The notes under the pieces were generated by a model. The model was not told where the DNA came from. It saw nothing but the letters and a program-made list of their open reading frames with translations, and made no database searches. Positions 1 to 64,000 of a stretch of 64,000 nucleotides of DNA are shown here, piece after piece; positions within the stretch are counted from its first letter, which is position 1; each line of letters starts with the position of its first letter. Source of the stretch: Rhodothermales bacterium (lineage in GTDB: Bacteria; Bacteroidota; Rhodothermia; Rhodothermales; JANQRZ01); the NCBI GenBank assembly GCA_039944855.1, contig JBDUXZ010000003.1, positions 62,001 through 126,000 on the forward strand. The letters run 5' to 3'. A program made the translations under genes and the position numbers.

Positions 1-741
1 GCGCTCGCGTTCGCCTCCGCCGTGCCCTCCGGCGACGGCGCCCCCGCCCTCACCGCCTTCGTCGAAACCGACGGCGACGACGCCCGCCTCGTCGGCGACG
101 ACGGCGCGCTCCTCGCCCTCACCGTCCGCGCCGACGTCTCCGACGCCGACGACGTCGAGGCAATGTTCGCCCGCACGACGGACGCGTTCGGCGGACTCGA
201 CGTGCTCGTCAACAACGCCGGCATCCAGATCAAAGGCCCGACGCACGAGGTCGAGATCGACGACTTCGATCGGGTGCTCGCGGTGAACCTGCGCGGGGCG
301 TTCCTCTGCGCCCGCGCTGCGCTCCGCCAGTGGGTCGACGCGCCGCGCACGGCCGAGCGGCCCGGCGTGATCGTCAACGTGTCGAGCGTGCACGAGCAGA
401 TCCCGCGGCCCGAGTTCGCCTCGTACGCCATCAGCAAGTTCGGGATGAAGGGGCTGACGCAGTCGCTCGCGCTCGAGTACGCCTCGCGCCACATCCGCGT
501 CAACGCCGTCGGGCCGGGCGCCACCTCCACCGCTATCAACGACGCGTGGCGCCACGACGAGGCGCTCCGGCAGGTCGTCGCCGACCACGTCCCGATGAAG
601 CGCGTAGCCGAGCCCGAGGAGATCGCCCGGATGATCGCGTTCCTCGCCTCCGACGCCGCGACGTACATGACCGGCCAGACGCTCTTCGTCGACGGCGGGC
701 TCACGCTCTACCCCGCCTTCCAAGAGCCGTGGTCGGGCTGA
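1..741 (+). CDS. SDR family NAD(P)-dependent oxidoreductase, 5' end outside the window
   Basis: The reading frame is open from the first base, so the gene begins upstream; a GTG at position 22 is in frame but is not a convincing start. The glycine-rich cofactor motif that opens SDR proteins is missing for that reason. What remains shows the DVSD acidic loop, NNAG, a catalytic Ser in VSS, YAISK (catalytic Tyr and Lys) and the C-terminal DGG tail. This is a classical SDR of the glucose-1-dehydrogenase/3-oxoacyl-ACP reductase type acting on an alcohol or ketone in the cytoplasm. The substrate is unknown. The GMC oxidoreductase starts 16 bp later on the same strand, so the two may act in one sugar-oxidation pathway (inference). 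Confidence 0.9.
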   Translation, partial: ALAFASAVPSGDGAPALTAFVETDGDDARLVGDDGALLALTVRADVSDADDVEAMFARTTDAFGGLDVLVNNAGIQIKGPTHEVEIDDFDRVLAVNLRGAFLCARAALRQWVDAPRTAERPGVIVNVSSVHEQIPRPEFASYAISKFGMKGLTQSLALEYASRHIRVNAVGPGATSTAINDAWRHDEALRQVVADHVPMKRVAEPEEIARMIAFLASDAATYMTGQTLFVDGGLTLYPAFQEPWSG

Positions 742-757
742 TCGCACCCCCTTCGCT

Positions 758-2287
758 ATGACGCACGCGGACGTTCTCATCATCGGTGCCGGGGCCGGCG
801 GCGGCGCGATTGCCCGCGCCCTCGCGCCGACGGGCAAGCGGATCCTGCTCGTCGAACGCGGCGGCTTCCTCCCGCGCGAGGCCGAGAACTGGAGCCCCGC
901 GCTCGTCTACCAGCAGGAGCGCTACAAGACCGAGGACCGCTGGCGCGACGGGCTCTCCGGCCTCGACTTCCGCGCCTCGATGTACTACCACGTCGGCGGC
1001 AACACGAAGGCCTACGGCGCGGCCATGCTCCGCCTCCGCGAGGAGGACTTCGGCCTCGTCCAGACCGAGGACGGCCCCTCGCCCGCGTGGCCGATTTCCT
1101 ACGCCGACCTCGCCCCGTATTACGACCGCGCCGAGGCCGACTACTCCGTCCACGGCGACCGCGACTCGGACCCGACGGAGCCGCCCGCCCCCCCGTTCCC
1201 CCACGGACCGATCCCGCACTCCGCCCGTGTCGGCGACGTGGCCGAGCGGCTGCGCGGCGCCGGCCTCCGCCCGTTCGCGCTCCCGATGGGCGTCGTCCGC
1301 AATCACGAGAACGAAAACGCCGGGCCGTTCATCCTCCGCGAGCTGTTCCGCTCGCAGGGCGCCGAGACGTTCGACGGCTACCCCGACCCGACGCTCCTCA
1401 AGGCCGATGCCGAGACCTGCGGCGTCCGCCCCGCGCTCGCCTTCGACAACGTACGCCTCCGCACCGGCGTCACCGTCACGCGGCTCGTCCCCTCGGCGAG
1501 CGGCCGAGAGGTCGCCCGCGTCGAAGCCATCGTCGACGGGAAGCCGACCGAGTTCACGGCGGATGTCGTCGTGCTCGCGTGCGGCGCGGTGAACACGGCG
1601 GCGTTGCTCCTCCGCTCTGAGGTAGCGAACAGCTCGGGCCGCGTCGGGCGCCACTTCATGCGCCACGTCACGACGAAGTTCTACTCCGCCGACATGGGCA
1701 TCCCGAACGAGACCTACTTCCAAAAAACCCTCGCGCTCAACGACTACTACCGGGGCGACGGCGACGCCGCACACGGGGACCCGTGGCCGCTCGGCCACGT
1801 CCACCTCATGGGCAAGCACCTCCCCGAGATGATCGGCCCCGACCTCGGGATGGACGCCGAGGAGGCACACCGCTTCTCCGCTCACTCGCTCGACTGGTGG
1901 GTGCAGAGCGAGGACCTCCCGCTGCCGGAGAACCGCGTTCGCCTCAGCCCCGACGGCCAGATCGAGATCGACTACCGGCTCACGAACGAGGCCTCCCACG
2001 TCCGGCTGATGGACCGGTTCGAAGCCGTGCTCCGCACAGTCGGCTTCGACCAATTCTTCCGCGTGCCGATGCCGCTGCGCGTGATGAACCACCAGTGCGG
2101 CACCGCCCGGATGAGCGCCGACCCCGCCGACGGCGTCGTGGACCCGAACGGCCGCGCGCACGACCTCGCCAACCTCTTCATCGCCGACGCCAGCGTCTTC
2201 CCCTCCAGCGCCGCCACGAACCCGACGCTGACGATCGTAGCGAACGCCTACCGCATCGCCGACCACCTCGCCGCCGACGTGCTCTGA
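758..2287 (+). CDS. GMC family oxidoreductase
   Basis: FAD-dependent glucose-methanol-choline oxidoreductase of 509 residues, a normal family length. The N-terminus carries the dinucleotide-binding motif GAGAGGG followed about 20 residues on by an acidic strand end (VERGG). The C-terminal GMC domain has NHQCGTARM, then FIADASVFPSS and NPTLTI, which contain the usual catalytic-base region. No signal peptide is visible, so it is probably cytoplasmic or exported as a passenger. It follows the SDR gene by 16 bp and is followed by a strong hairpin, so the two genes probably form the end of an operon. The substrate (sugar, polyol or alcohol) cannot be told from sequence. Confidence 0.92.
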   Translation: MTHADVLIIGAGAGGGAIARALAPTGKRILLVERGGFLPREAENWSPALVYQQERYKTEDRWRDGLSGLDFRASMYYHVGGNTKAYGAAMLRLREEDFGLVQTEDGPSPAWPISYADLAPYYDRAEADYSVHGDRDSDPTEPPAPPFPHGPIPHSARVGDVAERLRGAGLRPFALPMGVVRNHENENAGPFILRELFRSQGAETFDGYPDPTLLKADAETCGVRPALAFDNVRLRTGVTVTRLVPSASGREVARVEAIVDGKPTEFTADVVVLACGAVNTAALLLRSEVANSSGRVGRHFMRHVTTKFYSADMGIPNETYFQKTLALNDYYRGDGDAAHGDPWPLGHVHLMGKHLPEMIGPDLGMDAEEAHRFSAHSLDWWVQSEDLPLPENRVRLSPDGQIEIDYRLTNEASHVRLMDRFEAVLRTVGFDQFFRVPMPLRVMNHQCGTARMSADPADGVVDPNGRAHDLANLFIADASVFPSSAATNPTLTIVANAYRIADHLAADVL

Positions 2288-2340
2288 GCCCGTAGCTCGG
2301 GAGCTTCATCCCGGCTGTAAAATGCACCAATAAAAAGCAG

Positions 2341-2370
2341 AGGCGGCGGAGCCCGGAGGCCCCGCCGCCT
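2341..2370. terminator. Bidirectional terminator hairpin between convergent genes
   Basis: AGGCGGCGG pairs with CCGCCGCCT around a 12-base loop, with an A-rich run before it (AATAAAAAG) and TTT after it, so it can act on both strands. It sits between the GMC gene and the convergent CARDB gene. Just upstream (about 2291-2316) is a second weak hairpin, CGGGAGCTTCATCCCG. Confidence 0.75.
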
Positions 2371-2392
2371 TTGCCGCTTGAGCGGATACCCG

Positions 2393-4228
2393 CTAGCGTA
2401 CGACGGTCGCCTGCCGCGTGCGGACCTCGCCCGCCGCGCTCAGCCGGAGGACGTACGTCCCGGAGGCCAGCCCGGAGGCGTCCCAGTCCGCGACGTGATC
2501 GCCGGCGGGCTGCGTCGCCTCCACGAGCGTGGCCACGCGGCGGCCGAGCACGTCGTAGACGGCGAGGTGGACGGGACCGGCTTCGCTCAGGCTGTAGCCG
2601 AGCGTGACCCGATCGGTCGCCGGATTCGGTGCCGGAGCCGCGAGACGGAACGCCACGTCCGGCGTCCCTTCCGAGGCGGTCGTCATCAGGACGGTGAAGG
2701 GAATCGCGAACGTGTTGTTCGACTCGTCGGACTCGGTGACGTCGTTCCCGTCGTCGGCCACGACGAGCAGGAAGTAGTCGCCGGGGTCGAGGCTGCTCGG
2801 GACGGCGAACTCCACCTCGCCGTCCTCGCTGTCGCCGGCATCGACCTCGTCGACGCTGATGCTCTCAGCGGCCACATCGCTGGAACCGAGCGACCGGTTC
2901 GTCGAGAAGTAGAAGGCGAGCGTGAACGACCCAGCCTGCTCGTCGCCATCGTTCGCGATCGTGTAGCTGACCTGGACGTCCTCGCCGACTTCGGCGCTCG
3001 ACGGGCTGACGGAGGCGCTGGTCACGTCGAGGTCGGCGTCGCCATCGCCCCCGCCGCCGCCACCGGTGACGGTAAAGGGCACGTCGAACGTGTTGTTGTT
3101 CTCGGTGCTCTCCGCCACGTCGTTCTGCTCATCGGCCACGACGAGGAGGAAGTAGTCGCCAGGGTCGAGGCTGTTGGGGACCGTGATGTCGCTGTCGCTG
3201 TCCTCGGACCCGTCGGCGTCGAGGTCGTCCACGTCTTCTCGCTCGGCGAGCACGTCGTTCGAGCTGAGGAAGCGGTCGGTCGAAAAGTAGAAGGCGACCT
3301 GGGACTCGCCGGCCTCCTCGCCACCCTCGTTCGCGATCGTGTAGCTGACCTCGACCTCGGCCCCGGCGTCGGCAGTCATCGGCTCGACGGAGGCGTTCGT
3401 CACTACGAGATCGGCATCGCCACCTCCGCCGCCGCCGCCACCGGTGACGGTGAAGGGCACGGCGAACGTGTTGTTGTTCTCAGCGCTTTCCGTCACGTCG
3501 TTCCGGTCGTCGGCCACGACGAGGAGGAAGTAGTCACCGGGATCGAGGCTGTTCGGGACCGTGAGCTCCTCGTCGTCGTCGCTGGAGTCGTTCGCGTCCA
3601 CCTCGTCGATGTCGGTGCGCTTGGCGAGGACGTCGTTCGAACTGAGGGTCTGGTTCGTCGAGAAGTAGAACGCGAGGGAGGACTCACCGGCCTGCTCGTC
3701 ACCATCGTTCGAGATCGCGTAGTCCACCTCGATCTCGGCACCGGCGTCGGCACTGGCCGGCTCGGCCGAAGCGCTCGTCACGACGAGGTCGGCGCCGCCG
3801 TCGCCGCCGTCACCGCCGCCGCTGACGGAGAAGGGAATGGCGACGGTGTTGTTCGTCTCGTCGGACTCGGTGACTTGCTCGAGGTCGTCGATGACGACGA
3901 GGATGAAGTAGTCACCGTCCGAGAGGCTGCCCGGGATGTCGATCTGCTCGTTGTCGCTCTCGGGCTCGTCGGACTCGGCGTCGACCTCTTCTCGCTCGGA
4001 GAGGGCGTCGTCGGAGCTGAGGGTCTGGTCGGTGGAGAAGTAGAACCCGACGGGGATGTCCTCGATCTCCTCGGCACCGGCGAGCGTGACGGTGTAGTCG
4101 AGCGTGACGCGGTCGCCGGCTTCGCCGCCGGTGTCTTCGGCGGTGGCTGAAATCGTGAGGTCGGGCTGGGCGAGTGCGGCGGGGACGAGCGCCCACGCTA
4201 AGAAGAGGGAGAGGTAGCGGAGAGGCAT
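2393..4228 (-). CDS. Secreted CARDB-repeat protein with T9SS type-A sorting domain
   Basis: A 611-residue surface or secreted protein. The chosen ATG at 4228 gives MPLRYLSLFLAWALVPAALAQ, a clean signal peptide; an upstream in-frame start would bury it. After it come four tandem repeats of about 105 residues, each with the core AFYFSTNxTLSSxDVL, DPGDYFLLVVAD and NNTF(A/D)VPFTV. These match the CARDB (cell-adhesion-related Ig-like) fold. The repeats are joined by glycine-rich linkers of variable length (GGGGGGGGD type). The C-terminus (PNPATDRV... YDVLGRRVATLV ...) is a T9SS type-A sorting domain, so the protein should cross the outer membrane and be anchored or released. The repeat DNA is itself similar copy to copy. 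Likely role: adhesion or matrix (inference). Confidence 0.88.
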   Translation of the reverse strand: MPLRYLSLFLAWALVPAALAQPDLTISATAEDTGGEAGDRVTLDYTVTLAGAEEIEDIPVGFYFSTDQTLSSDDALSEREEVDAESDEPESDNEQIDIPGSLSDGDYFILVVIDDLEQVTESDETNNTVAIPFSVSGGGDGGDGGADLVVTSASAEPASADAGAEIEVDYAISNDGDEQAGESSLAFYFSTNQTLSSNDVLAKRTDIDEVDANDSSDDDEELTVPNSLDPGDYFLLVVADDRNDVTESAENNNTFAVPFTVTGGGGGGGGDADLVVTNASVEPMTADAGAEVEVSYTIANEGGEEAGESQVAFYFSTDRFLSSNDVLAEREDVDDLDADGSEDSDSDITVPNSLDPGDYFLLVVADEQNDVAESTENNNTFDVPFTVTGGGGGGDGDADLDVTSASVSPSSAEVGEDVQVSYTIANDGDEQAGSFTLAFYFSTNRSLGSSDVAAESISVDEVDAGDSEDGEVEFAVPSSLDPGDYFLLVVADDGNDVTESDESNNTFAIPFTVLMTTASEGTPDVAFRLAAPAPNPATDRVTLGYSLSEAGPVHLAVYDVLGRRVATLVEATQPAGDHVADWDASGLASGTYVLRLSAAGEVRTRQATVVR

Positions 4229-4407
4229 AGTCGGAGGGGAGAGGGGAGAAAGGAAGAGGAGAGCAGGCAAGAGCCCTTGCCAAGCCACGTTACTCTACCC
4301 AACCCCTGCGGGCATGATCCCCATTTTCTAACGCCCCACGCAATAACCCGTCACTCCATCCCCGCCCTCGGCCTCCTCATCGGCTCGCTCCCCCACGCCG
4401 CGCGGCG

Positions 4408-4683
4408 TCAGTTGCTGAAGAAGCGGGGCCGGTCCTCTTCGATCTTCTCGATATCGGTGTCAGCGAACCACCCCTCGTCGGCGGGCTCGGGCTCACCGAG
4501 TTCGTTCGGGCGTTCGTAGCCCTCGATGTTCGTCACCCACACGAGGTTCTTCCGGACGCCGGGCGCGACCTCGGTGTTCGGCGAGAAGTCGCTGACGGTG
4601 CCTTCGATGGAGCCGAGCAGGATGCCCTCGCGGGTGTAGAGGTGGACGCGGACGCGGTCGCCGTGCTTGAGCGTGTTGTTCAT
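4408..4683 (-). CDS. Small conserved hypothetical protein (91 aa)
   Basis: I do not recognise a named family. The ATG at 4683 (MNNTLKHGDRVRVHLY) is preferred because it leaves a 10-bp gap after the dipeptidase gene; a longer frame would overlap that gene. The N-terminal half reads like a small beta-barrel: HGDRVRVHLYTREG, then GSIEGTVSDFS, then LVWVTNIEGYERPN. The C-terminus is acidic (EPEPADEGWFADTDIEKIEED). There is no signal peptide, so it is presumably cytoplasmic. It is probably co-transcribed behind the D-Ala-D-Ala dipeptidase gene. Confidence 0.7.
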   Translation of the reverse strand: MNNTLKHGDRVRVHLYTREGILLGSIEGTVSDFSPNTEVAPGVRKNLVWVTNIEGYERPNELGEPEPADEGWFADTDIEKIEEDRPRFFSN

Positions 4684-4693
4684 GGGCGTCGTC

Positions 4694-5461
4694 TCAGCGG
4701 ACGGGGAAGTCGAAGTAGGTATCGGGGAAGGGCTCACTGCGGAGGGTGTAGTGCCACCACTCCTTGGTGTAGTTGCGGAAGCCGTGCTGCATCATCGCCG
4801 CGCGCAGCATCCGCCGGTTCGCCCGCGCCGCCTCGCCGACGGCGGGGCTCTCGGTCGCTGAACTCGGGCTGAGGCAGTCGTACGCCGTCCCCATGTCGAG
4901 CCCGGTCTCGGCGAAGCGCTCGCCGGCGGGCGCGGTGCAATCGCGGAGCGAGTCGGCCGGGGGATACGCCGTCGGCTCCGGCGCGGGGAGCGCGACGACG
5001 CTGAGGTCGACGGTGCTGCCTCGGCTGTGGCCGGAGCGGCGGGCGATGTAGCCGCGCGAGAAGAGATAGCGCTTCGGCTCGTCGGGGTAGAACGCCAGCT
5101 TCGTCCGCTCGTCGTTGAGGTTCCGGGCCCAGCGTACGAAGTGGTCCACGGCGCGTTGCGGGCGGTAGCAGTCGTAGACCTTCAGGCTGAGCCCTCGGCG
5201 TTCGAGATCGGCCTGTACGGCGGCGAGGGCGCGGGCCGTCGGCTCGGTGATGATGCACGTCGGCGCCTCGTAGCCGTCGATGGGCTCGCCGACGAAGTTG
5301 TACGGGCCGTGGTAGCGCATCTCTTGCACGATCGTCGGGGCGACGTCACGGAGGTGGACGAAGCCGTCGGGCAGCGGGTCCGGCGTCGGGAACTCGGGCT
5401 GCGCGCACGCGGCCGCAGCGGGGAGGACGAGCCAGCAGAGCAAGCGGAAGCGTCGGAGCAC
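4694..5461 (-). CDS. D-alanyl-D-alanine dipeptidase (M15D, VanX/DdpX-like)
   Basis: Zinc peptidase that cleaves D-Ala-D-Ala, here with an N-terminal export signal (LLCWLVLPAAAACAQ), so it acts in the periplasm, as expected for peptidoglycan recycling rather than cytoplasmic VanX resistance. The zinc and catalytic residues of the family are visible: SGHSRGSTVD (His145, Asp152) and EWWH (Glu234, His237). Length 255 residues is normal. The start is a GTG at 5461; no ATG lies in frame upstream before a stop. No vanH or vanA-like ligase is adjacent, so there is no sign of a glycopeptide-resistance operon. Confidence 0.9.
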   Translation of the reverse strand: MLRRFRLLCWLVLPAAAACAQPEFPTPDPLPDGFVHLRDVAPTIVQEMRYHGPYNFVGEPIDGYEAPTCIITEPTARALAAVQADLERRGLSLKVYDCYRPQRAVDHFVRWARNLNDERTKLAFYPDEPKRYLFSRGYIARRSGHSRGSTVDLSVVALPAPEPTAYPPADSLRDCTAPAGERFAETGLDMGTAYDCLSPSSATESPAVGEAARANRRMLRAAMMQHGFRNYTKEWWHYTLRSEPFPDTYFDFPVR

Positions 5462-5648
5462 GTCGAGCGATGGGGCGGGTGGCAGAATGCGGTTCCCTAC
5501 GCCGAGCGCGCCGCGATGTTTTGCCGCTCACGCGAAGTTCGGGACCGGAAGAGGCAGGGGCTCGGTATACCCTCCCCGCCCATCGCCTGCAGCACTCTGC
5601 CCCCCGCTGTCGCCTCCCTTCCGCCCCCTTCCTCCCGAGAAGCCCCCG

Positions 5649-6197
5649 ATGCGATTCACCCGCCGCCCCTCGCCCAGCCTGTGGAAAGGCGCCGTCGCCG
5701 GCCTCGCCGGTGGCCTCGCCGCGTCGTTCGCGATGAACCAGTTCCAGGCCGCTCTCAGCGCCGCACCGCGTGCCGTCTCCGGCGACGAAGCGGACCGCCA
5801 CCCCGGCGACGATCCGAGCGACGAGGGCGAAACGTCGAGCGAGCCGGCGACGGTGAAGGCGGCGTCCGCGATCTCCGAAGGGGTCTTCGACCACGAGCTG
5901 ACGGACGAGCAGAAAGAGCGCGCCGGACCGGCCGTTCATTACGCTTTCGGCGGCGGCACGGGCGCGGCCTACGGCGCGGCGGCCGAGTGGCTGCCGGAGA
6001 TGACGGCGGCGGCGGGCCTCCCGTTCGGCACCGCGTTCTGGCTCGTCGCCGACGAGGCGGCCGTCCCCGCCCTCGGCCTCTCGAAAGCGCCCACCGCGTA
6101 TCCCCTCTCCGTCCACGCCGAGAGCCTCGCGGCCCACCTCGTCTACGGCCTCGTGACGGAGTTCGTCCGACGCGGCGTGCGGCGGCTCCTGCGGTGA
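5649..6197 (+). CDS. DUF1440-like membrane protein
   Basis: A 182-residue protein resembling DUF1440/YagU inner-membrane proteins. The ATG at 5649 begins MRFTRRPSPSLWKGAVAGLAGG, which leads directly into the first glycine-rich membrane segment. A middle hydrophilic stretch rich in Asp and Glu follows. The second half has HYAFGGGTGAAYG, PFGTAFWLVADEAAVPALGL and AAHLVYGLVTEF, the pattern by which I recognise the family. Function is unknown; the family is linked to acid resistance in E. coli. It lies divergent from the dipeptidase gene, and the SDR gene follows after 83 bp. Confidence 0.75.
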   Translation: MRFTRRPSPSLWKGAVAGLAGGLAASFAMNQFQAALSAAPRAVSGDEADRHPGDDPSDEGETSSEPATVKAASAISEGVFDHELTDEQKERAGPAVHYAFGGGTGAAYGAAAEWLPEMTAAAGLPFGTAFWLVADEAAVPALGLSKAPTAYPLSVHAESLAAHLVYGLVTEFVRRGVRRLLR

Positions 6198-6280
6198 GCG
6201 GCGCCTGCGCGAGCGCGGACCCTCCGCCGGAGTCGGCTCGTTAGAGCACGCCCCTCTCGTTTCCCCATCTCCCCTCTCTT

Positions 6281-7291
6281 ATGTCTTCCACGAATGGAAA
6301 GCCCGAGGTCGTCGTCATCACCGGCGCCTCGGCCGGCGTCGGGCGCGCGACCGCCCGCGCCTTCGCCAAGCGCGGCGCCCACATCGGTCTGATTGCCCGC
6401 GGCGAGGCCGGCCTCCAGGCCGCCGCCTCCGACGTCGAGCGCCTCGGCGGCCGGGCCCTCGCGATCCCCGCTGACGTCGCCGACCCCGACGCCGTCGAGG
6501 CCGCCGCCGCCGCCGTCGAAGAGCGCTTCGGCCCCATCGACGTGTGGGTCAACAACGCAATGGCGTCGGTCTTCTCCCCATTCAAAAAGATGAGCGCCGA
6601 GGAGTTCGCGCGCGTCACGGACGTGACGTACCACGGCGTCGTCTACGGCACGATGGCCGCGCTCAAGCGGATGCTCCCGCGCAACCGCGGGACGATCGTG
6701 CAGGTCGGCAGCGCGCTCGCGTACCGGAGCATCCCGCTCCAGAGCGCCTACTGCGGCGCCAAGCACGCGATCGTCGGCTTCACCGACTCCATCCGCTGCG
6801 AGCTCGTCCACGACGAGAGCGACGTCCACATCACGGCCGTCCACCTCCCGGCCATCAACACGCCGCAGTTCGGGTGGGTGAAGAGCCGGCTCCCGCACGA
6901 GGCTCAGCCCGTCCCCCCGATCTACCAGCCCGAGGTCGCCGCCGACGCGATCTACTTCGCCGCGCACCAGCGACGGCGCGAAGTGTGGGTCGGCGGGCCG
7001 ACGTGGCAGGCGATCGTCGGGCACAAGGTCATCCCCGGCCTGCTCGACATCTACCTCGGCAAGACCGGCTACGACGGCCAGCAGACCGACGTGCCGCGCG
7101 ACCCCGACGACCCCACGAACCTCTGGGACCCGGCCGACGCCGCCCGCGACCACGGCGCGCACGGCCGGTTCGACGGCAAGGCGCGCGCGTCGAGCCCGGC
7201 GCTGTGGGCGACGAAAAACCGAAACTGGATCGCGGCTGGGGTCGGGACTGTCGCCGCCGTCGCGCTCGGCCTGTTCGGGAGGTCGTCATGA
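6281..7291 (+). CDS. SDR family oxidoreductase with C-terminal membrane anchor
   Basis: Classical SDR of 336 residues. TGASAGVG is the cofactor loop, DVADPDAV the acidic loop, VGSALAY holds the catalytic Ser and YCGAK the Tyr and Lys. After the SDR fold there is a roughly 90-residue extension ending in NWIAAGVGTVAAVALGLFGR, a predicted single membrane segment, so the enzyme is probably tethered to the inner membrane. Its stop codon overlaps the start of the VKOR-like gene (ATGA), which implies translational coupling. The substrate is unknown. Confidence 0.9.
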   Translation: MSSTNGKPEVVVITGASAGVGRATARAFAKRGAHIGLIARGEAGLQAAASDVERLGGRALAIPADVADPDAVEAAAAAVEERFGPIDVWVNNAMASVFSPFKKMSAEEFARVTDVTYHGVVYGTMAALKRMLPRNRGTIVQVGSALAYRSIPLQSAYCGAKHAIVGFTDSIRCELVHDESDVHITAVHLPAINTPQFGWVKSRLPHEAQPVPPIYQPEVAADAIYFAAHQRRREVWVGGPTWQAIVGHKVIPGLLDIYLGKTGYDGQQTDVPRDPDDPTNLWDPADAARDHGAHGRFDGKARASSPALWATKNRNWIAAGVGTVAAVALGLFGRSS

Positions 7292-7824
7292 ACGCCCTCG
7301 CCAAGCTCACCCAGCTCTCGCCGCTCTCGCCGAAGGCGCTCAGCCGCGCCCTCCGCACGGGCACGGGCGACGCGCTCGACAAGCGGCGGGGCGTCCTCGC
7401 CCTCTCGCTCACCGCCGCCGGCTCGATGGGGCTGATCTCGCTCTACCAGATGGGCGTCATCAAGCACCTCCCCGAGCCGCCGCTCCCGTTCCTCGACGCC
7501 GACAAGGTGGATGCGTCGGAGGAGGCCTACGCCTACTTCTCGGCGCCCGACGGCGTGCTCGGCTTCGCCTCGTACGCGGCGACGGCCGTGCTCGCGGCGA
7601 TCGGCGGGCCGGACCGGGCGCGGACGATGCCGTGGCTCCCGCTCCTCGCCGCCGTCAAGACCGGCGCCGACGCCGCGCAGGCCGCCCGGCTCACGCGCGA
7701 CCAGTGGACCGAGCACCGCGCCTTTTGCTCGTGGTGCCTGCTCGCGGCGGCGGCCACGTTCGCCACCGTCCCGCTCGTGCTCCCCGAGGCCCGCGACGCG
7801 CTCCGCCGCCTCCGCGACGGATAA
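7288..7824 (+). CDS. Vitamin K epoxide reductase (VKOR)-like membrane protein, one Cys pair only
   Basis: A 178-residue protein starting at the ATG that overlaps the stop of the SDR gene. It has about four hydrophobic segments and the VKOR hallmark CxxC in a membrane segment (AFCSWCLLAAAATFATV). VKOR proteins pass disulfide-forming electrons to quinone. The second, periplasmic-loop cysteine pair of normal VKORs is absent: CSWC holds the only two cysteines, and the loop reads PFLDADKVDASEEAYAYF. It may therefore depend on a partner or have another redox role. Tight coupling to a membrane-anchored SDR suggests they work together. Confidence 0.8.
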   Translation: MNALAKLTQLSPLSPKALSRALRTGTGDALDKRRGVLALSLTAAGSMGLISLYQMGVIKHLPEPPLPFLDADKVDASEEAYAYFSAPDGVLGFASYAATAVLAAIGGPDRARTMPWLPLLAAVKTGADAAQAARLTRDQWTEHRAFCSWCLLAAAATFATVPLVLPEARDALRRLRDG

Positions 7825-7833
7825 CCGCATCGC

Positions 7834-8349
7834 TCAGTTCAGCCACCAGATCGAGAGGTTAAGCGCCGTCGCGAAGGCCACCCAGAGCAGGTACGGCACG
7901 AGCAGCCAGCCCGCCGTGCGCGATACGCCGAAGAACGCGCGCACCGTGAGCGCGAGCACGACGAGCAGCGTCACGATCACCACGGCCCCGCCGACGATCG
8001 ACTCGGCGCCGAAGAAGATCGGCGTCCAGATCCCGTTGAGCACGAGTTGGACGACGAAGAGCGTGAGCGCGCGGCTCGCATCCTGCCGTTCCGTGCCCGC
8101 TGCCTCGCGCCGCGCACGCCAGACGAGAAACGCGGCGACGCCCATGAGGGCGTAGAGCGCCGTCCACACCGGCCCGAACAGCCAGCTCGGCGGGTTGAAC
8201 GGCGGCTTCGCGAGCGTCTCGTACCACGACGAATCGCCCGTCACCGTCGTCGCCGCGCCGACGATGCCGACGAGCTCGCAGCCGACGATGAAAAGGGCGG
8301 CGATGCCGATCTGCTTCCAGCGAGAGAGGGCGTGGCGGGAGTCGGTCAT
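7834..8349 (-). CDS. TspO/MBR family protein (tryptophan-rich sensory protein)
   Basis: A 171-residue integral membrane protein with five predicted helices. The start at 8349 (MTDSRHALSRW) is chosen because it directly precedes the first helix. Family features seen are WYETLAKPPFNPPSWLFGPVW, ALYALMGVAAFLVW, LVLNGIWTPIFFG and the closing NLSIWWLN. TspO proteins bind porphyrins and influence tetrapyrrole and stress responses. The gene is convergent with the VKOR-like gene with only 9 bp between stops. Confidence 0.93.
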   Translation of the reverse strand: MTDSRHALSRWKQIGIAALFIVGCELVGIVGAATTVTGDSSWYETLAKPPFNPPSWLFGPVWTALYALMGVAAFLVWRARREAAGTERQDASRALTLFVVQLVLNGIWTPIFFGAESIVGGAVVIVTLLVVLALTVRAFFGVSRTAGWLLVPYLLWVAFATALNLSIWWLN

Positions 8350-8431
8350 GGGCGGGGAGAATGGGAGTGAGGGAGGATGGGGAAATCGCAACGGACCACG
8401 GACGAAGGACACCATGCTACCGGATTCGACC

Positions 8432-9514
8432 TCAGAGGTCGGCGGGGATGAAGGCCAGCATTGTCTCGGGGTACGTGTCTGTGGCGAGGAGGAAGCCGCG
8501 GTCGTCGAGGCGGGCGATGCCCTCCCAGTTCCGCGCACGCTCGGCGTCGAGGAGTTCGAGTTGGATCGGGGCCCGGGCGGTGAGCACGATCTCCCCGCCA
8601 ACCAACTGCATCTCCACGAGCCGCTCGACGGTGGCCTCGCGCCGGTGCGTCGCGCCGATGCCGAACTTCGCGCGGAGCGCGTCCGGGCCGGGGCGGAGGA
8701 GGGCGCGGTCGCCGGGGTAGAAGTAGTTCACGGCCCAGAACCGGCCGGCGGCGTCGAGCCCCGTGGCGTCGGTGAGCCGGTATTCGATGGCGGGCACGGC
8801 GAGCGAGTCGCGCTCGCCCGAGGCCGTGTCGAAGTGGTACGCCTCGGGGTGTGGGTTGACGGCGGGGCCGTTCGCCTCCTCGAGGGCGATCACGCCGCTG
8901 GATGTGGCGAGGAGCGTCTCGTACGAGAGGTTGCGGAGGTGGGCCTGCGGCGGCAGCGGCGTCACGGTCGCGGCGTCGAGCCGGACCGTCCCGTCCGGCT
9001 GCACCGCCCCGCTCGCGAGGTAGCCCTGCATCGCCGTCGCCCCCGTCGATTCGATGAGCACGAACACGCGGTCGCCGTCGAACACCATCGCCTCGTACCC
9101 GTCGAACCCGGCGACTTTCTCGACGACGCCCGGCGCTTCGAACCGGACCGCCCTCGGCTTCAGCGCGCCGTCGCGGGGTCCGTCGAGAAACGCGAGGAGG
9201 TCCACTTTCGAGAGCGCGAAGAGCGCGCCGCTATCGCCGTCTTCGCTGGCCGCGCTCACGGAATCGGATGTCGTGGAGAAGCGGCCGGGGTACTGCGGCA
9301 GGAGGAGGAGGTCGTCGCCGTGCCACGTGAGGCTGGAGATTTCGGCGGCGCGGCTCGCGATCGGTCCGGCGAGGGGGATCGGCTGGGCGCGCGTTTCGAG
9401 CGGCGCGGTGGTATCCGCTCGCTCCTCGGCGGCGGTCGCCGTCGCCGGCACGTCCCGGTCGCACGCGGCGAGGGCGAGGGCGGCGCTGAGTACGAAGGCG
9501 AGCCGGAGGAGCAT
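8432..9514 (-). CDS. Lipoprotein with esterase-like/phytase-like beta-propeller
   Basis: A 360-residue protein with a lipobox at residues 14-18 (LALAAC), so it is a lipoprotein. The body has repeated short beta-strand units (ISSLTWHGDDLLLLPQ, AMVFDGDRVFVLIE, GLDAAGRFWAVN) and ends with NWEGIARLDDRGFLLATD, which resembles the phytase-like domain (esterase-like activity of phytase). This assignment is by pattern only. The 82-bp gap to tspO contains a short run, ACGGACCACGGACGAAGGAC (8390-8409), that looks like a degenerate dispersed repeat. Confidence 0.75.
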   Translation of the reverse strand: MLLRLAFVLSAALALAACDRDVPATATAAEERADTTAPLETRAQPIPLAGPIASRAAEISSLTWHGDDLLLLPQYPGRFSTTSDSVSAASEDGDSGALFALSKVDLLAFLDGPRDGALKPRAVRFEAPGVVEKVAGFDGYEAMVFDGDRVFVLIESTGATAMQGYLASGAVQPDGTVRLDAATVTPLPPQAHLRNLSYETLLATSSGVIALEEANGPAVNPHPEAYHFDTASGERDSLAVPAIEYRLTDATGLDAAGRFWAVNYFYPGDRALLRPGPDALRAKFGIGATHRREATVERLVEMQLVGGEIVLTARAPIQLELLDAERARNWEGIARLDDRGFLLATDTYPETMLAFIPADL

Positions 9515-9638
9515 GGCGAGCGCGAGGCGAGAGGGGGCGCGTAAAACGACGCGCGGCGGCTGCGGTTCGCCGCACGGGCGGCCGTGCGATGAACGGACAG
9601 AATACCGCGCGCTCCACGACGCCGAGCCGGTCGGGAGC

Positions 9639-9646
9639 TACCTTTG
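9639..9646 (+). promoter_or_regulatory. Candidate Bacteroidota-type -7 element
   Basis: TACCTTTG matches the TAnnTTTG consensus of Bacteroidota sigma factors exactly and lies 42 bp before the GTG of the endonuclease gene. No clear -33 TTG element is present at the usual spacing, so this is only a candidate. Confidence 0.3.
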
Positions 9647-9688
9647 TCGCTCCTGCGTTGAAGGACGCTGAACCCTTCCCGACTCCCC

Positions 9689-10792
9689 GTGCCCGTGCTC
9701 CGTTCGCTACGCCTCGCCCTGCTCCTCCTGCTCGCCTCCGCCGCCACGGCGCAGCCCGAGCAGACCGTCCTCTTCCCCGGTGAACTCGGCGAGGACCTCC
9801 GCGCCTCGCTCGTGACCACGTACAAGCCGTCGAGCGTGCTCGGCGACGCCGCATCGAAAGACCGGATGTACGACACGGTCTGGGCCACGACCGTCGACGG
9901 GCAGGAAGGCGTCGTCGGCGTCTATACCGGCTTCTTCGTGCCGTTCGACTGCGATCCGAACTGCGACCCGAGCCAGGACGTGTTCAACCAGGGTAGCGAG
10001 AACACGCAGGGCATCAACCAGGAGCACATCTGGCCGCGCGCCGAGGGCGCCGGGAGCGGGAACGCCGAGCGCGACCTCCACCACCTCGCCCCCACCTTCG
10101 TCCGCGCCAACTCCGACCGCGGCAACCTCCCCTTCGCCGAGATCCCCGACGCCCTCGCGAACGACTGGTACATCGACAACACCGTCACGAGCACCGTCCC
10201 GACGAGCGACATCGACAGCTACAGCGAGCGCGACCGGAACACGGCGTTCGAGCCGCGCGAGGACTTCAAGGGCGACGTGGCGCGGGCGATGTTTTACTTC
10301 TACACGATGTACGAGGCGCAGGCGAGCGACGCCTTCTTCGAGGCGCAGCGCGAGACGCTCCGCGCGTGGCACGCGCTCGACCCCGTGGACCAGGCCGAGT
10401 ACGACCGGACATTCATCATCGCCGGCTTCCAGAGCGACGACCCCAACCCGTTCGTGCTCGACTCGACGCTCGTCCGCCGCGCCTACTTCCCCTCGACCGT
10501 CGCCGCCGAGTCCGCCCCGCTCGCCGACGGCTTCGCGCTCTCCGCCGCCTACCCCAACCCGTTCACGACGGCGACGACGTTCACGCTCCGCGTCGCCACG
10601 CCGCAGCGCGTCCGCGTCGAGGCGTTCGACCTCCTCGGCCGCCGCGTCGCCGTGCTCCACGACGGGCCCGTTTCGGCCGACGCCCCGCTCGCCCTCGCGT
10701 TCGACGCCGCCGCGCTCCCGGCCGGGCTCTACGTCTACCGCGCCACCGGCGAGACCTTCCGCGCCACCCGCCGTGTCACGCTCACGCGTTGA
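9689..10792 (+). CDS. Secreted endonuclease I family nuclease with T9SS sorting domain
   Basis: A 367-residue exported nuclease. The GTG start at 9689 opens onto RSLRLALLLLLASAATAQ, a signal peptide. The catalytic region has NQEHIWPR, then ERDLHHLAPTFVRANSDRGNLPF, the beta-beta-alpha metal motif of the EndA/NucM family, and later EDFKGDVARAMFYFYTMY. The last 80 residues (AYPNPF... FDLLGRRVAVLHDG ... LYVYRATG) form a T9SS type-A sorting domain. It would degrade extracellular DNA for nutrient scavenging or biofilm turnover. It is followed 8 bp later by a TonB-like lipoprotein gene. Confidence 0.93.
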   Translation: MPVLRSLRLALLLLLASAATAQPEQTVLFPGELGEDLRASLVTTYKPSSVLGDAASKDRMYDTVWATTVDGQEGVVGVYTGFFVPFDCDPNCDPSQDVFNQGSENTQGINQEHIWPRAEGAGSGNAERDLHHLAPTFVRANSDRGNLPFAEIPDALANDWYIDNTVTSTVPTSDIDSYSERDRNTAFEPREDFKGDVARAMFYFYTMYEAQASDAFFEAQRETLRAWHALDPVDQAEYDRTFIIAGFQSDDPNPFVLDSTLVRRAYFPSTVAAESAPLADGFALSAAYPNPFTTATTFTLRVATPQRVRVEAFDLLGRRVAVLHDGPVSADAPLALAFDAAALPAGLYVYRATGETFRATRRVTLTR

Positions 10793-10800
10793 GCCTCCCC

Positions 10801-11250
10801 ATGCGCCTTCTGCTCCTCCTCTGCCTCTTCGTCCTGCTCAGCGGTTGCGATACCACGGCGCAGCCGTCCGAGCCCATTCATTACAGCGAGGTGGCCGTTC
10901 GCCCCGTGCCCATCGAAGGGTTCGAAGCGTTCAGCGCCTCCGTCGAATATCCCGAACTCGCTCGACGCGCGGGCATCGGAGGCACCGTCATCATCCACTT
11001 CACTGCGAATGAGGATGGGAGCGTCGTCTCGACCTATGACTCCGATGTCCGTCGGGGCCCCGTCTGCGTTTCCGACCCGGGAGGCAATACGTGCCAAAAC
11101 TCGCTCATTCCCCTCCGTGCCGCGCTTCTCACCCCGGCTTACGTCCGTGGCGAGAAGGTCTCGGTGAACGAGTGCTTCGCCTTCGAGTACGAGATAATGG
11201 AGGGGCCTGCCGGGCGCCAGACAAACATCCGTGTCTCCCACTGTCCGTAG
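10801..11250 (+). CDS. Lipoprotein with TonB C-terminal-like domain
   Basis: A 149-residue lipoprotein with lipobox LLSGC at residues 11-15. The middle (VEYPELARRAGIGGTVIIHFTANEDGSV) is the beta-alpha-beta pattern of the TonB C-terminal domain, which contacts TonB-dependent receptors. It has no transmembrane helix of the classical TonB type, only the lipid anchor, so it is a TonB-domain lipoprotein rather than an energy transducer. Base composition is less GC-rich than the neighbours, as in the next three genes. Confidence 0.75.
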   Translation: MRLLLLLCLFVLLSGCDTTAQPSEPIHYSEVAVRPVPIEGFEAFSASVEYPELARRAGIGGTVIIHFTANEDGSVVSTYDSDVRRGPVCVSDPGGNTCQNSLIPLRAALLTPAYVRGEKVSVNECFAFEYEIMEGPAGRQTNIRVSHCP

Positions 11251-11288
11251 CGTCGAGCCGATCCACTCACCATTTCAGCAGAGAACCG

Positions 11289-11762
11289 ATGGTCCTCCGA
11301 TCCTGCTTGCTCATCGTTTCCCTCTTCGCCTTCGTCGGCTGCGACAGCGCGGAGCAGCAGGCCGAGGCGCTCGTGATCAGAACGGAGCGGACGAGCTACA
11401 GCCCTGGCGACACGGTGAGCGTCTCGTTCGAGAACCGGCGCCCCGCGACCGCTTATGTCTTGAGGAGCGGGTGCTCCACCGTGGACCGCGTGTGGCTCCC
11501 CGTCGTGCTGATGGAGACGATGGCGCAGGGCGAGTGGGTACCCGCCGCACGGGGAGTCAGCTGTCCGGCTATCGCGACTCCGCCTGCCGAACTCCTACCC
11601 GGGGACGCGTACGCCGTGCGCCTCCACGTCGGCGTGAGTCGACTCCCGGAGATCCCGCCCGGGACGTATCGCTACGTCTTCTTCGTGCGGGACGAGGTGT
11701 ACGAGTCCGAAACGGACCTGCCGGAAGCGGAGCGCGTGAGCAACGCCTTCACCGTACGATGA
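11289..11762 (+). CDS. Lipoprotein with Ig-like fold, unknown function
   Basis: A 157-residue protein with lipobox FVGC following MVLRSCLLIVSLFAF. The mature part, LVIRTERTSYSPGDTVSVSF then PPGTYRYVFFVRDEV, looks like a single immunoglobulin-type beta-sandwich. I do not recognise a named family. The start at 11289 gives the lipoprotein signal; longer in-frame starts overlap the preceding gene. It sits between another small lipoprotein and the macro-domain gene on the same strand, with gaps of 38 and 21 bp. Confidence 0.7.
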   Translation: MVLRSCLLIVSLFAFVGCDSAEQQAEALVIRTERTSYSPGDTVSVSFENRRPATAYVLRSGCSTVDRVWLPVVLMETMAQGEWVPAARGVSCPAIATPPAELLPGDAYAVRLHVGVSRLPEIPPGTYRYVFFVRDEVYESETDLPEAERVSNAFTVR

Positions 11763-11766
11763 CCGG

Positions 11767-11778
11767 GTAGAGACGCAT
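11767..11778 (+). repeat. Half copy of the GTAGAGACGCA repeat
   Basis: GTAGAGACGCAT lies just before the macro-domain start. The same 11-mer forms the arm of the 56-bp palindrome at 23236-23291. It may be a remnant of one repeat family. Confidence 0.4.
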
Positions 11779-11783
11779 TCCTC

Positions 11784-12314
11784 ATGAGACCATCGCCCGC
11801 AGACCGGATCGAACTGATTCAAGCCGACATCACGACGTTGGAGGTAGACGCGATCGTGAACGCGGCGAATGCGGCGCTCGCCGGCGGCGGCGGCGTGGAC
11901 GGGGCGATCCACCGCGCGGCCGGGCCGAAGCTGCTCGAAGCGTGCCTTCAACTGCGCGGCTGTCCGACCGGGCAGGCGAAGATCACGCCGGGATTCGACC
12001 TCCCCGCCGACTACGTGATCCACGCCGTCGGTCCCGTGTGGCACAGCGGCGACCGGGGCGAAGACGACCTCCTGGCTTCCTGCTACCGCACGTCGCTCCA
12101 GTTGGCTGTGGAGCATGGCTGCACCACCGTCGCGTTCCCCGCCATCAGCTGCGGCGTCTACCGCTTCCCTGTGGACCGGGCCGCGGGAATCGCCGTGCGC
12201 ACCGTCGCGGGCTTCCTTCGGAGCGACGAGCAGATCGAAGCAGTTTACCTCGTCAGCTTCGGCAAGGATGTTCGTCAGGCGCACGAGCGAGCATACGCCG
12301 ACGTACTCGATTAA
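11784..12314 (+). CDS. Macro-domain protein (O-acetyl-ADP-ribose deacetylase-like, YmdB type)
   Basis: A single macro domain of 176 residues. It begins with [24 protein letters not shown] and [14 protein letters not shown], the ADP-ribose-binding loop with the catalytic Asn and Asp of the MacroD/YmdB class. Further on come [25 protein letters not shown] and [12 protein letters not shown]. Such proteins remove ADP-ribose from proteins or nucleic acids, or deacetylate O-acetyl-ADP-ribose. It is cytoplasmic. Its stop codon overlaps that of a decayed dihydrofolate reductase tail on the opposite strand. No partner ADP-ribosyltransferase is seen nearby. Confidence 0.93.
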
Positions 12315-12379
12315 TCCGCACGTTCGGTCCGTACCCACGTCTCAAAGCGGTAGCCGTCGTGCGGCTCGCAGAGTCGCTC
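12311..12379 (-). pseudogene. Decayed duplicate of the folA 3' end
   Basis: Read on the minus strand, this stretch encodes [22 protein letters not shown] and a stop. The intact DHFR at 13056-13568 ends HREPRDGYRFETWVRVP. At DNA level 12333-12373 and 13069-13109 match at about 36 of 41 positions in the same orientation. The fragment starts within the stop codon of the antitoxin-like gene. It is therefore a second folA terminus on the far side of the toxin-antitoxin pair. Confidence 0.75.
12333..12373 (-). repeat. Direct repeat (left copy) bounding the toxin-antitoxin cassette
   Basis: A 41-bp copy of the folA 3'-terminal sequence; the right copy is 13069-13109 inside folA. Same orientation and about 88 % identity by eye. 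It could be an old attachment site or recombination footprint. Confidence 0.65.
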
Positions 12380-12593
12380 AGTCTTCTCGCTTCGCCTCGT
12401 GCTGCCTGGACCATTCGACGACCTCGTCAATGGTTAGCCCTTCGAAGAGCTTCTTTCGTTCTTCGGTGTAATCGCCAGATCCCGTCGTGAATTGGCTGAT
12501 GAACCGCGCGGCGTCGGCGGCGCCCATCTCTCGAACGAGCAGCCGGACGCCTTCCTCGTGGATTTCGTTCAGCGGTCGTGCCGGGATGCCCAT
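12378..12593 (-). CDS. Small antitoxin-like protein downstream of PIN toxin
   Basis: A 71-residue protein, MGIPARPLNEIHEEGVRLLVREMG..., with helix-forming sequence throughout and the ending LTIDEVVEWSRQHEAKRED. I do not recognise a named antitoxin family. Its start overlaps the last 25 bp of the PIN gene upstream on the same strand, which signals a coupled two-gene unit. The order toxin first, antitoxin second is the reverse of VapBC. A role in neutralising the PIN protein is inferred from size and linkage. Confidence 0.7.
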   Translation of the reverse strand: MGIPARPLNEIHEEGVRLLVREMGAADAARFISQFTTGSGDYTEERKKLFEGLTIDEVVEWSRQHEAKRED

Positions 12594-13030
12594 CGCTCTA
12601 GTTCCTCCGCGAGTTCCATCGGCGCGACGACGCGCGTCGGGTCTCTGGTTTCTCGCTTGGCTTTTTTAAGGAAGGTGTCGTCGCACGTGCAGAAAAAATC
12701 GGCCTCGCTCGCCTCGGCGGAAGCGAGATGCAACGCGTCCAACGTCCGAAGTCCCCGACGGTTCAACGCCTCGGCCCGACGACGCACCTCATCGGTGAGC
12801 TTTAGGTGCGTAGCGGCACCTGCGAGCGTCCCCAACGCGTACTCCCGCCGCGTTCGACGCGGGTTCTGCTCCGTCTCGAACTGGAGCACGTCCGACGAGA
12901 CCAGCTCCACCCGACCGGCTCTGACGAGATCCAATACACTCAGGATCGCTTCGGCTTCGAATCGGATACGAAGCTGCGTCCGGTCGTCGAGGGGACGCTG
13001 AACGGCGCAGGTATCGAGGTAGACGCGCAT
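12569..13030 (-). CDS. PIN-domain protein (VapC-like ribonuclease toxin)
   Basis: A 153-residue PIN domain. The acidic active-site residues are recognisable: MRVYLDTCAV (Asp6), SSDVLQFETE (Glu), LRTLDALHLASA (Asp) and FFCTCDDTFL (Asp). PIN toxins cut tRNA or rRNA under stress. It overlaps the small downstream gene by 25 bp and begins 25 bp from the end of folA. The pair sits in a slightly less GC-rich stretch than folA-thyA and is flanked by the duplicated folA end, both consistent with arrival as a mobile cassette. Confidence 0.85.
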   Translation of the reverse strand: MRVYLDTCAVQRPLDDRTQLRIRFEAEAILSVLDLVRAGRVELVSSDVLQFETEQNPRRTRREYALGTLAGAATHLKLTDEVRRRAEALNRRGLRTLDALHLASAEASEADFFCTCDDTFLKKAKRETRDPTRVVAPMELAEELERWASRHDR

Positions 13031-13055
13031 GGCACCAAGCTACGCACGAGCACCC

Positions 13056-13568
13056 TCAGGGTACGCGCACCCACGTCTCGAAGCGGTAGCCATCGCGCGG
13101 CTCGCGGTGCTGCAGTTCGAACTCGGTGCCGAGGAGGTGCTCGAAGGGCGGGAAGAACGTGTCGCCGTCGTAGTCGCCCTCGACGCGCGTGAGTTCGAGC
13201 CGGTCGGCGATCGGGAGGGCTTGCTCGTAGACCGTCGCCCCGCCGCCAATCGAGATCTGCTCGCGGTCGGCGAAGGCGTCGAGGGCGTCGCCGAGCGAGG
13301 AGTAGACGTGGATGCCAGGGTGGTCGACGTGGACCGCGTGCCGCGTGAGCACGACGTTCTCGCGCCCCGGCAGCGGTCTCCCGAACTGGTGCAGCACCGA
13401 CTCGAACGTCCGCCGCCCCATCACGAGCGGGTGGCCGAGCGTGAGCCGCTTGAAGTGCTTCAAGTCGTCGGGGATGTGCCACGGCAGGTCTTTGCCGTCG
13501 CCGATCACCCGGTTCGTCTCCGCCACCGCCGCGACGATCACGACTTCCGCCCGCGTGCGCTCCCCCAT
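13056..13568 (-). CDS. folA: Dihydrofolate reductase
   Basis: A 170-residue DHFR that reduces dihydrofolate to tetrahydrofolate with NADPH. Visible motifs: VIVAAVAETNRVIG, DLPWHIPDDLKHFKRLTLG, LVMGRRTFES, GRENVVLTR, ISIGGGATVYEQALP and the C-terminal DGYRFETWVRVP. The ATG at 13568 overlaps the TGA of thyA in an ATGA arrangement, so it is translationally coupled to thyA, the gene whose reaction makes its substrate. The 3' end is the site where a toxin-antitoxin-like cassette now abuts, and a diverged second copy of this terminus lies 0.7 kb beyond. Confidence 0.97.
   Translation of the reverse strand: MGERTRAEVVIVAAVAETNRVIGDGKDLPWHIPDDLKHFKRLTLGHPLVMGRRTFESVLHQFGRPLPGRENVVLTRHAVHVDHPGIHVYSSLGDALDAFADREQISIGGGATVYEQALPIADRLELTRVEGDYDGDTFFPPFEHLLGTEFELQHREPRDGYRFETWVRVP
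13069..13109 (-). repeat. Direct repeat (right copy), within the folA 3' end
   Basis: Matches 12333-12373 at about 36 of 41 positions in the same orientation. It encodes the last residues of the intact DHFR. Confidence 0.65.
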
Positions 13569-14494
13569 CAGACCGCGACCTCGAACCGAATCGCGTCGTG
13601 GTGCCGGTAGCCGTCGAGTCGGAAGTCGTCGAACCCGAGTTCGTCGAGCGGCTTGTCCGCGATCTCCAACGTCGGGAGGTCGAACGGCTCGCGGTCGAGT
13701 TGGGCGCGGAGGCCGTCGACGTGGTTGACGTAGACGTGCGCGTCGATGAGCGTGTGGGCGAAGACGCCCGGCTCGATTCCGACCTGCTGCGCGATCGCCT
13801 GCGTGAGCAGGGCGTAGCACGCGAGGTTGAACGGGACGCCGAGCGCGAGGTCGGCGGAGCGCTGCGTGAGGTGGCAGTTGAGACGTTGCTGCCCGTCCTC
13901 GGCCTCCTGCACGTTCAGCACGAATGTGAAGTGGCACGGCGGCAGCTTGCTCACGGCCGCGTTCGCCGGGTGCCACGCGCTGACGACGAGCCGCCGCGAG
14001 TTCGGATTCCGCTTCAACTCGTCGATCACGTAGCCGACCTGATCGAACGAATACGAGCCGTCGACCTCAGCGTGGACGTGCGGGTGGTCCGGCCCGGCGA
14101 ACACCTCGCCGTCGAGCGCGGCGCCGACGGCGGGGATCGGGAAGCGGCGCCAGAACCGGCCGTACGCGGTTTCGAGCCGGCCGTCGTCGTCGGCCCACGC
14201 GTTCCAGATGCCGGTGTGCTGACGCAGCTCGCGGATGTGCGGGGCGCCGGAGAGGTACCACAGCACCTCGCGCAGCATCGAGTCGAAGTAGACCTTCTTC
14301 GTCGTCAGCAGCGGGTAGCCGTCGGCGAGGTCGACTTTGTAGGACTCGGCGAAGGACGAGATCGTGTCCGTGCCGGTGCGGTTGCGCTTGCGCGTGCCGG
14401 TGTCGAGCACGCGGCGGACGACGTCGAGGTAGGCGCGGTCGGCGGAGACGGGGCGGTCGAGAGCCTGTCCTGAGCTTGTCGAAGGAAGTTGCAT
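13568..14494 (-). CDS. thyA: Thymidylate synthase with a repeat-derived N-terminus
   Basis: A 308-residue ThyA that converts dUMP to dTMP with methylenetetrahydrofolate. Motifs: KRNRTGTDTISSF, the nucleophile Cys in PPCHFTFVLNV, RSADLALGVPFNLA and IDAHVYVNHVDGL. It heads a thyA-folA pair with overlapping stop and start. The first 13 residues, MQLPSTSSGQALD, are not part of the conserved fold. They are encoded by a dispersed repeat containing GTCCTGAGCTTGTCGAAGGA, which supplies the only ATG ahead of the conserved AYLDVVRRVLD. The catalytic domain appears intact. Confidence 0.96.
   Translation of the reverse strand: MQLPSTSSGQALDRPVSADRAYLDVVRRVLDTGTRKRNRTGTDTISSFAESYKVDLADGYPLLTTKKVYFDSMLREVLWYLSGAPHIRELRQHTGIWNAWADDDGRLETAYGRFWRRFPIPAVGAALDGEVFAGPDHPHVHAEVDGSYSFDQVGYVIDELKRNPNSRRLVVSAWHPANAAVSKLPPCHFTFVLNVQEAEDGQQRLNCHLTQRSADLALGVPFNLACYALLTQAIAQQVGIEPGVFAHTLIDAHVYVNHVDGLRAQLDREPFDLPTLEIADKPLDELGFDDFRLDGYRHHDAIRFEVAV
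14461..14486. repeat. STSSGQA-type dispersed repeat inside the thyA start
   Basis: GAGCCTGTCCTGAGCTTGTCGAAGGA is a 26-bp unit that I recognise as a widespread short repeat, often intergenic and read in proteins as PSTSSGQA. Here it lies within the translated 5' end of thyA. Confidence 0.7.
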
Positions 14495-14634
14495 GGGTGG
14501 CGGGCGAGAGAGCGACGGGCGGCGCCGGAGATTACGGACGCGCCCGGCGCGGGGCAACCCGGAACGTGGGGTCGGCGATGGGGTACCCCTGACGCAGCGC
14601 CAGTCCAAAATCCGCAACCCCAAATCCACAATCG

Positions 14635-14895
14635 ATGGATCCCGGCCTCCACGTCAAGCAAGCCATCAACCACCTCAACAAAGTCCTCGCGTACTATCCG
14701 TACGTGCAGGAGGGCGGCACCGCGACCGTCGCGCTCACGCCCGAAGATTGGCAGGTCGTCGCCGACGCCCTCTTCCGGATGGACACCCCGCGCGAGGTCA
14801 TCCCCGACGCGATCGAGGACTATACGCTCACCGACGACCAGCGCGCCATCCGCCTCCGCACCGCCGACTGCCTCATCGTCGTCGAGATGGGGTAA
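14635..14895 (+). CDS. Small conserved hypothetical protein (86 aa)
   Basis: A compact soluble protein, MDPGLHVKQAINHLNKVLAYYPYVQEGG..., with predicted helices at both ends and no motif I can name. Codon third positions are GC-rich like genuine genes here. It starts 140 bp from thyA on the opposite strand. The sequence just before its start (CCAAAATCCGCAACCCCAAATCC) is low in complexity and may be repeat debris. Confidence 0.6.
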   Translation: MDPGLHVKQAINHLNKVLAYYPYVQEGGTATVALTPEDWQVVADALFRMDTPREVIPDAIEDYTLTDDQRAIRLRTADCLIVVEMG

Positions 14896-14901
14896 GACCC
14901 G

Positions 14902-15054
14902 CTAACAAAACCTCCTCGTGCTGTCATTGCGAGGAGCGCAGCGACGCGGCAATCTCCCCCGGGCTGCTGGAATCAGGAGATGGGCTGCGCCGAGCCCTGT
15001 GGGGTTGCTGCGCTCCCGCTGGTCGCTCGCAATGACATGAAGGGGTTTTGTTAG
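14902..15054. mobile_element. MITE-like palindromic element with long terminal inverted repeats
   Basis: The ends read CTAACAAAACC...GTCATTGCGAG and, as the reverse complement of the right end, CTAACAAAACC...GTCATTGCGAG, with a few mismatches between. The element is 153 bp, has no coding capacity and lies between two genes. The core GTCATTGCGAGGAGCGCAGC is typical of a non-autonomous intergenic repeat type found in many bacteria. No transposase is linked. Confidence 0.75.
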
Positions 15055-15070
15055 GGACTCTAAGTACGTC

Positions 15071-15535
15071 TCAGAGTTGGACGACTAAGCGTAGCCCCAG
15101 AGTCTCGTGTGCAGGGCCGAACGAGAGGCGCGACGCGAGCGCGTTGTTGTGATCCTCGGCGGTCCGGTAGGCGCTGTAAAGCCCCCATACCCGCCCGGCA
15201 AGCCCGATGAGGAGCCCGGTGCCTACTGCGACTACAGCGGTTGGTCTGGGACTATCAAACAAGCAGCGACATTCGATGAGGGCGACGCCTACGATGGCAC
15301 CGCCTGCGAGCGTGACCGCGAGGGGCGGTAGCCCTCGTACCCAGTCGCCCGCGTAGGCGTGCCCCAGGGTGGGGACAAAGTATTCGAGTCCTACTGCTAT
15401 GGGTACGACCACCCGCGAAGCCTCGGGGTTGGACGCCGAGCTATCGGCTGCTTGCGCGTGCGGACTGTCAGCGGCGAGGAGGCCTACTAGGAGGCACACA
15501 ACAACGGAGACCGTTCGATACGTCAGACGAATCAT
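15071..15535 (-). CDS. Hypothetical small membrane protein
   Basis: A 154-residue protein with an N-terminal signal (VSVVVCLLVGLLAADSPHAQA) and two further hydrophobic segments (LPPLAVTLAGGAIVGVALI and AVVAVGTGLLIGLAGRVWG). The segment LEYFVPTLGHAYAGDWVRG recalls small membrane proteins of unknown function in this phylum. It follows apaG by 6 bp on the same strand and has lower GC than its neighbours. Confidence 0.7.
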   Translation of the reverse strand: MIRLTYRTVSVVVCLLVGLLAADSPHAQAADSSASNPEASRVVVPIAVGLEYFVPTLGHAYAGDWVRGLPPLAVTLAGGAIVGVALIECRCLFDSPRPTAVVAVGTGLLIGLAGRVWGLYSAYRTAEDHNNALASRLSFGPAHETLGLRLVVQL

Positions 15536-15541
15536 CCTGAA

Positions 15542-15925
15542 CTAATTCGCCGACGCGCGGAGGTGGAAGAGCGGGATCTGCGCGCGGAAGCGGGCGCCGT
15601 TCGGGCGCTGCATGAGGTAGGTCCCCTCCATCGTCCCGTCCATCGTCTCGAGGACGCAGAACGAGTTGTAGGCGTGGGCGCTCCCCGGCGCGAGGATCGG
15701 CTGCTGTCCGACCACGCCCTCGCCCTCGACCTCGACGACGCGCCCGTCGCCGTGGCGGATCACCCAGTGGCGGCGGAGGAGCTGGACCTCGGCGGGGCCG
15801 TGGTTCTCGATCTCGACGAAGTAGGCGAACACGAACCGGCTGGCGAACACGTCGGACTGGTCGTCGAGGTAGACCGGCCGGACGGAAACGGTGAGCTGCT
15901 GCGTGGTGGCTTCGTAGAAGGGCAT
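15542..15925 (-). CDS. apaG: ApaG domain protein
   Basis: A 127-residue ApaG, a single fibronectin-III-like domain. Visible motifs are FAYFVEIENHGP, VQLLRRHWVIRHGDG, VVEVEGEGVVGQQPILAPGS and TMDGTMEGTYLMQ. The start at 15925 (MPFYEATTQQ) matches the family's usual N-terminus and leaves 13 bp after the BtpA-family gene. ApaG is associated with divalent cation tolerance and nucleotide (Ap4A) metabolism, but its biochemical role is unsettled. Confidence 0.95.
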   Translation of the reverse strand: MPFYEATTQQLTVSVRPVYLDDQSDVFASRFVFAYFVEIENHGPAEVQLLRRHWVIRHGDGRVVEVEGEGVVGQQPILAPGSAHAYNSFCVLETMDGTMEGTYLMQRPNGARFRAQIPLFHLRASAN

Positions 15926-15938
15926 GGCGGGGCTCCCG

Positions 15939-16772
15939 TTACCGGATGGCGCTGTAGGCGGTCCGCGCATGCTCGGCGACTTCGATCACGGCGCGGACGC
16001 GGTGCTCGCAGACGGGCGCGTTCCACAGCCCGCCTTCCTTGAACGCGCTCCCGACGATGAACCCGTCGGCGAGGTCGACGAAGTGCTCGAAGTTCTCGAC
16101 CGTGACGCCGCTGCCGACGAGGATGGGGAGCGGCGTGGCCTCGTAGACGGCGCGGAGGTCGTCGAAGTCCGGCTCCTGCCCGGTCCGCATCCCGGTGACG
16201 ACGACGCCGTCGGCGCCGTGGAGCGCCATGAGGTGGGCGATCTCCGCGATCGGGACGTCGCCGGTCCACGTGTGGGCGGCGTGCTTCTTCTTCACGTCCG
16301 CGAAGACGGGGATGTTGTGCGCGCCGATGGCCTTGCGATAGCGGAGAACGGAGCCGGCGCAGGCCTCGGCGATCCCCTTGTCCGAGACATGGGCGTAGGT
16401 CCAGCCCTCGGCGCGGATGAAGTCGCACTGCGCGGCGAGGGCGACGGCGAGCGCGGTCTTGTTCGCCTGGAAGAGCACCTGAATCCCGACCGGCATCTGC
16501 CCGACCTGCCGCTTGACGCAGACGGCGACGCGCGTCATGAACGCGGCCACCTCCGGCCCCTGCTCGCGCTCGTGGACGCAGGGGAAGTCGTGCATGTTCT
16601 CGAGCACGAGGCCGTCCACCCCGAGGTCGGCGTAGAGCTTGGCCTCGGTGACGGCGCGCTCGACGGCGGATTCGACGGAGCGGTAGCCCGGCGCGCTCGG
16701 CGAGGGCCCGGTATGGACCATCGCGAGGATGGGCTTCGGCTTTCGGAAGATCCGACTCATCGTCTCCAGCAT
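15939..16772 (-). CDS. BtpA/SgcQ family TIM-barrel protein
   Basis: A 277-residue protein of the BtpA/SgcQ family. It begins ILAMVHTGPSPSAPGYR, continues with AKLYADLGVDGLVLENMHDFPC and GIQVLFQANKTALAVA, and has the barrel signature PILVGSGVTVENFEHF near the end. BtpA is needed for photosystem I stability in cyanobacteria; in other bacteria its role is unknown and may be sugar-phosphate related. Two in-frame ATGs, 16772 and 16760, are both plausible. It heads a btpA-apaG-membrane protein operon and is divergent from korA. Confidence 0.9.
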   Translation of the reverse strand: MLETMSRIFRKPKPILAMVHTGPSPSAPGYRSVESAVERAVTEAKLYADLGVDGLVLENMHDFPCVHEREQGPEVAAFMTRVAVCVKRQVGQMPVGIQVLFQANKTALAVALAAQCDFIRAEGWTYAHVSDKGIAEACAGSVLRYRKAIGAHNIPVFADVKKKHAAHTWTGDVPIAEIAHLMALHGADGVVVTGMRTGQEPDFDDLRAVYEATPLPILVGSGVTVENFEHFVDLADGFIVGSAFKEGGLWNAPVCEHRVRAVIEVAEHARTAYSAIR

Positions 16773-17033
16773 CGGTCGCGCCTCGCTATCGGATGGGGAA
16801 CAGGGGAATTGCTGTGGAATTGCGGCTCGCGTCTTAGGTTCAGGTGCAACCCTATCGATGAATACGCTGTTCCGTGGATTCGGCCGCCCTGACCCCGGTG
16901 CGCGCCCCGGCGGTCGGCCGAATCTCCCCACTGTGGGGGGCGTACACCCAACACCGCCCCCTGCGCGGCACGCAGTGCGGAGGGTTAGATTCCGACTGCC
17001 CGACCCGCTCACGAGCCGCCCCCTGGCACGCCC
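16773..17033. promoter_or_regulatory. Divergent control region between btpA-like gene and korAB
   Basis: A 261-bp gap that must hold promoters for both directions. It contains a small hairpin, CCCCACTGTGGGG (16926-16938), and the less GC-rich stretch GTCTTAGGTTCAGGTGCAACC. No exact TAnnTTTG element was found. Confidence 0.35.
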
Positions 17034-18914
17034 ATGCTCCCCGACGTCCCCGCCTCCACCGACGCCCCCCGCAAGCCCACGAAGTCGCTCCGCGAGGTCA
17101 CGATCCTCTTCGCCGGCGACTCCGGCGACGGCATGCAGCTCACCGGCGGCCGGTTCACGCTCGCCACGGCGAAGGCCCAGAACGACCTCGCCACGCTCCC
17201 CGACTTCCCCGCCGAAATCCGCGCCCCCGCCGGCACGACGTACGGCGTCTCCGGCTTCCAGCTCCACTTCGGCGCGAATGAGATCTCGACGCCCGGCGAC
17301 GAGGTAGACCTCCTCGTGGCGATGAACCCGGCGGCGCTCAAAGTCAACCTCCGCCGCGTGCGCGAGGGCGGCGCCGTGCTCGTCAACCTCAACGCGTTCG
17401 AGGACCGCGGGCTCGAACTCGCCGGCTACGACGCGAACCCGCTCGAAGACGGGACGCTCGACCGCTACGAGGTCTTCCCCGTCGAGCTGACGCGGCTGAC
17501 GCGCGAGGCCCTCGCCGACACCACGCTCTCGACGAAGCAGATCGACCAGTCGAAGAACATGTTCGCGCTCGGGCTCGCGCTGTGGCTCTACACGCGGCCT
17601 ATCGACGACACCGCTGCGTGGGTCGAGGCCAAGTTCGCCGACGAGCCGGAGATCCGCGACGCGAACCTCCACGTGCTGACGAAGGGCTACCACTTCGGCG
17701 AGACGACGGAGGTGTTCGCCTCCCGCTACGAGGTCGCCCCGGCGAGCCTGCCGCCCGGCCTCTACCGCGGCATCCGGGGGAACGAGGCGCTCGCGCTCGG
17801 CCTCGTCACCGCCGCTGTCCGCAGCGGGCTCGAGATCCTCTACGGTTCGTACCCGATCACGCCTGCGAGTGACCTCCTCCACGCCCTCTCGAAGCACAAG
17901 AACTTCGGCATCCTGACCGTGCAGGCCGAGGACGAGATCGCCGCCGTCGGGACGGCGCTCGGGGCGAGCTTCGCCGGGCGGCTCGGCGTGACGGCGACGA
18001 GCGGGCCGGGCCTCGCGCTCAAGACGGAGTTCGTCGGGCTCGGCATCATCACCGAGCTGCCGCTCGTGGTGATCGACGTGCAGCGCGCCGGGCCGAGCAC
18101 GGGCCTGCCGACGAAGACGGAGCAGTCCGACCTCCTCTTCGCGCTCTACGGCCGCAACGGCGACGCCCCGCTCCCCGTCATCGCCGCGAGCACGCCGGGC
18201 GACTGCTACGAGGTGGCCTACGAGGCCTGCCGGATCGCCGTCAAGTACATGACGCCCGTCATCCTCCTCTCCGACGGCTACCTCGGGAATGGCGCCGAGC
18301 CGTGGCGCCTCCCCGACCCCGACGCCCTGCCCGCCTTCCCCGTCCACTTCGCGACGGAGCCGAACCGCGACGGCCAGTTCCTCCCCTACCTCCGCGACGA
18401 GACGACGCTCGCCCGCGCCTGGGCCAAGCCAGGCACGCCGAACCTCGAACACCGCCTCGGCGGGCTGGAGAAGGACCGCGAGACCGGCGGCGTGTCGTAC
18501 GACCCCGAGAACCACGAGGCGATGACGAAGCTGCGCGCGGCGAAGGTCGAGCGCGTCACGGCCGAGATCCCGCCGACCAAGGTCATGGGCGACGCCGAGG
18601 GCGACGTGCTCGTCGTCGGCTGGGGCTCGACGCGGGGCGCGATCGAGGCGGCGGTGAAGACCGCCCGCGCCGAGGGGCTGAAGGTCGGCCGCGTCCACCT
18701 CCGCTGGCTCAGCCCCCTCCCGCCCGACCTCAGCGAGGTCTTCGGCCGGTTCGAGAAGATCCTCGTGCCGGAGCTGAACAACGGCCAGCTCGTCCACGTC
18801 CTCCGCGACCGCTTCCTGCGGCCCGTCGAGTCCCTCGCCAAAATCCAGGGCCTCCCGTTCAAGGCGAGCGAGATCACCGCCCGCATCCGCCAGATGATCG
18901 AAGCGACAGCCTGA
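17034..18914 (+). CDS. korA: 2-oxoacid:acceptor oxidoreductase, fused gamma-alpha subunit
   Basis: A 626-residue subunit of a ferredoxin-dependent 2-oxoacid oxidoreductase, most likely for 2-oxoglutarate. The N-terminal gamma domain has FAGDSGDGMQLTGGRF and NPAALKVNLRRV. The alpha domain has GSYPITPASDLL, EDEIAAVGTALGASF and TSGPGLALKTE, and the final domain begins VLVVGWGSTRGAIEAA. The gamma-alpha fusion is the usual KorA arrangement in Bacteroidota and Rhodothermota. korB follows after 8 bp, so they are co-transcribed. The complex oxidatively decarboxylates 2-oxoglutarate to succinyl-CoA in the TCA cycle, or runs in reverse. Confidence 0.95.
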   Translation: MLPDVPASTDAPRKPTKSLREVTILFAGDSGDGMQLTGGRFTLATAKAQNDLATLPDFPAEIRAPAGTTYGVSGFQLHFGANEISTPGDEVDLLVAMNPAALKVNLRRVREGGAVLVNLNAFEDRGLELAGYDANPLEDGTLDRYEVFPVELTRLTREALADTTLSTKQIDQSKNMFALGLALWLYTRPIDDTAAWVEAKFADEPEIRDANLHVLTKGYHFGETTEVFASRYEVAPASLPPGLYRGIRGNEALALGLVTAAVRSGLEILYGSYPITPASDLLHALSKHKNFGILTVQAEDEIAAVGTALGASFAGRLGVTATSGPGLALKTEFVGLGIITELPLVVIDVQRAGPSTGLPTKTEQSDLLFALYGRNGDAPLPVIAASTPGDCYEVAYEACRIAVKYMTPVILLSDGYLGNGAEPWRLPDPDALPAFPVHFATEPNRDGQFLPYLRDETTLARAWAKPGTPNLEHRLGGLEKDRETGGVSYDPENHEAMTKLRAAKVERVTAEIPPTKVMGDAEGDVLVVGWGSTRGAIEAAVKTARAEGLKVGRVHLRWLSPLPPDLSEVFGRFEKILVPELNNGQLVHVLRDRFLRPVESLAKIQGLPFKASEITARIRQMIEATA

Positions 18915-18922
18915 CTTTAGAT

Positions 18923-20218
<1,296 letters not shown>

Positions 20219-21901
20219 CTATTCGATGCGGACCAGCTTGAGCGATTCCGTCTGCCGCTGCGTCTGGAGCCGGACGAAGTAGACGCCCGCCGCGAGGCGC
20301 GCGCCGTCGAGCACGAGCGGGTGGTCACCCGGCGCGAGCATGCCGTCGGCGAGGACGGCGACCTCGCGGCCGAGCACGTCGTAGACGGCAAGCCGCAGCG
20401 TTTCGGCCCCCTCGGGCACGGTCAGCGTGAACGACGCGGACGCGCCGAACGGGTTGGGCGCAGGGCGCGAGAGCGCAAACGCCGACGGCAGCGTGGGCTC
20501 GAAGTCCGCGCCCAGGCGTTGCGGCTCGAAGAGGCCGAAGTCGTAGGCGCGCTGGAGGTAGCGGGCTGCCTCGCGGAGCTTCACGATGGAGTCGAGTCGA
20601 TCTTCGCCGCGTGCGAAGGGGATGGCGAAGGTGAACTCGGTCTCCTCGCCCGGCTCTAGCCGAAACGGCCCGAACGACGGCCACATCTGTCGATCTCCCG
20701 CCGGATCGTCTGCGCCCGTGCCGTCGATGTTCTCCTCGCTCCAGAACTGCTCGGTCACAGGATCACCGGGGAAAAACGTCGTGAGGGTATCACCGGCGGT
20801 CATATACCCATCGCCGCCCTCCGTCACGGGCGTCCCGTCACGGTGCAGCCCCCCCAAGCACCGGTAGTTTCCGAGCGCATTGAAGGGTCCGATGAAGCCA
20901 TCGGGGCAGAAAACATTGTTTGCATACAGCTCCGACGGCTCGCCCGCTTCATCCACTTCCCCATCCCCATCGTTGTCTCGGCCGTCGGGCAGCCGGGCCG
21001 GCGTCCGCAGCGCCATGAAGCCGAGGGCGGGCGGACGCGACCCGTAGCCCCCGTTGAGACCTCCCGCATCATCGTCGTCCGCGTTGTACGTGAACGCCAT
21101 ATGGAGCGTCGTGTCCGTCCCGACGTAGTCGTCGGCCGGGTCCCCGAGGTCGGGGTCTACGAAAATCGCGACGTAGGCGCTGTCGAGCGGCTCGCTGCCC
21201 CGGTACCGGATGCGATAGCGGTAGAGCGTGGCCTGGTTGACGGCGAGCGCGAGCGACGCCGCCGCGAAGACCTCCACACGCACCTCGAGCCCGAGCGGGA
21301 GCGTCAGATTGTTCACGTGCGCGTTGCCGCGGTCGTTCATGACCCACCATGCCATCTGATCGCCCGAGATCGCCGGCTCGTCGCCGCCTGCGAGGTCGTA
21401 GTTCCCCGCCACGCCATCGCCGTCGAGCACCGGCGCACCGAGGTGGGCGGGCCAATCGCGGAGGTCGTCCGTCGCCACGCCCGTGTCGAGGTAGCGCGCC
21501 ACGTCGCCACGCGAGACGCGGTAGATCCGGTCGTAGAGAAAGCAGTCAGTCGGCGGGTTGCCAGCGGCGTCGAGCGGACCGGGCCAGAACTCGAAGTCGG
21601 CGTAGGTCGAGCCCACGAGGCGAAGCTCGCCGTCGACCTTCCCCCCGACCCACAGGCTCGCAGCGAAGATGGGCGAAAGACCGGCCGCCTTGGGGACGAG
21701 GTAGCCGTCGCCCGCGACCGTCGCGTTGCCGAAGAAGAGGCTCCCGGTGTTGAAGACGCGCGCGTTGACGTCGTTGACGTCGAGGTCGGCCTGGGCCCGA
21801 CCGGTTTCGCAGTCGCCGACGGTCTGCGCTAGCGCGGGCACGGCGACGAGCGCGGCAAGGGCGAGAAGACAGAGACCACGGCGGGGAGTAACCAGCGGCA
21901 T
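20219..21901 (-). CDS. Secreted T9SS type-A sorting domain protein, unknown function
   Basis: A 560-residue exported protein: signal peptide LCLLALAALVAVPALAQ, then a body beginning ARVFNTGSLFFGNATVAGDGYLVPK and containing AASLWVGGKVDGELRLVGSTYADFEFWPG. An Asp-rich, calcium-binding-like turn, DGRDNDGDGEVDE, lies mid-protein. It ends with a T9SS domain (PAPNPFG... YDVLGREVAVLADG). Its architecture is like that of the 741-residue protein at 32636-34861, which also carries an N-terminal GLWVGARR-type motif. Function unknown. The start at 21901 is chosen for the signal peptide. Confidence 0.85.
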   Translation of the reverse strand: MPLVTPRRGLCLLALAALVAVPALAQTVGDCETGRAQADLDVNDVNARVFNTGSLFFGNATVAGDGYLVPKAAGLSPIFAASLWVGGKVDGELRLVGSTYADFEFWPGPLDAAGNPPTDCFLYDRIYRVSRGDVARYLDTGVATDDLRDWPAHLGAPVLDGDGVAGNYDLAGGDEPAISGDQMAWWVMNDRGNAHVNNLTLPLGLEVRVEVFAAASLALAVNQATLYRYRIRYRGSEPLDSAYVAIFVDPDLGDPADDYVGTDTTLHMAFTYNADDDDAGGLNGGYGSRPPALGFMALRTPARLPDGRDNDGDGEVDEAGEPSELYANNVFCPDGFIGPFNALGNYRCLGGLHRDGTPVTEGGDGYMTAGDTLTTFFPGDPVTEQFWSEENIDGTGADDPAGDRQMWPSFGPFRLEPGEETEFTFAIPFARGEDRLDSIVKLREAARYLQRAYDFGLFEPQRLGADFEPTLPSAFALSRPAPNPFGASASFTLTVPEGAETLRLAVYDVLGREVAVLADGMLAPGDHPLVLDGARLAAGVYFVRLQTQRQTESLKLVRIE

Positions 21902-22018
21902 GCGGGAGGGGAATCGATGAGCAGAGACAGAGGGTACCAAACTAGCCCGAGCCCCGTTACGGCACAGGGCAATTCATCGGCCCCGTATCTTGCCGTCCCC
22001 CACTCGACCCCACCGCCC

Positions 22019-23221
22019 GTGCCCCTCCCCCGCCTCGTCCCCATCGTCCTCGCGGCGACCCTCGCCGCCTGCTCCAGCGCTCCCGACTCCGCCGCGCAGA
22101 GTGGGCCCGTCACCGCCGTGCCCGACTCGCTCCTGAGCGACGGCGGGGCCGTCCGCCTCGGCGAGCCCGAGCGCAGCCGCCTCCTCGCCGACGACCCGCT
22201 GTGGGCCGAGGCGCTCCGCATCCACTACGACGCGATCGTCACCGACGGCCACATCGACACGCCGTCGCTCATGCTCGACGACGGCTACGACTTCGGCGAG
22301 CGCCACCCGCCGCGCGCGGGCGATCAGCACGTCGACCTCCCGAAGATGACGGAGGGCGGGCTCGACGCGCCGTTCTTCTCGATCTACGTCTCCCGTTCCT
22401 ACGGCGAGACGCCCGCGGCCACGCAGCGCGCGCTCGACATGATCGCCGAGGCCGAGCGGCAGATGGCTGCGCTCGACGGGATCGAGATGGCGTATTCCAC
22501 GGCCGATGTCGTCCGGCTCGCGCGCGAGGGGAAGCGGGCGCCGCTGATGGGGCTCGAAGGCGGGCACGCGCTCCAGGGCTCCGTCGAGGTCCTCGAACGG
22601 CTCGCCGAGGCGGGCATCCGCTATGTCACGCTGACGCACTCCAACACGAACGGCTGGGCCGACTCCTCCGGCGACGAACCTCGCTGGAACGGGCTCAACG
22701 ACCGGGGCCGCGATCTCGTCCGCGCGATGAACCGGCTCGGCGTGCTCGTCGACCTCTCGCACGTCTCGGACTCGACGTTCTACGACGCCCTCGCCGTCAC
22801 CGAAGCGCCCGTCATCCTCAGCCACTCCTCCGTCCGCGCCCTCACCGACCACCCGCGCAACATCACCGATGACATGCTCCGCGCGCTCGCCGCGAACGGC
22901 GGCGTCATCATGATCAACTTCTTCTCGAAGTACATCGCGCAGGACGGCACGAACGACGCGACACTCGCCGACATCCTCGACCACATCGACCACGCCGTCG
23001 AGGTCGCCGGGATCGACCACGTCGGGCTCGGGTCGGACTTCGACGGGGTACCGTTCCTGCCGCGCGGGATGGAGGACGCGACGAAGCTACCGCACCTCAC
23101 CCACGGCCTGCTCAAGCGCGGCTATAGCGAGGAGGACGTGCGGAAGATCCTCGGCGGCAACACCCTCCGCGTCCTCGCCGACGCCGAGCGCGTTGCGGCC
23201 GGACTGCGGACCGAAGGCTGA
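22019..23221 (+). CDS. Membrane dipeptidase-like lipoprotein (peptidase M19)
   Basis: A 400-residue M19 (renal dipeptidase) enzyme cleaving dipeptides with a binuclear zinc site. Metal ligands of the family are visible: TDGHIDTPS (His, Asp), GLEGGHAL (Glu), LTHSNTN (His) and SHSSVRAL (His), with GLGSDFDG near the end. The GTG at 22019 gives a short signal ending in ATLAAC, a lipobox, so the enzyme is a lipoprotein; a longer in-frame ATG would add 34 residues of poor signal sequence. It likely serves peptide scavenging. Confidence 0.92.
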   Translation: MPLPRLVPIVLAATLAACSSAPDSAAQSGPVTAVPDSLLSDGGAVRLGEPERSRLLADDPLWAEALRIHYDAIVTDGHIDTPSLMLDDGYDFGERHPPRAGDQHVDLPKMTEGGLDAPFFSIYVSRSYGETPAATQRALDMIAEAERQMAALDGIEMAYSTADVVRLAREGKRAPLMGLEGGHALQGSVEVLERLAEAGIRYVTLTHSNTNGWADSSGDEPRWNGLNDRGRDLVRAMNRLGVLVDLSHVSDSTFYDALAVTEAPVILSHSSVRALTDHPRNITDDMLRALAANGGVIMINFFSKYIAQDGTNDATLADILDHIDHAVEVAGIDHVGLGSDFDGVPFLPRGMEDATKLPHLTHGLLKRGYSEEDVRKILGGNTLRVLADAERVAAGLRTEG

Positions 23222-23235
23222 CGTCCTACACTGGA

Positions 23236-23291
23236 CCGTGTGCCATCCCGTAGAGACGCAGCATGCTGCGTCTCTACGGGATGGCACACGG
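23236..23291. terminator. 56-bp perfect palindrome between convergent genes
   Basis: Every base from 23236 to 23291 pairs with its mirror position around the centre GCATGC. The arm contains GTAGAGACGCAGCATGC, which recurs in part at 11767. It lies 15 bp after the M19 gene and 6 bp before the end of the convergent gene, so it probably serves as a two-way terminator. Its length and perfection suggest a recently arrived repeat. Confidence 0.75.
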
Positions 23292-23296
23292 ATCAC

Positions 23297-24583
23297 TTAC
23301 TCGAAGTCCGTGTTCAGCCGGTAGCGGGCGATCCGGTTGTTGCCCATGTCCGCGACGTAGACGATGCGGTCGAAGTAGGCCACGCCCTGCGGGTCGCGGA
23401 ACGAGAGCGCCCCGCTCCCCTCGCCGCCGAACGACACGTTGACTGGGCGGATCGAGCCGGCGGCGGGCGGCGGCGCGACGCCCTCGACGCCGTTGCGGTT
23501 GAAGATGTAGAGGCTGTCGGTCTCTGCGTCCGTAGCGAACAGGTAGCCCGTCTCGTCGGCCGCGATCGCGAGCCCGGTCGGGCCGCGCATCCCGAAGTCC
23601 TCGTAGAGGAAGCCGTCGCCGTTGTCGGGGTTCGCCGTCACGCCGAGGAGGTCGGTGTTCACGCGGAACTCGGTGCCGAGCGGCGTCTCGACGACGAGGA
23701 CGGAGAGGACGGGGTAGCGGACCTCCTGCGTCGGCGGGTCCTGGGCGACGAAGAAGTCCTGCGCGTCGGTGAACGTAGTGCGCTGCGGCGGGCCGATGGG
23801 GGTGGCGAGGGCCGAGGGGTAGACCGCGCTGAGGAGGCTGGGCTGCGTCGCGCTGAGCGCGCTGATGTAGCGGGTGTTCTCGCCGGCCTCGGTGAACGCG
23901 AGCACGCCGTTGAACGGCCGCACGATCGACGGCAGGCCCTGGCCCTGCGTATTGACCGGGCCGCTGCGCGACACGTAGAAGCTGTTATCGGCGAGCGGCG
24001 CGACGTCGGTGAAGGAGGCGTCCTCGTCGGAGAAGCCGCTGGAGTACGTGCGCGGATCGCGGAACTGGTTGTTCGAGCGCGAGCGGTCGTCGAACGGGTG
24101 CCACACGATGTCCTCGACGGTCGGCGCGCCCGTCGTCACGCCGCTCAGCCGGTAGACGACGGGGAGGTCCCACGTCCGGTCGCCGAGCGTCGTGTCGCGG
24201 CGGGCGGCGACGAGGAGGTCGAGGCTGCGGTCCTGCACGACGGCGGTGATGGCGCGGAGCGGCTGCCCCGCGGCCTCGGTGACGAGCCGCTGCGGGCGCC
24301 CGGCGAGGTCGAGCACGTGGAGGCCGGCGGCGTCGGCGACGTAGATCAACTCGTCGTACCCGACGTAGACGTCGACCGGCTGGTCGAACGTGCCGCCAGC
24401 GGCGCCCTGCGTGTAGAACGGGTTCAGCGGGACGTAGCCGACCTCGTCGAGGAGCGTCGGGTCGACCTGCCCCTCGTCGAAGATCTCGTCGGTGGTGGCG
24501 TCGTCTTTGGAGCCGAAGACGCCGTCGCACCCCGTCAGGACGAGCGGAGCGGCGAGGGCGAGGAAGAGGAGGGCGAAGCGCAT
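23297..24583 (-). CDS. Beta-propeller (NHL-like) lipoprotein
   Basis: A 428-residue lipoprotein: lipobox VLTGC at about residues 15-19, then a signal-free body with repeated propeller blades such as LIYVADAAGLHVLDLAG, GLAIAADETGYLFATDAE and IVYVADMGNNRIARYRL. The final blade has the NHL-type VADMGNNRI. It is the last gene of the minus-strand surface cluster running from 34861. It may act as a surface ligand-binding partner of the TonB-dependent receptor (inference from order). The start at 24583 is fixed by the lipoprotein signal. Confidence 0.8.
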   Translation of the reverse strand: MRFALLFLALAAPLVLTGCDGVFGSKDDATTDEIFDEGQVDPTLLDEVGYVPLNPFYTQGAAGGTFDQPVDVYVGYDELIYVADAAGLHVLDLAGRPQRLVTEAAGQPLRAITAVVQDRSLDLLVAARRDTTLGDRTWDLPVVYRLSGVTTGAPTVEDIVWHPFDDRSRSNNQFRDPRTYSSGFSDEDASFTDVAPLADNSFYVSRSGPVNTQGQGLPSIVRPFNGVLAFTEAGENTRYISALSATQPSLLSAVYPSALATPIGPPQRTTFTDAQDFFVAQDPPTQEVRYPVLSVLVVETPLGTEFRVNTDLLGVTANPDNGDGFLYEDFGMRGPTGLAIAADETGYLFATDAETDSLYIFNRNGVEGVAPPPAAGSIRPVNVSFGGEGSGALSFRDPQGVAYFDRIVYVADMGNNRIARYRLNTDFE

Positions 24584-24615
24584 AGGGAGACGGAAGCGCG
24601 AGGGGGAAGCGTCGA

Positions 24616-24633
24616 GGCGCAGCATGCTGCGCC
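24616..24633. repeat. 18-bp palindrome sharing the GCAGCATGCTGC core
   Basis: GGCGCAGCATGCTGCGCC lies between the lipoprotein and PorV-like genes. It shares its centre with the 56-bp palindrome at 23236-23291, so it may be a fragment of the same repeat family or an intercistronic hairpin. Confidence 0.5.
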
Positions 24634-24645
24634 CGCGCAGCGAGA

Positions 24646-25662
24646 TCAGTTCAGCCGGAGGTTGAGGCCGATGCGGTGGATGTTGCCGAGCCGGTCGAAC
24701 CGGTTGAACCCGTAGTCCACGCGGAGGTCGGGGCCGAGGCCGGGCACGACGAGGCCGACGCCGAAGCTGGGCACGGTCGCCTCTTCGAGGCCGAACTCGT
24801 AGCCGGCGCGGAGCGCGAGCGTCTCGTTCCAGACGTACTCCGTGCCGATGTTGAAGCGCTCGGCGTTGTCGTTCGGGTTCGTGAGTTGGCCGGAGACAGT
24901 GACATCGTGCGGCCCGCCTGTGTCGAAGCCGAGCGCCTGGAGCGGCTTGTAGCTCACGCCGAGCAGGAACGTCGTCGGCGGCTCGATCCCCTCGAACTCC
25001 ACCTCCTCTACGGTGCCGTCGAGCGTCGTCCGCGCGATCGTGCCGCCGGGGCTGATCTGGAAGCCGAAGTTGCGGATCGCCACGCCGAAGCGGACGCCGG
25101 TGTCGCCGACGCGGTACGCCACGCCGAGGTCGAGCAGGCCCGCCTGCGCAGAGACGTCGGCCGCCGACTCGCGGACGTATTTGCCGGTCACGCCGTAGGA
25201 GAACAGGTCGGTGAGCGCCTGCGAGACCGTCACACCGAGGGCGATGTCGACGAGACGGAACGTCTCGCCGGTGCCGGAGGGGCCGGAGAACTCCGTCGTC
25301 ACGTCCATCTCGCCGGAGTCGAGCGCCTGCAGGCTGAGGCCGACCGTCGCCGCGCCGAGCGGCGTGTTGATCTGGGTGAAGCCGGCGGCGTAGTGGAGCT
25401 TCACGTCGGCGACGTAGCTGGCCGTCGCGAGGCCGATCTGCGTGCCGCCGCGCGCGGCGAGGGCGGGGTTCCAGAAGAGCGCGCTCGCGTCGTCGGCGCT
25501 CGCCACGACGGTCCCGCCGAGGGCGGCGCCGCGGGCGTCGACCGGCACCTTGAGGAACTGGAAGCCCGAGGTCCCGGCCCGGTCCTCGCCGAAGGCGGGG
25601 AGGAGCTGGGCGCTCGCCGGCGCGGCTGCCGCGAGCAGGAAGAGAACGAGGAGGAAGCGCAT
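24646..25662 (-). CDS. PorV/PorQ family outer-membrane protein
   Basis: A 338-residue beta-barrel protein with signal peptide FLLVLFLLAAAAPASAQ. The start of the mature part, GTSGFQFLKVPVDARGAALGGT and ADDASALFWNPAL, is the PorV/PorQ pattern, and the protein ends in the aromatic barrel strand IHRIGLNLRLN. PorV shuttles T9SS cargo to the attachment machinery; related proteins resemble FadL transporters. It sits between the TonB-dependent receptor gene and the NHL lipoprotein gene on the same strand, 12 bp after the receptor. Confidence 0.88.
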   Translation of the reverse strand: MRFLLVLFLLAAAAPASAQLLPAFGEDRAGTSGFQFLKVPVDARGAALGGTVVASADDASALFWNPALAARGGTQIGLATASYVADVKLHYAAGFTQINTPLGAATVGLSLQALDSGEMDVTTEFSGPSGTGETFRLVDIALGVTVSQALTDLFSYGVTGKYVRESAADVSAQAGLLDLGVAYRVGDTGVRFGVAIRNFGFQISPGGTIARTTLDGTVEEVEFEGIEPPTTFLLGVSYKPLQALGFDTGGPHDVTVSGQLTNPNDNAERFNIGTEYVWNETLALRAGYEFGLEEATVPSFGVGLVVPGLGPDLRVDYGFNRFDRLGNIHRIGLNLRLN

Positions 25663-25674
25663 GCGGGCGGCCGG

Positions 25675-28587
25675 TTAAAACTCGAAGCTCACGCCGATGA
25701 GGACGTGGCGCGGCGGGAGGAAGCGGGCGGGGTTGAGCGGCGGGAGCCCGCTCGTGTTGGGGTCCTCGTAGCGCGGGTCGCGGAGGTTGCTCGCCACGTC
25801 GTAGGCGCTGTTGCCACGGAGCGTCGTGAAGTCCGTCCCGGCCTCGACGTCGGGGTAGCCCTCGCCCGTCACGGGGTTCACGAGGACGGCGTTCTGCTGG
25901 TTGAACACGTTCGTTACTTCGAGCGAGAACACGAGGTCCTGCCCGACGACGGCCACGCGGCGCTGGAGGTTGAAGTCGAACCACCACCACGCCTTGCCGA
26001 CCTCGGAGAACCGCCGCTCGGGGTCGTCGACGGTCTCGTAGATCGGGCGCCAGTCGCGGTCGCCGGTGAACGGGTTGACCTCGTTGCCGATGAACTCGAC
26101 GGGCGTGTAGCGCTGCCCGCTGCGGAACGTGGACGAGAGGTAGAGCTGGAAGCGGTTGAGGCCGGGCACACCCCAGAGCGCGTTCGGGCGGTCGTAGGAG
26201 AACGTCGTGCTCGCCTTGATATCGAGCGGGCGGTCCCACGCGAGCGGCGTCTCGAACGTGTTGTCCACATTCCCGTCCTGGATGAGGTCCTGCAGCGCCT
26301 CGGAGTTGGTCGAGGCGAGGCCGGTAGCGCGGGAGTACGAGGCGTTGATCTGGCCGCGGAACCAGTCGGCGATCCGCTTGATGTAGCTGACCTCGATGCC
26401 ACGGACGCGCGCGAAGTCGCCGTTGACACGGAGCGCGCGGTTCGTCGTCCGCCCCGTGGCGTCTTGGACGGACACGCTCGCGACGGTGATGAAGTCGAAC
26501 TTGTCGCGCCAGAACGCCGTCACCGTCAGCGCGTCGTTCTGCGTGATCTGGTTGCGGAAGCCGAGCTCGTACGAGATGTCGACCTCGGGGTTGAGGTTCG
26601 GATTCCCGAGGTCGCCGAAGAACGAGCGGTCCTGGTAGAACGGGTCGAGGTTGGTGTAGACGAACGTCGGGTGCGGCTGCCGCATCGAGTGCCCGTAGTT
26701 GAAGAAGAGCACCTGGTTCTCGCGGACGGGGAAGCTCACGCGGAGCTTCGGCAGGAGCCGCGTCTTCCAGCGCAGCCCGAAGAGCCCGAACGACTCGTCG
26801 AGGTAGCCCTCGCGGATCGCCGTGGGGATTGTGTACACGCTGTCGGCCACGAGGTCGTCGACGTACTTGCCCGGCGCCCAGAATTCGGCGCGGAGGCCGA
26901 CGTTCGCGATGAGGCCGTTGTAGCGGAACTGGTTCTGCACGAAGAGCGCCGTCTGCCGCGGCTTCACCCGCCACACGTCGGAGGCCTCGCCGAGCCGGTT
27001 CGAGCGCGTCGTGTCGCCCTCCGCCGTCACGATCGGCGCGCCGATCCACGGGCGGATGATGTCGATCCACTGGAGGTCGTTGAGCTTCACGTCGAAGCCG
27101 GCGCGGACCTCGTAGCCGCGGTTCGCGGTGAACCGCGTGTAGCTCCCCTTGAGCACGACCTCCTCGGCGAAGTGGTCGTGCCAGCGCGTGGCGAGGCCGC
27201 CGTTGTTGAAGAGGCCCGGCCCGGGGAGGACGTAGAGCACGTTCGGGTCGACGGGGTTGCCATTCGCGTCGACGAAGAGCGAGGCCGGGAAGTCGACGAT
27301 GCTGGCCGGGTCGAGCTCGGCGCTGACGTCGTCGGGCCGCCAGTCGCGGCCGTTCGCGTCGGCGCGGAGCCGCGTGAAGAGCCGGCTGGCCTGCACCTCG
27401 TAGTACGACTGGTTGTTGAGGACGTGCGTCCACTTGAGGTACGCGATGTTGTTGTCGTGCGCGTATGTGTTCGCGTTGTCGGGCTGGAGCGCGAAGGCGT
27501 ACTGGTAGCCGGGCCGGATCACGTCATCGTTCCCCGTCACTTGCAGCATCCGCGTGTTCTGGTTGACCGTAAGCGAGCGCTGGTAGCTGCCCTGCAGCTT
27601 CATCCCCGGCTTCGGGAGATACGTCAGCTTGCCGAGCCCGCTCCAGCGGTTGTCGGTGCGCGGCATCCAGCCCGTCCCGTCGAAGAGGGAGGACTCGACC
27701 TGCGTCGGCGTCGAGACGAAGCGCGTGAACTCGTCGGAGAAACGGACCTGGCCGGAGCTGAAGAAGCGGAGCTTGCCGGGGAGGATCGGGCCGGAGAGCG
27801 AGGCCTCGTAGATCTCCTGGTTCCACGTCGAGCCCCAGTCGTCGTTGAAGCCGACGTTGTCGCGCTTGTGCGAGAACGAGCCGCCAAACTCGTCGCCGCC
27901 GTCGCGCGTCGTCACCGAGACGACGCCGGACGTGGCCCCGCCGATGTCGGCCCCGACGCCGCCTGTCGTGACCTCGACTTCGGCGAAGGCGTTCGCCCCG
28001 AGGTCGAGCCCGAAGCCCGTCCCGGAGAGCGGGTCTTTGGCGCTCACGCCGTCCACGATGAAGCCGGTCTCGTCGGCCCGCCCGCCGCGGATGTAGAGCC
28101 CCGTCGGGTCCTGCACGACGCCCGCCTGCGTGGCGACGACGGCCTGCACCTCGCGCACCGGCGCCGCCGCGATCTCATCGCGCCCGACCGTGTACGCGCT
28201 CGACGACTGCTCGACGTCGACGAGCGGGCGCTCGCCGATGACGACGATCTCGCCGCCGGTTTCGAGCACGGCCTCGCCGAGTTCGATGTTGAGCGTCGTG
28301 ACACCACCGGTGTTGACCTCGATCCCGGTGAACTGCTTCGTCTCGTACCCGACGAACGACGCCTGCACGGTGTAGTCCCCCGCGCGGAGCCCTTCGATGG
28401 CGTACTCGCCGTCGAAGTTCGTCGCCGCGCCGCGGCTGGTGCCGAGGACGAGGACGTTGACGCCGGGCAGGCTCTCGCCCGTGTCGGAGTCGGTGACGGT
28501 GCCGACGAGGCGGCCCTGCGCCGCGGCGATCGAGACCGAGCAGGCGAGGAGCGGGAGAACGAGCGCGAGGCGCAGCGCGAAACGCAT
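25675..28587 (-). CDS. TonB-dependent receptor with carboxypeptidase-regulatory-like N-terminal domain
   Basis: A 970-residue outer-membrane receptor. Signal peptide ALRLALVLPLLACSVSIAAAQ; then a CarboxypepD_reg-like domain (LVGTVTDSDTGESLPGVNVL, DGEYAIEGLRAGDYTV); then a plug with GLYIRGGRADETGFIVDG; then a long barrel ending HVLIGVSFEF. It imports a large or scarce substrate by TonB energy. No SusD partner is adjacent. Instead the neighbours are a PorV-like protein, two lipoproteins and two T9SS proteins, so this is a receptor cluster of a different type from SusCD. The start at 28587 (MRFALRL) is preferred over an upstream ATG with a weaker signal. Confidence 0.92.
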   Translation of the reverse strand: MRFALRLALVLPLLACSVSIAAAQGRLVGTVTDSDTGESLPGVNVLVLGTSRGAATNFDGEYAIEGLRAGDYTVQASFVGYETKQFTGIEVNTGGVTTLNIELGEAVLETGGEIVVIGERPLVDVEQSSSAYTVGRDEIAAAPVREVQAVVATQAGVVQDPTGLYIRGGRADETGFIVDGVSAKDPLSGTGFGLDLGANAFAEVEVTTGGVGADIGGATSGVVSVTTRDGGDEFGGSFSHKRDNVGFNDDWGSTWNQEIYEASLSGPILPGKLRFFSSGQVRFSDEFTRFVSTPTQVESSLFDGTGWMPRTDNRWSGLGKLTYLPKPGMKLQGSYQRSLTVNQNTRMLQVTGNDDVIRPGYQYAFALQPDNANTYAHDNNIAYLKWTHVLNNQSYYEVQASRLFTRLRADANGRDWRPDDVSAELDPASIVDFPASLFVDANGNPVDPNVLYVLPGPGLFNNGGLATRWHDHFAEEVVLKGSYTRFTANRGYEVRAGFDVKLNDLQWIDIIRPWIGAPIVTAEGDTTRSNRLGEASDVWRVKPRQTALFVQNQFRYNGLIANVGLRAEFWAPGKYVDDLVADSVYTIPTAIREGYLDESFGLFGLRWKTRLLPKLRVSFPVRENQVLFFNYGHSMRQPHPTFVYTNLDPFYQDRSFFGDLGNPNLNPEVDISYELGFRNQITQNDALTVTAFWRDKFDFITVASVSVQDATGRTTNRALRVNGDFARVRGIEVSYIKRIADWFRGQINASYSRATGLASTNSEALQDLIQDGNVDNTFETPLAWDRPLDIKASTTFSYDRPNALWGVPGLNRFQLYLSSTFRSGQRYTPVEFIGNEVNPFTGDRDWRPIYETVDDPERRFSEVGKAWWWFDFNLQRRVAVVGQDLVFSLEVTNVFNQQNAVLVNPVTGEGYPDVEAGTDFTTLRGNSAYDVASNLRDPRYEDPNTSGLPPLNPARFLPPRHVLIGVSFEF

Positions 28588-28615
28588 GGGCGGTGGGGAG
28601 AGAGTCAAAGCGGGA

Positions 28616-30271
28616 TTACCGGGGGAAGTCGAGGGCGTCGAGGATCAACTTCACGGCCTCGATCGGGGCGTCGGCGTCGCCGTCGGTCCCGACGAGGTAC
28701 GGCCCGCCGTTGAGCTCGCGCACGAGCGGGACGGCGAGGAGGGCGACGCGGCTGTCGCCGCGGAGCGAGGCCAGCGCCGAGGGGCCGGGCCACGGCACGT
28801 TGACGTTGCCCTCGTCGAGCTGGCCCGTCAGCTCGCCGGTGTAGAGCGTGCGCGCGCCAGCGCTGACCGGGTAGCCGAAGAGCGGGATCGCCCGCGTCGC
28901 TTCCAGCGGCGGCAGCGTCGTGCCGCTCGGGAGCGCGTCGGCCGGGCTGAGCTCCGCCCGCGGGTCGAGCGTCATCGCCTGGGCGTACTCCTCGTACTCG
29001 CTCCCCGGCCCGAAGTCGAGCAGGCCGGCGAGCGGGAGCACGGCGAGCGCGCTGTTACCGAGGTTGTCCTCGGGCACGGACGGCAGCCCGACGGGGACGT
29101 TCACGAAGAGGCTCCCGCCCCGGTCGAAGAAGTCGTCGAGGAAGCCCGCGACGAGCGGGAGGTTGTTACCGACCGCCCGGTTTGTAGCGTTGAGCGAGAC
29201 CCAGTAGATATAGTCCCAGAAGTCCAGCGTGGCGCGGAGCGTCGGGTCCGGGTTCGACGGGAGGTTGTCGCTGTAAGCCAGCACCTGCGTCGAGCCCTCT
29301 TGGAACGGCTCGGCGAGGTACCACTCGTCGTAGTTCCCGGCGCCCGCGTACTCGTCGAGGATCCGGCGGTGGTACGGAAGCACGAGGTAGTTCCGGCTCT
29401 TCCGGTAGTCGTTGACGAGGAGGATCGGGCTCGTCACGCGCTGCACGAACCACGTCTCGCCCGCGTCGGGGTCCGGGTTGGGATACACCGCCGTCTCGCT
29501 CCGAAACTCGGCCGCGTCGACGGCGCGGAGGTAGATCGTGTTCACCGCGTCGGTCCGCAGCCCGGGCACGCTAAACTCCGACGGGACGCCGCTGCGGCCG
29601 AGGAGCAGGCGCGCCTCGGTCTCCGCCGCGCCGGGGTCCTCGGCGACGAGCGTGATGAAGTCGACATCCGCCGGGAGGCGGACGAAGCCCGCGGTCGTGT
29701 CGTTGAGCGCGACTTCGATGGCGGCGAGGTTAATCACGCCGTCGAGGTCGTCCGCCGAGAAGGCGAACGAGGCGGCAGGCCACGTCGTGTCCGGCGGCGC
29801 CTCGGCGGAGCTGATGCGCAGCGTCGGCGGGGAGTTGCGGACGGGGAAGACCGTCCGCGCGGGCGTCGGGTCCGTGAGCCCCTCGTTGTCGATCGCGCGG
29901 ACCTCGAAGGCCACGTTCGCGATCGGGGAGCCCGGCGGGATCGGGAGGAGCACGAGCGAGTCGCGCCGCGTCGTCCGCGCCCACCCCTCGGCGTCGCCGA
30001 TCGTCCCGGTCTGCGCTTCATCGTAGAACCGGATCTCGAACGCCTCGACGAACCCGTCGGGGTCGGTGCCGGCCCAGTTCACCTCGACGAGGCTCGTGAA
30101 CCGCTGGTCCTCGTCGAGCACGTCGGTGAGGTCGGAGACGCGGACGGCGAGCTCGGTGTCGGGCGGCTGGTTCGCGTTCATGTCGCCCGAGATGCCGCCG
30201 TCGCACGCGGCGAGGAGGGCGGGCGTGGCGAGGAGCCCGAGGCAGAGCAGGAAGACCTTGAGTCGGTACAT
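28616..30271 (-). CDS. Large lipoprotein of unknown function in the receptor cluster
   Basis: A 551-residue lipoprotein (LLATPALLAAC lipobox). The N-terminal third has fibronectin/Ig-like strands: VEVNWAGTDPDGFVEAFEIRF, then a second unit around FSADDLDGVINLAAIEVALND. The C-terminal half, SPILLVNDYRKSRNYLVLPYHRRILDEY, FDRGGSLFVNVP and GDSRVALLAVPL, resembles a Rossmann-like domain akin to glutamine-amidotransferase-type surface domains, but I cannot assign it. It lies between a T9SS protein gene and the TonB-dependent receptor gene on the same strand, so a role in substrate capture is likely. Confidence 0.8.
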   Translation of the reverse strand: MYRLKVFLLCLGLLATPALLAACDGGISGDMNANQPPDTELAVRVSDLTDVLDEDQRFTSLVEVNWAGTDPDGFVEAFEIRFYDEAQTGTIGDAEGWARTTRRDSLVLLPIPPGSPIANVAFEVRAIDNEGLTDPTPARTVFPVRNSPPTLRISSAEAPPDTTWPAASFAFSADDLDGVINLAAIEVALNDTTAGFVRLPADVDFITLVAEDPGAAETEARLLLGRSGVPSEFSVPGLRTDAVNTIYLRAVDAAEFRSETAVYPNPDPDAGETWFVQRVTSPILLVNDYRKSRNYLVLPYHRRILDEYAGAGNYDEWYLAEPFQEGSTQVLAYSDNLPSNPDPTLRATLDFWDYIYWVSLNATNRAVGNNLPLVAGFLDDFFDRGGSLFVNVPVGLPSVPEDNLGNSALAVLPLAGLLDFGPGSEYEEYAQAMTLDPRAELSPADALPSGTTLPPLEATRAIPLFGYPVSAGARTLYTGELTGQLDEGNVNVPWPGPSALASLRGDSRVALLAVPLVRELNGGPYLVGTDGDADAPIEAVKLILDALDFPR

Positions 30272-30296
30272 CGGTTGGGCGTTGAGGAAGAGCGCG

Positions 30297-30326
30297 AGGG
30301 GCCGGGTCTGGGCAGACCCGGCCCCT
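30297..30326. terminator. Strong hairpin between two cluster genes
   Basis: AGGGGCCGGGTCT pairs perfectly over 13 bp with AGACCCGGCCCCT around a four-base loop (GGGC). On the minus strand it follows the 740-residue T9SS gene and precedes the 551-residue lipoprotein gene. It may partly separate the cluster into two transcripts or lower downstream expression. Confidence 0.7.
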
Positions 30327-30344
30327 CATCGGCTCTAGGGGGGA

Positions 30345-32567
30345 TTACTTGACGAGCGTCATGCGGCCGGTGAGGACCACGTCGCCCGCGGTAAGGCGGT
30401 AGACGTAAACGCCAGCGGCGAGGCCGCCCGCGTCGAAGTCTGCCTCGTAGCGGTCCGCCGCAAGCGTGCCGTCGACGAGCACCGCGACCTCACGGCCGAG
30501 CACGTCGTAGACCACGAGCGAGACGGGGCCGGCCTCGCCGACCTCGAACGCGATCTTCGTCGCGGACGAGAACGGGTTCGGGAACGCGCGGTCGAGCGCG
30601 AAGCCGGCTGCCAGCGCGTCGCTCTCGGCGTCGACCGTGATCATGATGTCATCCGCGCTCTCCGGCAGCAGCTTGTAGTTGCCGAAGGAGAAGGTCCAGA
30701 TCCCCTGGATCGCACCGACCATCATCCCGTCGTCGAACGTGTCGATGTTGAACCCGCAGTCGATGGCGTCGGAGGCGTCGTCGGCGCGGATGGCATTCGC
30801 CTCCGTGCCGTCCGAGGAGAACGCCCACTCGCCGAAGCCGGCCCCTTCGGGGCAGCCCGTGCTGGTAGCGCCCGGGTCAGCGTTCTCCTGCGTAATCGTG
30901 ACGTTCACGAAGCGAAGCGCCATACCCTCGTGGGCTTCCGCCGTCGCGTCGTCCTGCGCGAGCACGCCCGTCGGGACGACCTTGTAAGCGTAGGGATCGC
31001 CGCTCGAGGTCACAGTCAGCGTGGCGTCCTGAAGCTCAGTCACGCCGAAGTTCTCGGCGATCGTCGCTTCGGAGACCGAGACGCGGTCGCCGGGCTGGAG
31101 CCCGAGGCCCGCGATGTCGACCGTGACCTCGACGAAGATGCCGGTCCACGGGGCGAGCGTCTCGTTGTCCTGGATCGTGAGGAAGCCCGAGGTCTCGACG
31201 TCGCTCATCACGATGCCCTGGAGGGCGATGTTCGTCGTCGTGATGCCGGCGAACGGGCTGGCGCCGGGGCCGCCGTCCGCGGTGAGTTGGATGTCCTCGA
31301 TGCGCTGGATGCCGTTGAAGAGCACGCGGTACGTCCTGGCGGGGCTCGTCGACGAGTCGCCGTCGGTGTCCGTCGCGGTGATGGAGTACGTCACGAACGC
31401 GCCGTCGGCGACGGCGGGGACCTGGCCACTAAAGACGCCGGAGCCGTCGTCGGTGAGCGTCACGTCGCCGGAGGCGCCGTCCGTCGACTCGTACGAGAGC
31501 ACGACGCTGGCAACCGGAGCGGAGCCCTGCGTCACGCCGACGGAGATCGTCACCGGCGCGTCGCCGGGCACGTCGTCGGGACCCTGGATCGCGCCGAAGA
31601 CCGGCGGCGACTCGAGCGACTGGAGGTCGTCGTCTGTCCACGGCGCGACGGTAAACGCGGCGGCACCGGGCTCGATGTCGTTATCGAAGTCGAACGTCGG
31701 GAAGCTGACGAAGCCCTGGACCTGGATGACGGCGCCCGTGGACGGCGGCACGAACGGGTCCTCGGGGGAGCGCGTCGCGTAGGGCGGGTTGGGGTAGCCC
31801 GGCCCGCCGTTGCGGTCGTTGCGGTAGCGGAGCGAGATGTCGTCGGAGTTCACCACGGCGCTCGCGCCTGAGGAGCGCCACTGGAAGTTCGGGCGGCCCG
31901 CGTCGGCGGCCACGCTCGCCTCAACGACGGCTTCGTCGAAGAAAACGTACTCGTTGTTGTAGACGTTGAAGTTCGTCCAGTTGGCCTGGTAGAGGTCGTT
32001 GCCGTCACCGTCCTGCCCGACGACCCGGTTGAGGTCGTCCGTCGAGACCGCGATCGGCTCGACGATCGCGTCCGGCAGGCCGAGGCTCTGGTACGTCCCG
32101 ACGAGCTCGAACACGCTCGGGCTGATCTGGACCGTCGTCCCGAACGGGTCGACCGTGCCGATGATGTCGTAAACGGAGCCGGGTACCATCGTGAGCACGG
32201 AGGCCGAGCCGTCGACGATCTGGATCGTCATGCCGGCGTAGCCCTCGGAGTTCGCCGTGGTGTCGCGGACGAAGACGTGGACGCGGCCCGGCGTGTTCGT
32301 CGCGTCGACCCACGAGGCGTTGCCGGAGTTGAAGGGGTCCGTGAGCACGACGGCCGTGAAGAGCACTTCCTGCCCGTCGAGCGGAAAGGTGATGTTGTCG
32401 TCCACATCGGCCTGCGTCGCGTCGATGCCGAGCGCCTGAAGCGTGGCGAGGTTCTCGGTGGGGACGCTGTTGATCTCACGGATCGTCACCTCGGTCTGCG
32501 CCGCCGCCGTCTGAACGAAGGGGACGAGCATCGCCACGAGGGCGAGCAATCGGGTAGCGGTTTTCAT
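30345..32567 (-). CDS. Secreted T9SS protein with Ig-like domains
   Basis: A 740-residue exported protein. Signal peptide LLALVAMLVPFVQTAAAQ; then TEVTIREINSVPTENLATLQALGI and a nucleic-acid/OB-like region with VLFTAVVLTDPFNSGNASW; a central Ig-like domain (APVASVVLSYESTDGASGD, FVTYSITATDTDGD); a second OB-like unit (IALQGIVMSDVETSGFLTIQD); and a T9SS domain (AFPNPFSSATKIAF, YDVLGREVAVLVDG). The DGD-type motifs suggest calcium binding. Function unknown. The start at 32567 follows from the signal peptide. Confidence 0.85.
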   Translation of the reverse strand: MKTATRLLALVAMLVPFVQTAAAQTEVTIREINSVPTENLATLQALGIDATQADVDDNITFPLDGQEVLFTAVVLTDPFNSGNASWVDATNTPGRVHVFVRDTTANSEGYAGMTIQIVDGSASVLTMVPGSVYDIIGTVDPFGTTVQISPSVFELVGTYQSLGLPDAIVEPIAVSTDDLNRVVGQDGDGNDLYQANWTNFNVYNNEYVFFDEAVVEASVAADAGRPNFQWRSSGASAVVNSDDISLRYRNDRNGGPGYPNPPYATRSPEDPFVPPSTGAVIQVQGFVSFPTFDFDNDIEPGAAAFTVAPWTDDDLQSLESPPVFGAIQGPDDVPGDAPVTISVGVTQGSAPVASVVLSYESTDGASGDVTLTDDGSGVFSGQVPAVADGAFVTYSITATDTDGDSSTSPARTYRVLFNGIQRIEDIQLTADGGPGASPFAGITTTNIALQGIVMSDVETSGFLTIQDNETLAPWTGIFVEVTVDIAGLGLQPGDRVSVSEATIAENFGVTELQDATLTVTSSGDPYAYKVVPTGVLAQDDATAEAHEGMALRFVNVTITQENADPGATSTGCPEGAGFGEWAFSSDGTEANAIRADDASDAIDCGFNIDTFDDGMMVGAIQGIWTFSFGNYKLLPESADDIMITVDAESDALAAGFALDRAFPNPFSSATKIAFEVGEAGPVSLVVYDVLGREVAVLVDGTLAADRYEADFDAGGLAAGVYVYRLTAGDVVLTGRMTLVK

Positions 32568-32635
32568 GGTCGGAGTCGGATTGTGGACGGAGGAATAGGA
32601 AGCGCGCCGGAGCGCGAGGAGCAGGGGTGCGGAAG

Positions 32636-34861
32636 CTAGCGGATGACGACAAACTTGCCGGTCTGCGTGTCGCCGGTGTCGAGGTCGCGGACGGAGAAGA
32701 GGTAGAGGCCGCCGGCGATCTGGAGGCCGTTCTCGGAGAGGATGTCCCACGCGTATTCGCCGCCGGCCGTCACGCGGTTGTCGCCGCTGAGCGCGGTGTA
32801 CCAGCCGATGTCGCTGCCGGTGCGCTCCCCCGCGTCGTGCTGCATCTCGGCGACGATCTCGCCGGCGACGGTGTAGACGCGGATCTCGGCGCGGGCCGGG
32901 AGGCCGGAGAAGTAGAGCTTGCGGGCGACATTCCCGCTGCCGGTGTCGGCATCCCACGCGGCCTGCACGCGGTACGGGTTGGGGTAAACGACGGGCGTCG
33001 GGCGGTCGCTCCCCGTCACGGCGTCGGCACCGGGGAAGACGCGGACGGCGTTCGTCGCGCGGCTCGACTCGAACGTGGGCAGCCCGGCGGCGAGGTCGCC
33101 CTCGTCGAAGGCGGTCACGGCGAAGCCGTACTGCCACCCGCTGAGCAAGCCCTCGGCGACGTAGCGGTACGCGTAGCTCCGGGGGTCACCGGGGAACGTC
33201 ACGGGCGCATCGAGGCGGATCGCGTCGAAGCCGGTGTTGAAGCCAACCTCGTTGCCGGCGGCGTCGTACTGCGCGAGGAGGTCGGCCTCGCCGAAGAGGT
33301 TGCCGTCGCGGTCGTCACCCGGATCGGTGCGGTAGATGCGGTAGCCCTCGAAGTCGCGGCGGCCGGTGATGGGGTCGACGCTGTCCTCAGAGGCCGTGTC
33401 CCAGTAGAGGATCGCGCGGCCCTGCTCGACCTCGACGCGGAGGCCGGGCGACGCCGGCGGCTCGGGGATGAGGTAGCGGTCGAGCTCGCCGTTGTCGTTG
33501 ACGTCCTCGCCGGGGTCGAGCACGCCGTTGTAGTTGAAGTCCTCGCCGGTGTAGGTCCGCTGCGCCCAGAACACGTTGTTGCGCAGAAGCGCCCGGCTCT
33601 CTTCGGTGTCGACGGAGCGGTTACCGAGCCCCTGGAAGGCGGGGGGCTTGAGCGCGGTGACGAACGCCCACGTGACGGTGATCGTGCCGCCCGGCGCGAC
33701 GCGGGGGAACGGCCCGACGGAGAACGCGCTGATCCAGTTGCCCTCCGACGTGAGGCCGTCGGTGGCGAGGCGCTCGCGAAGCGGGACGGCGTCGCCGGGG
33801 AGCGGCTCACTGAGCGGGGTCGGCGTCGTCATCCGCTCGTAGCGCTCGAGGTCGTTCTGCGGGCGGTTGAGGACGCCGGTACCGGAGAACTTCCACCAGC
33901 GGGGGTTGGCGCGGGGCGCGGGGTAGCCGAGCGCGCGGTACTCCTCCTGCAAGAAGGGGTGGAAGAAGCGCGTGCCGTCGCTCGGGTCGTCCCACTCGGC
34001 ACCGAGGAAGGTGATGGCGCCGTACGTGTTGAGGCTCTCCTCGTCGCCGCCGGCGTTCCACGCGTACGAGACGAACTGGCTGTCGGGCGCGGCGTCGACG
34101 AGCGTGCCGTCGTCAGCGTACTCGGGATAGCCGAGGAAGCCGCGCGCGCCCTTGTTGAAGAACGCGCTGCCCTGATCGCCCGACGTGATGATGTTGCGGA
34201 CGACGAGGTCGTCCCACATCCCGACCCACACCGAATCCCACGGCTGGTCGGAGATGTTCGTGATCTCGTGCTCGACGATGACGAAGTACTCGGTGAAGGG
34301 GAAGCTCCACGCGTAGCTCCGGCTCTCGACCGACATCCCGAGCTGGCCCGCCGGGTCCGGCGTCGGCGTGAACGTGCCCGGCACCACGCTCGCCGTGTCG
34401 ACGAAGGTCGAGATGAAGTCTTGCTGGCTGATGGCGAGGGGCGAGAACGCGGGGTCGGTCGGGAGCGAGGACTGGCGGCGGATGAGGCTGGCCTGCGTCG
34501 TCTCGTAGCCCGTAGAGCCGGGCTGGTAGCCGGCCGAGCTCGTCACGGCCGCCGTGCGGACGGTGAGGAGCCCATCGGCGCGGCGAGCACCGACCCAGAG
34601 CCCGGCCTCGAAGAGGTGTTCGATCCCGCTCTCGAGCGGGTATTCCATCGACGGGTCGCCGGAGCCGGCGGTGCCGCGGACGGCGGGGTTGCCGTAGAAC
34701 CCGGCGTTCGAGACCGTGAACCCGAGGTTGCCGATGTCGTGCGTGGCCTCCTCGAACGGCTGCGCCTGCGCGGGAACAGCCCCGAGGAGGAGGAGCACAG
34801 CGACGGACACGCGAAGGAGAACCGGACCAACCCGGCGGAGCACAGAGCGCAAAGCGGACAT
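32636..34861 (-). CDS. Secreted T9SS-type protein, first gene of the surface cluster
   Basis: A 741-residue exported protein. Signal peptide VSVAVLLLLGAVPAQAQ; N-terminal GNLGFTVSNAGFYGNP and LFEAGLWVGARRADGLLTV; a middle section with an EF-hand-like run NYNGVLDPGEDVNDNGELD; a fibronectin-like segment (GRAILYWDTASEDSVDP, GYRIYRTDPGD); and a C-terminal FlgD-like/T9SS region, VVYPNPYRVQAAWD ... IRVYTVAGEIVAEMQ. The C-terminus (GGLYLFSVRDLDTGDTQTGKFVVIR) differs from the type-A consensus and may use a related sorting signal. Gaps of 68 bp or less to most following genes suggest an operon down to 23297. Confidence 0.85.
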   Translation of the reverse strand: MSALRSVLRRVGPVLLRVSVAVLLLLGAVPAQAQPFEEATHDIGNLGFTVSNAGFYGNPAVRGTAGSGDPSMEYPLESGIEHLFEAGLWVGARRADGLLTVRTAAVTSSAGYQPGSTGYETTQASLIRRQSSLPTDPAFSPLAISQQDFISTFVDTASVVPGTFTPTPDPAGQLGMSVESRSYAWSFPFTEYFVIVEHEITNISDQPWDSVWVGMWDDLVVRNIITSGDQGSAFFNKGARGFLGYPEYADDGTLVDAAPDSQFVSYAWNAGGDEESLNTYGAITFLGAEWDDPSDGTRFFHPFLQEEYRALGYPAPRANPRWWKFSGTGVLNRPQNDLERYERMTTPTPLSEPLPGDAVPLRERLATDGLTSEGNWISAFSVGPFPRVAPGGTITVTWAFVTALKPPAFQGLGNRSVDTEESRALLRNNVFWAQRTYTGEDFNYNGVLDPGEDVNDNGELDRYLIPEPPASPGLRVEVEQGRAILYWDTASEDSVDPITGRRDFEGYRIYRTDPGDDRDGNLFGEADLLAQYDAAGNEVGFNTGFDAIRLDAPVTFPGDPRSYAYRYVAEGLLSGWQYGFAVTAFDEGDLAAGLPTFESSRATNAVRVFPGADAVTGSDRPTPVVYPNPYRVQAAWDADTGSGNVARKLYFSGLPARAEIRVYTVAGEIVAEMQHDAGERTGSDIGWYTALSGDNRVTAGGEYAWDILSENGLQIAGGLYLFSVRDLDTGDTQTGKFVVIR

Positions 34862-34942
34862 GCAGAAGGTGGGAGTCGGGACGCGGAAGGGTGGAGACGG
34901 GGCTCACGCATCGCCAACATACACCCCGCCTGCACCCAGAGA

Positions 34943-34960
34943 AAGCCGGCACAGCGGCTT
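34943..34960. terminator. Short hairpin after the ATP-grasp/SET gene
   Basis: AAGCCG pairs with CGGCTT across a six-base loop, and on the minus strand it is followed by TCTCT. It lies 10 bp past the ATP-grasp/SET gene stop codon. A modest intrinsic terminator is plausible. Confidence 0.4.
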
Positions 34961-34969
34961 AACTGAGGA

Positions 34970-36457
34970 TTAACGTCGAGGGGACGCCCCGGTGCCCTCC
35001 CGCTCCGCCCGGCGCGTATGGACATAGTCGGAAACGTGCGGCCCGTAGGGCACGAGGAATGGCCCCAGATGATCGGCCCCGCGCACGGTACTCCGGCAGT
35101 TCGCCGCACCGCACGTGCACGGGAAGTCCGGCATCGTCTCGCCGTAGAACGTGGCGTAGTCGAGCGTGACCTCCTCCCCCGCCGCGATCGGCCGCCGCGC
35201 GACGACGTCGAGCCCGTCGAGCCACGCCGTCGGGTCGCAGCTGTGGTTGACGGGCCGCCATTCCTCCGGGTCGTCGCTCCACATCACCCAGACCTCGTCG
35301 GTGAGCGGCCACGCGTAGCGGGCGAACCAGTCCTTCCGCCGCTCGTCCCAGTGCCGCTCGACGTGGCTCCGCGTGACGAGCACATGCGGCTGCTCCTCGT
35401 AGTGCTGCACCGTCTTGCCTTCGGCGATGGGCTCGGTGGCGAACGTGCCGTAGTCGCCGCCGGGGCGTTCGCGGACCTCCCACGGCTCATGCCCGCGCCG
35501 GTGCCGCGCGAGCGCCGCCGCGAGGATTTGGGCGACGAAGCCGCGATGGCCGGCTTCGTCGTGCTGGAGGATGAGGTCGGCGCTGCCGGGGTCGGAGGGC
35601 GGGTAGAAAATCGCGCAGTTCGGGTTGATCTCCAGCAGGTACACCTCGCCCGCCGCGTCGACGCGGAAGTCGCACCGCCCGTAGCTCACGCCGCCGAGGC
35701 CGACGAACACGCGCCGCGCCGCCTCTTTCAGCCGCTCGGCGAGGGCGTCGTCGGCGCAGGGGCGGGCGTGCATGCCGTGGTAATCCACCCACTTCAGGTG
35801 GTAGTGCTTGAACGTCTCGCCTTCGGGGAAGCTGAACTCGATCGGGACGTAGGCCGTCGGCTGCTCCGCATCGTCGGGGTTCTCGGCGACGAGCACGGTG
35901 AACTCGCGGCCCTCGACGAACTCCTCGACGAGCGCCCCGCCGTACGTCTCCATCATCCGTTCGACCTGCTCGCGCAGCGCCTCGGCCGTTTCGACGCGGG
36001 AGTCGCGCGTGAGCCCGATGCTGCTGTAGCTGTTCGGGTGCTTGACGATGAGCGGGAACCGCAGCGTCTCGGCCCGCACCACATCGTCCAGCCGCCGGAC
36101 CATTACCGATGCAGGCGCGGCGATGCCCCACGCCCGTGCTACGCGCTTCATCGCCTCGCGCGACGGCTCGTAAAAGCGGGAGTCCGCGCCAGTGAACGGG
36201 AGGTCCAGCCGCTCCAGCGCCTGCACGACCTCGATCCCCGGCTGGTCCGCGTCCCACGCGCCGTCGCACAGGTTGAGGAAGACGTCGTACCCCTCCCGCG
36301 CGAGGGCGATGAGCTGCGGCACGGCCGTCTTCTTCGTGAGGTACACGAGGTCCGCCTCGTGCCCGTCGAGGTAGACCGTCGGGTCGTACGGGATGTCGTC
36401 GGCCGCGAGCGGCTGCTCGGAATCCTCGACGTGGTAACAGAGCACGCAGACGCGCAT
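34970..36457 (-). CDS. Fusion protein: D-Ala-D-Ala-ligase-like ATP-grasp domain + SET methyltransferase domain
   Basis: A 495-residue cytoplasmic protein. Residues 1-90 form a pre-ATP-grasp region (MRVCVLCYHVEDSEQP). Residues about 95-320 are a carboxylate-amine ligase fold related to D-Ala-D-Ala ligase: FPLIVKHPNSYSSIG (Lys139), ALVEEFVEGREFTVLV and the Mg-binding RCDFRVDAAGEVYLLEINPN (261-280). Residues about 330-440 are a SET domain: GDYGTFATEPIAEGK, RPVNHSCDPTAWLDG (NHSC, 404-407) and GEEVTLDYATFYGE (catalytic Tyr434 region). A post-SET CTCGAANC zinc-type cluster lies at 447-454. One chain thus appears able both to form a peptide or amide bond and to methylate lysine. Start 36457 matches the beginning of the fold. 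The nearest genes offer no obvious substrate. Confidence 0.88.
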   Translation of the reverse strand: MRVCVLCYHVEDSEQPLAADDIPYDPTVYLDGHEADLVYLTKKTAVPQLIALAREGYDVFLNLCDGAWDADQPGIEVVQALERLDLPFTGADSRFYEPSREAMKRVARAWGIAAPASVMVRRLDDVVRAETLRFPLIVKHPNSYSSIGLTRDSRVETAEALREQVERMMETYGGALVEEFVEGREFTVLVAENPDDAEQPTAYVPIEFSFPEGETFKHYHLKWVDYHGMHARPCADDALAERLKEAARRVFVGLGGVSYGRCDFRVDAAGEVYLLEINPNCAIFYPPSDPGSADLILQHDEAGHRGFVAQILAAALARHRRGHEPWEVRERPGGDYGTFATEPIAEGKTVQHYEEQPHVLVTRSHVERHWDERRKDWFARYAWPLTDEVWVMWSDDPEEWRPVNHSCDPTAWLDGLDVVARRPIAAGEEVTLDYATFYGETMPDFPCTCGAANCRSTVRGADHLGPFLVPYGPHVSDYVHTRRAEREGTGASPRR

Positions 36458-36524
36458 CGAAAAGAGTGGTTGGATAGCAGGAACGCGAAGTCTACGCCAC
36501 GTCAGCAATCCTGCGCCGCGTCGG

Positions 36525-36569
36525 AGTCCACGTCCCCCCTCCTTTGAGGAGGGGGACAGGGGGAGGTCC
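36525..36569 (+). repeat. Left 45-bp inverted repeat of the DUF559 cassette
   Basis: Reads AGTCCACGTCCCCCCTCCTT and continues to GGGGGAGGTCC. The reverse complement of 36989-37033 differs at only three positions. Each copy also contains an internal palindrome (CCCCTCCT/AGGAGGGG). Confidence 0.85.
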
Positions 36570-36583
36570 TCAACGGCACCCCC

Positions 36584-36967
36584 TCAATGCTCCCCCCGTC
36601 GCTCTTCCAGCACGAAGCGGATCGCATCGATTACAGTCTCGGGCTGCTCGAACACGAGCCGGTTCTCGAAACGCAGCACGCGGACACCCCGCGTGCGCAA
36701 AAACGCCTCTCGCTCCGCGTCATACTCCCTCCGCGCAGGACCCTCGTGGCTCGCCCCGTCGAGTTCGACGGCGAGTCCGAACTCAGCGCAGTAAAAGTCG
36801 AGTACGAAATGCCCGATGCTATGCTGGCGTCGGAACCGAACACCGTCGAGTTGGCCGCGACGGAGCATTTGCCACAGCGCACGCTCGGCCGGGGTCGCGC
36901 GGCGGCGGAGCGTGCGGCGGACGGGCTTCAAGCGCTTGAGATTGTCGTAGAATCGCTTGCGGGCCAT
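36584..36967 (-). CDS. DUF559 (Vsr-like) endonuclease domain protein
   Basis: A 127-residue protein of the DUF559 family within the PD-(D/E)XK nuclease superfamily, related to very-short-patch repair nucleases. Visible: RRATPAERALWQMLR, GVRFRRQHSIGHFVLDFYC (Asp), LAVELDGASHEG (Glu, Asp) and RGVRVLRFENRLV. It lies wholly inside a pair of 45-bp inverted repeats (36525-36569 and 36989-37033), an arrangement like a small mobile cassette. A cellular role has not been established for this type; it may cut DNA to promote its own spread (inference). Confidence 0.9.
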   Translation of the reverse strand: MARKRFYDNLKRLKPVRRTLRRRATPAERALWQMLRRGQLDGVRFRRQHSIGHFVLDFYCAEFGLAVELDGASHEGPARREYDAEREAFLRTRGVRVLRFENRLVFEQPETVIDAIRFVLEERRGEH

Positions 36968-36988
36968 GTGCGGTGTGGCAGATGTAGC

Positions 36989-37033
36989 GGACCTCCCCCT
37001 GCCCCCCTCCTCCGAGGAGGGGGGACGTGGACT
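36989..37033 (-). repeat. Right 45-bp inverted repeat of the DUF559 cassette
   Basis: Reverse complement of 36525-36569 with about 42 of 45 positions matching. Together the two copies delimit a 509-bp unit. Confidence 0.85.
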
Positions 37034-37063
37034 CTAACGTCTCACCTTGGACGAAGGGTGTAG

Positions 37064-37130
37064 GAGTGTGTACGTGTGGGAGTGGCTCGAACCTGACGTG
37101 GGAAGCACTCCCGAACGCCCGTACACACTC
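37064..37130. repeat. Nested inverted repeats downstream of the S9 peptidase gene
   Basis: GAGTGTGTACG (37064-37074) pairs with CGTACACACTC (37120-37130), and inside them GGGAGTG pairs with CACTCCC. The 67-bp structure lies 4 bp after the peptidase stop codon, so it can act as its terminator. Its GTGTACGTGTGGGAGTG text also looks like dispersed repeat DNA. Confidence 0.55.
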
Positions 37131-37134
37131 TATG

Positions 37135-39570
37135 CTACCCCTCGGTCTCGCCCGCCGTCCGCTTCGGACCGACGCTGTGCTCGATGAGGTCGAGGATGCG
37201 GTGGAGCTTGTCGGCCCACGACGTGGGCTCGGTGTAGCCGTGCGGCTCGACGGGCGCGATCGCCAGCTCCCAGTCGCGCTTGCCGAGTTCAATCAGGCGC
37301 TGGCTGAGGCGGAAGATGTCCTGCGGCTGCACGTTGTCGTCGATGAGCCCATGCGTGATCAGCAACGGGTCCTCCAGCCCGGCGGCGAAGTTGATCGGCG
37401 AGGAGCGGGCGAAGGCGAGGGAGTCCTGCGTCGGCGTGTTGAGGATGTTGGCGGTGTAGGTGTGGTTGTAGTGCGCCCAGTCCGTCACGGAGCGGAGCGC
37501 GGCACCGCCGCCGAAGTGCTCGGGCTCCGTGAAGAGCGCCATCAGCGTGAGGAAGCCACCGTACGAGCCGCCGTAGATCGCCACGCGCTCCCCGTCGATC
37601 CCGAACTCCTCGCCGACCCACTCGGAAGCGTTGACGTAGTCCTGCAGGTCGCGCCCGCCCATGTGTCGGTAGATCGCCGTACGCCAGTCGCGGCCGTACC
37701 CTGCCGAGCCGCGGTAGTCGATGTCGAGCACGAGGTAGCCAGCGTCGGCGAGGAGGTTGTGGAACTGGTACTCGCGGAAGTAGCTGCTCCACCAGCGGTG
37801 GACGTTCTGGAGGTAGCCCGCGCCGTGGACGAAGAAGACGGCCGCGCCGTTCGGGTTCTCGGGCCGGTAGATCCGCGCGGGCACCGCGGCGCCATCGCTC
37901 GCGGGGATCGTGACGATCTCGGCCTCGCGCCACGGGTACGCCCGCCACGCCTCCGTCGTCGACTGCGTCACCTGCCGCACCGGCGGCTGCCGCCCCTCCG
38001 GCGTCTCCCCGACGAGCGGCGGCTCGACGAAGACTTCGGGCGGGCGGGTGCTCTCGGAATGGAGGATCGCGAGCCACTCCTCGTCCGGCCCGAGCGCGGC
38101 GTCGTTGCGGCCGACCATCCGCGTCAGCCGATCGCGTTCACCCCCACCAACGGGCATCCGGTCGTAGTGCCACTCGAACGGCGAGCCCTCGCTGCTGCCG
38201 AAGTACCACCAGTCGCCGCCGCGCGAGAGCCGCACGTCCTCGACCTCGAAGTCGCCGCTCGTGACCTGGCGCGTCGCGCCCGTCGCCACGTCGACGGTGT
38301 AGAGGTGGCTGTAGCCGGAGGCCTCGCTCTGGAACCAGAACGTCTTCCCGTCGGGCAGCCAGCCGACGCTCGACGTGCCGCCCCACCACGAGATGCCGGG
38401 GCCGGCGACCCACGCCTCGTCGCGCTGCCGGTCGAGGCTCGTGACGGCGCCCGTCGCGGGGTCGAGCCGGGCGATCCAGCGGTCTTTGTTGTCGTACGTC
38501 CGCACGTCGAGCACGGCCCACTGGCCGTCAGGACTCCAGTACGGCCCAAACGCGAGGAACGTCCGCGAGGAGTCCGCCGTCTCGCCGCGCTCACGCGCGT
38601 AGTCCGGCGCGTCGAACGCCCCCGGCAACGTGCTCAGGTCGACGGCGAACGTCGTGTCCCGTTCGAGGTCCTGCACGTAGAGCGTCTGCGTGTCACCCGC
38701 CGCGCCGACTTTCGGGCGGGCCTTCATCTCCTCGGCGTAGCCGGAGCGTGTCACGTAGTCGGTCATGCTCGTCTGCGTCGGCTTCGCCTCGGTGGCGAGG
38801 ACGAAGGTGACGAACCGCTCGTTGGGGCTGAGCTGGAGCTGCTGGACGTTTTGGTCCCCGATGTAAAACGTCGGCGGCAGCGCGCGCGTGGCCTCTTCCC
38901 GTTCCTGCGCCGCGTCGCGAAGCGAGTCCTTACGCGCGGCCTCGCGTAGCACGTCGAAGAGGTCGAGTTGCTGGCGTTGGAGGAAAGCATCCTGCGCGCT
39001 GGACTCGGCGTCTTTCGGCTCGTCCCCCTCACGTAGGTCGGTGTGCTGGCGGACGAGTGCGGTCCCGAGGTCGAGCGAGTACACCTCGCCATCCCTCGTG
39101 AAGACGACGCGCTGCCCGTCGGGCGAGAAGCGTGGGTTCGATTCGCGCTCGCGCGTGTCGGTGAGCCGCCGGAGCGTGCCGGTGTCGAGGTTGTAGAGCT
39201 GCACGTCGCCGTCGCGGGCGAACACGCGTTGCGAGAAGTCGGCGTCGTAGGCGAGCCGGTCGGCGTGCCAGCCGGCGAAGCGCGGCGGGAGGGCGCGGCG
39301 CACGGCGGCGGGCACCTGCTCGGGCTCGGCGTCGCCCGGCCGGACGCGGTAGAGCGAGTCGGCCGGGAACTGCCCCTGCGGGTTCCACGCGAAGTAGACG
39401 TAGTCCCCGGCGTCGGTCCAGTGCACGCCCGACGGCCACGCGCCGATCCACATCTCGGGGTCCTGCGTGATCTGCTCGATGGTGAGCGGCGGACGCTCGG
39501 CCTCCTGCGCGGCGACGGGGACGGAGAGGAGTGCGGCGAGGCCGACGAGGACGAGCGGGCGGAGCGGCAT
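37135..39570 (-). CDS. S9 family peptidase (dipeptidyl-peptidase IV-like)
   Basis: An 811-residue exported serine peptidase. Signal peptide LVLVGLAALLSVPVAAQ; an N-terminal beta-propeller of the DPP IV type with WD-like units (NPRFSPDGQRVVFTRDGEVY, PYWSPDGQWAVLDVRTYD, SVGWLPDGKTFWFQSE); then an alpha/beta-hydrolase domain with YGGSYGGFLTLM (Ser669), DPLLITHGLIDDNVQPQ (Asp) and PVEPHGY (His). It removes dipeptides from peptide N-termini in the periplasm or outside. The start at 39570 is chosen for the signal peptide. Confidence 0.94.
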   Translation of the reverse strand: MPLRPLVLVGLAALLSVPVAAQEAERPPLTIEQITQDPEMWIGAWPSGVHWTDAGDYVYFAWNPQGQFPADSLYRVRPGDAEPEQVPAAVRRALPPRFAGWHADRLAYDADFSQRVFARDGDVQLYNLDTGTLRRLTDTRERESNPRFSPDGQRVVFTRDGEVYSLDLGTALVRQHTDLREGDEPKDAESSAQDAFLQRQQLDLFDVLREAARKDSLRDAAQEREEATRALPPTFYIGDQNVQQLQLSPNERFVTFVLATEAKPTQTSMTDYVTRSGYAEEMKARPKVGAAGDTQTLYVQDLERDTTFAVDLSTLPGAFDAPDYARERGETADSSRTFLAFGPYWSPDGQWAVLDVRTYDNKDRWIARLDPATGAVTSLDRQRDEAWVAGPGISWWGGTSSVGWLPDGKTFWFQSEASGYSHLYTVDVATGATRQVTSGDFEVEDVRLSRGGDWWYFGSSEGSPFEWHYDRMPVGGGERDRLTRMVGRNDAALGPDEEWLAILHSESTRPPEVFVEPPLVGETPEGRQPPVRQVTQSTTEAWRAYPWREAEIVTIPASDGAAVPARIYRPENPNGAAVFFVHGAGYLQNVHRWWSSYFREYQFHNLLADAGYLVLDIDYRGSAGYGRDWRTAIYRHMGGRDLQDYVNASEWVGEEFGIDGERVAIYGGSYGGFLTLMALFTEPEHFGGGAALRSVTDWAHYNHTYTANILNTPTQDSLAFARSSPINFAAGLEDPLLITHGLIDDNVQPQDIFRLSQRLIELGKRDWELAIAPVEPHGYTEPTSWADKLHRILDLIEHSVGPKRTAGETEG

Positions 39571-39635
39571 GGGCAGAGGCGTAGACCGGGGAACGTGCGG
39601 CGGAAAATACGCGCCGTCGCCGTCACGCGCTGCCG

Positions 39636-40007
39636 TCACGCACCGCCGATGCGGAGCCGGTCGGGCACGTCGTTGCGCTGCGGCTCGGGGTTGACGAGGC
39701 CGCCAGTGAGCGGGAGTTCAAACGCCGTCACGAACGGAGCGACGACGGAGAAGAAGAACTCCTGCTGGAACTCGACGAAGTCCTCGGCAAACCGGCCCTT
39801 CTCGTCGAGGTGCCCGAGGATGTCGACGTAGAACGTGCGGGGCCAGTCCGGGAAGCGCTCCTGCGCCTCACGGAGGAGGGCGACGACGTCCTGCGCGGCG
39901 CGCTCGAACGGGTGGTCCGGCTCCACGATGTGGTAGAGCGAGACCGTGTTGTCGAAGTTCATCGAGAGGCCGGGGGCCTCGGGCTTCTTGTAGTCCGGGA
40001 CGAGCAC
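39636..40007 (-). CDS. Conserved hypothetical protein (123 aa)
   Basis: A soluble, acidic 123-residue protein, ERAAQDVVALLREAQERFPDWPRTFYVDILGHLDEKGRFAEDF..., with no motif I can assign. The longer GTG start at 40007 is given; an internal ATG at 39962 (MNFDNTVSLYHIVE) is an equally good alternative. It lies 65 bp upstream of the S9 peptidase gene on the same strand. Confidence 0.65.
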   Translation of the reverse strand: MLVPDYKKPEAPGLSMNFDNTVSLYHIVEPDHPFERAAQDVVALLREAQERFPDWPRTFYVDILGHLDEKGRFAEDFVEFQQEFFFSVVAPFVTAFELPLTGGLVNPEPQRNDVPDRLRIGGA

Positions 40008-40121
40008 GAGCGCGACGGTAGGCTGACAGAGCGGAGCCCCAAATTAGGGGCCGGTCCACTGGCGGCGCGGCGAGGAATCTGAAAAGAACCCGCGCCGCGC
40101 GGCCTCATCGAATCGGAGCCC

Positions 40122-41564
40122 TCACCGCAGCAGCGTGACCCGCTGCGCGAAGCTCCCGCTCGCGCTCTCCAACCGCACGACGTAGACGCCGGCCGGGAGC
40201 GCGCCCGCCGCCAGTCGCACCGCCTGTGCCTCGGCCGTCGCCGGCCCGTCGTGGAGCACGGCCACCTCGCGCCCGAGCACGTCGTAGACGGCGACGCGGG
40301 CGGGCCCGGCCTCGGCGAGGGCGAACGTCAGCGCGGTCTCGGCGCGGAACGGGTTCGGCCCCGCCAGCCGCAACGAAGCCTCGCGCTCCGGCACTGCGCC
40401 CGGTTCCGTCGCGACCGCCGCGCGAGCGAGCCGATAGACCGACCCGAGATACCCGAGCACGTAGAGTTCGCCGTCGGCCCCTTCGCCGAACGAGGAAAGC
40501 AGGAAGTCCGCATCCAGCAACTCTGTGTTCGCGACGGCCCCGCTCACGGGGTCGACGGCCAGCGACCAGACCTTTCCGCTGATGAAATCGCCGTAGATGT
40601 ACGTCCCGACCAGCTCCGGCAGGGCCGTCCCGCGGTAGACGTAGCCGCCCGTCACCGAGCGCCCATCGCTCCGGTCGTACTCCCACACGGGCAACATGAG
40701 GCCCTCCATCGAGCAGTCCGTCCTCGGGTTGTAGCAGTGCAGCGCTTCCATCACGTCCCACCCGTAGTTGCCGCCGAGCACGACGCGGCTTACCTCCTCG
40801 TAGCTGTCCTGCCCGACATCGCCGAGCCACAGATCGCCCGTCTCCGCGTCGAAGGACATGCGCCACGGGCTGCGGAAGCCGTAGGCGTAGATCTCGTCGC
40901 GCTCCGGCCCATCGCTGCCGGCAAACGGGTTATCGGGCGGGATGCCGTAGGGCAAGCCGGGGTCCGGGTTGTCCACGTCGATGCGGAGGACGGAGCCGAG
41001 GAGGGTCGTGGGGTCCTGCCCGTTGACGGCCTGCGTCGCGCTGTTGCCCCCGTCGCCGAGTGGGAGGTAGAGGTAGCCATCGGGGCCGAACGCGATGCTT
41101 CCGCCGTTGTGGTTGAACTCCGGCTGCGCGACTTCGAGCAGCACCTCCTCGCTCGACGGATCGGCCACCGGCGGGTCATCCGCCGACCGGCTGAAGCGAG
41201 AGAACACGGTGCGGCGCGTCGCCCCCGTTCCGGCCACGTACCCGACGAAGACGTAGCCGTTGTCGGCGTAGTCGGGATGGAAGGCGAACCCCATGATTCC
41301 CCCCTCCAGGTTGCCCTCTCCGACGCGGTCCCGGATGTCGAGGTAGATCCCGAGCGGGCGCTCCCCTTCGATCACGCGGATCGCCCCGCGCTGTTCGGCG
41401 ACGTAGATCCGCCCGGCCTCGTCATGCCGGAGATCCGTGATGGGCCTGAAGTTGACGCCGGTAAACACCTCCTCCAGCGTCACCTGCGCCGTCGCTGCGG
41501 GCGCGGCGATGCAGAGCAGGATGATCGAGAACAGGAGGCGGAACGTGGGGGCGAAAGGGCGCAT
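40122..41564 (-). CDS. PQQ-type sugar dehydrogenase with T9SS sorting domain (copy 1)
   Basis: A 480-residue exported six-bladed propeller of the soluble glucose dehydrogenase/Hedgehog-interacting type. Signal LLFSIILLCIAAPAATAQ; then RIYVAEQRGAIRVIEG, GIMGFAFHPDYADNGYVFVGY, FNHNGGSIAFGPDGYLYLPLGDGG and GGNYGWDVMEALHCY. These carry the catalytic-histidine and PQQ-binding regions of the family. The T9SS tail starts LRLAGPNPFRAET. Likely oxidises sugars at the cell surface. Its C-terminal 210 bp is about 97 % identical to that of the next gene upstream. Confidence 0.92.
   Translation of the reverse strand: MRPFAPTFRLLFSIILLCIAAPAATAQVTLEEVFTGVNFRPITDLRHDEAGRIYVAEQRGAIRVIEGERPLGIYLDIRDRVGEGNLEGGIMGFAFHPDYADNGYVFVGYVAGTGATRRTVFSRFSRSADDPPVADPSSEEVLLEVAQPEFNHNGGSIAFGPDGYLYLPLGDGGNSATQAVNGQDPTTLLGSVLRIDVDNPDPGLPYGIPPDNPFAGSDGPERDEIYAYGFRSPWRMSFDAETGDLWLGDVGQDSYEEVSRVVLGGNYGWDVMEALHCYNPRTDCSMEGLMLPVWEYDRSDGRSVTGGYVYRGTALPELVGTYIYGDFISGKVWSLAVDPVSGAVANTELLDADFLLSSFGEGADGELYVLGYLGSVYRLARAAVATEPGAVPEREASLRLAGPNPFRAETALTFALAEAGPARVAVYDVLGREVAVLHDGPATAEAQAVRLAAGALPAGVYVVRLESASGSFAQRVTLLR
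40174..40383 (-). repeat. Near-identical sorting-domain DNA segment, copy A
   Basis: This 210-bp stretch matches 41669-41878 with seven mismatches and no gaps by eye. It encodes the core of the T9SS domain (LRLAGPNPFR ... YDVLGREVAVLHDGPATAEAQ). The catalytic regions of the two genes are far more diverged. Confidence 0.85.
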
Positions 41565-41616
41565 CGTATGCGTCGTGGAGTGGGTTCGGTCGGAGGCGGG
41601 GCAGTCAGCGGGGCGG

Positions 41617-43062
41617 TCAGCGGACGAGCATCACTTTCAGCGTGTGCTCGGCGCTGCCGGACGTCAGCCGCACGACGTAGAGGCCGGCCGGGAGCGCACC
41701 CGCCGCCAGCCGCACCGCCTGCGCCTCGGCCGTCGCCGGCCCGTCGTGGAGCACGGCCACCTCGCGCCCGAGCACGTCGTAGACGGCGACGCGGGCGGGC
41801 CCGGCCTCGGCGAGGGCGAACGTCAGCGCGGTCTCGCCGCGGAACGGATTCGGCCCCGCCAGCCGCAGCGAAGCCTCGTCACGCTCCGGCACCCCGACGG
41901 TGTCCGACGTGCCCTCCTGGAAGAAGCGGTAGACGCGGCCGTTCTGACGGACGAAGTAGAGCTCGCCGGCCGCATCTTCACCAAAGGAAGTGAGCGTGCT
42001 GAAGGTGCCGACAGCGAGCGCCTCATTCGTCACCGGACGGCCCGAATCGTCGAGCGCCCAGAGCTGCCCGCTGCAGTAGTCGCCGTAGATGTAGCGCCCT
42101 TCGAGCGCGGGCACGTCGCTGCCTCGGTAGACGTAGCCGCCGGTGACGGAGCAGTGGGGCGATCCGGACTGGCTGCTGTACACCCACGCGGGGAACGTGA
42201 GGCCCTCGGGATCGCACGGCCCGTCGAAGCAGGCGTTGCCCTCGTACGTATTCCAGCCGTAGTTGCCGCCGTCTTCCATCCGATCTACCTCCTCCCACGC
42301 GCCCTGGCCGACGTCGGCGATCCAGCCCTCGCCGGTCTCGCGGTCGAAGGAGAAGCGCCACGGGTTGCGGAGGCCCCAGGCGTAGATCTCGTCGCACGAG
42401 CCGCCCGGCCCGTCGGCGATCGCGTTCGGCGGAACGGTGTAGTTCGCGCCCGGGCCGCCGCAGTCGGGCGCAGTGCCGCCGCCGTCGACGTCGAGGCGGA
42501 GGATGGCGCCGAGGAGCGTCGTGGGGTCCTGCCCGTTCTCTTCCGGGTCGCCGCCGGAGCCGCCGTCGCCGAAGGAGGCGTAGAGGTAGCCGTCGGGCCC
42601 GAAGGCGAGGCCGCCGCCGTTGTGGTTGCTGAACGGCTGCGCGATGTCGAGCAGGACCAGCTCGCTATCGGGGTCGCCCTGCTGCGGGTTCGCCGTCGAA
42701 CGGGAGAACCGCGAGACGCGCGAGCGCAGCGGGCTCGCCACCGTGTAGTTGACGTAGAAGTACCCGTTCGTCTCGTAGTCCGGGTGGAACGCGAGCCCGA
42801 GCAGCCCCGTCTCGCCGCCGCTCGTGACGCGGTCATCGATGTCGAGGAAGACGCTCGTCGTGCTCACGTCGGGGTCGTTGTCGAAGACGCGGATGACGCC
42901 GCGCTGCTCGACGACGTAGAGGAGGTCCGGGTTCACCGGGTCGTGCTCGACGCCGACCGGGCTGCTGAAGGTGAGGTTGGGAAAGGCGAGGTCCGCGCTG
43001 AGTTGGGCGGATGCGGGGGCCGCGAAGGCGAGGAGGAGCGCGGCGAAGAGGAGGGGGCGCAT
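41617..43062 (-). CDS. PQQ-type sugar dehydrogenase with T9SS sorting domain (copy 2)
   Basis: A 481-residue paralogue of the previous gene, 52 bp upstream and in the same direction. Signal LLFAALLLAFAAPASAQ; LLYVVEQRGVIRVFDN, GLLGLAFHPDYETNGYFYVNY, FSNHNGGGLAFGPDGYLYASFGDGG and NYGWNTYEGNACF mark the six-bladed propeller. Several cysteines (CGGPG, CDEIY, CFDGPC, CSVTGG, CSGQLW) suggest disulfides consistent with export. The C-terminal T9SS domain is nearly identical in DNA to that of copy 1. Confidence 0.92.
   Translation of the reverse strand: MRPLLFAALLLAFAAPASAQLSADLAFPNLTFSSPVGVEHDPVNPDLLYVVEQRGVIRVFDNDPDVSTTSVFLDIDDRVTSGGETGLLGLAFHPDYETNGYFYVNYTVASPLRSRVSRFSRSTANPQQGDPDSELVLLDIAQPFSNHNGGGLAFGPDGYLYASFGDGGSGGDPEENGQDPTTLLGAILRLDVDGGGTAPDCGGPGANYTVPPNAIADGPGGSCDEIYAWGLRNPWRFSFDRETGEGWIADVGQGAWEEVDRMEDGGNYGWNTYEGNACFDGPCDPEGLTFPAWVYSSQSGSPHCSVTGGYVYRGSDVPALEGRYIYGDYCSGQLWALDDSGRPVTNEALAVGTFSTLTSFGEDAAGELYFVRQNGRVYRFFQEGTSDTVGVPERDEASLRLAGPNPFRGETALTFALAEAGPARVAVYDVLGREVAVLHDGPATAEAQAVRLAAGALPAGLYVVRLTSGSAEHTLKVMLVR
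41669..41878 (-). repeat. Near-identical sorting-domain DNA segment, copy B
   Basis: Partner of 40174-40383; see that entry. Same orientation and same length. Confidence 0.85.
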
Positions 43063-43254
43063 GACGGACGGGGTCGTGGTGGGCGATGCGGGGCCGATAT
43101 ATACTAAAAAACGGCGCAGCTTGGAAGGCGGATCGGCACCACCCGAGCAGATGGGAACGCCTGTGCGAGCGGCCGGCCGGACAGGAGGCACGATGGCCCG
43201 GCGCCTCGTCGTTGATGTAGCTTCCGCCCTTTCCCGTTCGCCTTCCCCTCCCCG

Positions 43255-43878
43255 ATGCGGTCCCTCCTCTTCCTGCTGCTCGCCGGGGCGTGCGCGTGCA
43301 CGCTCGGCGCCTGCGCGTCCACCGCCGATCCGCCGGCTCTCCCTCCCGTCCCCGAGCGCGTGACGGCGTGGGAGGCGTGGCGCGCGGCGAAGGACTCGCT
43401 CTTCCGCAGCCCGGCCACCCCGCTGCTGCCCACGCAGCAGGGCGCGTTCCGCGGGCTCCCGTACTTCGACTACGACTCGACGCTCGCCTTCGCCGTCACG
43501 CTCGACCCGACGCTCCAGCGCGACACCCTCCGCATGGCGACCTCCACCGGCGAGCCGCGCGACTACGTCCGCTTCGGCTCGTTCTCGTTCCCCTTCGATG
43601 GCCGCCGCCACCGCCTCGCCGTCTTCCAACCGCTCGACCCGAACGAGCGCCGCCTCTTCCTCCCCTTCGCCGACGCCACGAGCGGCGGCGCTACCTACAG
43701 CGCCGGCCGCTACCTCGACTTCGACCCGGCACCGGACGGGCGCTACGTGCTGGACTTCAACTACGCCTACAGCCCGTACTGCGCTTACAACCCGAGCTAC
43801 AGCTGCCCGCTACCGCCGCCCGAGAACAGGCTGCCCATCGCCGTCCGCGCGGGCGAACGGAACGCGACATCGGCCTGA
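43255..43878 (+). CDS. DUF1684 lipoprotein
   Basis: A 207-residue DUF1684 protein. Lipobox CTLGAC near residues 15-20; then YFDYDSTLAFAVTLDPTLQR, and the family core RLFLPFADATSGGATYSAGRYLD, VLDFNYAYSPYCAYNPSYSC and PLPPPENRLPIAVRAGE. The family is common in environmental bacteria, without known biochemistry. It is divergent from the sugar dehydrogenase operon and convergent with the poly-Asp lipoprotein gene. Confidence 0.92.
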   Translation: MRSLLFLLLAGACACTLGACASTADPPALPPVPERVTAWEAWRAAKDSLFRSPATPLLPTQQGAFRGLPYFDYDSTLAFAVTLDPTLQRDTLRMATSTGEPRDYVRFGSFSFPFDGRRHRLAVFQPLDPNERRLFLPFADATSGGATYSAGRYLDFDPAPDGRYVLDFNYAYSPYCAYNPSYSCPLPPPENRLPIAVRAGERNATSA

Positions 43879-43908
43879 ACCGGGCGGCTTCCCCGTCAGC
43901 GGTCACGC

Positions 43909-44487
43909 TCACCCGTCGTCGTCGTCGTCGTCGTCGTCATCATCGTCGTCGTCATCGTCGTTCCGACGTCGGTCGTCGTAGCGCCCTCGGTCATTGTCGC
44001 GGTGTCCCCGGCGGCGGGCGCGGTCGTCACGGCGGGCTGAGCGCTCGAGGTCGCGGGTGATCTCTCGGTAGACCCGGCGCTGCCGGCGGTCGAGTTCACG
44101 CTCGATGCGCTTATCGGCGTCGCGCCACCAATCCCGCGTGCTGCGCTCGGCGGCGCGGCGCGGGAAGGGATAGGCCCGGTCCCGATCCCGCGAGCGGACG
44201 CGGCGAACGCGGTCGTAGGCACGGTCGGTGAGGAGCTGCGTAATGCGCTGCTCCTGCCGCCGATCCAATCGGAGGGCGCGGTCGAGCGAGCGGACGTAGC
44301 GGTTGGCATCCTGGGAAACGCGCGAGTAGATGACCCGCTCGGCCCGCGTCGAGGTTCCACGGGTGTCGGGGTAGCGGCGGTCGTTCCGGGTGGTCTGGGT
44401 CCCGAGCGGCACACAACCGGCGGCGATCAGGCTGATGCCGACGAGGAGCAGCAGGGAGAGGGTCGAGCGAGATGTGGGAGTAGTCAT
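43909..44487 (-). CDS. Lipoprotein with Arg-rich body and C-terminal poly-Asp tract
   Basis: A 192-residue lipoprotein (LLVGISLIAAGC). The body is strongly charged and helical, with motifs LDRALRLDRRQEQRITQLLTDR and RIERELDRRQRRVYREI that recall DUF/Spy-like Glu/Arg-rich periplasmic helices. The end is RRNDDDD..., 15 consecutive Asp residues and a final Gly. The Asp run is encoded by GAC/GAT triplets and so can change length by slippage. The ATG at 44487 begins the signal; an upstream start would spoil it. Function unknown. Confidence 0.8.
   Translation of the reverse strand: MTTPTSRSTLSLLLLVGISLIAAGCVPLGTQTTRNDRRYPDTRGTSTRAERVIYSRVSQDANRYVRSLDRALRLDRRQEQRITQLLTDRAYDRVRRVRSRDRDRAYPFPRRAAERSTRDWWRDADKRIERELDRRQRRVYREITRDLERSARRDDRARRRGHRDNDRGRYDDRRRNDDDDDDDDDDDDDDDG
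43915..43959 (-). repeat. Trinucleotide microsatellite encoding 15 Asp
   Basis: Fifteen GAC/GAT codons in a row on the minus strand, mostly GAC. Perfect GAC runs of up to eight units are prone to slippage. Confidence 0.95.
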
Positions 44488-44572
44488 GAGGCGGACAGCG
44501 ATATGTGGCGGGTGGGGTGGTGGAGCCTCCACGCAACGAGCCGCACGAACGCTCTCCGAAGTCACACCCCGC

Positions 44573-46348
44573 CTACGCTTCGTGGGGAGCGTCCGGCACC
44601 TCGCCCCCCTCGTCCAACGCCGCCTCGACAGGCTGCACCGACTCGGCGGGCTGCGCTAGCGACTCCGGGAGTTCCGGCTCCACCGTGAGCGTCACAAACT
44701 CCGGTTCGTCGGACACGGTAAGCGCGAACGGACCGAGGCGGGCGGGGTCTCCCCCGGCGGCGGCCACGTACGCGCCGAGCGACTCCTCGGACCACGTCGG
44801 GCCGGGGATGCCAAAGAAGCGGTGGAGTTGGCCGAGCGTGGCGTCGGTGTGGAAGGCGAGCTGGAAGCCCGGCCGCAGCGGCGGCGTCTCCGCGTACGGG
44901 TCGAAGAGCCGATCCATCACCGGCTTGAGCCGGCGGCGCAGCGTGACGAAGACGTGGTCGCCCGGCCGCAGCCGCGTCGCCCCGCGCGGCATGATCACCT
45001 CCGTGCCGCGCACCACGAGCGTCACCACCACGCCGTCGGGCATCGAGAGATTCCGCAGCTCCTGCCCGGCCACGCGCGCCGACGGCGCCACGGTGTACTC
45101 GACGATCTCGCCATCCACGTGCCGCAGCGCGTTGATCTCGACCGTGAGCGGCGGCTCGGGGTCGGAGGGCTGCACCAGGCCCAGCCGCCGCGCCACGTTC
45201 GGGAGCGACCACCCCTGCGTCACGGCCGAGACGAGCACGACGAAGAAGACGACGTCGAAGAGGAGCGCGCTCCCCTCGATCCCGGCCATCAGCGGGAACG
45301 TGGCCAGGGTGATCGGGACGGCTCCTTTCAGCCCGACCCACGAGAGGAACGTCAGCTCGGCCGGGCGGAACCGGAACGGTAGCGCCGAGACTACCACGGC
45401 GAGCGGCCGCGCCACCATGATCAGCACGAAGGCGATGAGCAGGCCCTCGCCTGCCACCGCGAGCAGGCGGCTCGGGAAGCTCAGCAGGCCGAGCATCACG
45501 AACAGGACGATCTGGCCGAGCCACGCGCCGGCATCGTGGAACAGCCCGATCCCGCGCTTGAACACGAGGTCGCTATTGCCGAACACGATGCCGGCGAGGT
45601 AGATGGCGAGGAACCCGCTGCCGCCGAGGACGGCCGCCAGCCCGAAGGCCAGCAGCCCGAAGGCCGTGACGAGGACGGGGTAGAGCCCCGCCGCGTCGAG
45701 GTTGATCCGGTTGACGACCCACGCTCCTCCCTTCCCGACGGCGAGCCCCACGCATGCGCCCACGCCGAACTGGAGCACGAACAGCAGGACCAGCGCCCCG
45801 GCCGAGTCCGCGCCCCCCGTGATCACCTCGACCAGCCCGAGCGTCAGGAAGATCGCCATCGGGTCGTTGGAGCCACTCTCGATCTCGAGCGTGGCCGAGA
45901 GCCGCTCCGGCAGCTTGAGACGGCTGGCGCGGAGCACGGAGAAGACGGCCGCCGCGTCGGTCGAGCCGACGATCCCGCCCAGCAGCATCCCGTGCAGCAG
46001 CGGCACCCCGAGCACCCACGCCGCCGCCAGCCCCGTCAGGACGGAGGTCAGCAGCACGCCCACCGTCGCGAGCGAGAGCGCGGGCCGCCACCCCGAGCGC
46101 ACGGATCCCAGCGAGGTGCGGAGGCCGCCGTCGAAGAGGATGAGCGCGAGGGCGAGGCTCCCGATCGCATTCGCGAGCGCGTAGTCCTCGAAGGCGATGC
46201 CGCCCACGCCCTCAGAGCCCGCGAGCATCCCCACGCCGAGGAAGAGCACGAGCACGGGCATGCCGAGGCGCGCGGCGAACTTGCTCGACGCAATCCCGAG
46301 CAGGAGCAGCACGCCCCCGGCGAAGATGAGGCTGTTGATGGCGAACAT
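44573..46348 (-). CDS. Potassium/proton antiporter (CPA1, NhaP2/CvrA-like)
   Basis: A 591-residue transporter with about 12 membrane helices followed by a cytosolic domain. Helix motifs: GGIVGSTDAAAVFSVLRAS, TLEIESGSNDPMAIFLTLG (the ND pair of the ion site) and FLSWVGLKGAVPITLATFPL. After residue ~400 come GQELRNLSMPDGVVVTLVVRG and RLRPGDHVFVTLRR, a TrkA-C (RCK-C) domain that binds nucleotide or ligand to gate transport. The gene exchanges K+ for H+ at the inner membrane. It lies downstream of the third sugar dehydrogenase gene, with a hairpin in the gap. Confidence 0.93.
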   Translation of the reverse strand: MFAINSLIFAGGVLLLLGIASSKFAARLGMPVLVLFLGVGMLAGSEGVGGIAFEDYALANAIGSLALALILFDGGLRTSLGSVRSGWRPALSLATVGVLLTSVLTGLAAAWVLGVPLLHGMLLGGIVGSTDAAAVFSVLRASRLKLPERLSATLEIESGSNDPMAIFLTLGLVEVITGGADSAGALVLLFVLQFGVGACVGLAVGKGGAWVVNRINLDAAGLYPVLVTAFGLLAFGLAAVLGGSGFLAIYLAGIVFGNSDLVFKRGIGLFHDAGAWLGQIVLFVMLGLLSFPSRLLAVAGEGLLIAFVLIMVARPLAVVVSALPFRFRPAELTFLSWVGLKGAVPITLATFPLMAGIEGSALLFDVVFFVVLVSAVTQGWSLPNVARRLGLVQPSDPEPPLTVEINALRHVDGEIVEYTVAPSARVAGQELRNLSMPDGVVVTLVVRGTEVIMPRGATRLRPGDHVFVTLRRRLKPVMDRLFDPYAETPPLRPGFQLAFHTDATLGQLHRFFGIPGPTWSEESLGAYVAAAGGDPARLGPFALTVSDEPEFVTLTVEPELPESLAQPAESVQPVEAALDEGGEVPDAPHEA

Positions 46349-46455
46349 AGCGCCCTTAACGCAAGGCGCTCCGCCAGGTGCCCGCCCCCCTCGTCACCGC
46401 CTCTTCCTCGGGCTCCTCGTCGCCCGCGAGGTCACACCGCCCATCGCACAAGAAC

Positions 46456-46489
46456 GGAGGCCGCCGCAGACATCGGTGCGACGGCCTCC
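46456..46489. terminator. Hairpin terminator after the third sugar dehydrogenase
   Basis: GGAGGCCG pairs with CGGCCTCC over 8 bp across an 18-base loop. On the minus strand it follows the dehydrogenase stop codon by 27 bp and is followed by GTTCTTGTG. It separates this gene from the antiporter. Confidence 0.55.
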
Positions 46490-46515
46490 AGCTTTCGACG
46501 CCCTGCGCGTGCTGA

Positions 46516-47973
46516 TCAGTGGGCGACCACCAGCCGTTTGACTTCATGCTCGCCGTGCCCTTCGAACCTGACGAGGTACAGCCCCGATGCCAGCCGGCCT
46601 GTGTTGATCGGGACCGTCCGCCTCGTGCCCGGCCCGACCCGCTCATCGACGAGCGTCAGGACTTCACGGCCCAGCATGTCGTAGACCGACAGCCGGACCT
46701 CGCCCGCCTCCGACTCGAAGTATGCCTGCGCCGACCCCGTCGCTGGGTTCGGGAACACCGCCAGCGTGAGGAGGCCATCATCGGTCGGATCACCCTCAGC
46801 GCTCGTCGTGCCGGGTCCCGGCGTGATTTTGAAGATCCGGCCGTTGAGGAAGTAGTTAAAGTAGAGCTCCCCGTCGAGGTCTTCGCCGAACGTCGTGACG
46901 TTGAACTGATCCGGGAGGAGAAGCTCTGCGCCGGAGCGGTTGGATCGGCTGACGTGCCAGACCTTGAACGACGCGAAGTCAGCGAAGACGTACTGGCCCC
47001 GCAGCGCCGGGATGGCCTCACCTCGATAGACGTAGCCACCGGTAATCGAAACGCCTTGCTCGTGGGAGTATGCCCAGACCGGGGGTGTCAGACCGGTCTC
47101 GTCGCAGGGTCTCCGGTTGAAGGGGGCACAGACTGGGCCTTCCATGATCGGCCACCCGTAGTTCTGCCCTGCCTCGATCAACTCCACCTCCTCCCACGTG
47201 ACCTCTCCCACGTTCCCCACCCACACCTCGCCCGTCAGCCGGTCGATCGTCAGCCGCCACGGATTGCGGAGGCCGTAGGCGAAGACCTCCTCTCGCCACC
47301 CCTTCTCGTTCCCGACGAACGGGTTGTCCGGCGGGATGCCGTAGTTAAGCCCGTTCGAGGGATTGTCCACATCGAGTCGGAGGACTTTGCCAAGCAGCTT
47401 CGTCCGGTCTTGAGCGTTTCCGACCGCATCGTAGAGAACGCCCCCGTCCCCGAGCGGGACGTAGAGATAGCCATCCAGACCAAAGGCGATATCGCCTCCG
47501 TGGTGGTTATGAACGTTGCCCGGCGTCTCGATCTCCAGCAGGATCACCTCGCTGTCCACATCTGCCACGAAGGGGTCCTCGGCCGACCGCGAGAACCGTG
47601 AGAGGACGATCCGCTCTGGCGCTTCGAGCGTGTATCGAGCGAAGAAATAGCCGTTCTCTGCATAGTCCGGGTGGAACTCGATAGCCAAGAGCCCGCCTGG
47701 ACTCGCTATGCGCTCGCTGATGTCGAGGAAGACCGACGCCGACGCCACGTCTGGGTCATTGTCCACCACCTTGACGCGCCCACCCCACTCAGCGATGTAA
47801 ACCTTGTTCGTCCCATCGTCCGGGAAGCGGATGCCGAGGGGAAAGTTGAACGTGACGTTCTCGAAGACCTCCTCGAAAGCCGCGATCTCGTTCTGGCCGA
47901 AGGCAGCCTGAGAGAAGCCGACAGCGAATACGCAGAGGCTCAAACTATACGCGAGCAGGAAGCAACGGAGCAT
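46516..47973 (-). CDS. PQQ-type sugar dehydrogenase with T9SS sorting domain (copy 3)
   Basis: A 485-residue third member of the family. Signal YSLSLCVFAVGFSQAAFGQ; KVYIAEWGGRVKVVDN, GGLLAIEFHPDYAENGYFFARY, NVHNHHGGDIAFGLDGYLYVPLGDGG and GQNYGWPIMEGPVC. Here the usual NHNGG motif is NHHGG. The T9SS end (LAVFPNPATGSAQAYFESE, YDMLGREVLTLVDE) is unlike the shared tail of copies 1 and 2. Codon use is less GC-biased than theirs, so it may have a separate history. Confidence 0.9.
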   Translation of the reverse strand: MLRCFLLAYSLSLCVFAVGFSQAAFGQNEIAAFEEVFENVTFNFPLGIRFPDDGTNKVYIAEWGGRVKVVDNDPDVASASVFLDISERIASPGGLLAIEFHPDYAENGYFFARYTLEAPERIVLSRFSRSAEDPFVADVDSEVILLEIETPGNVHNHHGGDIAFGLDGYLYVPLGDGGVLYDAVGNAQDRTKLLGKVLRLDVDNPSNGLNYGIPPDNPFVGNEKGWREEVFAYGLRNPWRLTIDRLTGEVWVGNVGEVTWEEVELIEAGQNYGWPIMEGPVCAPFNRRPCDETGLTPPVWAYSHEQGVSITGGYVYRGEAIPALRGQYVFADFASFKVWHVSRSNRSGAELLLPDQFNVTTFGEDLDGELYFNYFLNGRIFKITPGPGTTSAEGDPTDDGLLTLAVFPNPATGSAQAYFESEAGEVRLSVYDMLGREVLTLVDERVGPGTRRTVPINTGRLASGLYLVRFEGHGEHEVKRLVVAH

Positions 47974-48077
47974 GGAGCCGGGTCGTAAAGAGATGCAGCC
48001 GGGTCGCAGGGGGAGAAAGTGGGCGCAAGGTACTTTACTGACTGCCCCATCCCAAGCCCTCTGCGCTTCAGCCCTTC

Positions 48078-51062
48078 TTACGCCACCGCCTCTTCTTCTG
48101 GCTCCTCGTCCTCGATCTCGTCGTCGCTCGTGTCGTCGTCGCCCGCGAAGTCGTCGAGGTTGAAGGAGGCGTTGCTGCTCCCGACGACTTCCTCACTTCC
48201 CGTGCGCTCCAGCTCTTCGCGGATGAAGCGCGCCGTCGGCGTGTCCTGCTCGGCGAGGTCTTCGGGCGTGCCCGCGAAGAGAATCTGCCCGCCCGCCGCG
48301 CCGCCGTCGGGCCCGAGGTCGACGACGTGATCGGCCACCTTCGCCACGTCCGTGTTGTGCTCGATCACGAGAACCGTGTTGCCCTTATTCACGAGCGCCT
48401 GCAGCACGTGGAGGAGGTGGCGGATGTCCTCGAAGTGGAGGCCCGTCGTGGGCTCGTCGAGGATATAAACCGTCTGCCCGGTGCCGGGCCGCGAGAGCTC
48501 TTTGGAGAGCTTGACGCGCTGTGCCTCGCCGCCGGAGAGCGTCGTCGCCTGCTGCCCGAGGCGGACGTAGCCGAGCCCGACAGCGTCGAGTGTGCGGAGC
48601 TTGCGGGCGATGCGCGGCACGGCCTCGAAGAACTCCAGCGCCTCGCTGACGGGCATCGCGAGGACCTCGGCGATGTTCTTCCCCTTGTACCGGATCTCCA
48701 GCGTCTCGGTGTTGTAGCGCTTGCCCTTGCACGTCTCGCACTCGACGTAGACGTCGGGGAGGAAGTTCATCTCCAGCTTCACGATCCCCGCGCCCTTGCA
48801 CGTCTCGCACCGCCCGCCCTTCGTGTTGAACGAGAACCGGCCCGGCTTGTAGCCGCGGATCTGCGCCTCTGGGAGCTGCGCGAAGAGGTCGCGGATGTAC
48901 GTGAAGAGGCCGGTGTACGTCGCCGGGTTCGAGCGCGGCGTCCGCCCGATCGGGCTCTGGTCGATGGCGATGACTTTGTCGACGTGCTCCAGCCCGGTGA
49001 TCTCGTCGTACGGCAGCGGGACGAGCTGTGCGTTGTGGAAGTGCGACGCGAGGATCGGGTAGAGCGTCTGGTTGATGAGCGACGACTTCCCACTCCCCGA
49101 GACGCCGGTGACGCACGTGAACGTCCCGAGCGGGAGCTCGAAGGTGACGTCTTTGAGGTTGTGCCCGCGCGCGCCCTCCAGCACGAGCTTCTCGCCCGTC
49201 CCTGCGCGCCGCTCGCTCGGGGTCGGGATGCGGCGGTTGCCCGTGAGGTACGCCACCGTCAGGCTGTCGTCGGCCGCGCCCTTCGCGAGCTCGTCCGGCG
49301 TGCCGGCCCCGAGGATCTGCCCGCCGTACTCGCCCGCGCCCGGCCCGATGTCGACGACGAAGTCCGCCGCCTCGATCATCTCGCGGTCGTGCTCGACGAC
49401 GAGCACGGAGTTGCCCAGATCGCGGAGATCCCTCAGCGAGTCGATCAGCTTCCCGTTGTCACGCGGGTGGAGGCCGATGCTCGGCTCGTCGAGGACGTAA
49501 AGCACGCCCGTCAACTGCGTCCCGATCTGCGTAGCGAGGCGGATCCGCTGCGACTCGCCGCCGGAGAGCGTCCGCGCCGAGCGGTCGAGCGTGAGGTAAT
49601 CGAGCCCGACGTTGAGCAGGAAGTCCAAGCGCTCGACGATCTCTTTCACGACCGGCTCGCCGATCACGGCCTGCCGGCCTTCGAGTTCGAGGTCGGCGAA
49701 CCACGTGCGGACGGCGCGGAGGTCCATCTGCACGAGGTCGGCGATCGACTGGTCGCCGTCGTACGTCTTCGTATTGCCGATCCGGTAGCTCAGCGACTCG
49801 GGCTTGAGCCGGCCGCCGCCGCACGTCCGGCACGGGCGGACGCGCATGAACGCCTCGGCCCACCGCCGCTGCGTCGCCGAGTTGGTGTTCGCGTTCGTGT
49901 GCTCGATGTGCTGGTAGACGCCGCCGAAGCGGTGCTCGTACTTCACCTGCCGGCCCTTATACGCGTAGACGATGTCGAACTGCTCGTCGCCCGCGCCTTC
50001 GAGCAGGACCTCCATCTGCCGCTCCGAGAAGTCCTTCAGCGGCGTCTCGAAGTCGAAGTCGTACGCCGCGGCGACGGCCTTGAGCTGGGAGAAGATCCAG
50101 ATGTCGCGCGGCGTCCCGAGCGGCGCCACGCCGCCTTTCGCGATCGACTTCTTCGGATTCGGGATGACGAGGTCGGGGTCGATCTCTTTGCGCACGCCGA
50201 GGCCATTGCAATCCGGGCACGCGCCGTAGGGCGAGTTGAAGCTGAACGTGTTCGGCGAGGGGTCGTCGTAGGAGAGCCCGCCCTCGGGGTCCGTGAGGTG
50301 GCGGCTCATGAGGTGGTCGCCGAGCTGCCCCGCTTCCTCTGCTCCGCCGATGACGGAGGCGATGAGCGTTCCGCCGCCCATCCCGAGCGCGAGTTCGACG
50401 GCGCGGGCGACGCGGGGCCGCACGCCGTCCTTCACCACGAGCCGGTCCACGACGACCTCGATGTCGTGGATCTTGTAGCGGTCGAGCTTCATCCCCTTCG
50501 CGATCTCGCGGAGGTCGCCGTCGACGCGAACGCGCTCGAAGCCCTGCTTGGCAAGCTGCTCGAAGAGGTCGCGGTAGTGGCCCTTCCGGCCGCGCACGAC
50601 GGGCGCGAGCACGACGACCTTCGCCCCGTCGGGAAAGGCGGCAATCGCGTCGATGATCTCGTCGTCGGACTGCCGGCGCATCCGGCGGCCGGAGCGGTAC
50701 GAGTACGCGTCGGACGCCCGCGCGTAGAGCAGCCGCATGAAGTCGTAGATCTCCGTCACCGTCCCGACCGTCGAGCGCGGGTTGCGGGATACCGTCTTCT
50801 GCTCGATCGCGATCACCGGCGAGAGCCCGTCGATGAAGTCGATGTCGGGCCGCTCCATCACGCCGAGGAACTGCCGGGCGTAGGCGCTCAGCGACTCCAT
50901 GTAGCGGCGCTGCCCCTCGGCGTAGATCGTGTCGAAGGCGAGCGACGACTTGCCGCTCCCGCTGAGCCCCGTGATCACCACGAGCTCGTTACGCGGGATG
51001 TCGAGGTCGACGTTCTGGAGGTTATGCTCGCGGGCGCCGCGAATGATGATCTGGTCGTCCAT
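48078..51062 (-). CDS. uvrA: Excinuclease ABC subunit A
   Basis: A 994-residue UvrA, the damage-recognition ATPase of nucleotide excision repair. Both ATP-binding halves are present: [20 protein letters not shown] and [17 protein letters not shown] for Walker A, and [12 protein letters not shown] and [12 protein letters not shown] for the signature motifs. Zinc-binding clusters include [17 protein letters not shown] and CETCKGAG...CETCKGKRY. The last ~50 residues are an acidic extension, [22 protein letters not shown], beyond the normal C-terminus. A single stand-alone gene. Confidence 0.98.
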
Positions 51063-51265
51063 GAGGGCCGGTCCGTGGGCGGAAATCTATCCTGGCTGAG
51101 TCCGGTAGCTCCGAGCGGTGCCGAGCATGTGGAGTGGGTGGTCCCGGCGAGGCGCGCGAGGACCCAGATGCCGAAGCATCGGGCGACGAGCGCAACGAAG
51201 CGGGGGCCGCCAGACTCCATGCGCAGGCCGCGCAGGGTTACCGAACCTAGCCGAACTCCAACCGG

Positions 51266-51304
51266 GCGCGGGCCGCCCCCGTTCCGTCTCGGGGCGGCCC
51301 GCGC
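51266..51304. terminator. 14-bp stem hairpin after the large T9SS gene
   Basis: GCGCGGGCCGCCCC pairs perfectly with GGGGCGGCCCGCGC around an 11-base loop. It begins 46 bp past the stop of the 1370-residue gene on the minus strand. No T-run follows, so it may pause transcription or protect the mRNA end. The rest of the 51063-51349 gap holds nothing I can identify. Confidence 0.6.
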
Positions 51305-51349
51305 GGTGAAGTCCGGGTAAGTTTCGGCCCGCGCGCTGACGACGGTCTG

Positions 51350-54300
51350 TCAGCGCACGACGACGATCCGCCGCGTGCGGACGACGGTCTGCCGCCCGGC
51401 CTCGGCCTTCATCCGGACGACGTACACGCCGCTTGCCACGGCCCCGCGCCAGCGCACCTCGTGCCAGCCGGGCTCGGTGACGGCTCCGTCGGCCAGCCGC
51501 GCGACCTCTCGGCCGAGGAGGTCGTAGACCTGAACCGTGACGCGGCCCGCCTCGGGCAGGCCCCAGCGGAACGTGGCCTCGCCGCGCGAGGGGTTCGGAT
51601 ACGGCTGCGCCAGCGTCACCTCGCGCGGGAAGGCTGAGTCCTCGTCCTCATTCCCGACCGGCACGATGTCGACCACCGCGGCATCCGCGTTGTTGGACTC
51701 GAATCCGTCGAACGCTGTCGTCGTCCCGGCGGCGCTCAGCGTCAGCTCCCCCTCGCCGTCGGGCGCCACAACCACCTCAACCGAAACGATCTCGCCCGGC
51801 GGCAGGTCGCCGAGGGCACAGACGATGGGCGCCGTGCCCGTGCACTCCCCCGCCGTCGGCGTGACCGAGACGAGCGGGGCGTTCGGCGGCATGATCGTGA
51901 GCGTCGCCTCGCTCGCCACGTCGCCGCGAAGGTTGGCGGCGGTGGCGACGAAGGTGACCGCCGAGCCGATCTCCAAGAAATCCGGGGCGGTGACGAGCGC
52001 GGCGAGATCGGCCGTCTGCCGGATCTCGTGGAGCACTTCGGGTGTGGCGATGGGCGGGTTGAAGTCGAACACGATCTCGGCATCGTTGCGGATCTCGGTG
52101 CCCTCCTCGAGCCCGGCGTTCGGGACGAGGGAGAACTTGACGAAGCCCTCGCCCTCGGGCGGCGTCACGTTGGGCGGCAGGTCGATCCCGACGAAGCGGA
52201 ACGTGATGGTCCGGCCGGAGACGCTGTAGCTGAACGTCGAGTCCGACGAGGTGCCCTCGATGGCGAGCGTGGCGAGGTTGAGGTTCGGGTCGATCTCGTC
52301 GGTGATGGTGACGAACTCGGCGTTCGCCGTGGCCCCAGCAATGTTCTCGAACGTGACGGTGTAGAAGAGCGGATCGTCGGCGGCATCGAGCGGGACGTAG
52401 TAGCGGACGCACCGGGTCTGCTCCTCACCATCGACGATGACCGTACCGAACTCGCACGTCAGGTTCGTCTCGGCGAACTTGTCGTTGGGATCCGCCGGAG
52501 CCGCAGGAGGCTCGCACGCGCCGCCGCCGCCGCCGCCGGGCTTGCCGCCGGGGATCCCTTTGATGGCCCGGATCGCATCCCCGAACCCGAGAAAACAGAA
52601 CAATCGCTCAAGCGCCGTGAAGTCAGTCCGCAGCGCGTCGTCCTCCGTGCCGATGACATCCGGGAAGCCGTCGTCGAGCCCAGTTCCTTCGGGGAAGAGT
52701 GCGGCGATCTCGTCCTGAACGAGTGCGCCCACAGCGCCCCCCGGTTCGATGAGCGCGACCTCGATGTCGAATGCCACGTCGTCGATGGCGCTTTCCAAGG
52801 CGAGGTCGAAGGCCTCCGCGGCCGAGGCCGGCAGGCCGGGCGGCGGCGCGACGGTCGCCGAGAGCGCCGCGATCACGGGCACGAGCAGGTCGGCCGGCGC
52901 GGCGTAGTAGTTGCGGATGCCGAACTGGATCGCATCGCGCGTGGCGATCGCGACCGCTGCGGCATCCGCGGCGTCGACGGCGGCGATGTAGTCGGTCAGT
53001 GTCTGGTTGGCCGAGGTGCGGAGCGCCACGCCGATGACGGCCGCCGTGCGGGCTGACGAGAGGTGCTGGGCTCCAGCCGCCGCGACGAGACGGGGCGTGC
53101 CGAACGGGATACGAGGGTCGTCGGGACCGGTCGGCATCTGCTCAGGGAACAGGATGTCCTCGGGGTCGATCCGAAGACCGAACGTGAGCGGGGTCATGGC
53201 ACCGCGTGTGAGCCGGCCGAACGTGAGCGGCGCGCGCTCGGGGTCGGTCGCGTTGACGCTCTCGTAGTAGACCACGCCGTCGAAGAACGGGTTGGGGCCA
53301 GCGAGCGAAAGCGCGAACAACTCGGGCTCGGTACGGACGACGCGCGGCGCGTGGAAGGCCGGCTCGTCGGTATTCGTGCGAAGCTCCATTTGGAGGGCCG
53401 AGTAGTTATAGCCCAGGCCCGGCGGCCGGACGCGCGCGCCTCGTGCGATGCCGCTCTCGGCGAAGACGAAGGCGAGGTAGGGCCGGACGGTGACGGGCAC
53501 GACCTCGTCATCGAGACCGGGCCGCGAGATCACGAGATCGTAGAATCCGTACGCACGCGGGCTCGTCAGATCGAAGCGCGCCTCCTTGAGCGTCCCGGTG
53601 CCGACGATCTGCGCCGGGATCGTCCCGAAGGCAGTCGGATCGAGGCACTCGGTGCATTCCAAACGCGCGGCGCTGACGCCCGGCGCGCCGGGACCGGTCA
53701 GGAAGATCGGCCGCACGGCCCCGCCGACAGGCGTCGTCGTCGAGACCGTGATGGGCCCGCCGGGCGCGACGGCCACGGCGCGCAGGCGAACGATCTGGCC
53801 CGCTGGCGGGCTTTCGATCTCCGTCACAAACGCGATGCCCTCTGGCGCGCCATCCACGAGGATCTGTGCAAACTGGCCTGTCACGGTGCCTTCGGTGCGG
53901 ATGATGGTGAATGCGTCGCCGACGGCGGGCACGTAACCCGGCCGCACGCGCACCACGAGCGCCCCGGCGAGACGCGCGCCGCTGCCGCCCGGCGCGAACG
54001 ACACGTCGAGCGTGTCGCTCCGCCCTCCGGCGTCCACGTCGATCACGAGGCGCGGGCTGCCTGCCACCTGCGACGGGTAGAAGTACGACCCGTGCGCGAG
54101 ACGCGCGAGCGGCTGCGCGTCGGTGCCGGGGCTGACGGTGCCCTCGGGCTGGAACGTGCCGAAGATGCCGAGCGCCCCCATCCCGGTCAGCGTCGTGCCA
54201 TCGGGCAGGTTGCGCGAACCGGGACCCGCGAGGTCGAGCCTGCCCGCCAGCACGCGCATCTCGGAGCCGGGCCGGCTGTACGGCCCGGAGTTGCGGCCGA

Positions 54301-55462
54301 ACCCGCCGTCGTTGAAGGTGAACGACTGGCCCGGCGCGTCGAGCACGAACAGGCCCGCGTTCTCGAACCGGCCCGTCCCGTTGCCGTCGCCCGCGAGGCT
54401 TCCAGCGCCCGTCGCGCGGACGATGCCGCCGGGCTCGTTGCGGAGCACGCTGCCGGCGTAAAGCCCCAGGCTCGACGGGATCTCGACGACGCCTTCGTTG
54501 CGGACGATCACCTCGGCGAGACCCGAGAAGTTGCTGCCCGTCGCCGCCTTGAGCAGCAGGCCGGTGTTGGTGAACGAGCCGCCCCCGCTCCGCAGGAACG
54601 ACGTGCCGACCATCTGGAAGCCGGTCCCGTTCACGGCGAGCGTGGCGCCGGCCGGCCCGGCGAGCAGGTTGACGCCGCTGATCCCGACCGTCCCCTGCGG
54701 GCTGCCCTGAATCACGCCCTCGGCGGTGATCTGACTGTTCGTGAACACCAGCGTCCCCGTGGCACTCGCGTCGAGACTGGCGCCTTGCATGGTGCCGCCG
54801 CCGCTGAGGAAGAAGACGCCCTCTGCGGCGCGCACGGTCCCACCGAGGAGTTCGAAGGGCGCGCCCACCGAGCAGTTGCCTGCTTGCGACGTGAGCGGGC
54901 AGCCGGTCGCTTCGAGCGTGCCGCGGATGCGGAACAGCGCCGTCGCGCCTCCGGGAGACGCACCGTTCCCGACCACGCGCAGCGTGCCGGACGGCGCCAC
55001 GTCGAGTGTGCCGCCCGTCCGCAGAAACGAGACGCCGGCGGGGACCGTCGCCTCGCCCTCGACGAGGACCGTGCCGGTCGCGTAGAGGCCGTCCTCGCCG
55101 CCGGGCGTGATGTCGAGGAGCATCAGCCGGCCGTTCGGCCGGATCGCCGCCGACTCGATGCCGATGAATCCCCGCGAGGTCAGCGTCTGAATTCCGCTCG
55201 CGCCGCCGAGGACGAGCGTCCCCGCGGCGACCGACACGAAATCGCCGATGGAGACGGTGTACGTGCCGGCGACGTCGATGCAGGCCACGTCACCCGAGGT
55301 CGGGACTTCGGCCGGAGTCCAGTTGGCGGCTTCGGACCAGGAGCCGTCGACGGGCGCGGCCCACGTCCGCGTGCAAGTCTGGGCGAGTGCAGGACCGCCG
55401 AGGAGCGGCAGCGCGGCGAGAAGCACGAACGCGAACGGACGGAGAGGGAGCAGGGAGGTCAT
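51350..55462 (-). CDS. Large secreted T9SS protein with beta-helical and DUF11-like regions
   Basis: A 1370-residue exported protein. Signal FVLLAALPLLGGPALAQ. Residues ~30-560 are rich in short beta turns and Gly (LVLGGASGIQTL, VRAAEGVFFLSGGGTMQGA, TNTGLLLKAATGSNFSGL), a right-handed beta-helix/autotransporter-passenger-like pattern. Around residues 1000-1160 there is a poly-Gly linker (GGKPGGGGGGACE) and a conserved repeat domain, YYVPLDAADDPLFYTVTFENIAG, TITDEIDPNLNLATL, as in DUF7619/DUF11-type proteins. The end is T9SS (QPYPNPSRGEATFRW, YDLLGREVARLADG). Likely an adhesin or surface-layer component (inference). Confidence 0.85.
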   Translation of the reverse strand: MTSLLPLRPFAFVLLAALPLLGGPALAQTCTRTWAAPVDGSWSEAANWTPAEVPTSGDVACIDVAGTYTVSIGDFVSVAAGTLVLGGASGIQTLTSRGFIGIESAAIRPNGRLMLLDITPGGEDGLYATGTVLVEGEATVPAGVSFLRTGGTLDVAPSGTLRVVGNGASPGGATALFRIRGTLEATGCPLTSQAGNCSVGAPFELLGGTVRAAEGVFFLSGGGTMQGASLDASATGTLVFTNSQITAEGVIQGSPQGTVGISGVNLLAGPAGATLAVNGTGFQMVGTSFLRSGGGSFTNTGLLLKAATGSNFSGLAEVIVRNEGVVEIPSSLGLYAGSVLRNEPGGIVRATGAGSLAGDGNGTGRFENAGLFVLDAPGQSFTFNDGGFGRNSGPYSRPGSEMRVLAGRLDLAGPGSRNLPDGTTLTGMGALGIFGTFQPEGTVSPGTDAQPLARLAHGSYFYPSQVAGSPRLVIDVDAGGRSDTLDVSFAPGGSGARLAGALVVRVRPGYVPAVGDAFTIIRTEGTVTGQFAQILVDGAPEGIAFVTEIESPPAGQIVRLRAVAVAPGGPITVSTTTPVGGAVRPIFLTGPGAPGVSAARLECTECLDPTAFGTIPAQIVGTGTLKEARFDLTSPRAYGFYDLVISRPGLDDEVVPVTVRPYLAFVFAESGIARGARVRPPGLGYNYSALQMELRTNTDEPAFHAPRVVRTEPELFALSLAGPNPFFDGVVYYESVNATDPERAPLTFGRLTRGAMTPLTFGLRIDPEDILFPEQMPTGPDDPRIPFGTPRLVAAAGAQHLSSARTAAVIGVALRTSANQTLTDYIAAVDAADAAAVAIATRDAIQFGIRNYYAAPADLLVPVIAALSATVAPPPGLPASAAEAFDLALESAIDDVAFDIEVALIEPGGAVGALVQDEIAALFPEGTGLDDGFPDVIGTEDDALRTDFTALERLFCFLGFGDAIRAIKGIPGGKPGGGGGGACEPPAAPADPNDKFAETNLTCEFGTVIVDGEEQTRCVRYYVPLDAADDPLFYTVTFENIAGATANAEFVTITDEIDPNLNLATLAIEGTSSDSTFSYSVSGRTITFRFVGIDLPPNVTPPEGEGFVKFSLVPNAGLEEGTEIRNDAEIVFDFNPPIATPEVLHEIRQTADLAALVTAPDFLEIGSAVTFVATAANLRGDVASEATLTIMPPNAPLVSVTPTAGECTGTAPIVCALGDLPPGEIVSVEVVVAPDGEGELTLSAAGTTTAFDGFESNNADAAVVDIVPVGNEDEDSAFPREVTLAQPYPNPSRGEATFRWGLPEAGRVTVQVYDLLGREVARLADGAVTEPGWHEVRWRGAVASGVYVVRMKAEAGRQTVVRTRRIVVVR

Positions 55463-55591
55463 AGCATCAGCGAGGAAGGTGACAAGGGAGCGGGCTACCC
55501 TCCCATCGATATTTTCTCGCGAAGCGGCTCACGTTGACGCCGGCACCTCGCAGACCTGTTGTTCCACGGCGGCCAGAGGCTTAACCTCTCA

Positions 55592-55599
55592 TACCTTAG
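55592..55599 (+). promoter_or_regulatory. Candidate promoter element for the sigma/kinase operon
   Basis: TACCTTAG matches TAnnTTTG in seven of eight positions, 26 bp before the sigma-factor ATG. A small inverted repeat, AGAGGCTTAACCTCT (55575-55589), overlaps the spacer side and could be an operator. Confidence 0.3.
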
Positions 55600-55625
55600 A
55601 CACCTCTGCTCGCGCCCTCCTCCGC

Positions 55626-56189
55626 ATGGATGACCCGAACGACATCACGCGCCTGCTGGCGCGAGCGCACGAGGGCGACCCCGACGCCCTCAACCGCCTC
55701 GTCCCCATCCTCTACGAGGAGCTGCGTGCGCTTGCTCACCGCCAGCGCATGCGTCGCCGCCCGAGCGAGACGCTGAACACGACGGCCCTCGTCCACGAGG
55801 CTTATGAGAAGCTGGCACGCTCAGGCGGTTCGTTTGCCAACCGACACCACTTCTTCCGGGTCGCCGCGCGGATCATGCGCAGCGTGCTCGTCGACCACGC
55901 GCGTGCCCAGCGACGGCAGAAGCGCGGCGGCGGCCAGCGCCCGCTCTCGCTCGACGAGGAGTTCTTCGTCCCGCCGCAGCGCACCGAACATCTCCTCGCC
56001 CTCGACGAGGCCCTGACCCGGCTCACCGCCCTCGACGCGCGGCAGGCCGAGATCGTGGAGCTTCGCTACTTCGTCGGGCTGACGATCCCCGAGGCGGCGG
56101 ACGTGCTCGACCTCTCCCCGGCAACCGTCAAGCGCGACTGGGCCGTCGCGCGTGCCTGGCTCCATCACAACCTGTCGGAAGCCGCATGA
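55626..56189 (+). CDS. ECF sigma factor (TIGR02999-type)
   Basis: A 187-residue extracytoplasmic-function sigma factor. Region 2 is visible as DPDALNRLVPILYEELRALAHRQ and TLNTTALVHEAYEKLAR, with the RAARIMRSVLVDHARAQRRQKRGG linker; region 4 as IVELRYFVGLTIPEAADVLDLSPATVKRDW. This is the group commonly paired with serine/threonine kinases. The start at 55626 (MDDPNDITRLLARAHEGD) is the natural start of region 2. It overlaps the kinase gene by ATGA and so is coupled to it. No anti-sigma factor is present, so control is probably through the kinase. Confidence 0.95.
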   Translation: MDDPNDITRLLARAHEGDPDALNRLVPILYEELRALAHRQRMRRRPSETLNTTALVHEAYEKLARSGGSFANRHHFFRVAARIMRSVLVDHARAQRRQKRGGGQRPLSLDEEFFVPPQRTEHLLALDEALTRLTALDARQAEIVELRYFVGLTIPEAADVLDLSPATVKRDWAVARAWLHHNLSEAA

Positions 56190-58765
56190 CCCCCACCGAA
56201 CGCTACGCCCGCGTCACGGCCCTCTTCTCCGATGCGCTCGAACGGGCTCCCGACGAGCGCACTACATGGCTCGCCGAAGCCTGTGACGACCCGGAGATCC
56301 GGCACGAGGTCGAGGCCATGCTCGCGCACCACGCGGACGACATGCCCGGGCCGCTCGACGCACCCGTGTTCGCCCGGCCCGCCAGTTCGTTCAGCGACGC
56401 GGCCGACGACGAACCGAGTCCCCTCCTCGGCCAGCGCGTCGGCGTGTGGCGGGTGACGGGGCTGCTCGGGCGCGGCGGGATGGGCACCGTCTACCGCGCC
56501 GAGCGCGACGACGAGAGCTTCACGCAGCACGCCGCGCTCAAGCTCGTCCACCCCGGCTTCGCTCCCGATTTCCGACTGCGCTTCCTCCGCGAGCGTGCCC
56601 TTCTCGCCGGCCTCGACCACCCCGGCATTGCCCGCCTCCTCGACGGCGGCCTCGCCTCCGACGGCGCACCGTACCTCGCGATGGAGATCGTCAACGGTGA
56701 GCCCATCACGGCCTACGCCGAAACGCACGGGCTGAATCTCCGCGAGAGGCTCGGCCTCTTCCTCCAGACCTGCGATGCCGTCGCGCACGCGCATTTCCAC
56801 CTCATCGTCCACCGCGACCTCAAGCCGCCGCACATCCTCGTGGAAGACGCCGAGGGCGGACCGCGCGTGAAGCTGCTCGACTTCGGGATCGCCAAGCTGC
56901 TCTCCGAAGAGGACGACGGGCTGACGCGGACGGGCTCCTCGGGGCCGCTGACACCCTCCTACGCCTCGCCCGAACAACTCCTCGGCCAGCCGATCACGAC
57001 CGCCACCGACGTCTACGCCCTCGGCATCGTGCTCTACGAGGTGCTCGCCGGAACCCGCCCCTACACCGTGGACGGGCTCAGCGCTTCGCAGACGGAGCGG
57101 GTGATCTGCGAGGCCCCTCCAGCACTGCCCTCCGTGTCGGCCCCAGCCGAGCGAGCGCGGGCGCTGCGTGGCGACCTCGACACGATCGTAAGCAAGGCGC
57201 TCGCCAAGGAGCCCGCTCGCCGCTACCCGACAGCGGCCGACTTCGCCGCCGACCTCCGCCGCTACCTCGGCGGGCTGCCCGTCGAGGCCCGGCCCGCGAC
57301 GGTGCGCTACCGCGCCAGCCGATTTCTGCGACGGCACCGCGTGGCCTCGGCCTCCGTCGCGCTCGTGGTCGCTGCGCTCATAACCGGGACCGGGGTCGCC
57401 CTCTGGCAGGCGCAGGCGGCCCGCGCCGAGGCGGCCAAGGCTATCGCCATGAACGGCTTCCTCATCGGGCTTCTCGAATCGGCCGATCCAACCGTCGAGG
57501 GCCGCGAGGTGCGCGTGGTGAGCCTGCTGGACCGGGCCGCTGCCGACCTGGATTCGGTATTCGCCGGCCAGCCCGATGTGGAGGCCGCGATGCGTTTCAC
57601 GCTCGGCGAGACGTACTACCAACTCGGGCTCTACGACGAGGCCGAGGCCCAGCACGTCCGCGCGCTCGCGCTCCGGGAGCGCCTCTACGGCCCGCGCCAC
57701 CCCGACGTGGTGCGCGTGCAGAACGAGCTGGGCTTCGTCTGGGTGCAGCAGGACCGCCTCGAACCAGCCGACTCGATCCTCACGCTCGCGCTCGCCTCGG
57801 CGCGCACGTTCCGGGATGAGGATGCCCTCCTCGCCACCGTGCTGTCCAGCCTTGGCGGCGTCCGCTACTGGCAGGGGGACCAGCAGGGCGCGCTCGACGC
57901 CCACCTCGAATCCGCCGTCATCTCGGAACGAACCGACGAGCCGGACGAGATCGAGATCGCTGCCGCGTACGGCAACGTCGCCGTCGTGCTCCACGAACTC
58001 GGACGTGACGACGAAGCCCTCGTCTACATGGAGCGCGAGCTGGAGGTCTACCGCCGGGTCTACGAGCCGACGAACGCCCGCATCGCGATGGCGCTCCGAA
58101 ATCTCGCCAGCGGGTATCACAGCCTGCGGCGCTACGACGACGCCGTGCGGATGAACGAGGAGGCGATCGCCCTCTTCCGTCAGACCGTCGACCCGGACAG
58201 TCCGGACCTCGCGAACGCGCTCAGCAACCACGGACCGACGCTCATTAAAGTCGGCCGCTACGCCGAGGCCGAGGCCGCCGCACGTGAGGCGATGGACATT
58301 TACGCGCGCACCGTCGGGACCGAGACCCAGACCTACGCCGCGGCCCTCCTCAAGGCATCGCAGGCGCAGGAACTGCAAGGCGAGACGGCCGAGGCCGAGG
58401 CCGGCATCCGCCGCGCTATCGCCATCTTCCGCAAGACGGGTCCCGAAGATCACCCGGCGATGGGCTACAGCCAACTCGCGCTCGGCAAGCTGCTCGCGGC
58501 GCAGGAGCGCTACGCGGAGGCCGAGCCTGTCCTGCGCCGCGCGTTCGCCATCCGGTCGCAGAGCCTGGCCCCGGATCACCCCGACCGCGCCGACATCGCC
58601 AGCCGTCTCGGCGAGGTGCTCGGCCGAGTAGGCCAGCGCGCCGAGGCTGAGTCCTTGCTCGTCGCCGGCCGCGATGTGCTCCGCCAGCAGGAGAACGACG
58701 AGCGGGCACCCGAGGCCGCCGCCCGCCTCGCCGCGTTCCGCGCCGCACGGACACCGGGATCGTAG
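56186..58765 (+). CDS. Membrane Ser/Thr protein kinase with TPR sensor domain and altered catalytic loop
   Basis: An 859-residue kinase. Residues 1-80 form the N-terminal helical region typical of sigma-linked kinases; 90-370 the kinase domain: LLGRGGMGTVY, HAALKLV (Lys119), HRDLKPPH (209-216), LDFGIAK and SYASPEQ. Residues ~385-410 are a membrane helix, and the rest are TPR repeats (EALVYMERELEVYRRVY, RYAEAEAAAREAMDIYART). The catalytic-loop Asn expected after HRDLKxx is His216. The gene is coupled to the ECF sigma factor, which it probably phosphorylates or otherwise controls in response to a periplasmic signal (inference from family pairing). Confidence 0.9.
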   Translation: MTPTERYARVTALFSDALERAPDERTTWLAEACDDPEIRHEVEAMLAHHADDMPGPLDAPVFARPASSFSDAADDEPSPLLGQRVGVWRVTGLLGRGGMGTVYRAERDDESFTQHAALKLVHPGFAPDFRLRFLRERALLAGLDHPGIARLLDGGLASDGAPYLAMEIVNGEPITAYAETHGLNLRERLGLFLQTCDAVAHAHFHLIVHRDLKPPHILVEDAEGGPRVKLLDFGIAKLLSEEDDGLTRTGSSGPLTPSYASPEQLLGQPITTATDVYALGIVLYEVLAGTRPYTVDGLSASQTERVICEAPPALPSVSAPAERARALRGDLDTIVSKALAKEPARRYPTAADFAADLRRYLGGLPVEARPATVRYRASRFLRRHRVASASVALVVAALITGTGVALWQAQAARAEAAKAIAMNGFLIGLLESADPTVEGREVRVVSLLDRAAADLDSVFAGQPDVEAAMRFTLGETYYQLGLYDEAEAQHVRALALRERLYGPRHPDVVRVQNELGFVWVQQDRLEPADSILTLALASARTFRDEDALLATVLSSLGGVRYWQGDQQGALDAHLESAVISERTDEPDEIEIAAAYGNVAVVLHELGRDDEALVYMERELEVYRRVYEPTNARIAMALRNLASGYHSLRRYDDAVRMNEEAIALFRQTVDPDSPDLANALSNHGPTLIKVGRYAEAEAAAREAMDIYARTVGTETQTYAAALLKASQAQELQGETAEAEAGIRRAIAIFRKTGPEDHPAMGYSQLALGKLLAAQERYAEAEPVLRRAFAIRSQSLAPDHPDRADIASRLGEVLGRVGQRAEAESLLVAGRDVLRQQENDERAPEAAARLAAFRAARTPGS

Positions 58766-58806
58766 CCAGGCCGCATCGTAGCCAGGCCGCATCGTAGCCA
58801 GACTGC
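58759..58806 (+). repeat. Three tandem copies of a 16-bp unit overlapping the kinase stop codon
   Basis: ATCGTAGCCAGGCCGC occurs twice perfectly and a third time as ATCGTAGCCAGACTGC. The first copy contains the TAG stop of the kinase gene. Confidence 0.9.
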
Positions 58807-58864
58807 ACTGCTGACCGGATCACGCGGAGCCGCTGGGGTGGGACTGTAGCGTCAGCGTTAAGCC

Positions 58865-58996
58865 TTCCCGATTCGGGAACCCAGGAAGTCGCTCACCTAT
58901 CAAACGACTCCCTTCTGCGGCCGTCTTCCCGCCCCTTCTGCGACGGCCGCGCCTTCTCCTCACCTCTCTCGGGGCGCAGCCATTACGCTGCGCCCC
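58865..58996. promoter_or_regulatory. Leader with three successive hairpins before an SDR gene
   Basis: Hairpin 1: TTCCCG/CGGGAA (58865-58879). Hairpin 2: GCGGCCGTC/GACGGCCGC (58917-58950). Hairpin 3: GGGGCGCAGC/GCTGCGCCCC with a six-base loop (58971-58996), followed by TTCTCATCT, 27 bp before the SDR start. The last could terminate kinase transcripts or attenuate the SDR gene. Confidence 0.5.
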
Positions 58997-59023
58997 TTCT
59001 CATCTCAGCCAGCCCTATCCCCC

Positions 59024-59896
59024 ATGAAACGCCTCGAAGGAAAGTCCGCGATCGTTACCGGCGCCGGTGCCGGCATCGGCGAAGCCATCGCCCACAAATT
59101 CGCGCTCGAAGGCGCGAACGTCCTCCTCAACGGCCTCCCCGACGATCCGCTCGACGAGGTCGCCGACGACATCCGCGAGCAGTACCCCGACGTCGAAGTC
59201 GCCGTGTTCGCGGGCGACGTCGGCAATCAGGAAACGGCCGAGGCGTGCGTCAAAGCCGCCGTCGATGCGTTCGGCAAGCTCGACGTGCTCGTCAACAACG
59301 CGGGCGTGCTGCCGAAGCTGGCCGAGCTGCAGGACTATCCCATCGACGCGTTCGAAAAGCTCGTCCACAACAACATTTACACGGCGTTCCACATGACGCG
59401 CGCCGCCCTTCCCGAGCTACAGAAGACGCGCGGCAACATCGTCTCGGCCGGGTCCGAGGCGGGGTGGAATGGCTCGCCCCGGTTCACGCCGTACGGCCCG
59501 ACGAAGGCGTATATCCACGCGCTCATGAAGGGCGTCGCGGGCGAGCAGGGGAAGTACGGCGTCCGCGCCAACTGCGTCTGCCCCGGTCCCATCGACACGT
59601 CGTGGACGCACGCCGAGTCCGGCCCGATGGACGAGGACGCCGAGGAGACCGTCGTGATGTCGACGGCGTTCGGGCGGCGGGCGACGACGGAAGAGGTGGC
59701 GAACGTCTACGCCTTCCTCGCGAGCGACGAGGCGAGCTACGTCACCGGCGCGCTCTGGCTCGTCGACGGCGCGACGACGATCGTCCACGGGATGCCGGGC
59801 AAGCAGGTCCCGGACGCGATCCGGCAGCAGCCCGAGGGCGTCCTCAAGCTCCGCTTCCAGCGCGCCTCCGACCCGGCCGACGCGCCCACGCCGTAA
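59024..59896 (+). CDS. SDR family oxidoreductase
   Basis: A 290-residue classical SDR. TGAGAGIGEAIA is the cofactor loop, GDVGNQETAE the acidic loop and NNAGVLPKLAE the Asn. VSAGSEAGWNGSP holds the Ser, and YGPTKAYIHALM the Tyr and Lys. The C-terminus has VTGALWLVDGATTIVHG and a short basic tail. Substrate unknown. It is monocistronic and convergent with the glycosyltransferase gene. A hairpin-rich leader precedes it. Confidence 0.93.
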   Translation: MKRLEGKSAIVTGAGAGIGEAIAHKFALEGANVLLNGLPDDPLDEVADDIREQYPDVEVAVFAGDVGNQETAEACVKAAVDAFGKLDVLVNNAGVLPKLAELQDYPIDAFEKLVHNNIYTAFHMTRAALPELQKTRGNIVSAGSEAGWNGSPRFTPYGPTKAYIHALMKGVAGEQGKYGVRANCVCPGPIDTSWTHAESGPMDEDAEETVVMSTAFGRRATTEEVANVYAFLASDEASYVTGALWLVDGATTIVHGMPGKQVPDAIRQQPEGVLKLRFQRASDPADAPTP

Positions 59897-59919
59897 CGCG
59901 CTTGCCGCGCTCCCGAAGA

Positions 59920-61566
59920 CTACCGCACGGCGGCGGTCGGGAGCGCGGCGAGGGTGTCGGCGAGGTCGTCGGCGATGGCGCGCCAGTCGTAGCGCGCGAC
60001 GGCGGCTTCGCGGAGATCGGCGGCGTAGCGGCCGGGCTCGGCGAGGGCGTCGGACACCCGGTCGATGATGTCGGCGACGGTGTGCTCGGCGTCGTGGCGG
60101 ACGGTGAGCAGGGCGCGTGCCTCGGCGGGGAGGGCCTCGCCGAGGATGCGGAGGCTGTCGCCCATCCCGCCGTAGTCGGTGCCGACGGGAAGCGTGCCGG
60201 AGGCGGCGGCCTCGGGGATCACGAGCGGCGACGCCTCGCGCACGACCGACGGGAAGACGCCCACGTCCGCGACGGCGTAGAGCTTGCCGAGCGGCGCGTG
60301 GTCGAGGAAGCCGGTGAAGACGACGTGCTCAGGGCGGAGGTGGCGCTCGGCCCGGTCGAAGTAGGCGTCGAGTTCGCCCGCCGCTTCGAGCCGGTCGAAG
60401 TAGGGCGCGGCGAGCGGGAGCGGCTCGGGCTCGGCCTCGCCCTGCAGCGCGGTGCCGAGTTCGACGATCCGCCGCGCGAGCCGCCGGTAGCCCTGCGACG
60501 CGGCCCACACGAACGCCTCCATCGCATCGCGCAGCCCGCCCGTGCCGGCCACGACGAGCCGCGCGTCCGGTCGCCGTGCGAGGATTTCGGAGAAGGCGAC
60601 AACGACGGCCGGAAACCCTTTCTCGGTGATGAGCCGTCCGACGTAGAGCACGACCGCCGCGTCGTCCCAGTCGACGGCGCGGAGCTTCGTTTCGAGGTCG
60701 GCGTCGGGGGCGGAACTGACGTAGTCGGCGCTCGCGTCGAGCGCGGTGCGGAGGTCGGCGTCGGCGAGATCGTCGCGGAGCGCGTCGCGGAGGGCCTGCT
60801 GCTGCGCGGCCGTTCGCCCACGTTTCTCGTCGGCGACGAAGCCGAGGAGCGCCTCGATTCGCTCGTCGCGTTCGTCGCGCGGTGCCACGTCGAACTGATC
60901 GGTGTCCACGCCTACGGGCAGGCGACCGACCTTCGCGTCGAGGCCAGGGACGTTGCTGAAGACGTCGCGGAAGCGACCTTCCATCTCGCCATTGAGCGCG
61001 AACACGCGGTCGGCAGCGGCGAGGGCCGCGCTCGCGGCGGCGTGCATCCGCTCGTCCTTTTTGACGATGTACTCGATGGCGCTCCCGTGCGGGAGGACGG
61101 CGAACGGCACGCCCGTTCGCTCCTTCGCCCGCTGCACGGCGAGGGACGAGAGCACGACGTGGTTGACGCAGAACCCGGTGACGTGCTCGGCCACTTGCGT
61201 CAGCACGCGCGCGTTCCGCTCGACGTACTCCTCGATCGCCGCATCGTCGAGGTCGAGGATCGAGCGGACGTACGTCGAGTTCGTGCGGGGCCGGACGTAG
61301 GTCGGCAACACGGCGAGGTCGGGGCGGTGGACGACGCAGCGGCCGGGGACCGGCGTCTCGCGCTCGAAGAGGGTCTCGGGCTCGCCATCGGCGTCGTATT
61401 TCACCGCGGACGCGACGAAGTCGTAGTGCTCCGGGCGGCTCTCCTGACAGACGACGTGGACGGTGTGGCCGAGGTGGCAGAGGGCGCGGACGATGCTGCG
61501 CGTCCAGAGGTTGCTGCCGGCGCCGGAGAAGCCGTAGCCGTGGACGATGCCGAGCGCGTGGGACAT
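59920..61566 (-). CDS. Glycosyltransferase (GT4-like) with an expanded middle region
   Basis: A 548-residue GT-B enzyme. The N-terminal domain starts LGIVHGYGFSGAGSNLWTRSI, with GFCVNHVVLSSLAV; the C-terminal domain has VVLYVGRLITEKGFPAVVVAF, DARLVVAGTGG and FPSVVREASPLVIPEAAASG (the E..P....E..A donor-binding motif). It is about 150 residues longer than typical GT4 proteins; the extra includes residues after LLGFVADEKRGRTAA and a DAYFDRAERHL segment. It likely adds sugar to a lipid or glycan precursor in the cytoplasm. The nearby divergent sugar nucleotidyltransferase gene may supply its donor. Confidence 0.88.
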   Translation of the reverse strand: MSHALGIVHGYGFSGAGSNLWTRSIVRALCHLGHTVHVVCQESRPEHYDFVASAVKYDADGEPETLFERETPVPGRCVVHRPDLAVLPTYVRPRTNSTYVRSILDLDDAAIEEYVERNARVLTQVAEHVTGFCVNHVVLSSLAVQRAKERTGVPFAVLPHGSAIEYIVKKDERMHAAASAALAAADRVFALNGEMEGRFRDVFSNVPGLDAKVGRLPVGVDTDQFDVAPRDERDERIEALLGFVADEKRGRTAAQQQALRDALRDDLADADLRTALDASADYVSSAPDADLETKLRAVDWDDAAVVLYVGRLITEKGFPAVVVAFSEILARRPDARLVVAGTGGLRDAMEAFVWAASQGYRRLARRIVELGTALQGEAEPEPLPLAAPYFDRLEAAGELDAYFDRAERHLRPEHVVFTGFLDHAPLGKLYAVADVGVFPSVVREASPLVIPEAAASGTLPVGTDYGGMGDSLRILGEALPAEARALLTVRHDAEHTVADIIDRVSDALAEPGRYAADLREAAVARYDWRAIADDLADTLAALPTAAVR

Positions 61567-61654
61567 TGCGAGGGGAAGTTGGCGGGAAGGGCACAAGCCA
61601 ACACGCGCCGCGTACCCTCTGATCCCTGCTCCTCTCCAATCACCCCTCCCCTCT

Positions 61655-62401
61655 ATGGTCGCGATGATCCTCGCGGCGGGTCTCGGCACCCGTCTCCGCC
61701 CCCTCACGAACGACACGCCGAAAGCGCTCGTCCCCGTCGCAAATGTGCCGATGCTCGAGCGCGTCGTCCGCCGCTGCCTCGACGCCGGGGCGACGCGCCT
61801 CGTCGTCAACGTCTCCTACCTCGGCGAGCAGGTCGCCGACTTCATCGAGGCCAACGACGGGTTCGGCGTGGACGTGCAGATCTCCGACGAGCCGGACGGC
61901 CCGCTCGAAACCGGCGGCGGGATCAAAAAGGCCGCGCCCCTCCTCCCCGACGACGCGCCCGTCCTCGTCCACAACGCCGACATCCTCACGAGCGTCGACC
62001 TCCGCGCGCTCTACGCCGCGCACGTCGCCGACGACCGCAGCCCGCTCGCCACGCTCGCCGTGACGCCCGCCGAATCGGGCCGCTACCTCGTCTTCGACGA
62101 CGGCGGCCTCGCCGGCTACGCGATTGACGGCGAGGAGAAGTTGATGCGTGATCGGCAGGGCACGACCCGGCGCTACGACTTCTGCGGCGTCCACGTGGTC
62201 TCGCGCGAGATGGTGGATATGCTCTGCGCCGAGGACGGCGAGAAGTTCTCCGTGATGGACTCGTACCTCCGTGCTGCCAAGCACGGCCGCGTGATCGCCG
62301 CGTTCGAGGGCGGCCACACCTGCCACGACGTCGGCACGCACGAGCGGCTCGAAGAGGCCGGCCGCCTCGTCACCGCGTGGGAGGCGGAGGGAAAGCGCTA
62401 A
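61655..62401 (+). CDS. Sugar-phosphate nucleotidyltransferase
   Basis: A 248-residue NTP-transferase-fold enzyme: MILAAGLGTRLRPLTNDTPKAL (signature GxGTRxxP, with Lys), VNVSYLGEQVADFI, ISDEPDGPLETGGGIKKA and VHNADILTSVD (the metal-binding Asp). It is short, lacks the C-terminal beta-helix of larger family members, and resembles MurU/mannose-1-phosphate guanylyltransferases. It activates a sugar 1-phosphate with a nucleotide. Substrate not determined. It lies divergent from the glycosyltransferase gene, 88 bp apart, and overlaps the end of the next convergent gene by 4 bp. Confidence 0.92.
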   Translation: MVAMILAAGLGTRLRPLTNDTPKALVPVANVPMLERVVRRCLDAGATRLVVNVSYLGEQVADFIEANDGFGVDVQISDEPDGPLETGGGIKKAAPLLPDDAPVLVHNADILTSVDLRALYAAHVADDRSPLATLAVTPAESGRYLVFDDGGLAGYAIDGEEKLMRDRQGTTRRYDFCGVHVVSREMVDMLCAEDGEKFSVMDSYLRAAKHGRVIAAFEGGHTCHDVGTHERLEEAGRLVTAWEAEGKR

Positions 62402-63018
62402 ACCTGTTTTCCGTCCTTCGAGAGCGCGCACAGCCATGCCGGGTAGCTCATCGCCTGCGCGGCGGGGAGCGCGGGCGGGTCGGCGGCGGCGAAGACGTGG
62501 GCAGCGGCGCGGCGGAGGTACTCCACGAGCGCGGCCTGATCGTAGGTGCCGAACGCCTCGAAGCCGACGCTCCACCACGTCTGCCCATCGGCCTCTACCT
62601 CGGCGATTTCGAGCGAGCAGCCCTGCCCCGCTTGCTCCTCCCGCTGTACGATCTCGACGGTGCCGTTGCGCACTGCGAACGTCCCCTTCCGTCGCCGCTT
62701 TGCCACGGCCACCCAATCGCCGGTGACATCGCGGAGCGTAGCCCCGGCGCCGAGCGGGAAGCTCCACTTCCGCCAGCACTCGACGCGGCCCGTCACGCCG
62801 TCGTGGAGTTCCTCCTCGCCGACGACCTCGGCCAGCCGCTTCACTTCGAGGTAGCCCGAGCGCGCCTTCACGCCGAGCCCGTCCGGCGACGCAGGGCGGA
62901 CGTAGCGATCCGTCCGCGCCTCCCACGGCCGCTCGCCCGCCGCCGCGTGGAACCACGCTTCCACCGCTTCGGGCAGCGGGCCTTCGGCGAACCAGCGGAC
63001 TTCGGCGGTGGGGTACAT
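62398..63018 (-). CDS. CYTH-like domain protein, tentative
   Basis: A 206-residue soluble protein. Its N-terminus, AEVRWFAEGPLPEAVEAWFH, followed by ARTDRYVRP and GLGVKARSGYLEVKRL, has the alternating charged strands of CYTH (adenylyl cyclase/thiamine triphosphatase) tunnel proteins: Glu-x-Arg near the start and Lys/Arg/Glu on the strands. The ATG at 63018 is used rather than a TTG two codons upstream. Its stop overlaps that of the nucleotidyltransferase gene by 4 bp. The family assignment is by pattern and uncertain. Confidence 0.65.
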   Translation of the reverse strand: MYPTAEVRWFAEGPLPEAVEAWFHAAAGERPWEARTDRYVRPASPDGLGVKARSGYLEVKRLAEVVGEEELHDGVTGRVECWRKWSFPLGAGATLRDVTGDWVAVAKRRRKGTFAVRNGTVEIVQREEQAGQGCSLEIAEVEADGQTWWSVGFEAFGTYDQAALVEYLRRAAAHVFAAADPPALPAAQAMSYPAWLCALSKDGKQV

Positions 63019-63025
63019 GGGCAAC

Positions 63026-63059
63026 GGTCAGTGGTCAGTGGTCAGTGGTCAGTGGTCAG
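63026..63059. repeat. Heptanucleotide tandem repeat GGTCAGT
   Basis: Four and nearly five copies of GGTCAGT, immediately upstream of the CYTH-like gene start. This can slip and could alter the spacing of its promoter region. Confidence 0.95.
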
Positions 63060-63106
63060 AATGTACCAGTCGGTACCTTCCCCAGCTCACGTCCACACGT
63101 CCACAC

Positions 63107-63742
63107 TCACGACGTGAGCTGCGCGAGCATCCCGACGATCCCGGCGCGGATCATGGCCACGGCAATCGCCGCGAGGAACAGGCTCGCCACCTTCGCGACG
63201 GCTTTCGAGAAGCCCGCGCCGAACCGCGCCAGCAGGCGTGGCCCGAAGGCGAAGGCGGTGTAGACGAGCGCCATGTTGACGAGGATCGAGCCGAGCGTCA
63301 GCACGAGGCCGAACTGCCCCTGCGTCACGAGGATCGTCGTGATCGCGGCCGGGCCGATGATGAGCGGGATGCCGAGCGGTACGACGGCCAGCTCGTGCGC
63401 ATCGTCTGCATCGACGTCGTGCGCCGTATCGCCGTTGCCGCCGCGCCGCTTCTTCATGTCGCCGAAGACGAGGTCGGTGATCGAGAGGACGAGGAGGATC
63501 AGCCCGCCGCCGACGCGGAGGTCGTGGACCGTGATGCCGAGCGTGCGGAAGATGATCTCGCCCGCGAACAGCATGAGGAGGGCGAGGACGACGGCAACGG
63601 TCATCGCCCGAAGCAGGAGCGCGCGCCGCGCCTTCGCCTCCATCGACTCGGTCATCCCGATGTAGAGCGGGAGCACGCCGGGGATGTTGAGGGCGACGAA
63701 GAGGGGCAGGAACGCGGCGACGAAAGCAGCAGGACTGAACAC
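63107..63742 (-). CDS. MarC family integral membrane protein
   Basis: A 211-residue protein with six membrane helices. It begins FLPLFVALNIPGVLPLYIGMTE and ends AVAMIRAGIVGML. The central PLGIPLIIGPAAITTILV is the MarC family signature. A hydrophilic loop (DMKKRRGGNGDTAHDVDADD) separates the halves. Function of the family is unknown despite the name. The GTG at 63742 is the best start before the first helix. Confidence 0.95.
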   Translation of the reverse strand: MFSPAAFVAAFLPLFVALNIPGVLPLYIGMTESMEAKARRALLLRAMTVAVVLALLMLFAGEIIFRTLGITVHDLRVGGGLILLVLSITDLVFGDMKKRRGGNGDTAHDVDADDAHELAVVPLGIPLIIGPAAITTILVTQGQFGLVLTLGSILVNMALVYTAFAFGPRLLARFGAGFSKAVAKVASLFLAAIAVAMIRAGIVGMLAQLTS

Positions 63743-63922
63743 AGCGGAGAGCGCGAGGGTGGAAAAACGGGAGGCCTAAAACGACAGAAGGGCGGAAGCG
63801 GCAACAGTGCCGATCCGTCCTTCTGAAGGGCTTATTCGACCCTATCGTCCGACTGTTCCAGAATCGATACGGCTCGCCAAACCTTCATTCCGCCTGCGCT
63901 GCCGCCTCACAATCGCTGTGAA

Positions 63923-64000
63923 TCACGGGCGCTCCCCAACGCGGACGATCTCATTGGGAATGCCCAGCGCGTAAGCGTGGACGACGGCTGCGAAACGAAG
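63923..64000 (-). CDS. 3' end of a gene cut by the window edge
   Basis: The last 25 codons of a minus-strand gene: LRFAAVVHAYALGIPNEIVRVGERP and a stop (TGA) at 63923-63925. The text AAVVHAYALGIPNEIV faintly resembles polysaccharide pyruvyl transferase-type enzymes, but too little is present to assign it. Upstream sequence lies beyond position 64000. The 180-bp gap to the marC gene shows no structure I can name. Confidence 0.45.
   Translation of the reverse strand, partial: LRFAAVVHAYALGIPNEIVRVGERP

Follow-up and report, generated by a model that had tools for sequence, protein, structure and literature searches.

A recurrent bacterial fusion of a Ddl-fold ATP-grasp ligase and a SET domain

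What would a bacterium make with a protein that joins an ATP-grasp ligase to a SET methyltransferase domain in one chain, and is such a protein real? The question is raised by a frame in the window, by which we mean the whole stretch of 64 000 nt analyzed here, a part of contig 3 in the 4.6-Mb assembly of a Rhodothermales bacterium. The frame runs unbroken on the minus strand over 495 codons, from an ATG at 36457 to a stop at 34970 (Table 1). An in-frame TTG at 36508 is a possible longer gene start, but the alignment with homologues starts at the ATG of position 36457. By Pfam, residues 129–279 match Dala_Dala_lig_C (E 2e-20, above the curated cut-off) and residues 336–434 match SET (E 3e-10, 40.7 bits against a cut-off of 22.4), which bears out an earlier note, made from the sequence alone, that had read both domains in a single frame. 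The SET and post-SET parts together span residues 334–465. The residues named in that note are also found where it placed them, namely K139, EINPN at 276–280, NHSC at 404–407, DY at 433–434 and the CxCx4C cysteines C447, C449 and C454. From what is known of post-SET domains we assume that these three cysteines bind zinc together with C407. An open frame alone is weak evidence for a gene at this locus, because a 509-codon frame antisense to it (35018–36547, plus strand) is open at the same G+C, as is expected in G+C-rich coding DNA.

Table 1. Positions of the fusion gene and its parts in the window
Feature	Position	Strand	Evidence
ATP-grasp–SET fusion, whole gene, 495 aa + stop	34970..36457	-	Pfam, homologues, alignment of 34 fusions, AlphaFold2
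ATP-grasp domain, Ddl fold, residues 1-318	35504..36457	-	Pfam, structural match, invariant residues, comparison with the Ddl of the window genome
Linker, residues 319-333, under relaxed selection	35459..35503	-	dN/dS by region; rough, as it covers 15 codons
SET domain, residues 336-434 (Pfam), ends at D433-Y434	35156..35452	-	Pfam, domain-alone model, fold match
NHSC motif, residues 404-407, H405 and C407 invariant	35237..35248	-	Alignments A2, A3
Post-SET CxCx4C, residues 447-454, putative zinc site with C407	35096..35119	-	C447, C449, C454 invariant
C-terminal helices, residues 466-486	35000..35062	-	Predicted secondary structure, alignment

Two further observations concern the surroundings in the window. 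Directly upstream of the fusion lies a gene for a DUF559 (endonuclease-like) protein (36584–36967, minus strand), which was not seen at this place in the closest relative, L031. Farther away (40122–43629, minus strand) two adjacent genes encode secreted glucose-dehydrogenase-like proteins with a near-identical C-terminal sorting-type domain, LRLAGPNPFR.ETALTFALAEAGPARVAVYDVLGREVAVL, and this shared domain suggests a recent duplication or conversion.

We scanned one genome per GTDB species and obtained 63 related loci, the frames of which were read. The SET domain is fused to the ATP-grasp in 27 of them, and in the other 36 the ATP-grasp stands alone. The fused loci come from about eight phyla (Rhodothermota, Gemmatimonadota, Acidobacteriota, Bacteroidota, Actinomycetota, Myxococcota, Pseudomonadota and Methylomirabilota), and isolate genomes are among the carriers. 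Within the window's own phylum, a search of 395 genomes gave 17 fusions including that of the window, and some of these genomes consist of one or three contigs. Full-length fusions were observed in relatives of the same order at 76, 61 and 54% identity to the window protein and in other genomes at 36–76%; a plasmid collection that we searched contained no homologue of the fusion protein. In an alignment of 34 fusions the ATP-grasp residues K139, E178, K222, R261, D263, E276 and N278 and the SET and post-SET residues H405, C407, C447, C449 and C454 are invariant, and D433 and Y434 are kept at ≥90%. The catalytic residues of neither domain have thus been lost. For both domains dN/dS is about 0.05–0.2. 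Between the window and L031, the Nei–Gojobori method gave dN 0.17 and dS 0.87 for the ligase and dN 0.09 and dS 0.77 for the SET domain, while in the fast-evolving linker of 15 residues dN about equals dS; other sequence pairs gave the same picture for the two domains. Both halves are therefore under purifying selection. AlphaFold2 with the family alignment modelled the whole fusion at pLDDT 91.1 and pTM 0.86, and the SET domain alone at pLDDT 92.8. Since full-length homologues occur elsewhere at such identities and both domains are selected, the fusion is a real gene architecture, neither an artefact nor a chance frame. A sequencing or assembly error or a chance open frame, for which the long antisense frame might speak by showing how cheap open frames are at this G+C, has a negligible probability and is refuted by the independent full-length loci of the family scan together with those of the whole-genome search.

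Next, we consider the ligase half, which the earlier note had called D-Ala-D-Ala-ligase-type. The fold agrees: over residues 1–320 the fusion resembles Ddl structures (e.g. PDB 8evv and 6u1f) with Z about 30 and shares their ATP/Mg residues, and the comparison with 8evv by VIA-align gave Z 30.9 and an rmsd of 2.3 over 293 residues. The window genome encodes a separate true Ddl (225 bits), with the ATP/Mg2+ residues of which K139, E178, R261, D263, E276 and N278 of the fusion align. The two motifs that hold the two D-Ala in Ddl, GGxSxE and PGFTxxS(M/L)xP, are present in this Ddl as GGVSSEHE and PGFTERSMFP, but in the alignment with it both are absent from the fusion, which is why the label can be kept for the fold only. 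The fusion scores 77.9 bits against the TIGR01205 cut-off of 245.65, lies far under every NCBIfam Ddl cut-off and, unlike Ddl, carries an added SET domain. Judged by its sequence, it is not the cell-wall D-Ala-D-Ala ligase. ATP-grasp enzymes of this fold form an acyl-phosphate and then an amide bond.

The nearest outgroup of the fusion's ATP-grasp is likewise not Ddl, but a set of KamA-linked ATP-grasps of Rhodothermota and Bacteroidota (L006–L030, L165–L175), which are about 30–34% identical. They differ from the fusion in having no SET domain; their partner is a radical-SAM enzyme of the lysine-2,3-aminomutase family and, in some genomes, a GNAT protein. In the window's order the outgroup ATP-grasp adjoins such a radical-SAM gene (LAM_C) at about 22 loci, and the window genome itself carries a pair of this kind within about 3 kb (L178 3935–8333, contig 33). 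In other Bacteroidota (L165–L172, e.g. L165 6717–11927) we observed two tandem Ddl-fold ATP-grasps, a GNAT protein and a KamA-family radical-SAM enzyme. The KamA/LAM_C proteins next to outgroup ATP-grasps score lower than the cut-offs specific for lysine, arginine and glutamate. Two loci, L080 and L089, hold the ATP-grasp of the fusion family together with members of the KamA-linked set. Taken together, these associations hint that the wider ATP-grasp family is tied to amino-acid metabolism, perhaps to that of lysine. As observations in their own right, the Ddl-fold ATP-grasp and the radical-SAM gene form a conserved and apparently unnamed pair across the window's order (L006–L030, L175), and in some of the rows L165–L172 an M24 peptidase gene comes next after the radical-SAM gene.

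The other half is, by its Pfam score, its NHSC and DY motifs and its fold, a putative SET-domain methyltransferase. The F/Y-switch position varies among known SET families, and for this reason we dropped the F/Y-switch argument for the substrate. Fold was dropped as a guide as well, as BurB and lysine methyltransferases tie: the SET part of the fusion matches SET enzymes at Z 8–10.7, with 9.9 for BurB and 10.7 for the lysine methyltransferases. At the level of sequence the best PDB match of the window SET is BurB (E 1.2e-9, against 2.2e-7 for KMT2D); the same applies to a stand-alone SET of a related gene row (BurB 1.7e-9, KMT2A 3.6e-4), and a search of the PDB with profile A3 gave BurB at E 5.3e-22 with KMT2 next. 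BurB is a SET enzyme that converts free methionine to S-methyl-methionine, and it is a stand-alone, tetrameric protein of 172 aa with Ser88 between Met and SAM (PMC12542666). The earlier note's premise that SET domains methylate lysine was hence too narrow, and because the best sequence match acts on a free amino acid, a small amino acid would be a reasonable first guess for the substrate. H93 and Y124 of BurB (PDB 9l4t, 9l4v) match H405 and Y434 of the fusion, and the post-SET pattern CxCG..NCR is common to both; Ser88, however, aligns with Trp400, the SET domain is fused here, and the N-terminal half of BurB is not alignable by sequence. Lysine methyltransferases of the KMT2/SETD2 type share the SET and post-SET fold (Z 9–10.7), NHSC and DY with the fusion, but are second-best by sequence, and a chromatin context is missing. 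In the R-F-x-N-H-S-C-x-P-N motif, which varies among known families, the fusions keep NHSC-DP and replace the R-F before x-N-H by W-[RK]-P.

To describe the history of the family we call its ATP-grasp, fused or unfused, AG1 and the second ATP-grasp found in the gene rows AG2. A tree of 119 ATP-grasps joins the 71 AG1 rows, fused and unfused, in one clade (SH-aLRT 98) with AG2 as its sister (96), and both together are set off from the KamA-linked ATP-grasps at 100, with Ddl as a single long outgroup and the rooting therefore weak. Fused and unfused AG1 alternate in the tree with at least six changes. In the SET tree the 41 fused SETs form one clade (SH-aLRT 95) and the stand-alone neighbouring SETs of several phyla, with the motif FYPSTEWxM, another (97); BurB groups with the latter at SH-aLRT 80, as calculated from a 92-residue fragment. 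At E 0.01 no decayed SET remnant was found in the 900 bp downstream of 35 loci with an unfused ATP-grasp, and in about a dozen genomes with unfused AG1 no SET is detectable anywhere, which means that some lineages can do without the methylation step. The simplest reading would be one fusion event followed by several losses of the SET domain, or by transfers, the counts themselves giving no direction.

The earlier note had also stated that nothing nearby names the substrate. This holds for the window; the gene rows of relatives, in contrast, are informative. Chitinophagaceae show a row of stand-alone SET, AG2, the AG1-SET fusion and an ABC_membrane_3 protein, in some of them with another SET; in another Bacteroidota family the row is SET, fusion, a 585-aa ABC exporter and a 120-aa SET. 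In a Gemmatimonadota contig (L089 4062–10323) AG2, an ABC exporter, a SET, a third ATP-grasp and a GNAT protein lie beside AG1, making three Ddl-fold ATP-grasps in all. A proteobacterial locus (L050) has an ABC gene and a cupin, then the fusion and a second SET, and in Archangium (L065) a SET gene lies next to a separate AG1 gene. By gene order, the rows of fusion, AG2, stand-alone SET and ABC exporter are operon-like in several phyla. Outside Bacteroidota most fused copies, that of the window among them, lack these conserved neighbours, and clustering of the neighbours of about 75 loci gave no convincing recurrent family beyond SET, ATP-grasp and ABC genes. We also recognized a very short SET gene (118–120 aa) directly behind the ABC exporter gene at four loci (L124 12227–12589, L125 6812–7174, L126 12756–13112 and L133 6926–7282). 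Paralogous peptides of some 60 aa, arranged in tandem and with the conserved end FTAADLWNIQRQ..RRF, occur just downstream of the fusion in L058 (11950–12700) and close to it in L131 (6115–6444); copies are found elsewhere in the same genomes, and the peptides are absent beside most fusions.

The explanation we favour, ahead of a protein-modifying enzyme but still with somewhat less than an even chance of being right, is an enzyme with two activities, by which an amino acid is methylated and joined into a small product. We infer activity of both halves, a small amino acid or peptide as substrate, the order of the steps, the identity and role of the product, and its export. The N-terminal ATP-grasp would convert a carboxylate to an acyl-phosphate and let an amine react with it, so that an isopeptide bond or one like that of a dipeptide is formed. 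Either before or after this ligation the SET domain would transfer the methyl group of SAM to the side chain of one of the amino acids, at the sulfur of Met or at an amino group, for instance that of Lys or of beta-Lys. Some relatives have a further ATP-grasp and a further SET of the BurB-like type, which might extend the product, and an ABC transporter that might export it; the window lineage may manage with the single fusion. For this proposal speak the two catalytic sites kept in the aligned fusions, the purifying selection, the gene-row partners, the BurB match, the radical-SAM-linked outgroup, and a separate Ddl in the genome together with the lack of Ddl substrate motifs in the fusion. 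Against it stand the structural tie of BurB with lysine methyltransferases, the change of Ser88 to Trp400, the grouping of BurB with stand-alone SETs at an SH-aLRT of just 80, the many fused copies outside Bacteroidota that lack conserved neighbours, and the unfused-AG1 genomes from which SET is missing.

A protein tail or the enzyme itself, two of the targets that the earlier note had put forward, would be a less probable substrate. In such a protein-modifying enzyme the SET domain would methylate a protein lysine and the ATP-grasp would attach a peptide or single amino acid to that protein, in the manner of RimK or TTL. The intact NHSC, DY and post-SET zinc set and the fold near KMT2/SETD2-type enzymes fit this, and eukaryotic TTLL12 joins ATP-grasp-like and SET-like domains in a protein-tail context (PMC3520985). 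We nevertheless regard it as unlikely: the ATP-grasp is of the Ddl kind and not RimK- or TTL-like, no protein target is linked to the fusion, the genes that accompany it in rows encode exporters and more small ligases, the closest SET by sequence is a free-amino-acid methyltransferase, and W-[RK]-P replaces the R-F that is canonical in many lysine SETs. The tandem FTAADLWNIQRQ..RRF peptides at two loci and the ABC exporters of several rows could instead indicate an enzyme that ligates and methylates an encoded precursor peptide. Such ribosomal-peptide tailoring appears quite improbable, as similar peptides are also found at other places in the genomes concerned and are missing beside most fusions, the exporters examined have no peptidase C39 domain, the ATP-grasp does not belong with the RimK-like ones of graspetide systems and no precursor was recognised within the window. 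If the ATP-grasp were the sole catalyst and SET a SAM-binding regulatory or structural appendage, the majority of loci without a fused SET and the genomes without any SET would fit, but the conservation of H405, C407, D433/Y434 and the zinc cysteines, complete or nearly so, a selection on SET as strong as that on the ligase, and the separate SET genes of another clade that adjoin the fusion make this very improbable.

The earlier note knew of no characterised bacterial enzyme of this design, and we likewise found none described in the 5.39 million open-access papers searched: for SET combined with ATP-grasp they yielded TTLL12 alone, and the bacterial architecture is not described there. TTLL12 also has both domain types in one chain, with a SET-like domain N-terminal to the TTL domain, but it has lost critical residues and no activity was found (PMC3520985). 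It differs from the fusion in its reversed domain order, in its subfamilies (SETD3/4/6-like SET, and TTL) and in the loss of catalytic residues that the fusion keeps. A review of bacterial SET proteins does not mention ligases (PMC3980110). Joined in several phyla by an accessory ATP-grasp, a SET of the BurB-like type and an ABC exporter, the one-chain ligase–methyltransferases may be an undescribed family that makes a methylated amino-acid conjugate, e.g. a dipeptide with a sulfonium group or with methyl-lysine that serves as signal or stress solute, a reading that, taken as a whole, we regard as plausible yet more doubtful than not.

Bacterial SET proteins are mostly taken for histone mimics or carry annotations as protein-lysine methyltransferases. 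That free-living bacteria from at least eight phyla have a SET domain fused to a presumed amino-acid ligase is an argument that small-molecule biosynthesis is the task of some part of the bacterial SET superfamily; BurB is the one solved SET of this kind that the analysis came across. The fusion also points to a presumed peptide-like pathway, whose gene rows are defined in cultured Chitinophagaceae and open to direct tests there. If the reading as a methylated conjugate is true, SET domains would be enzymes of small-molecule biosynthesis well beyond BurB.
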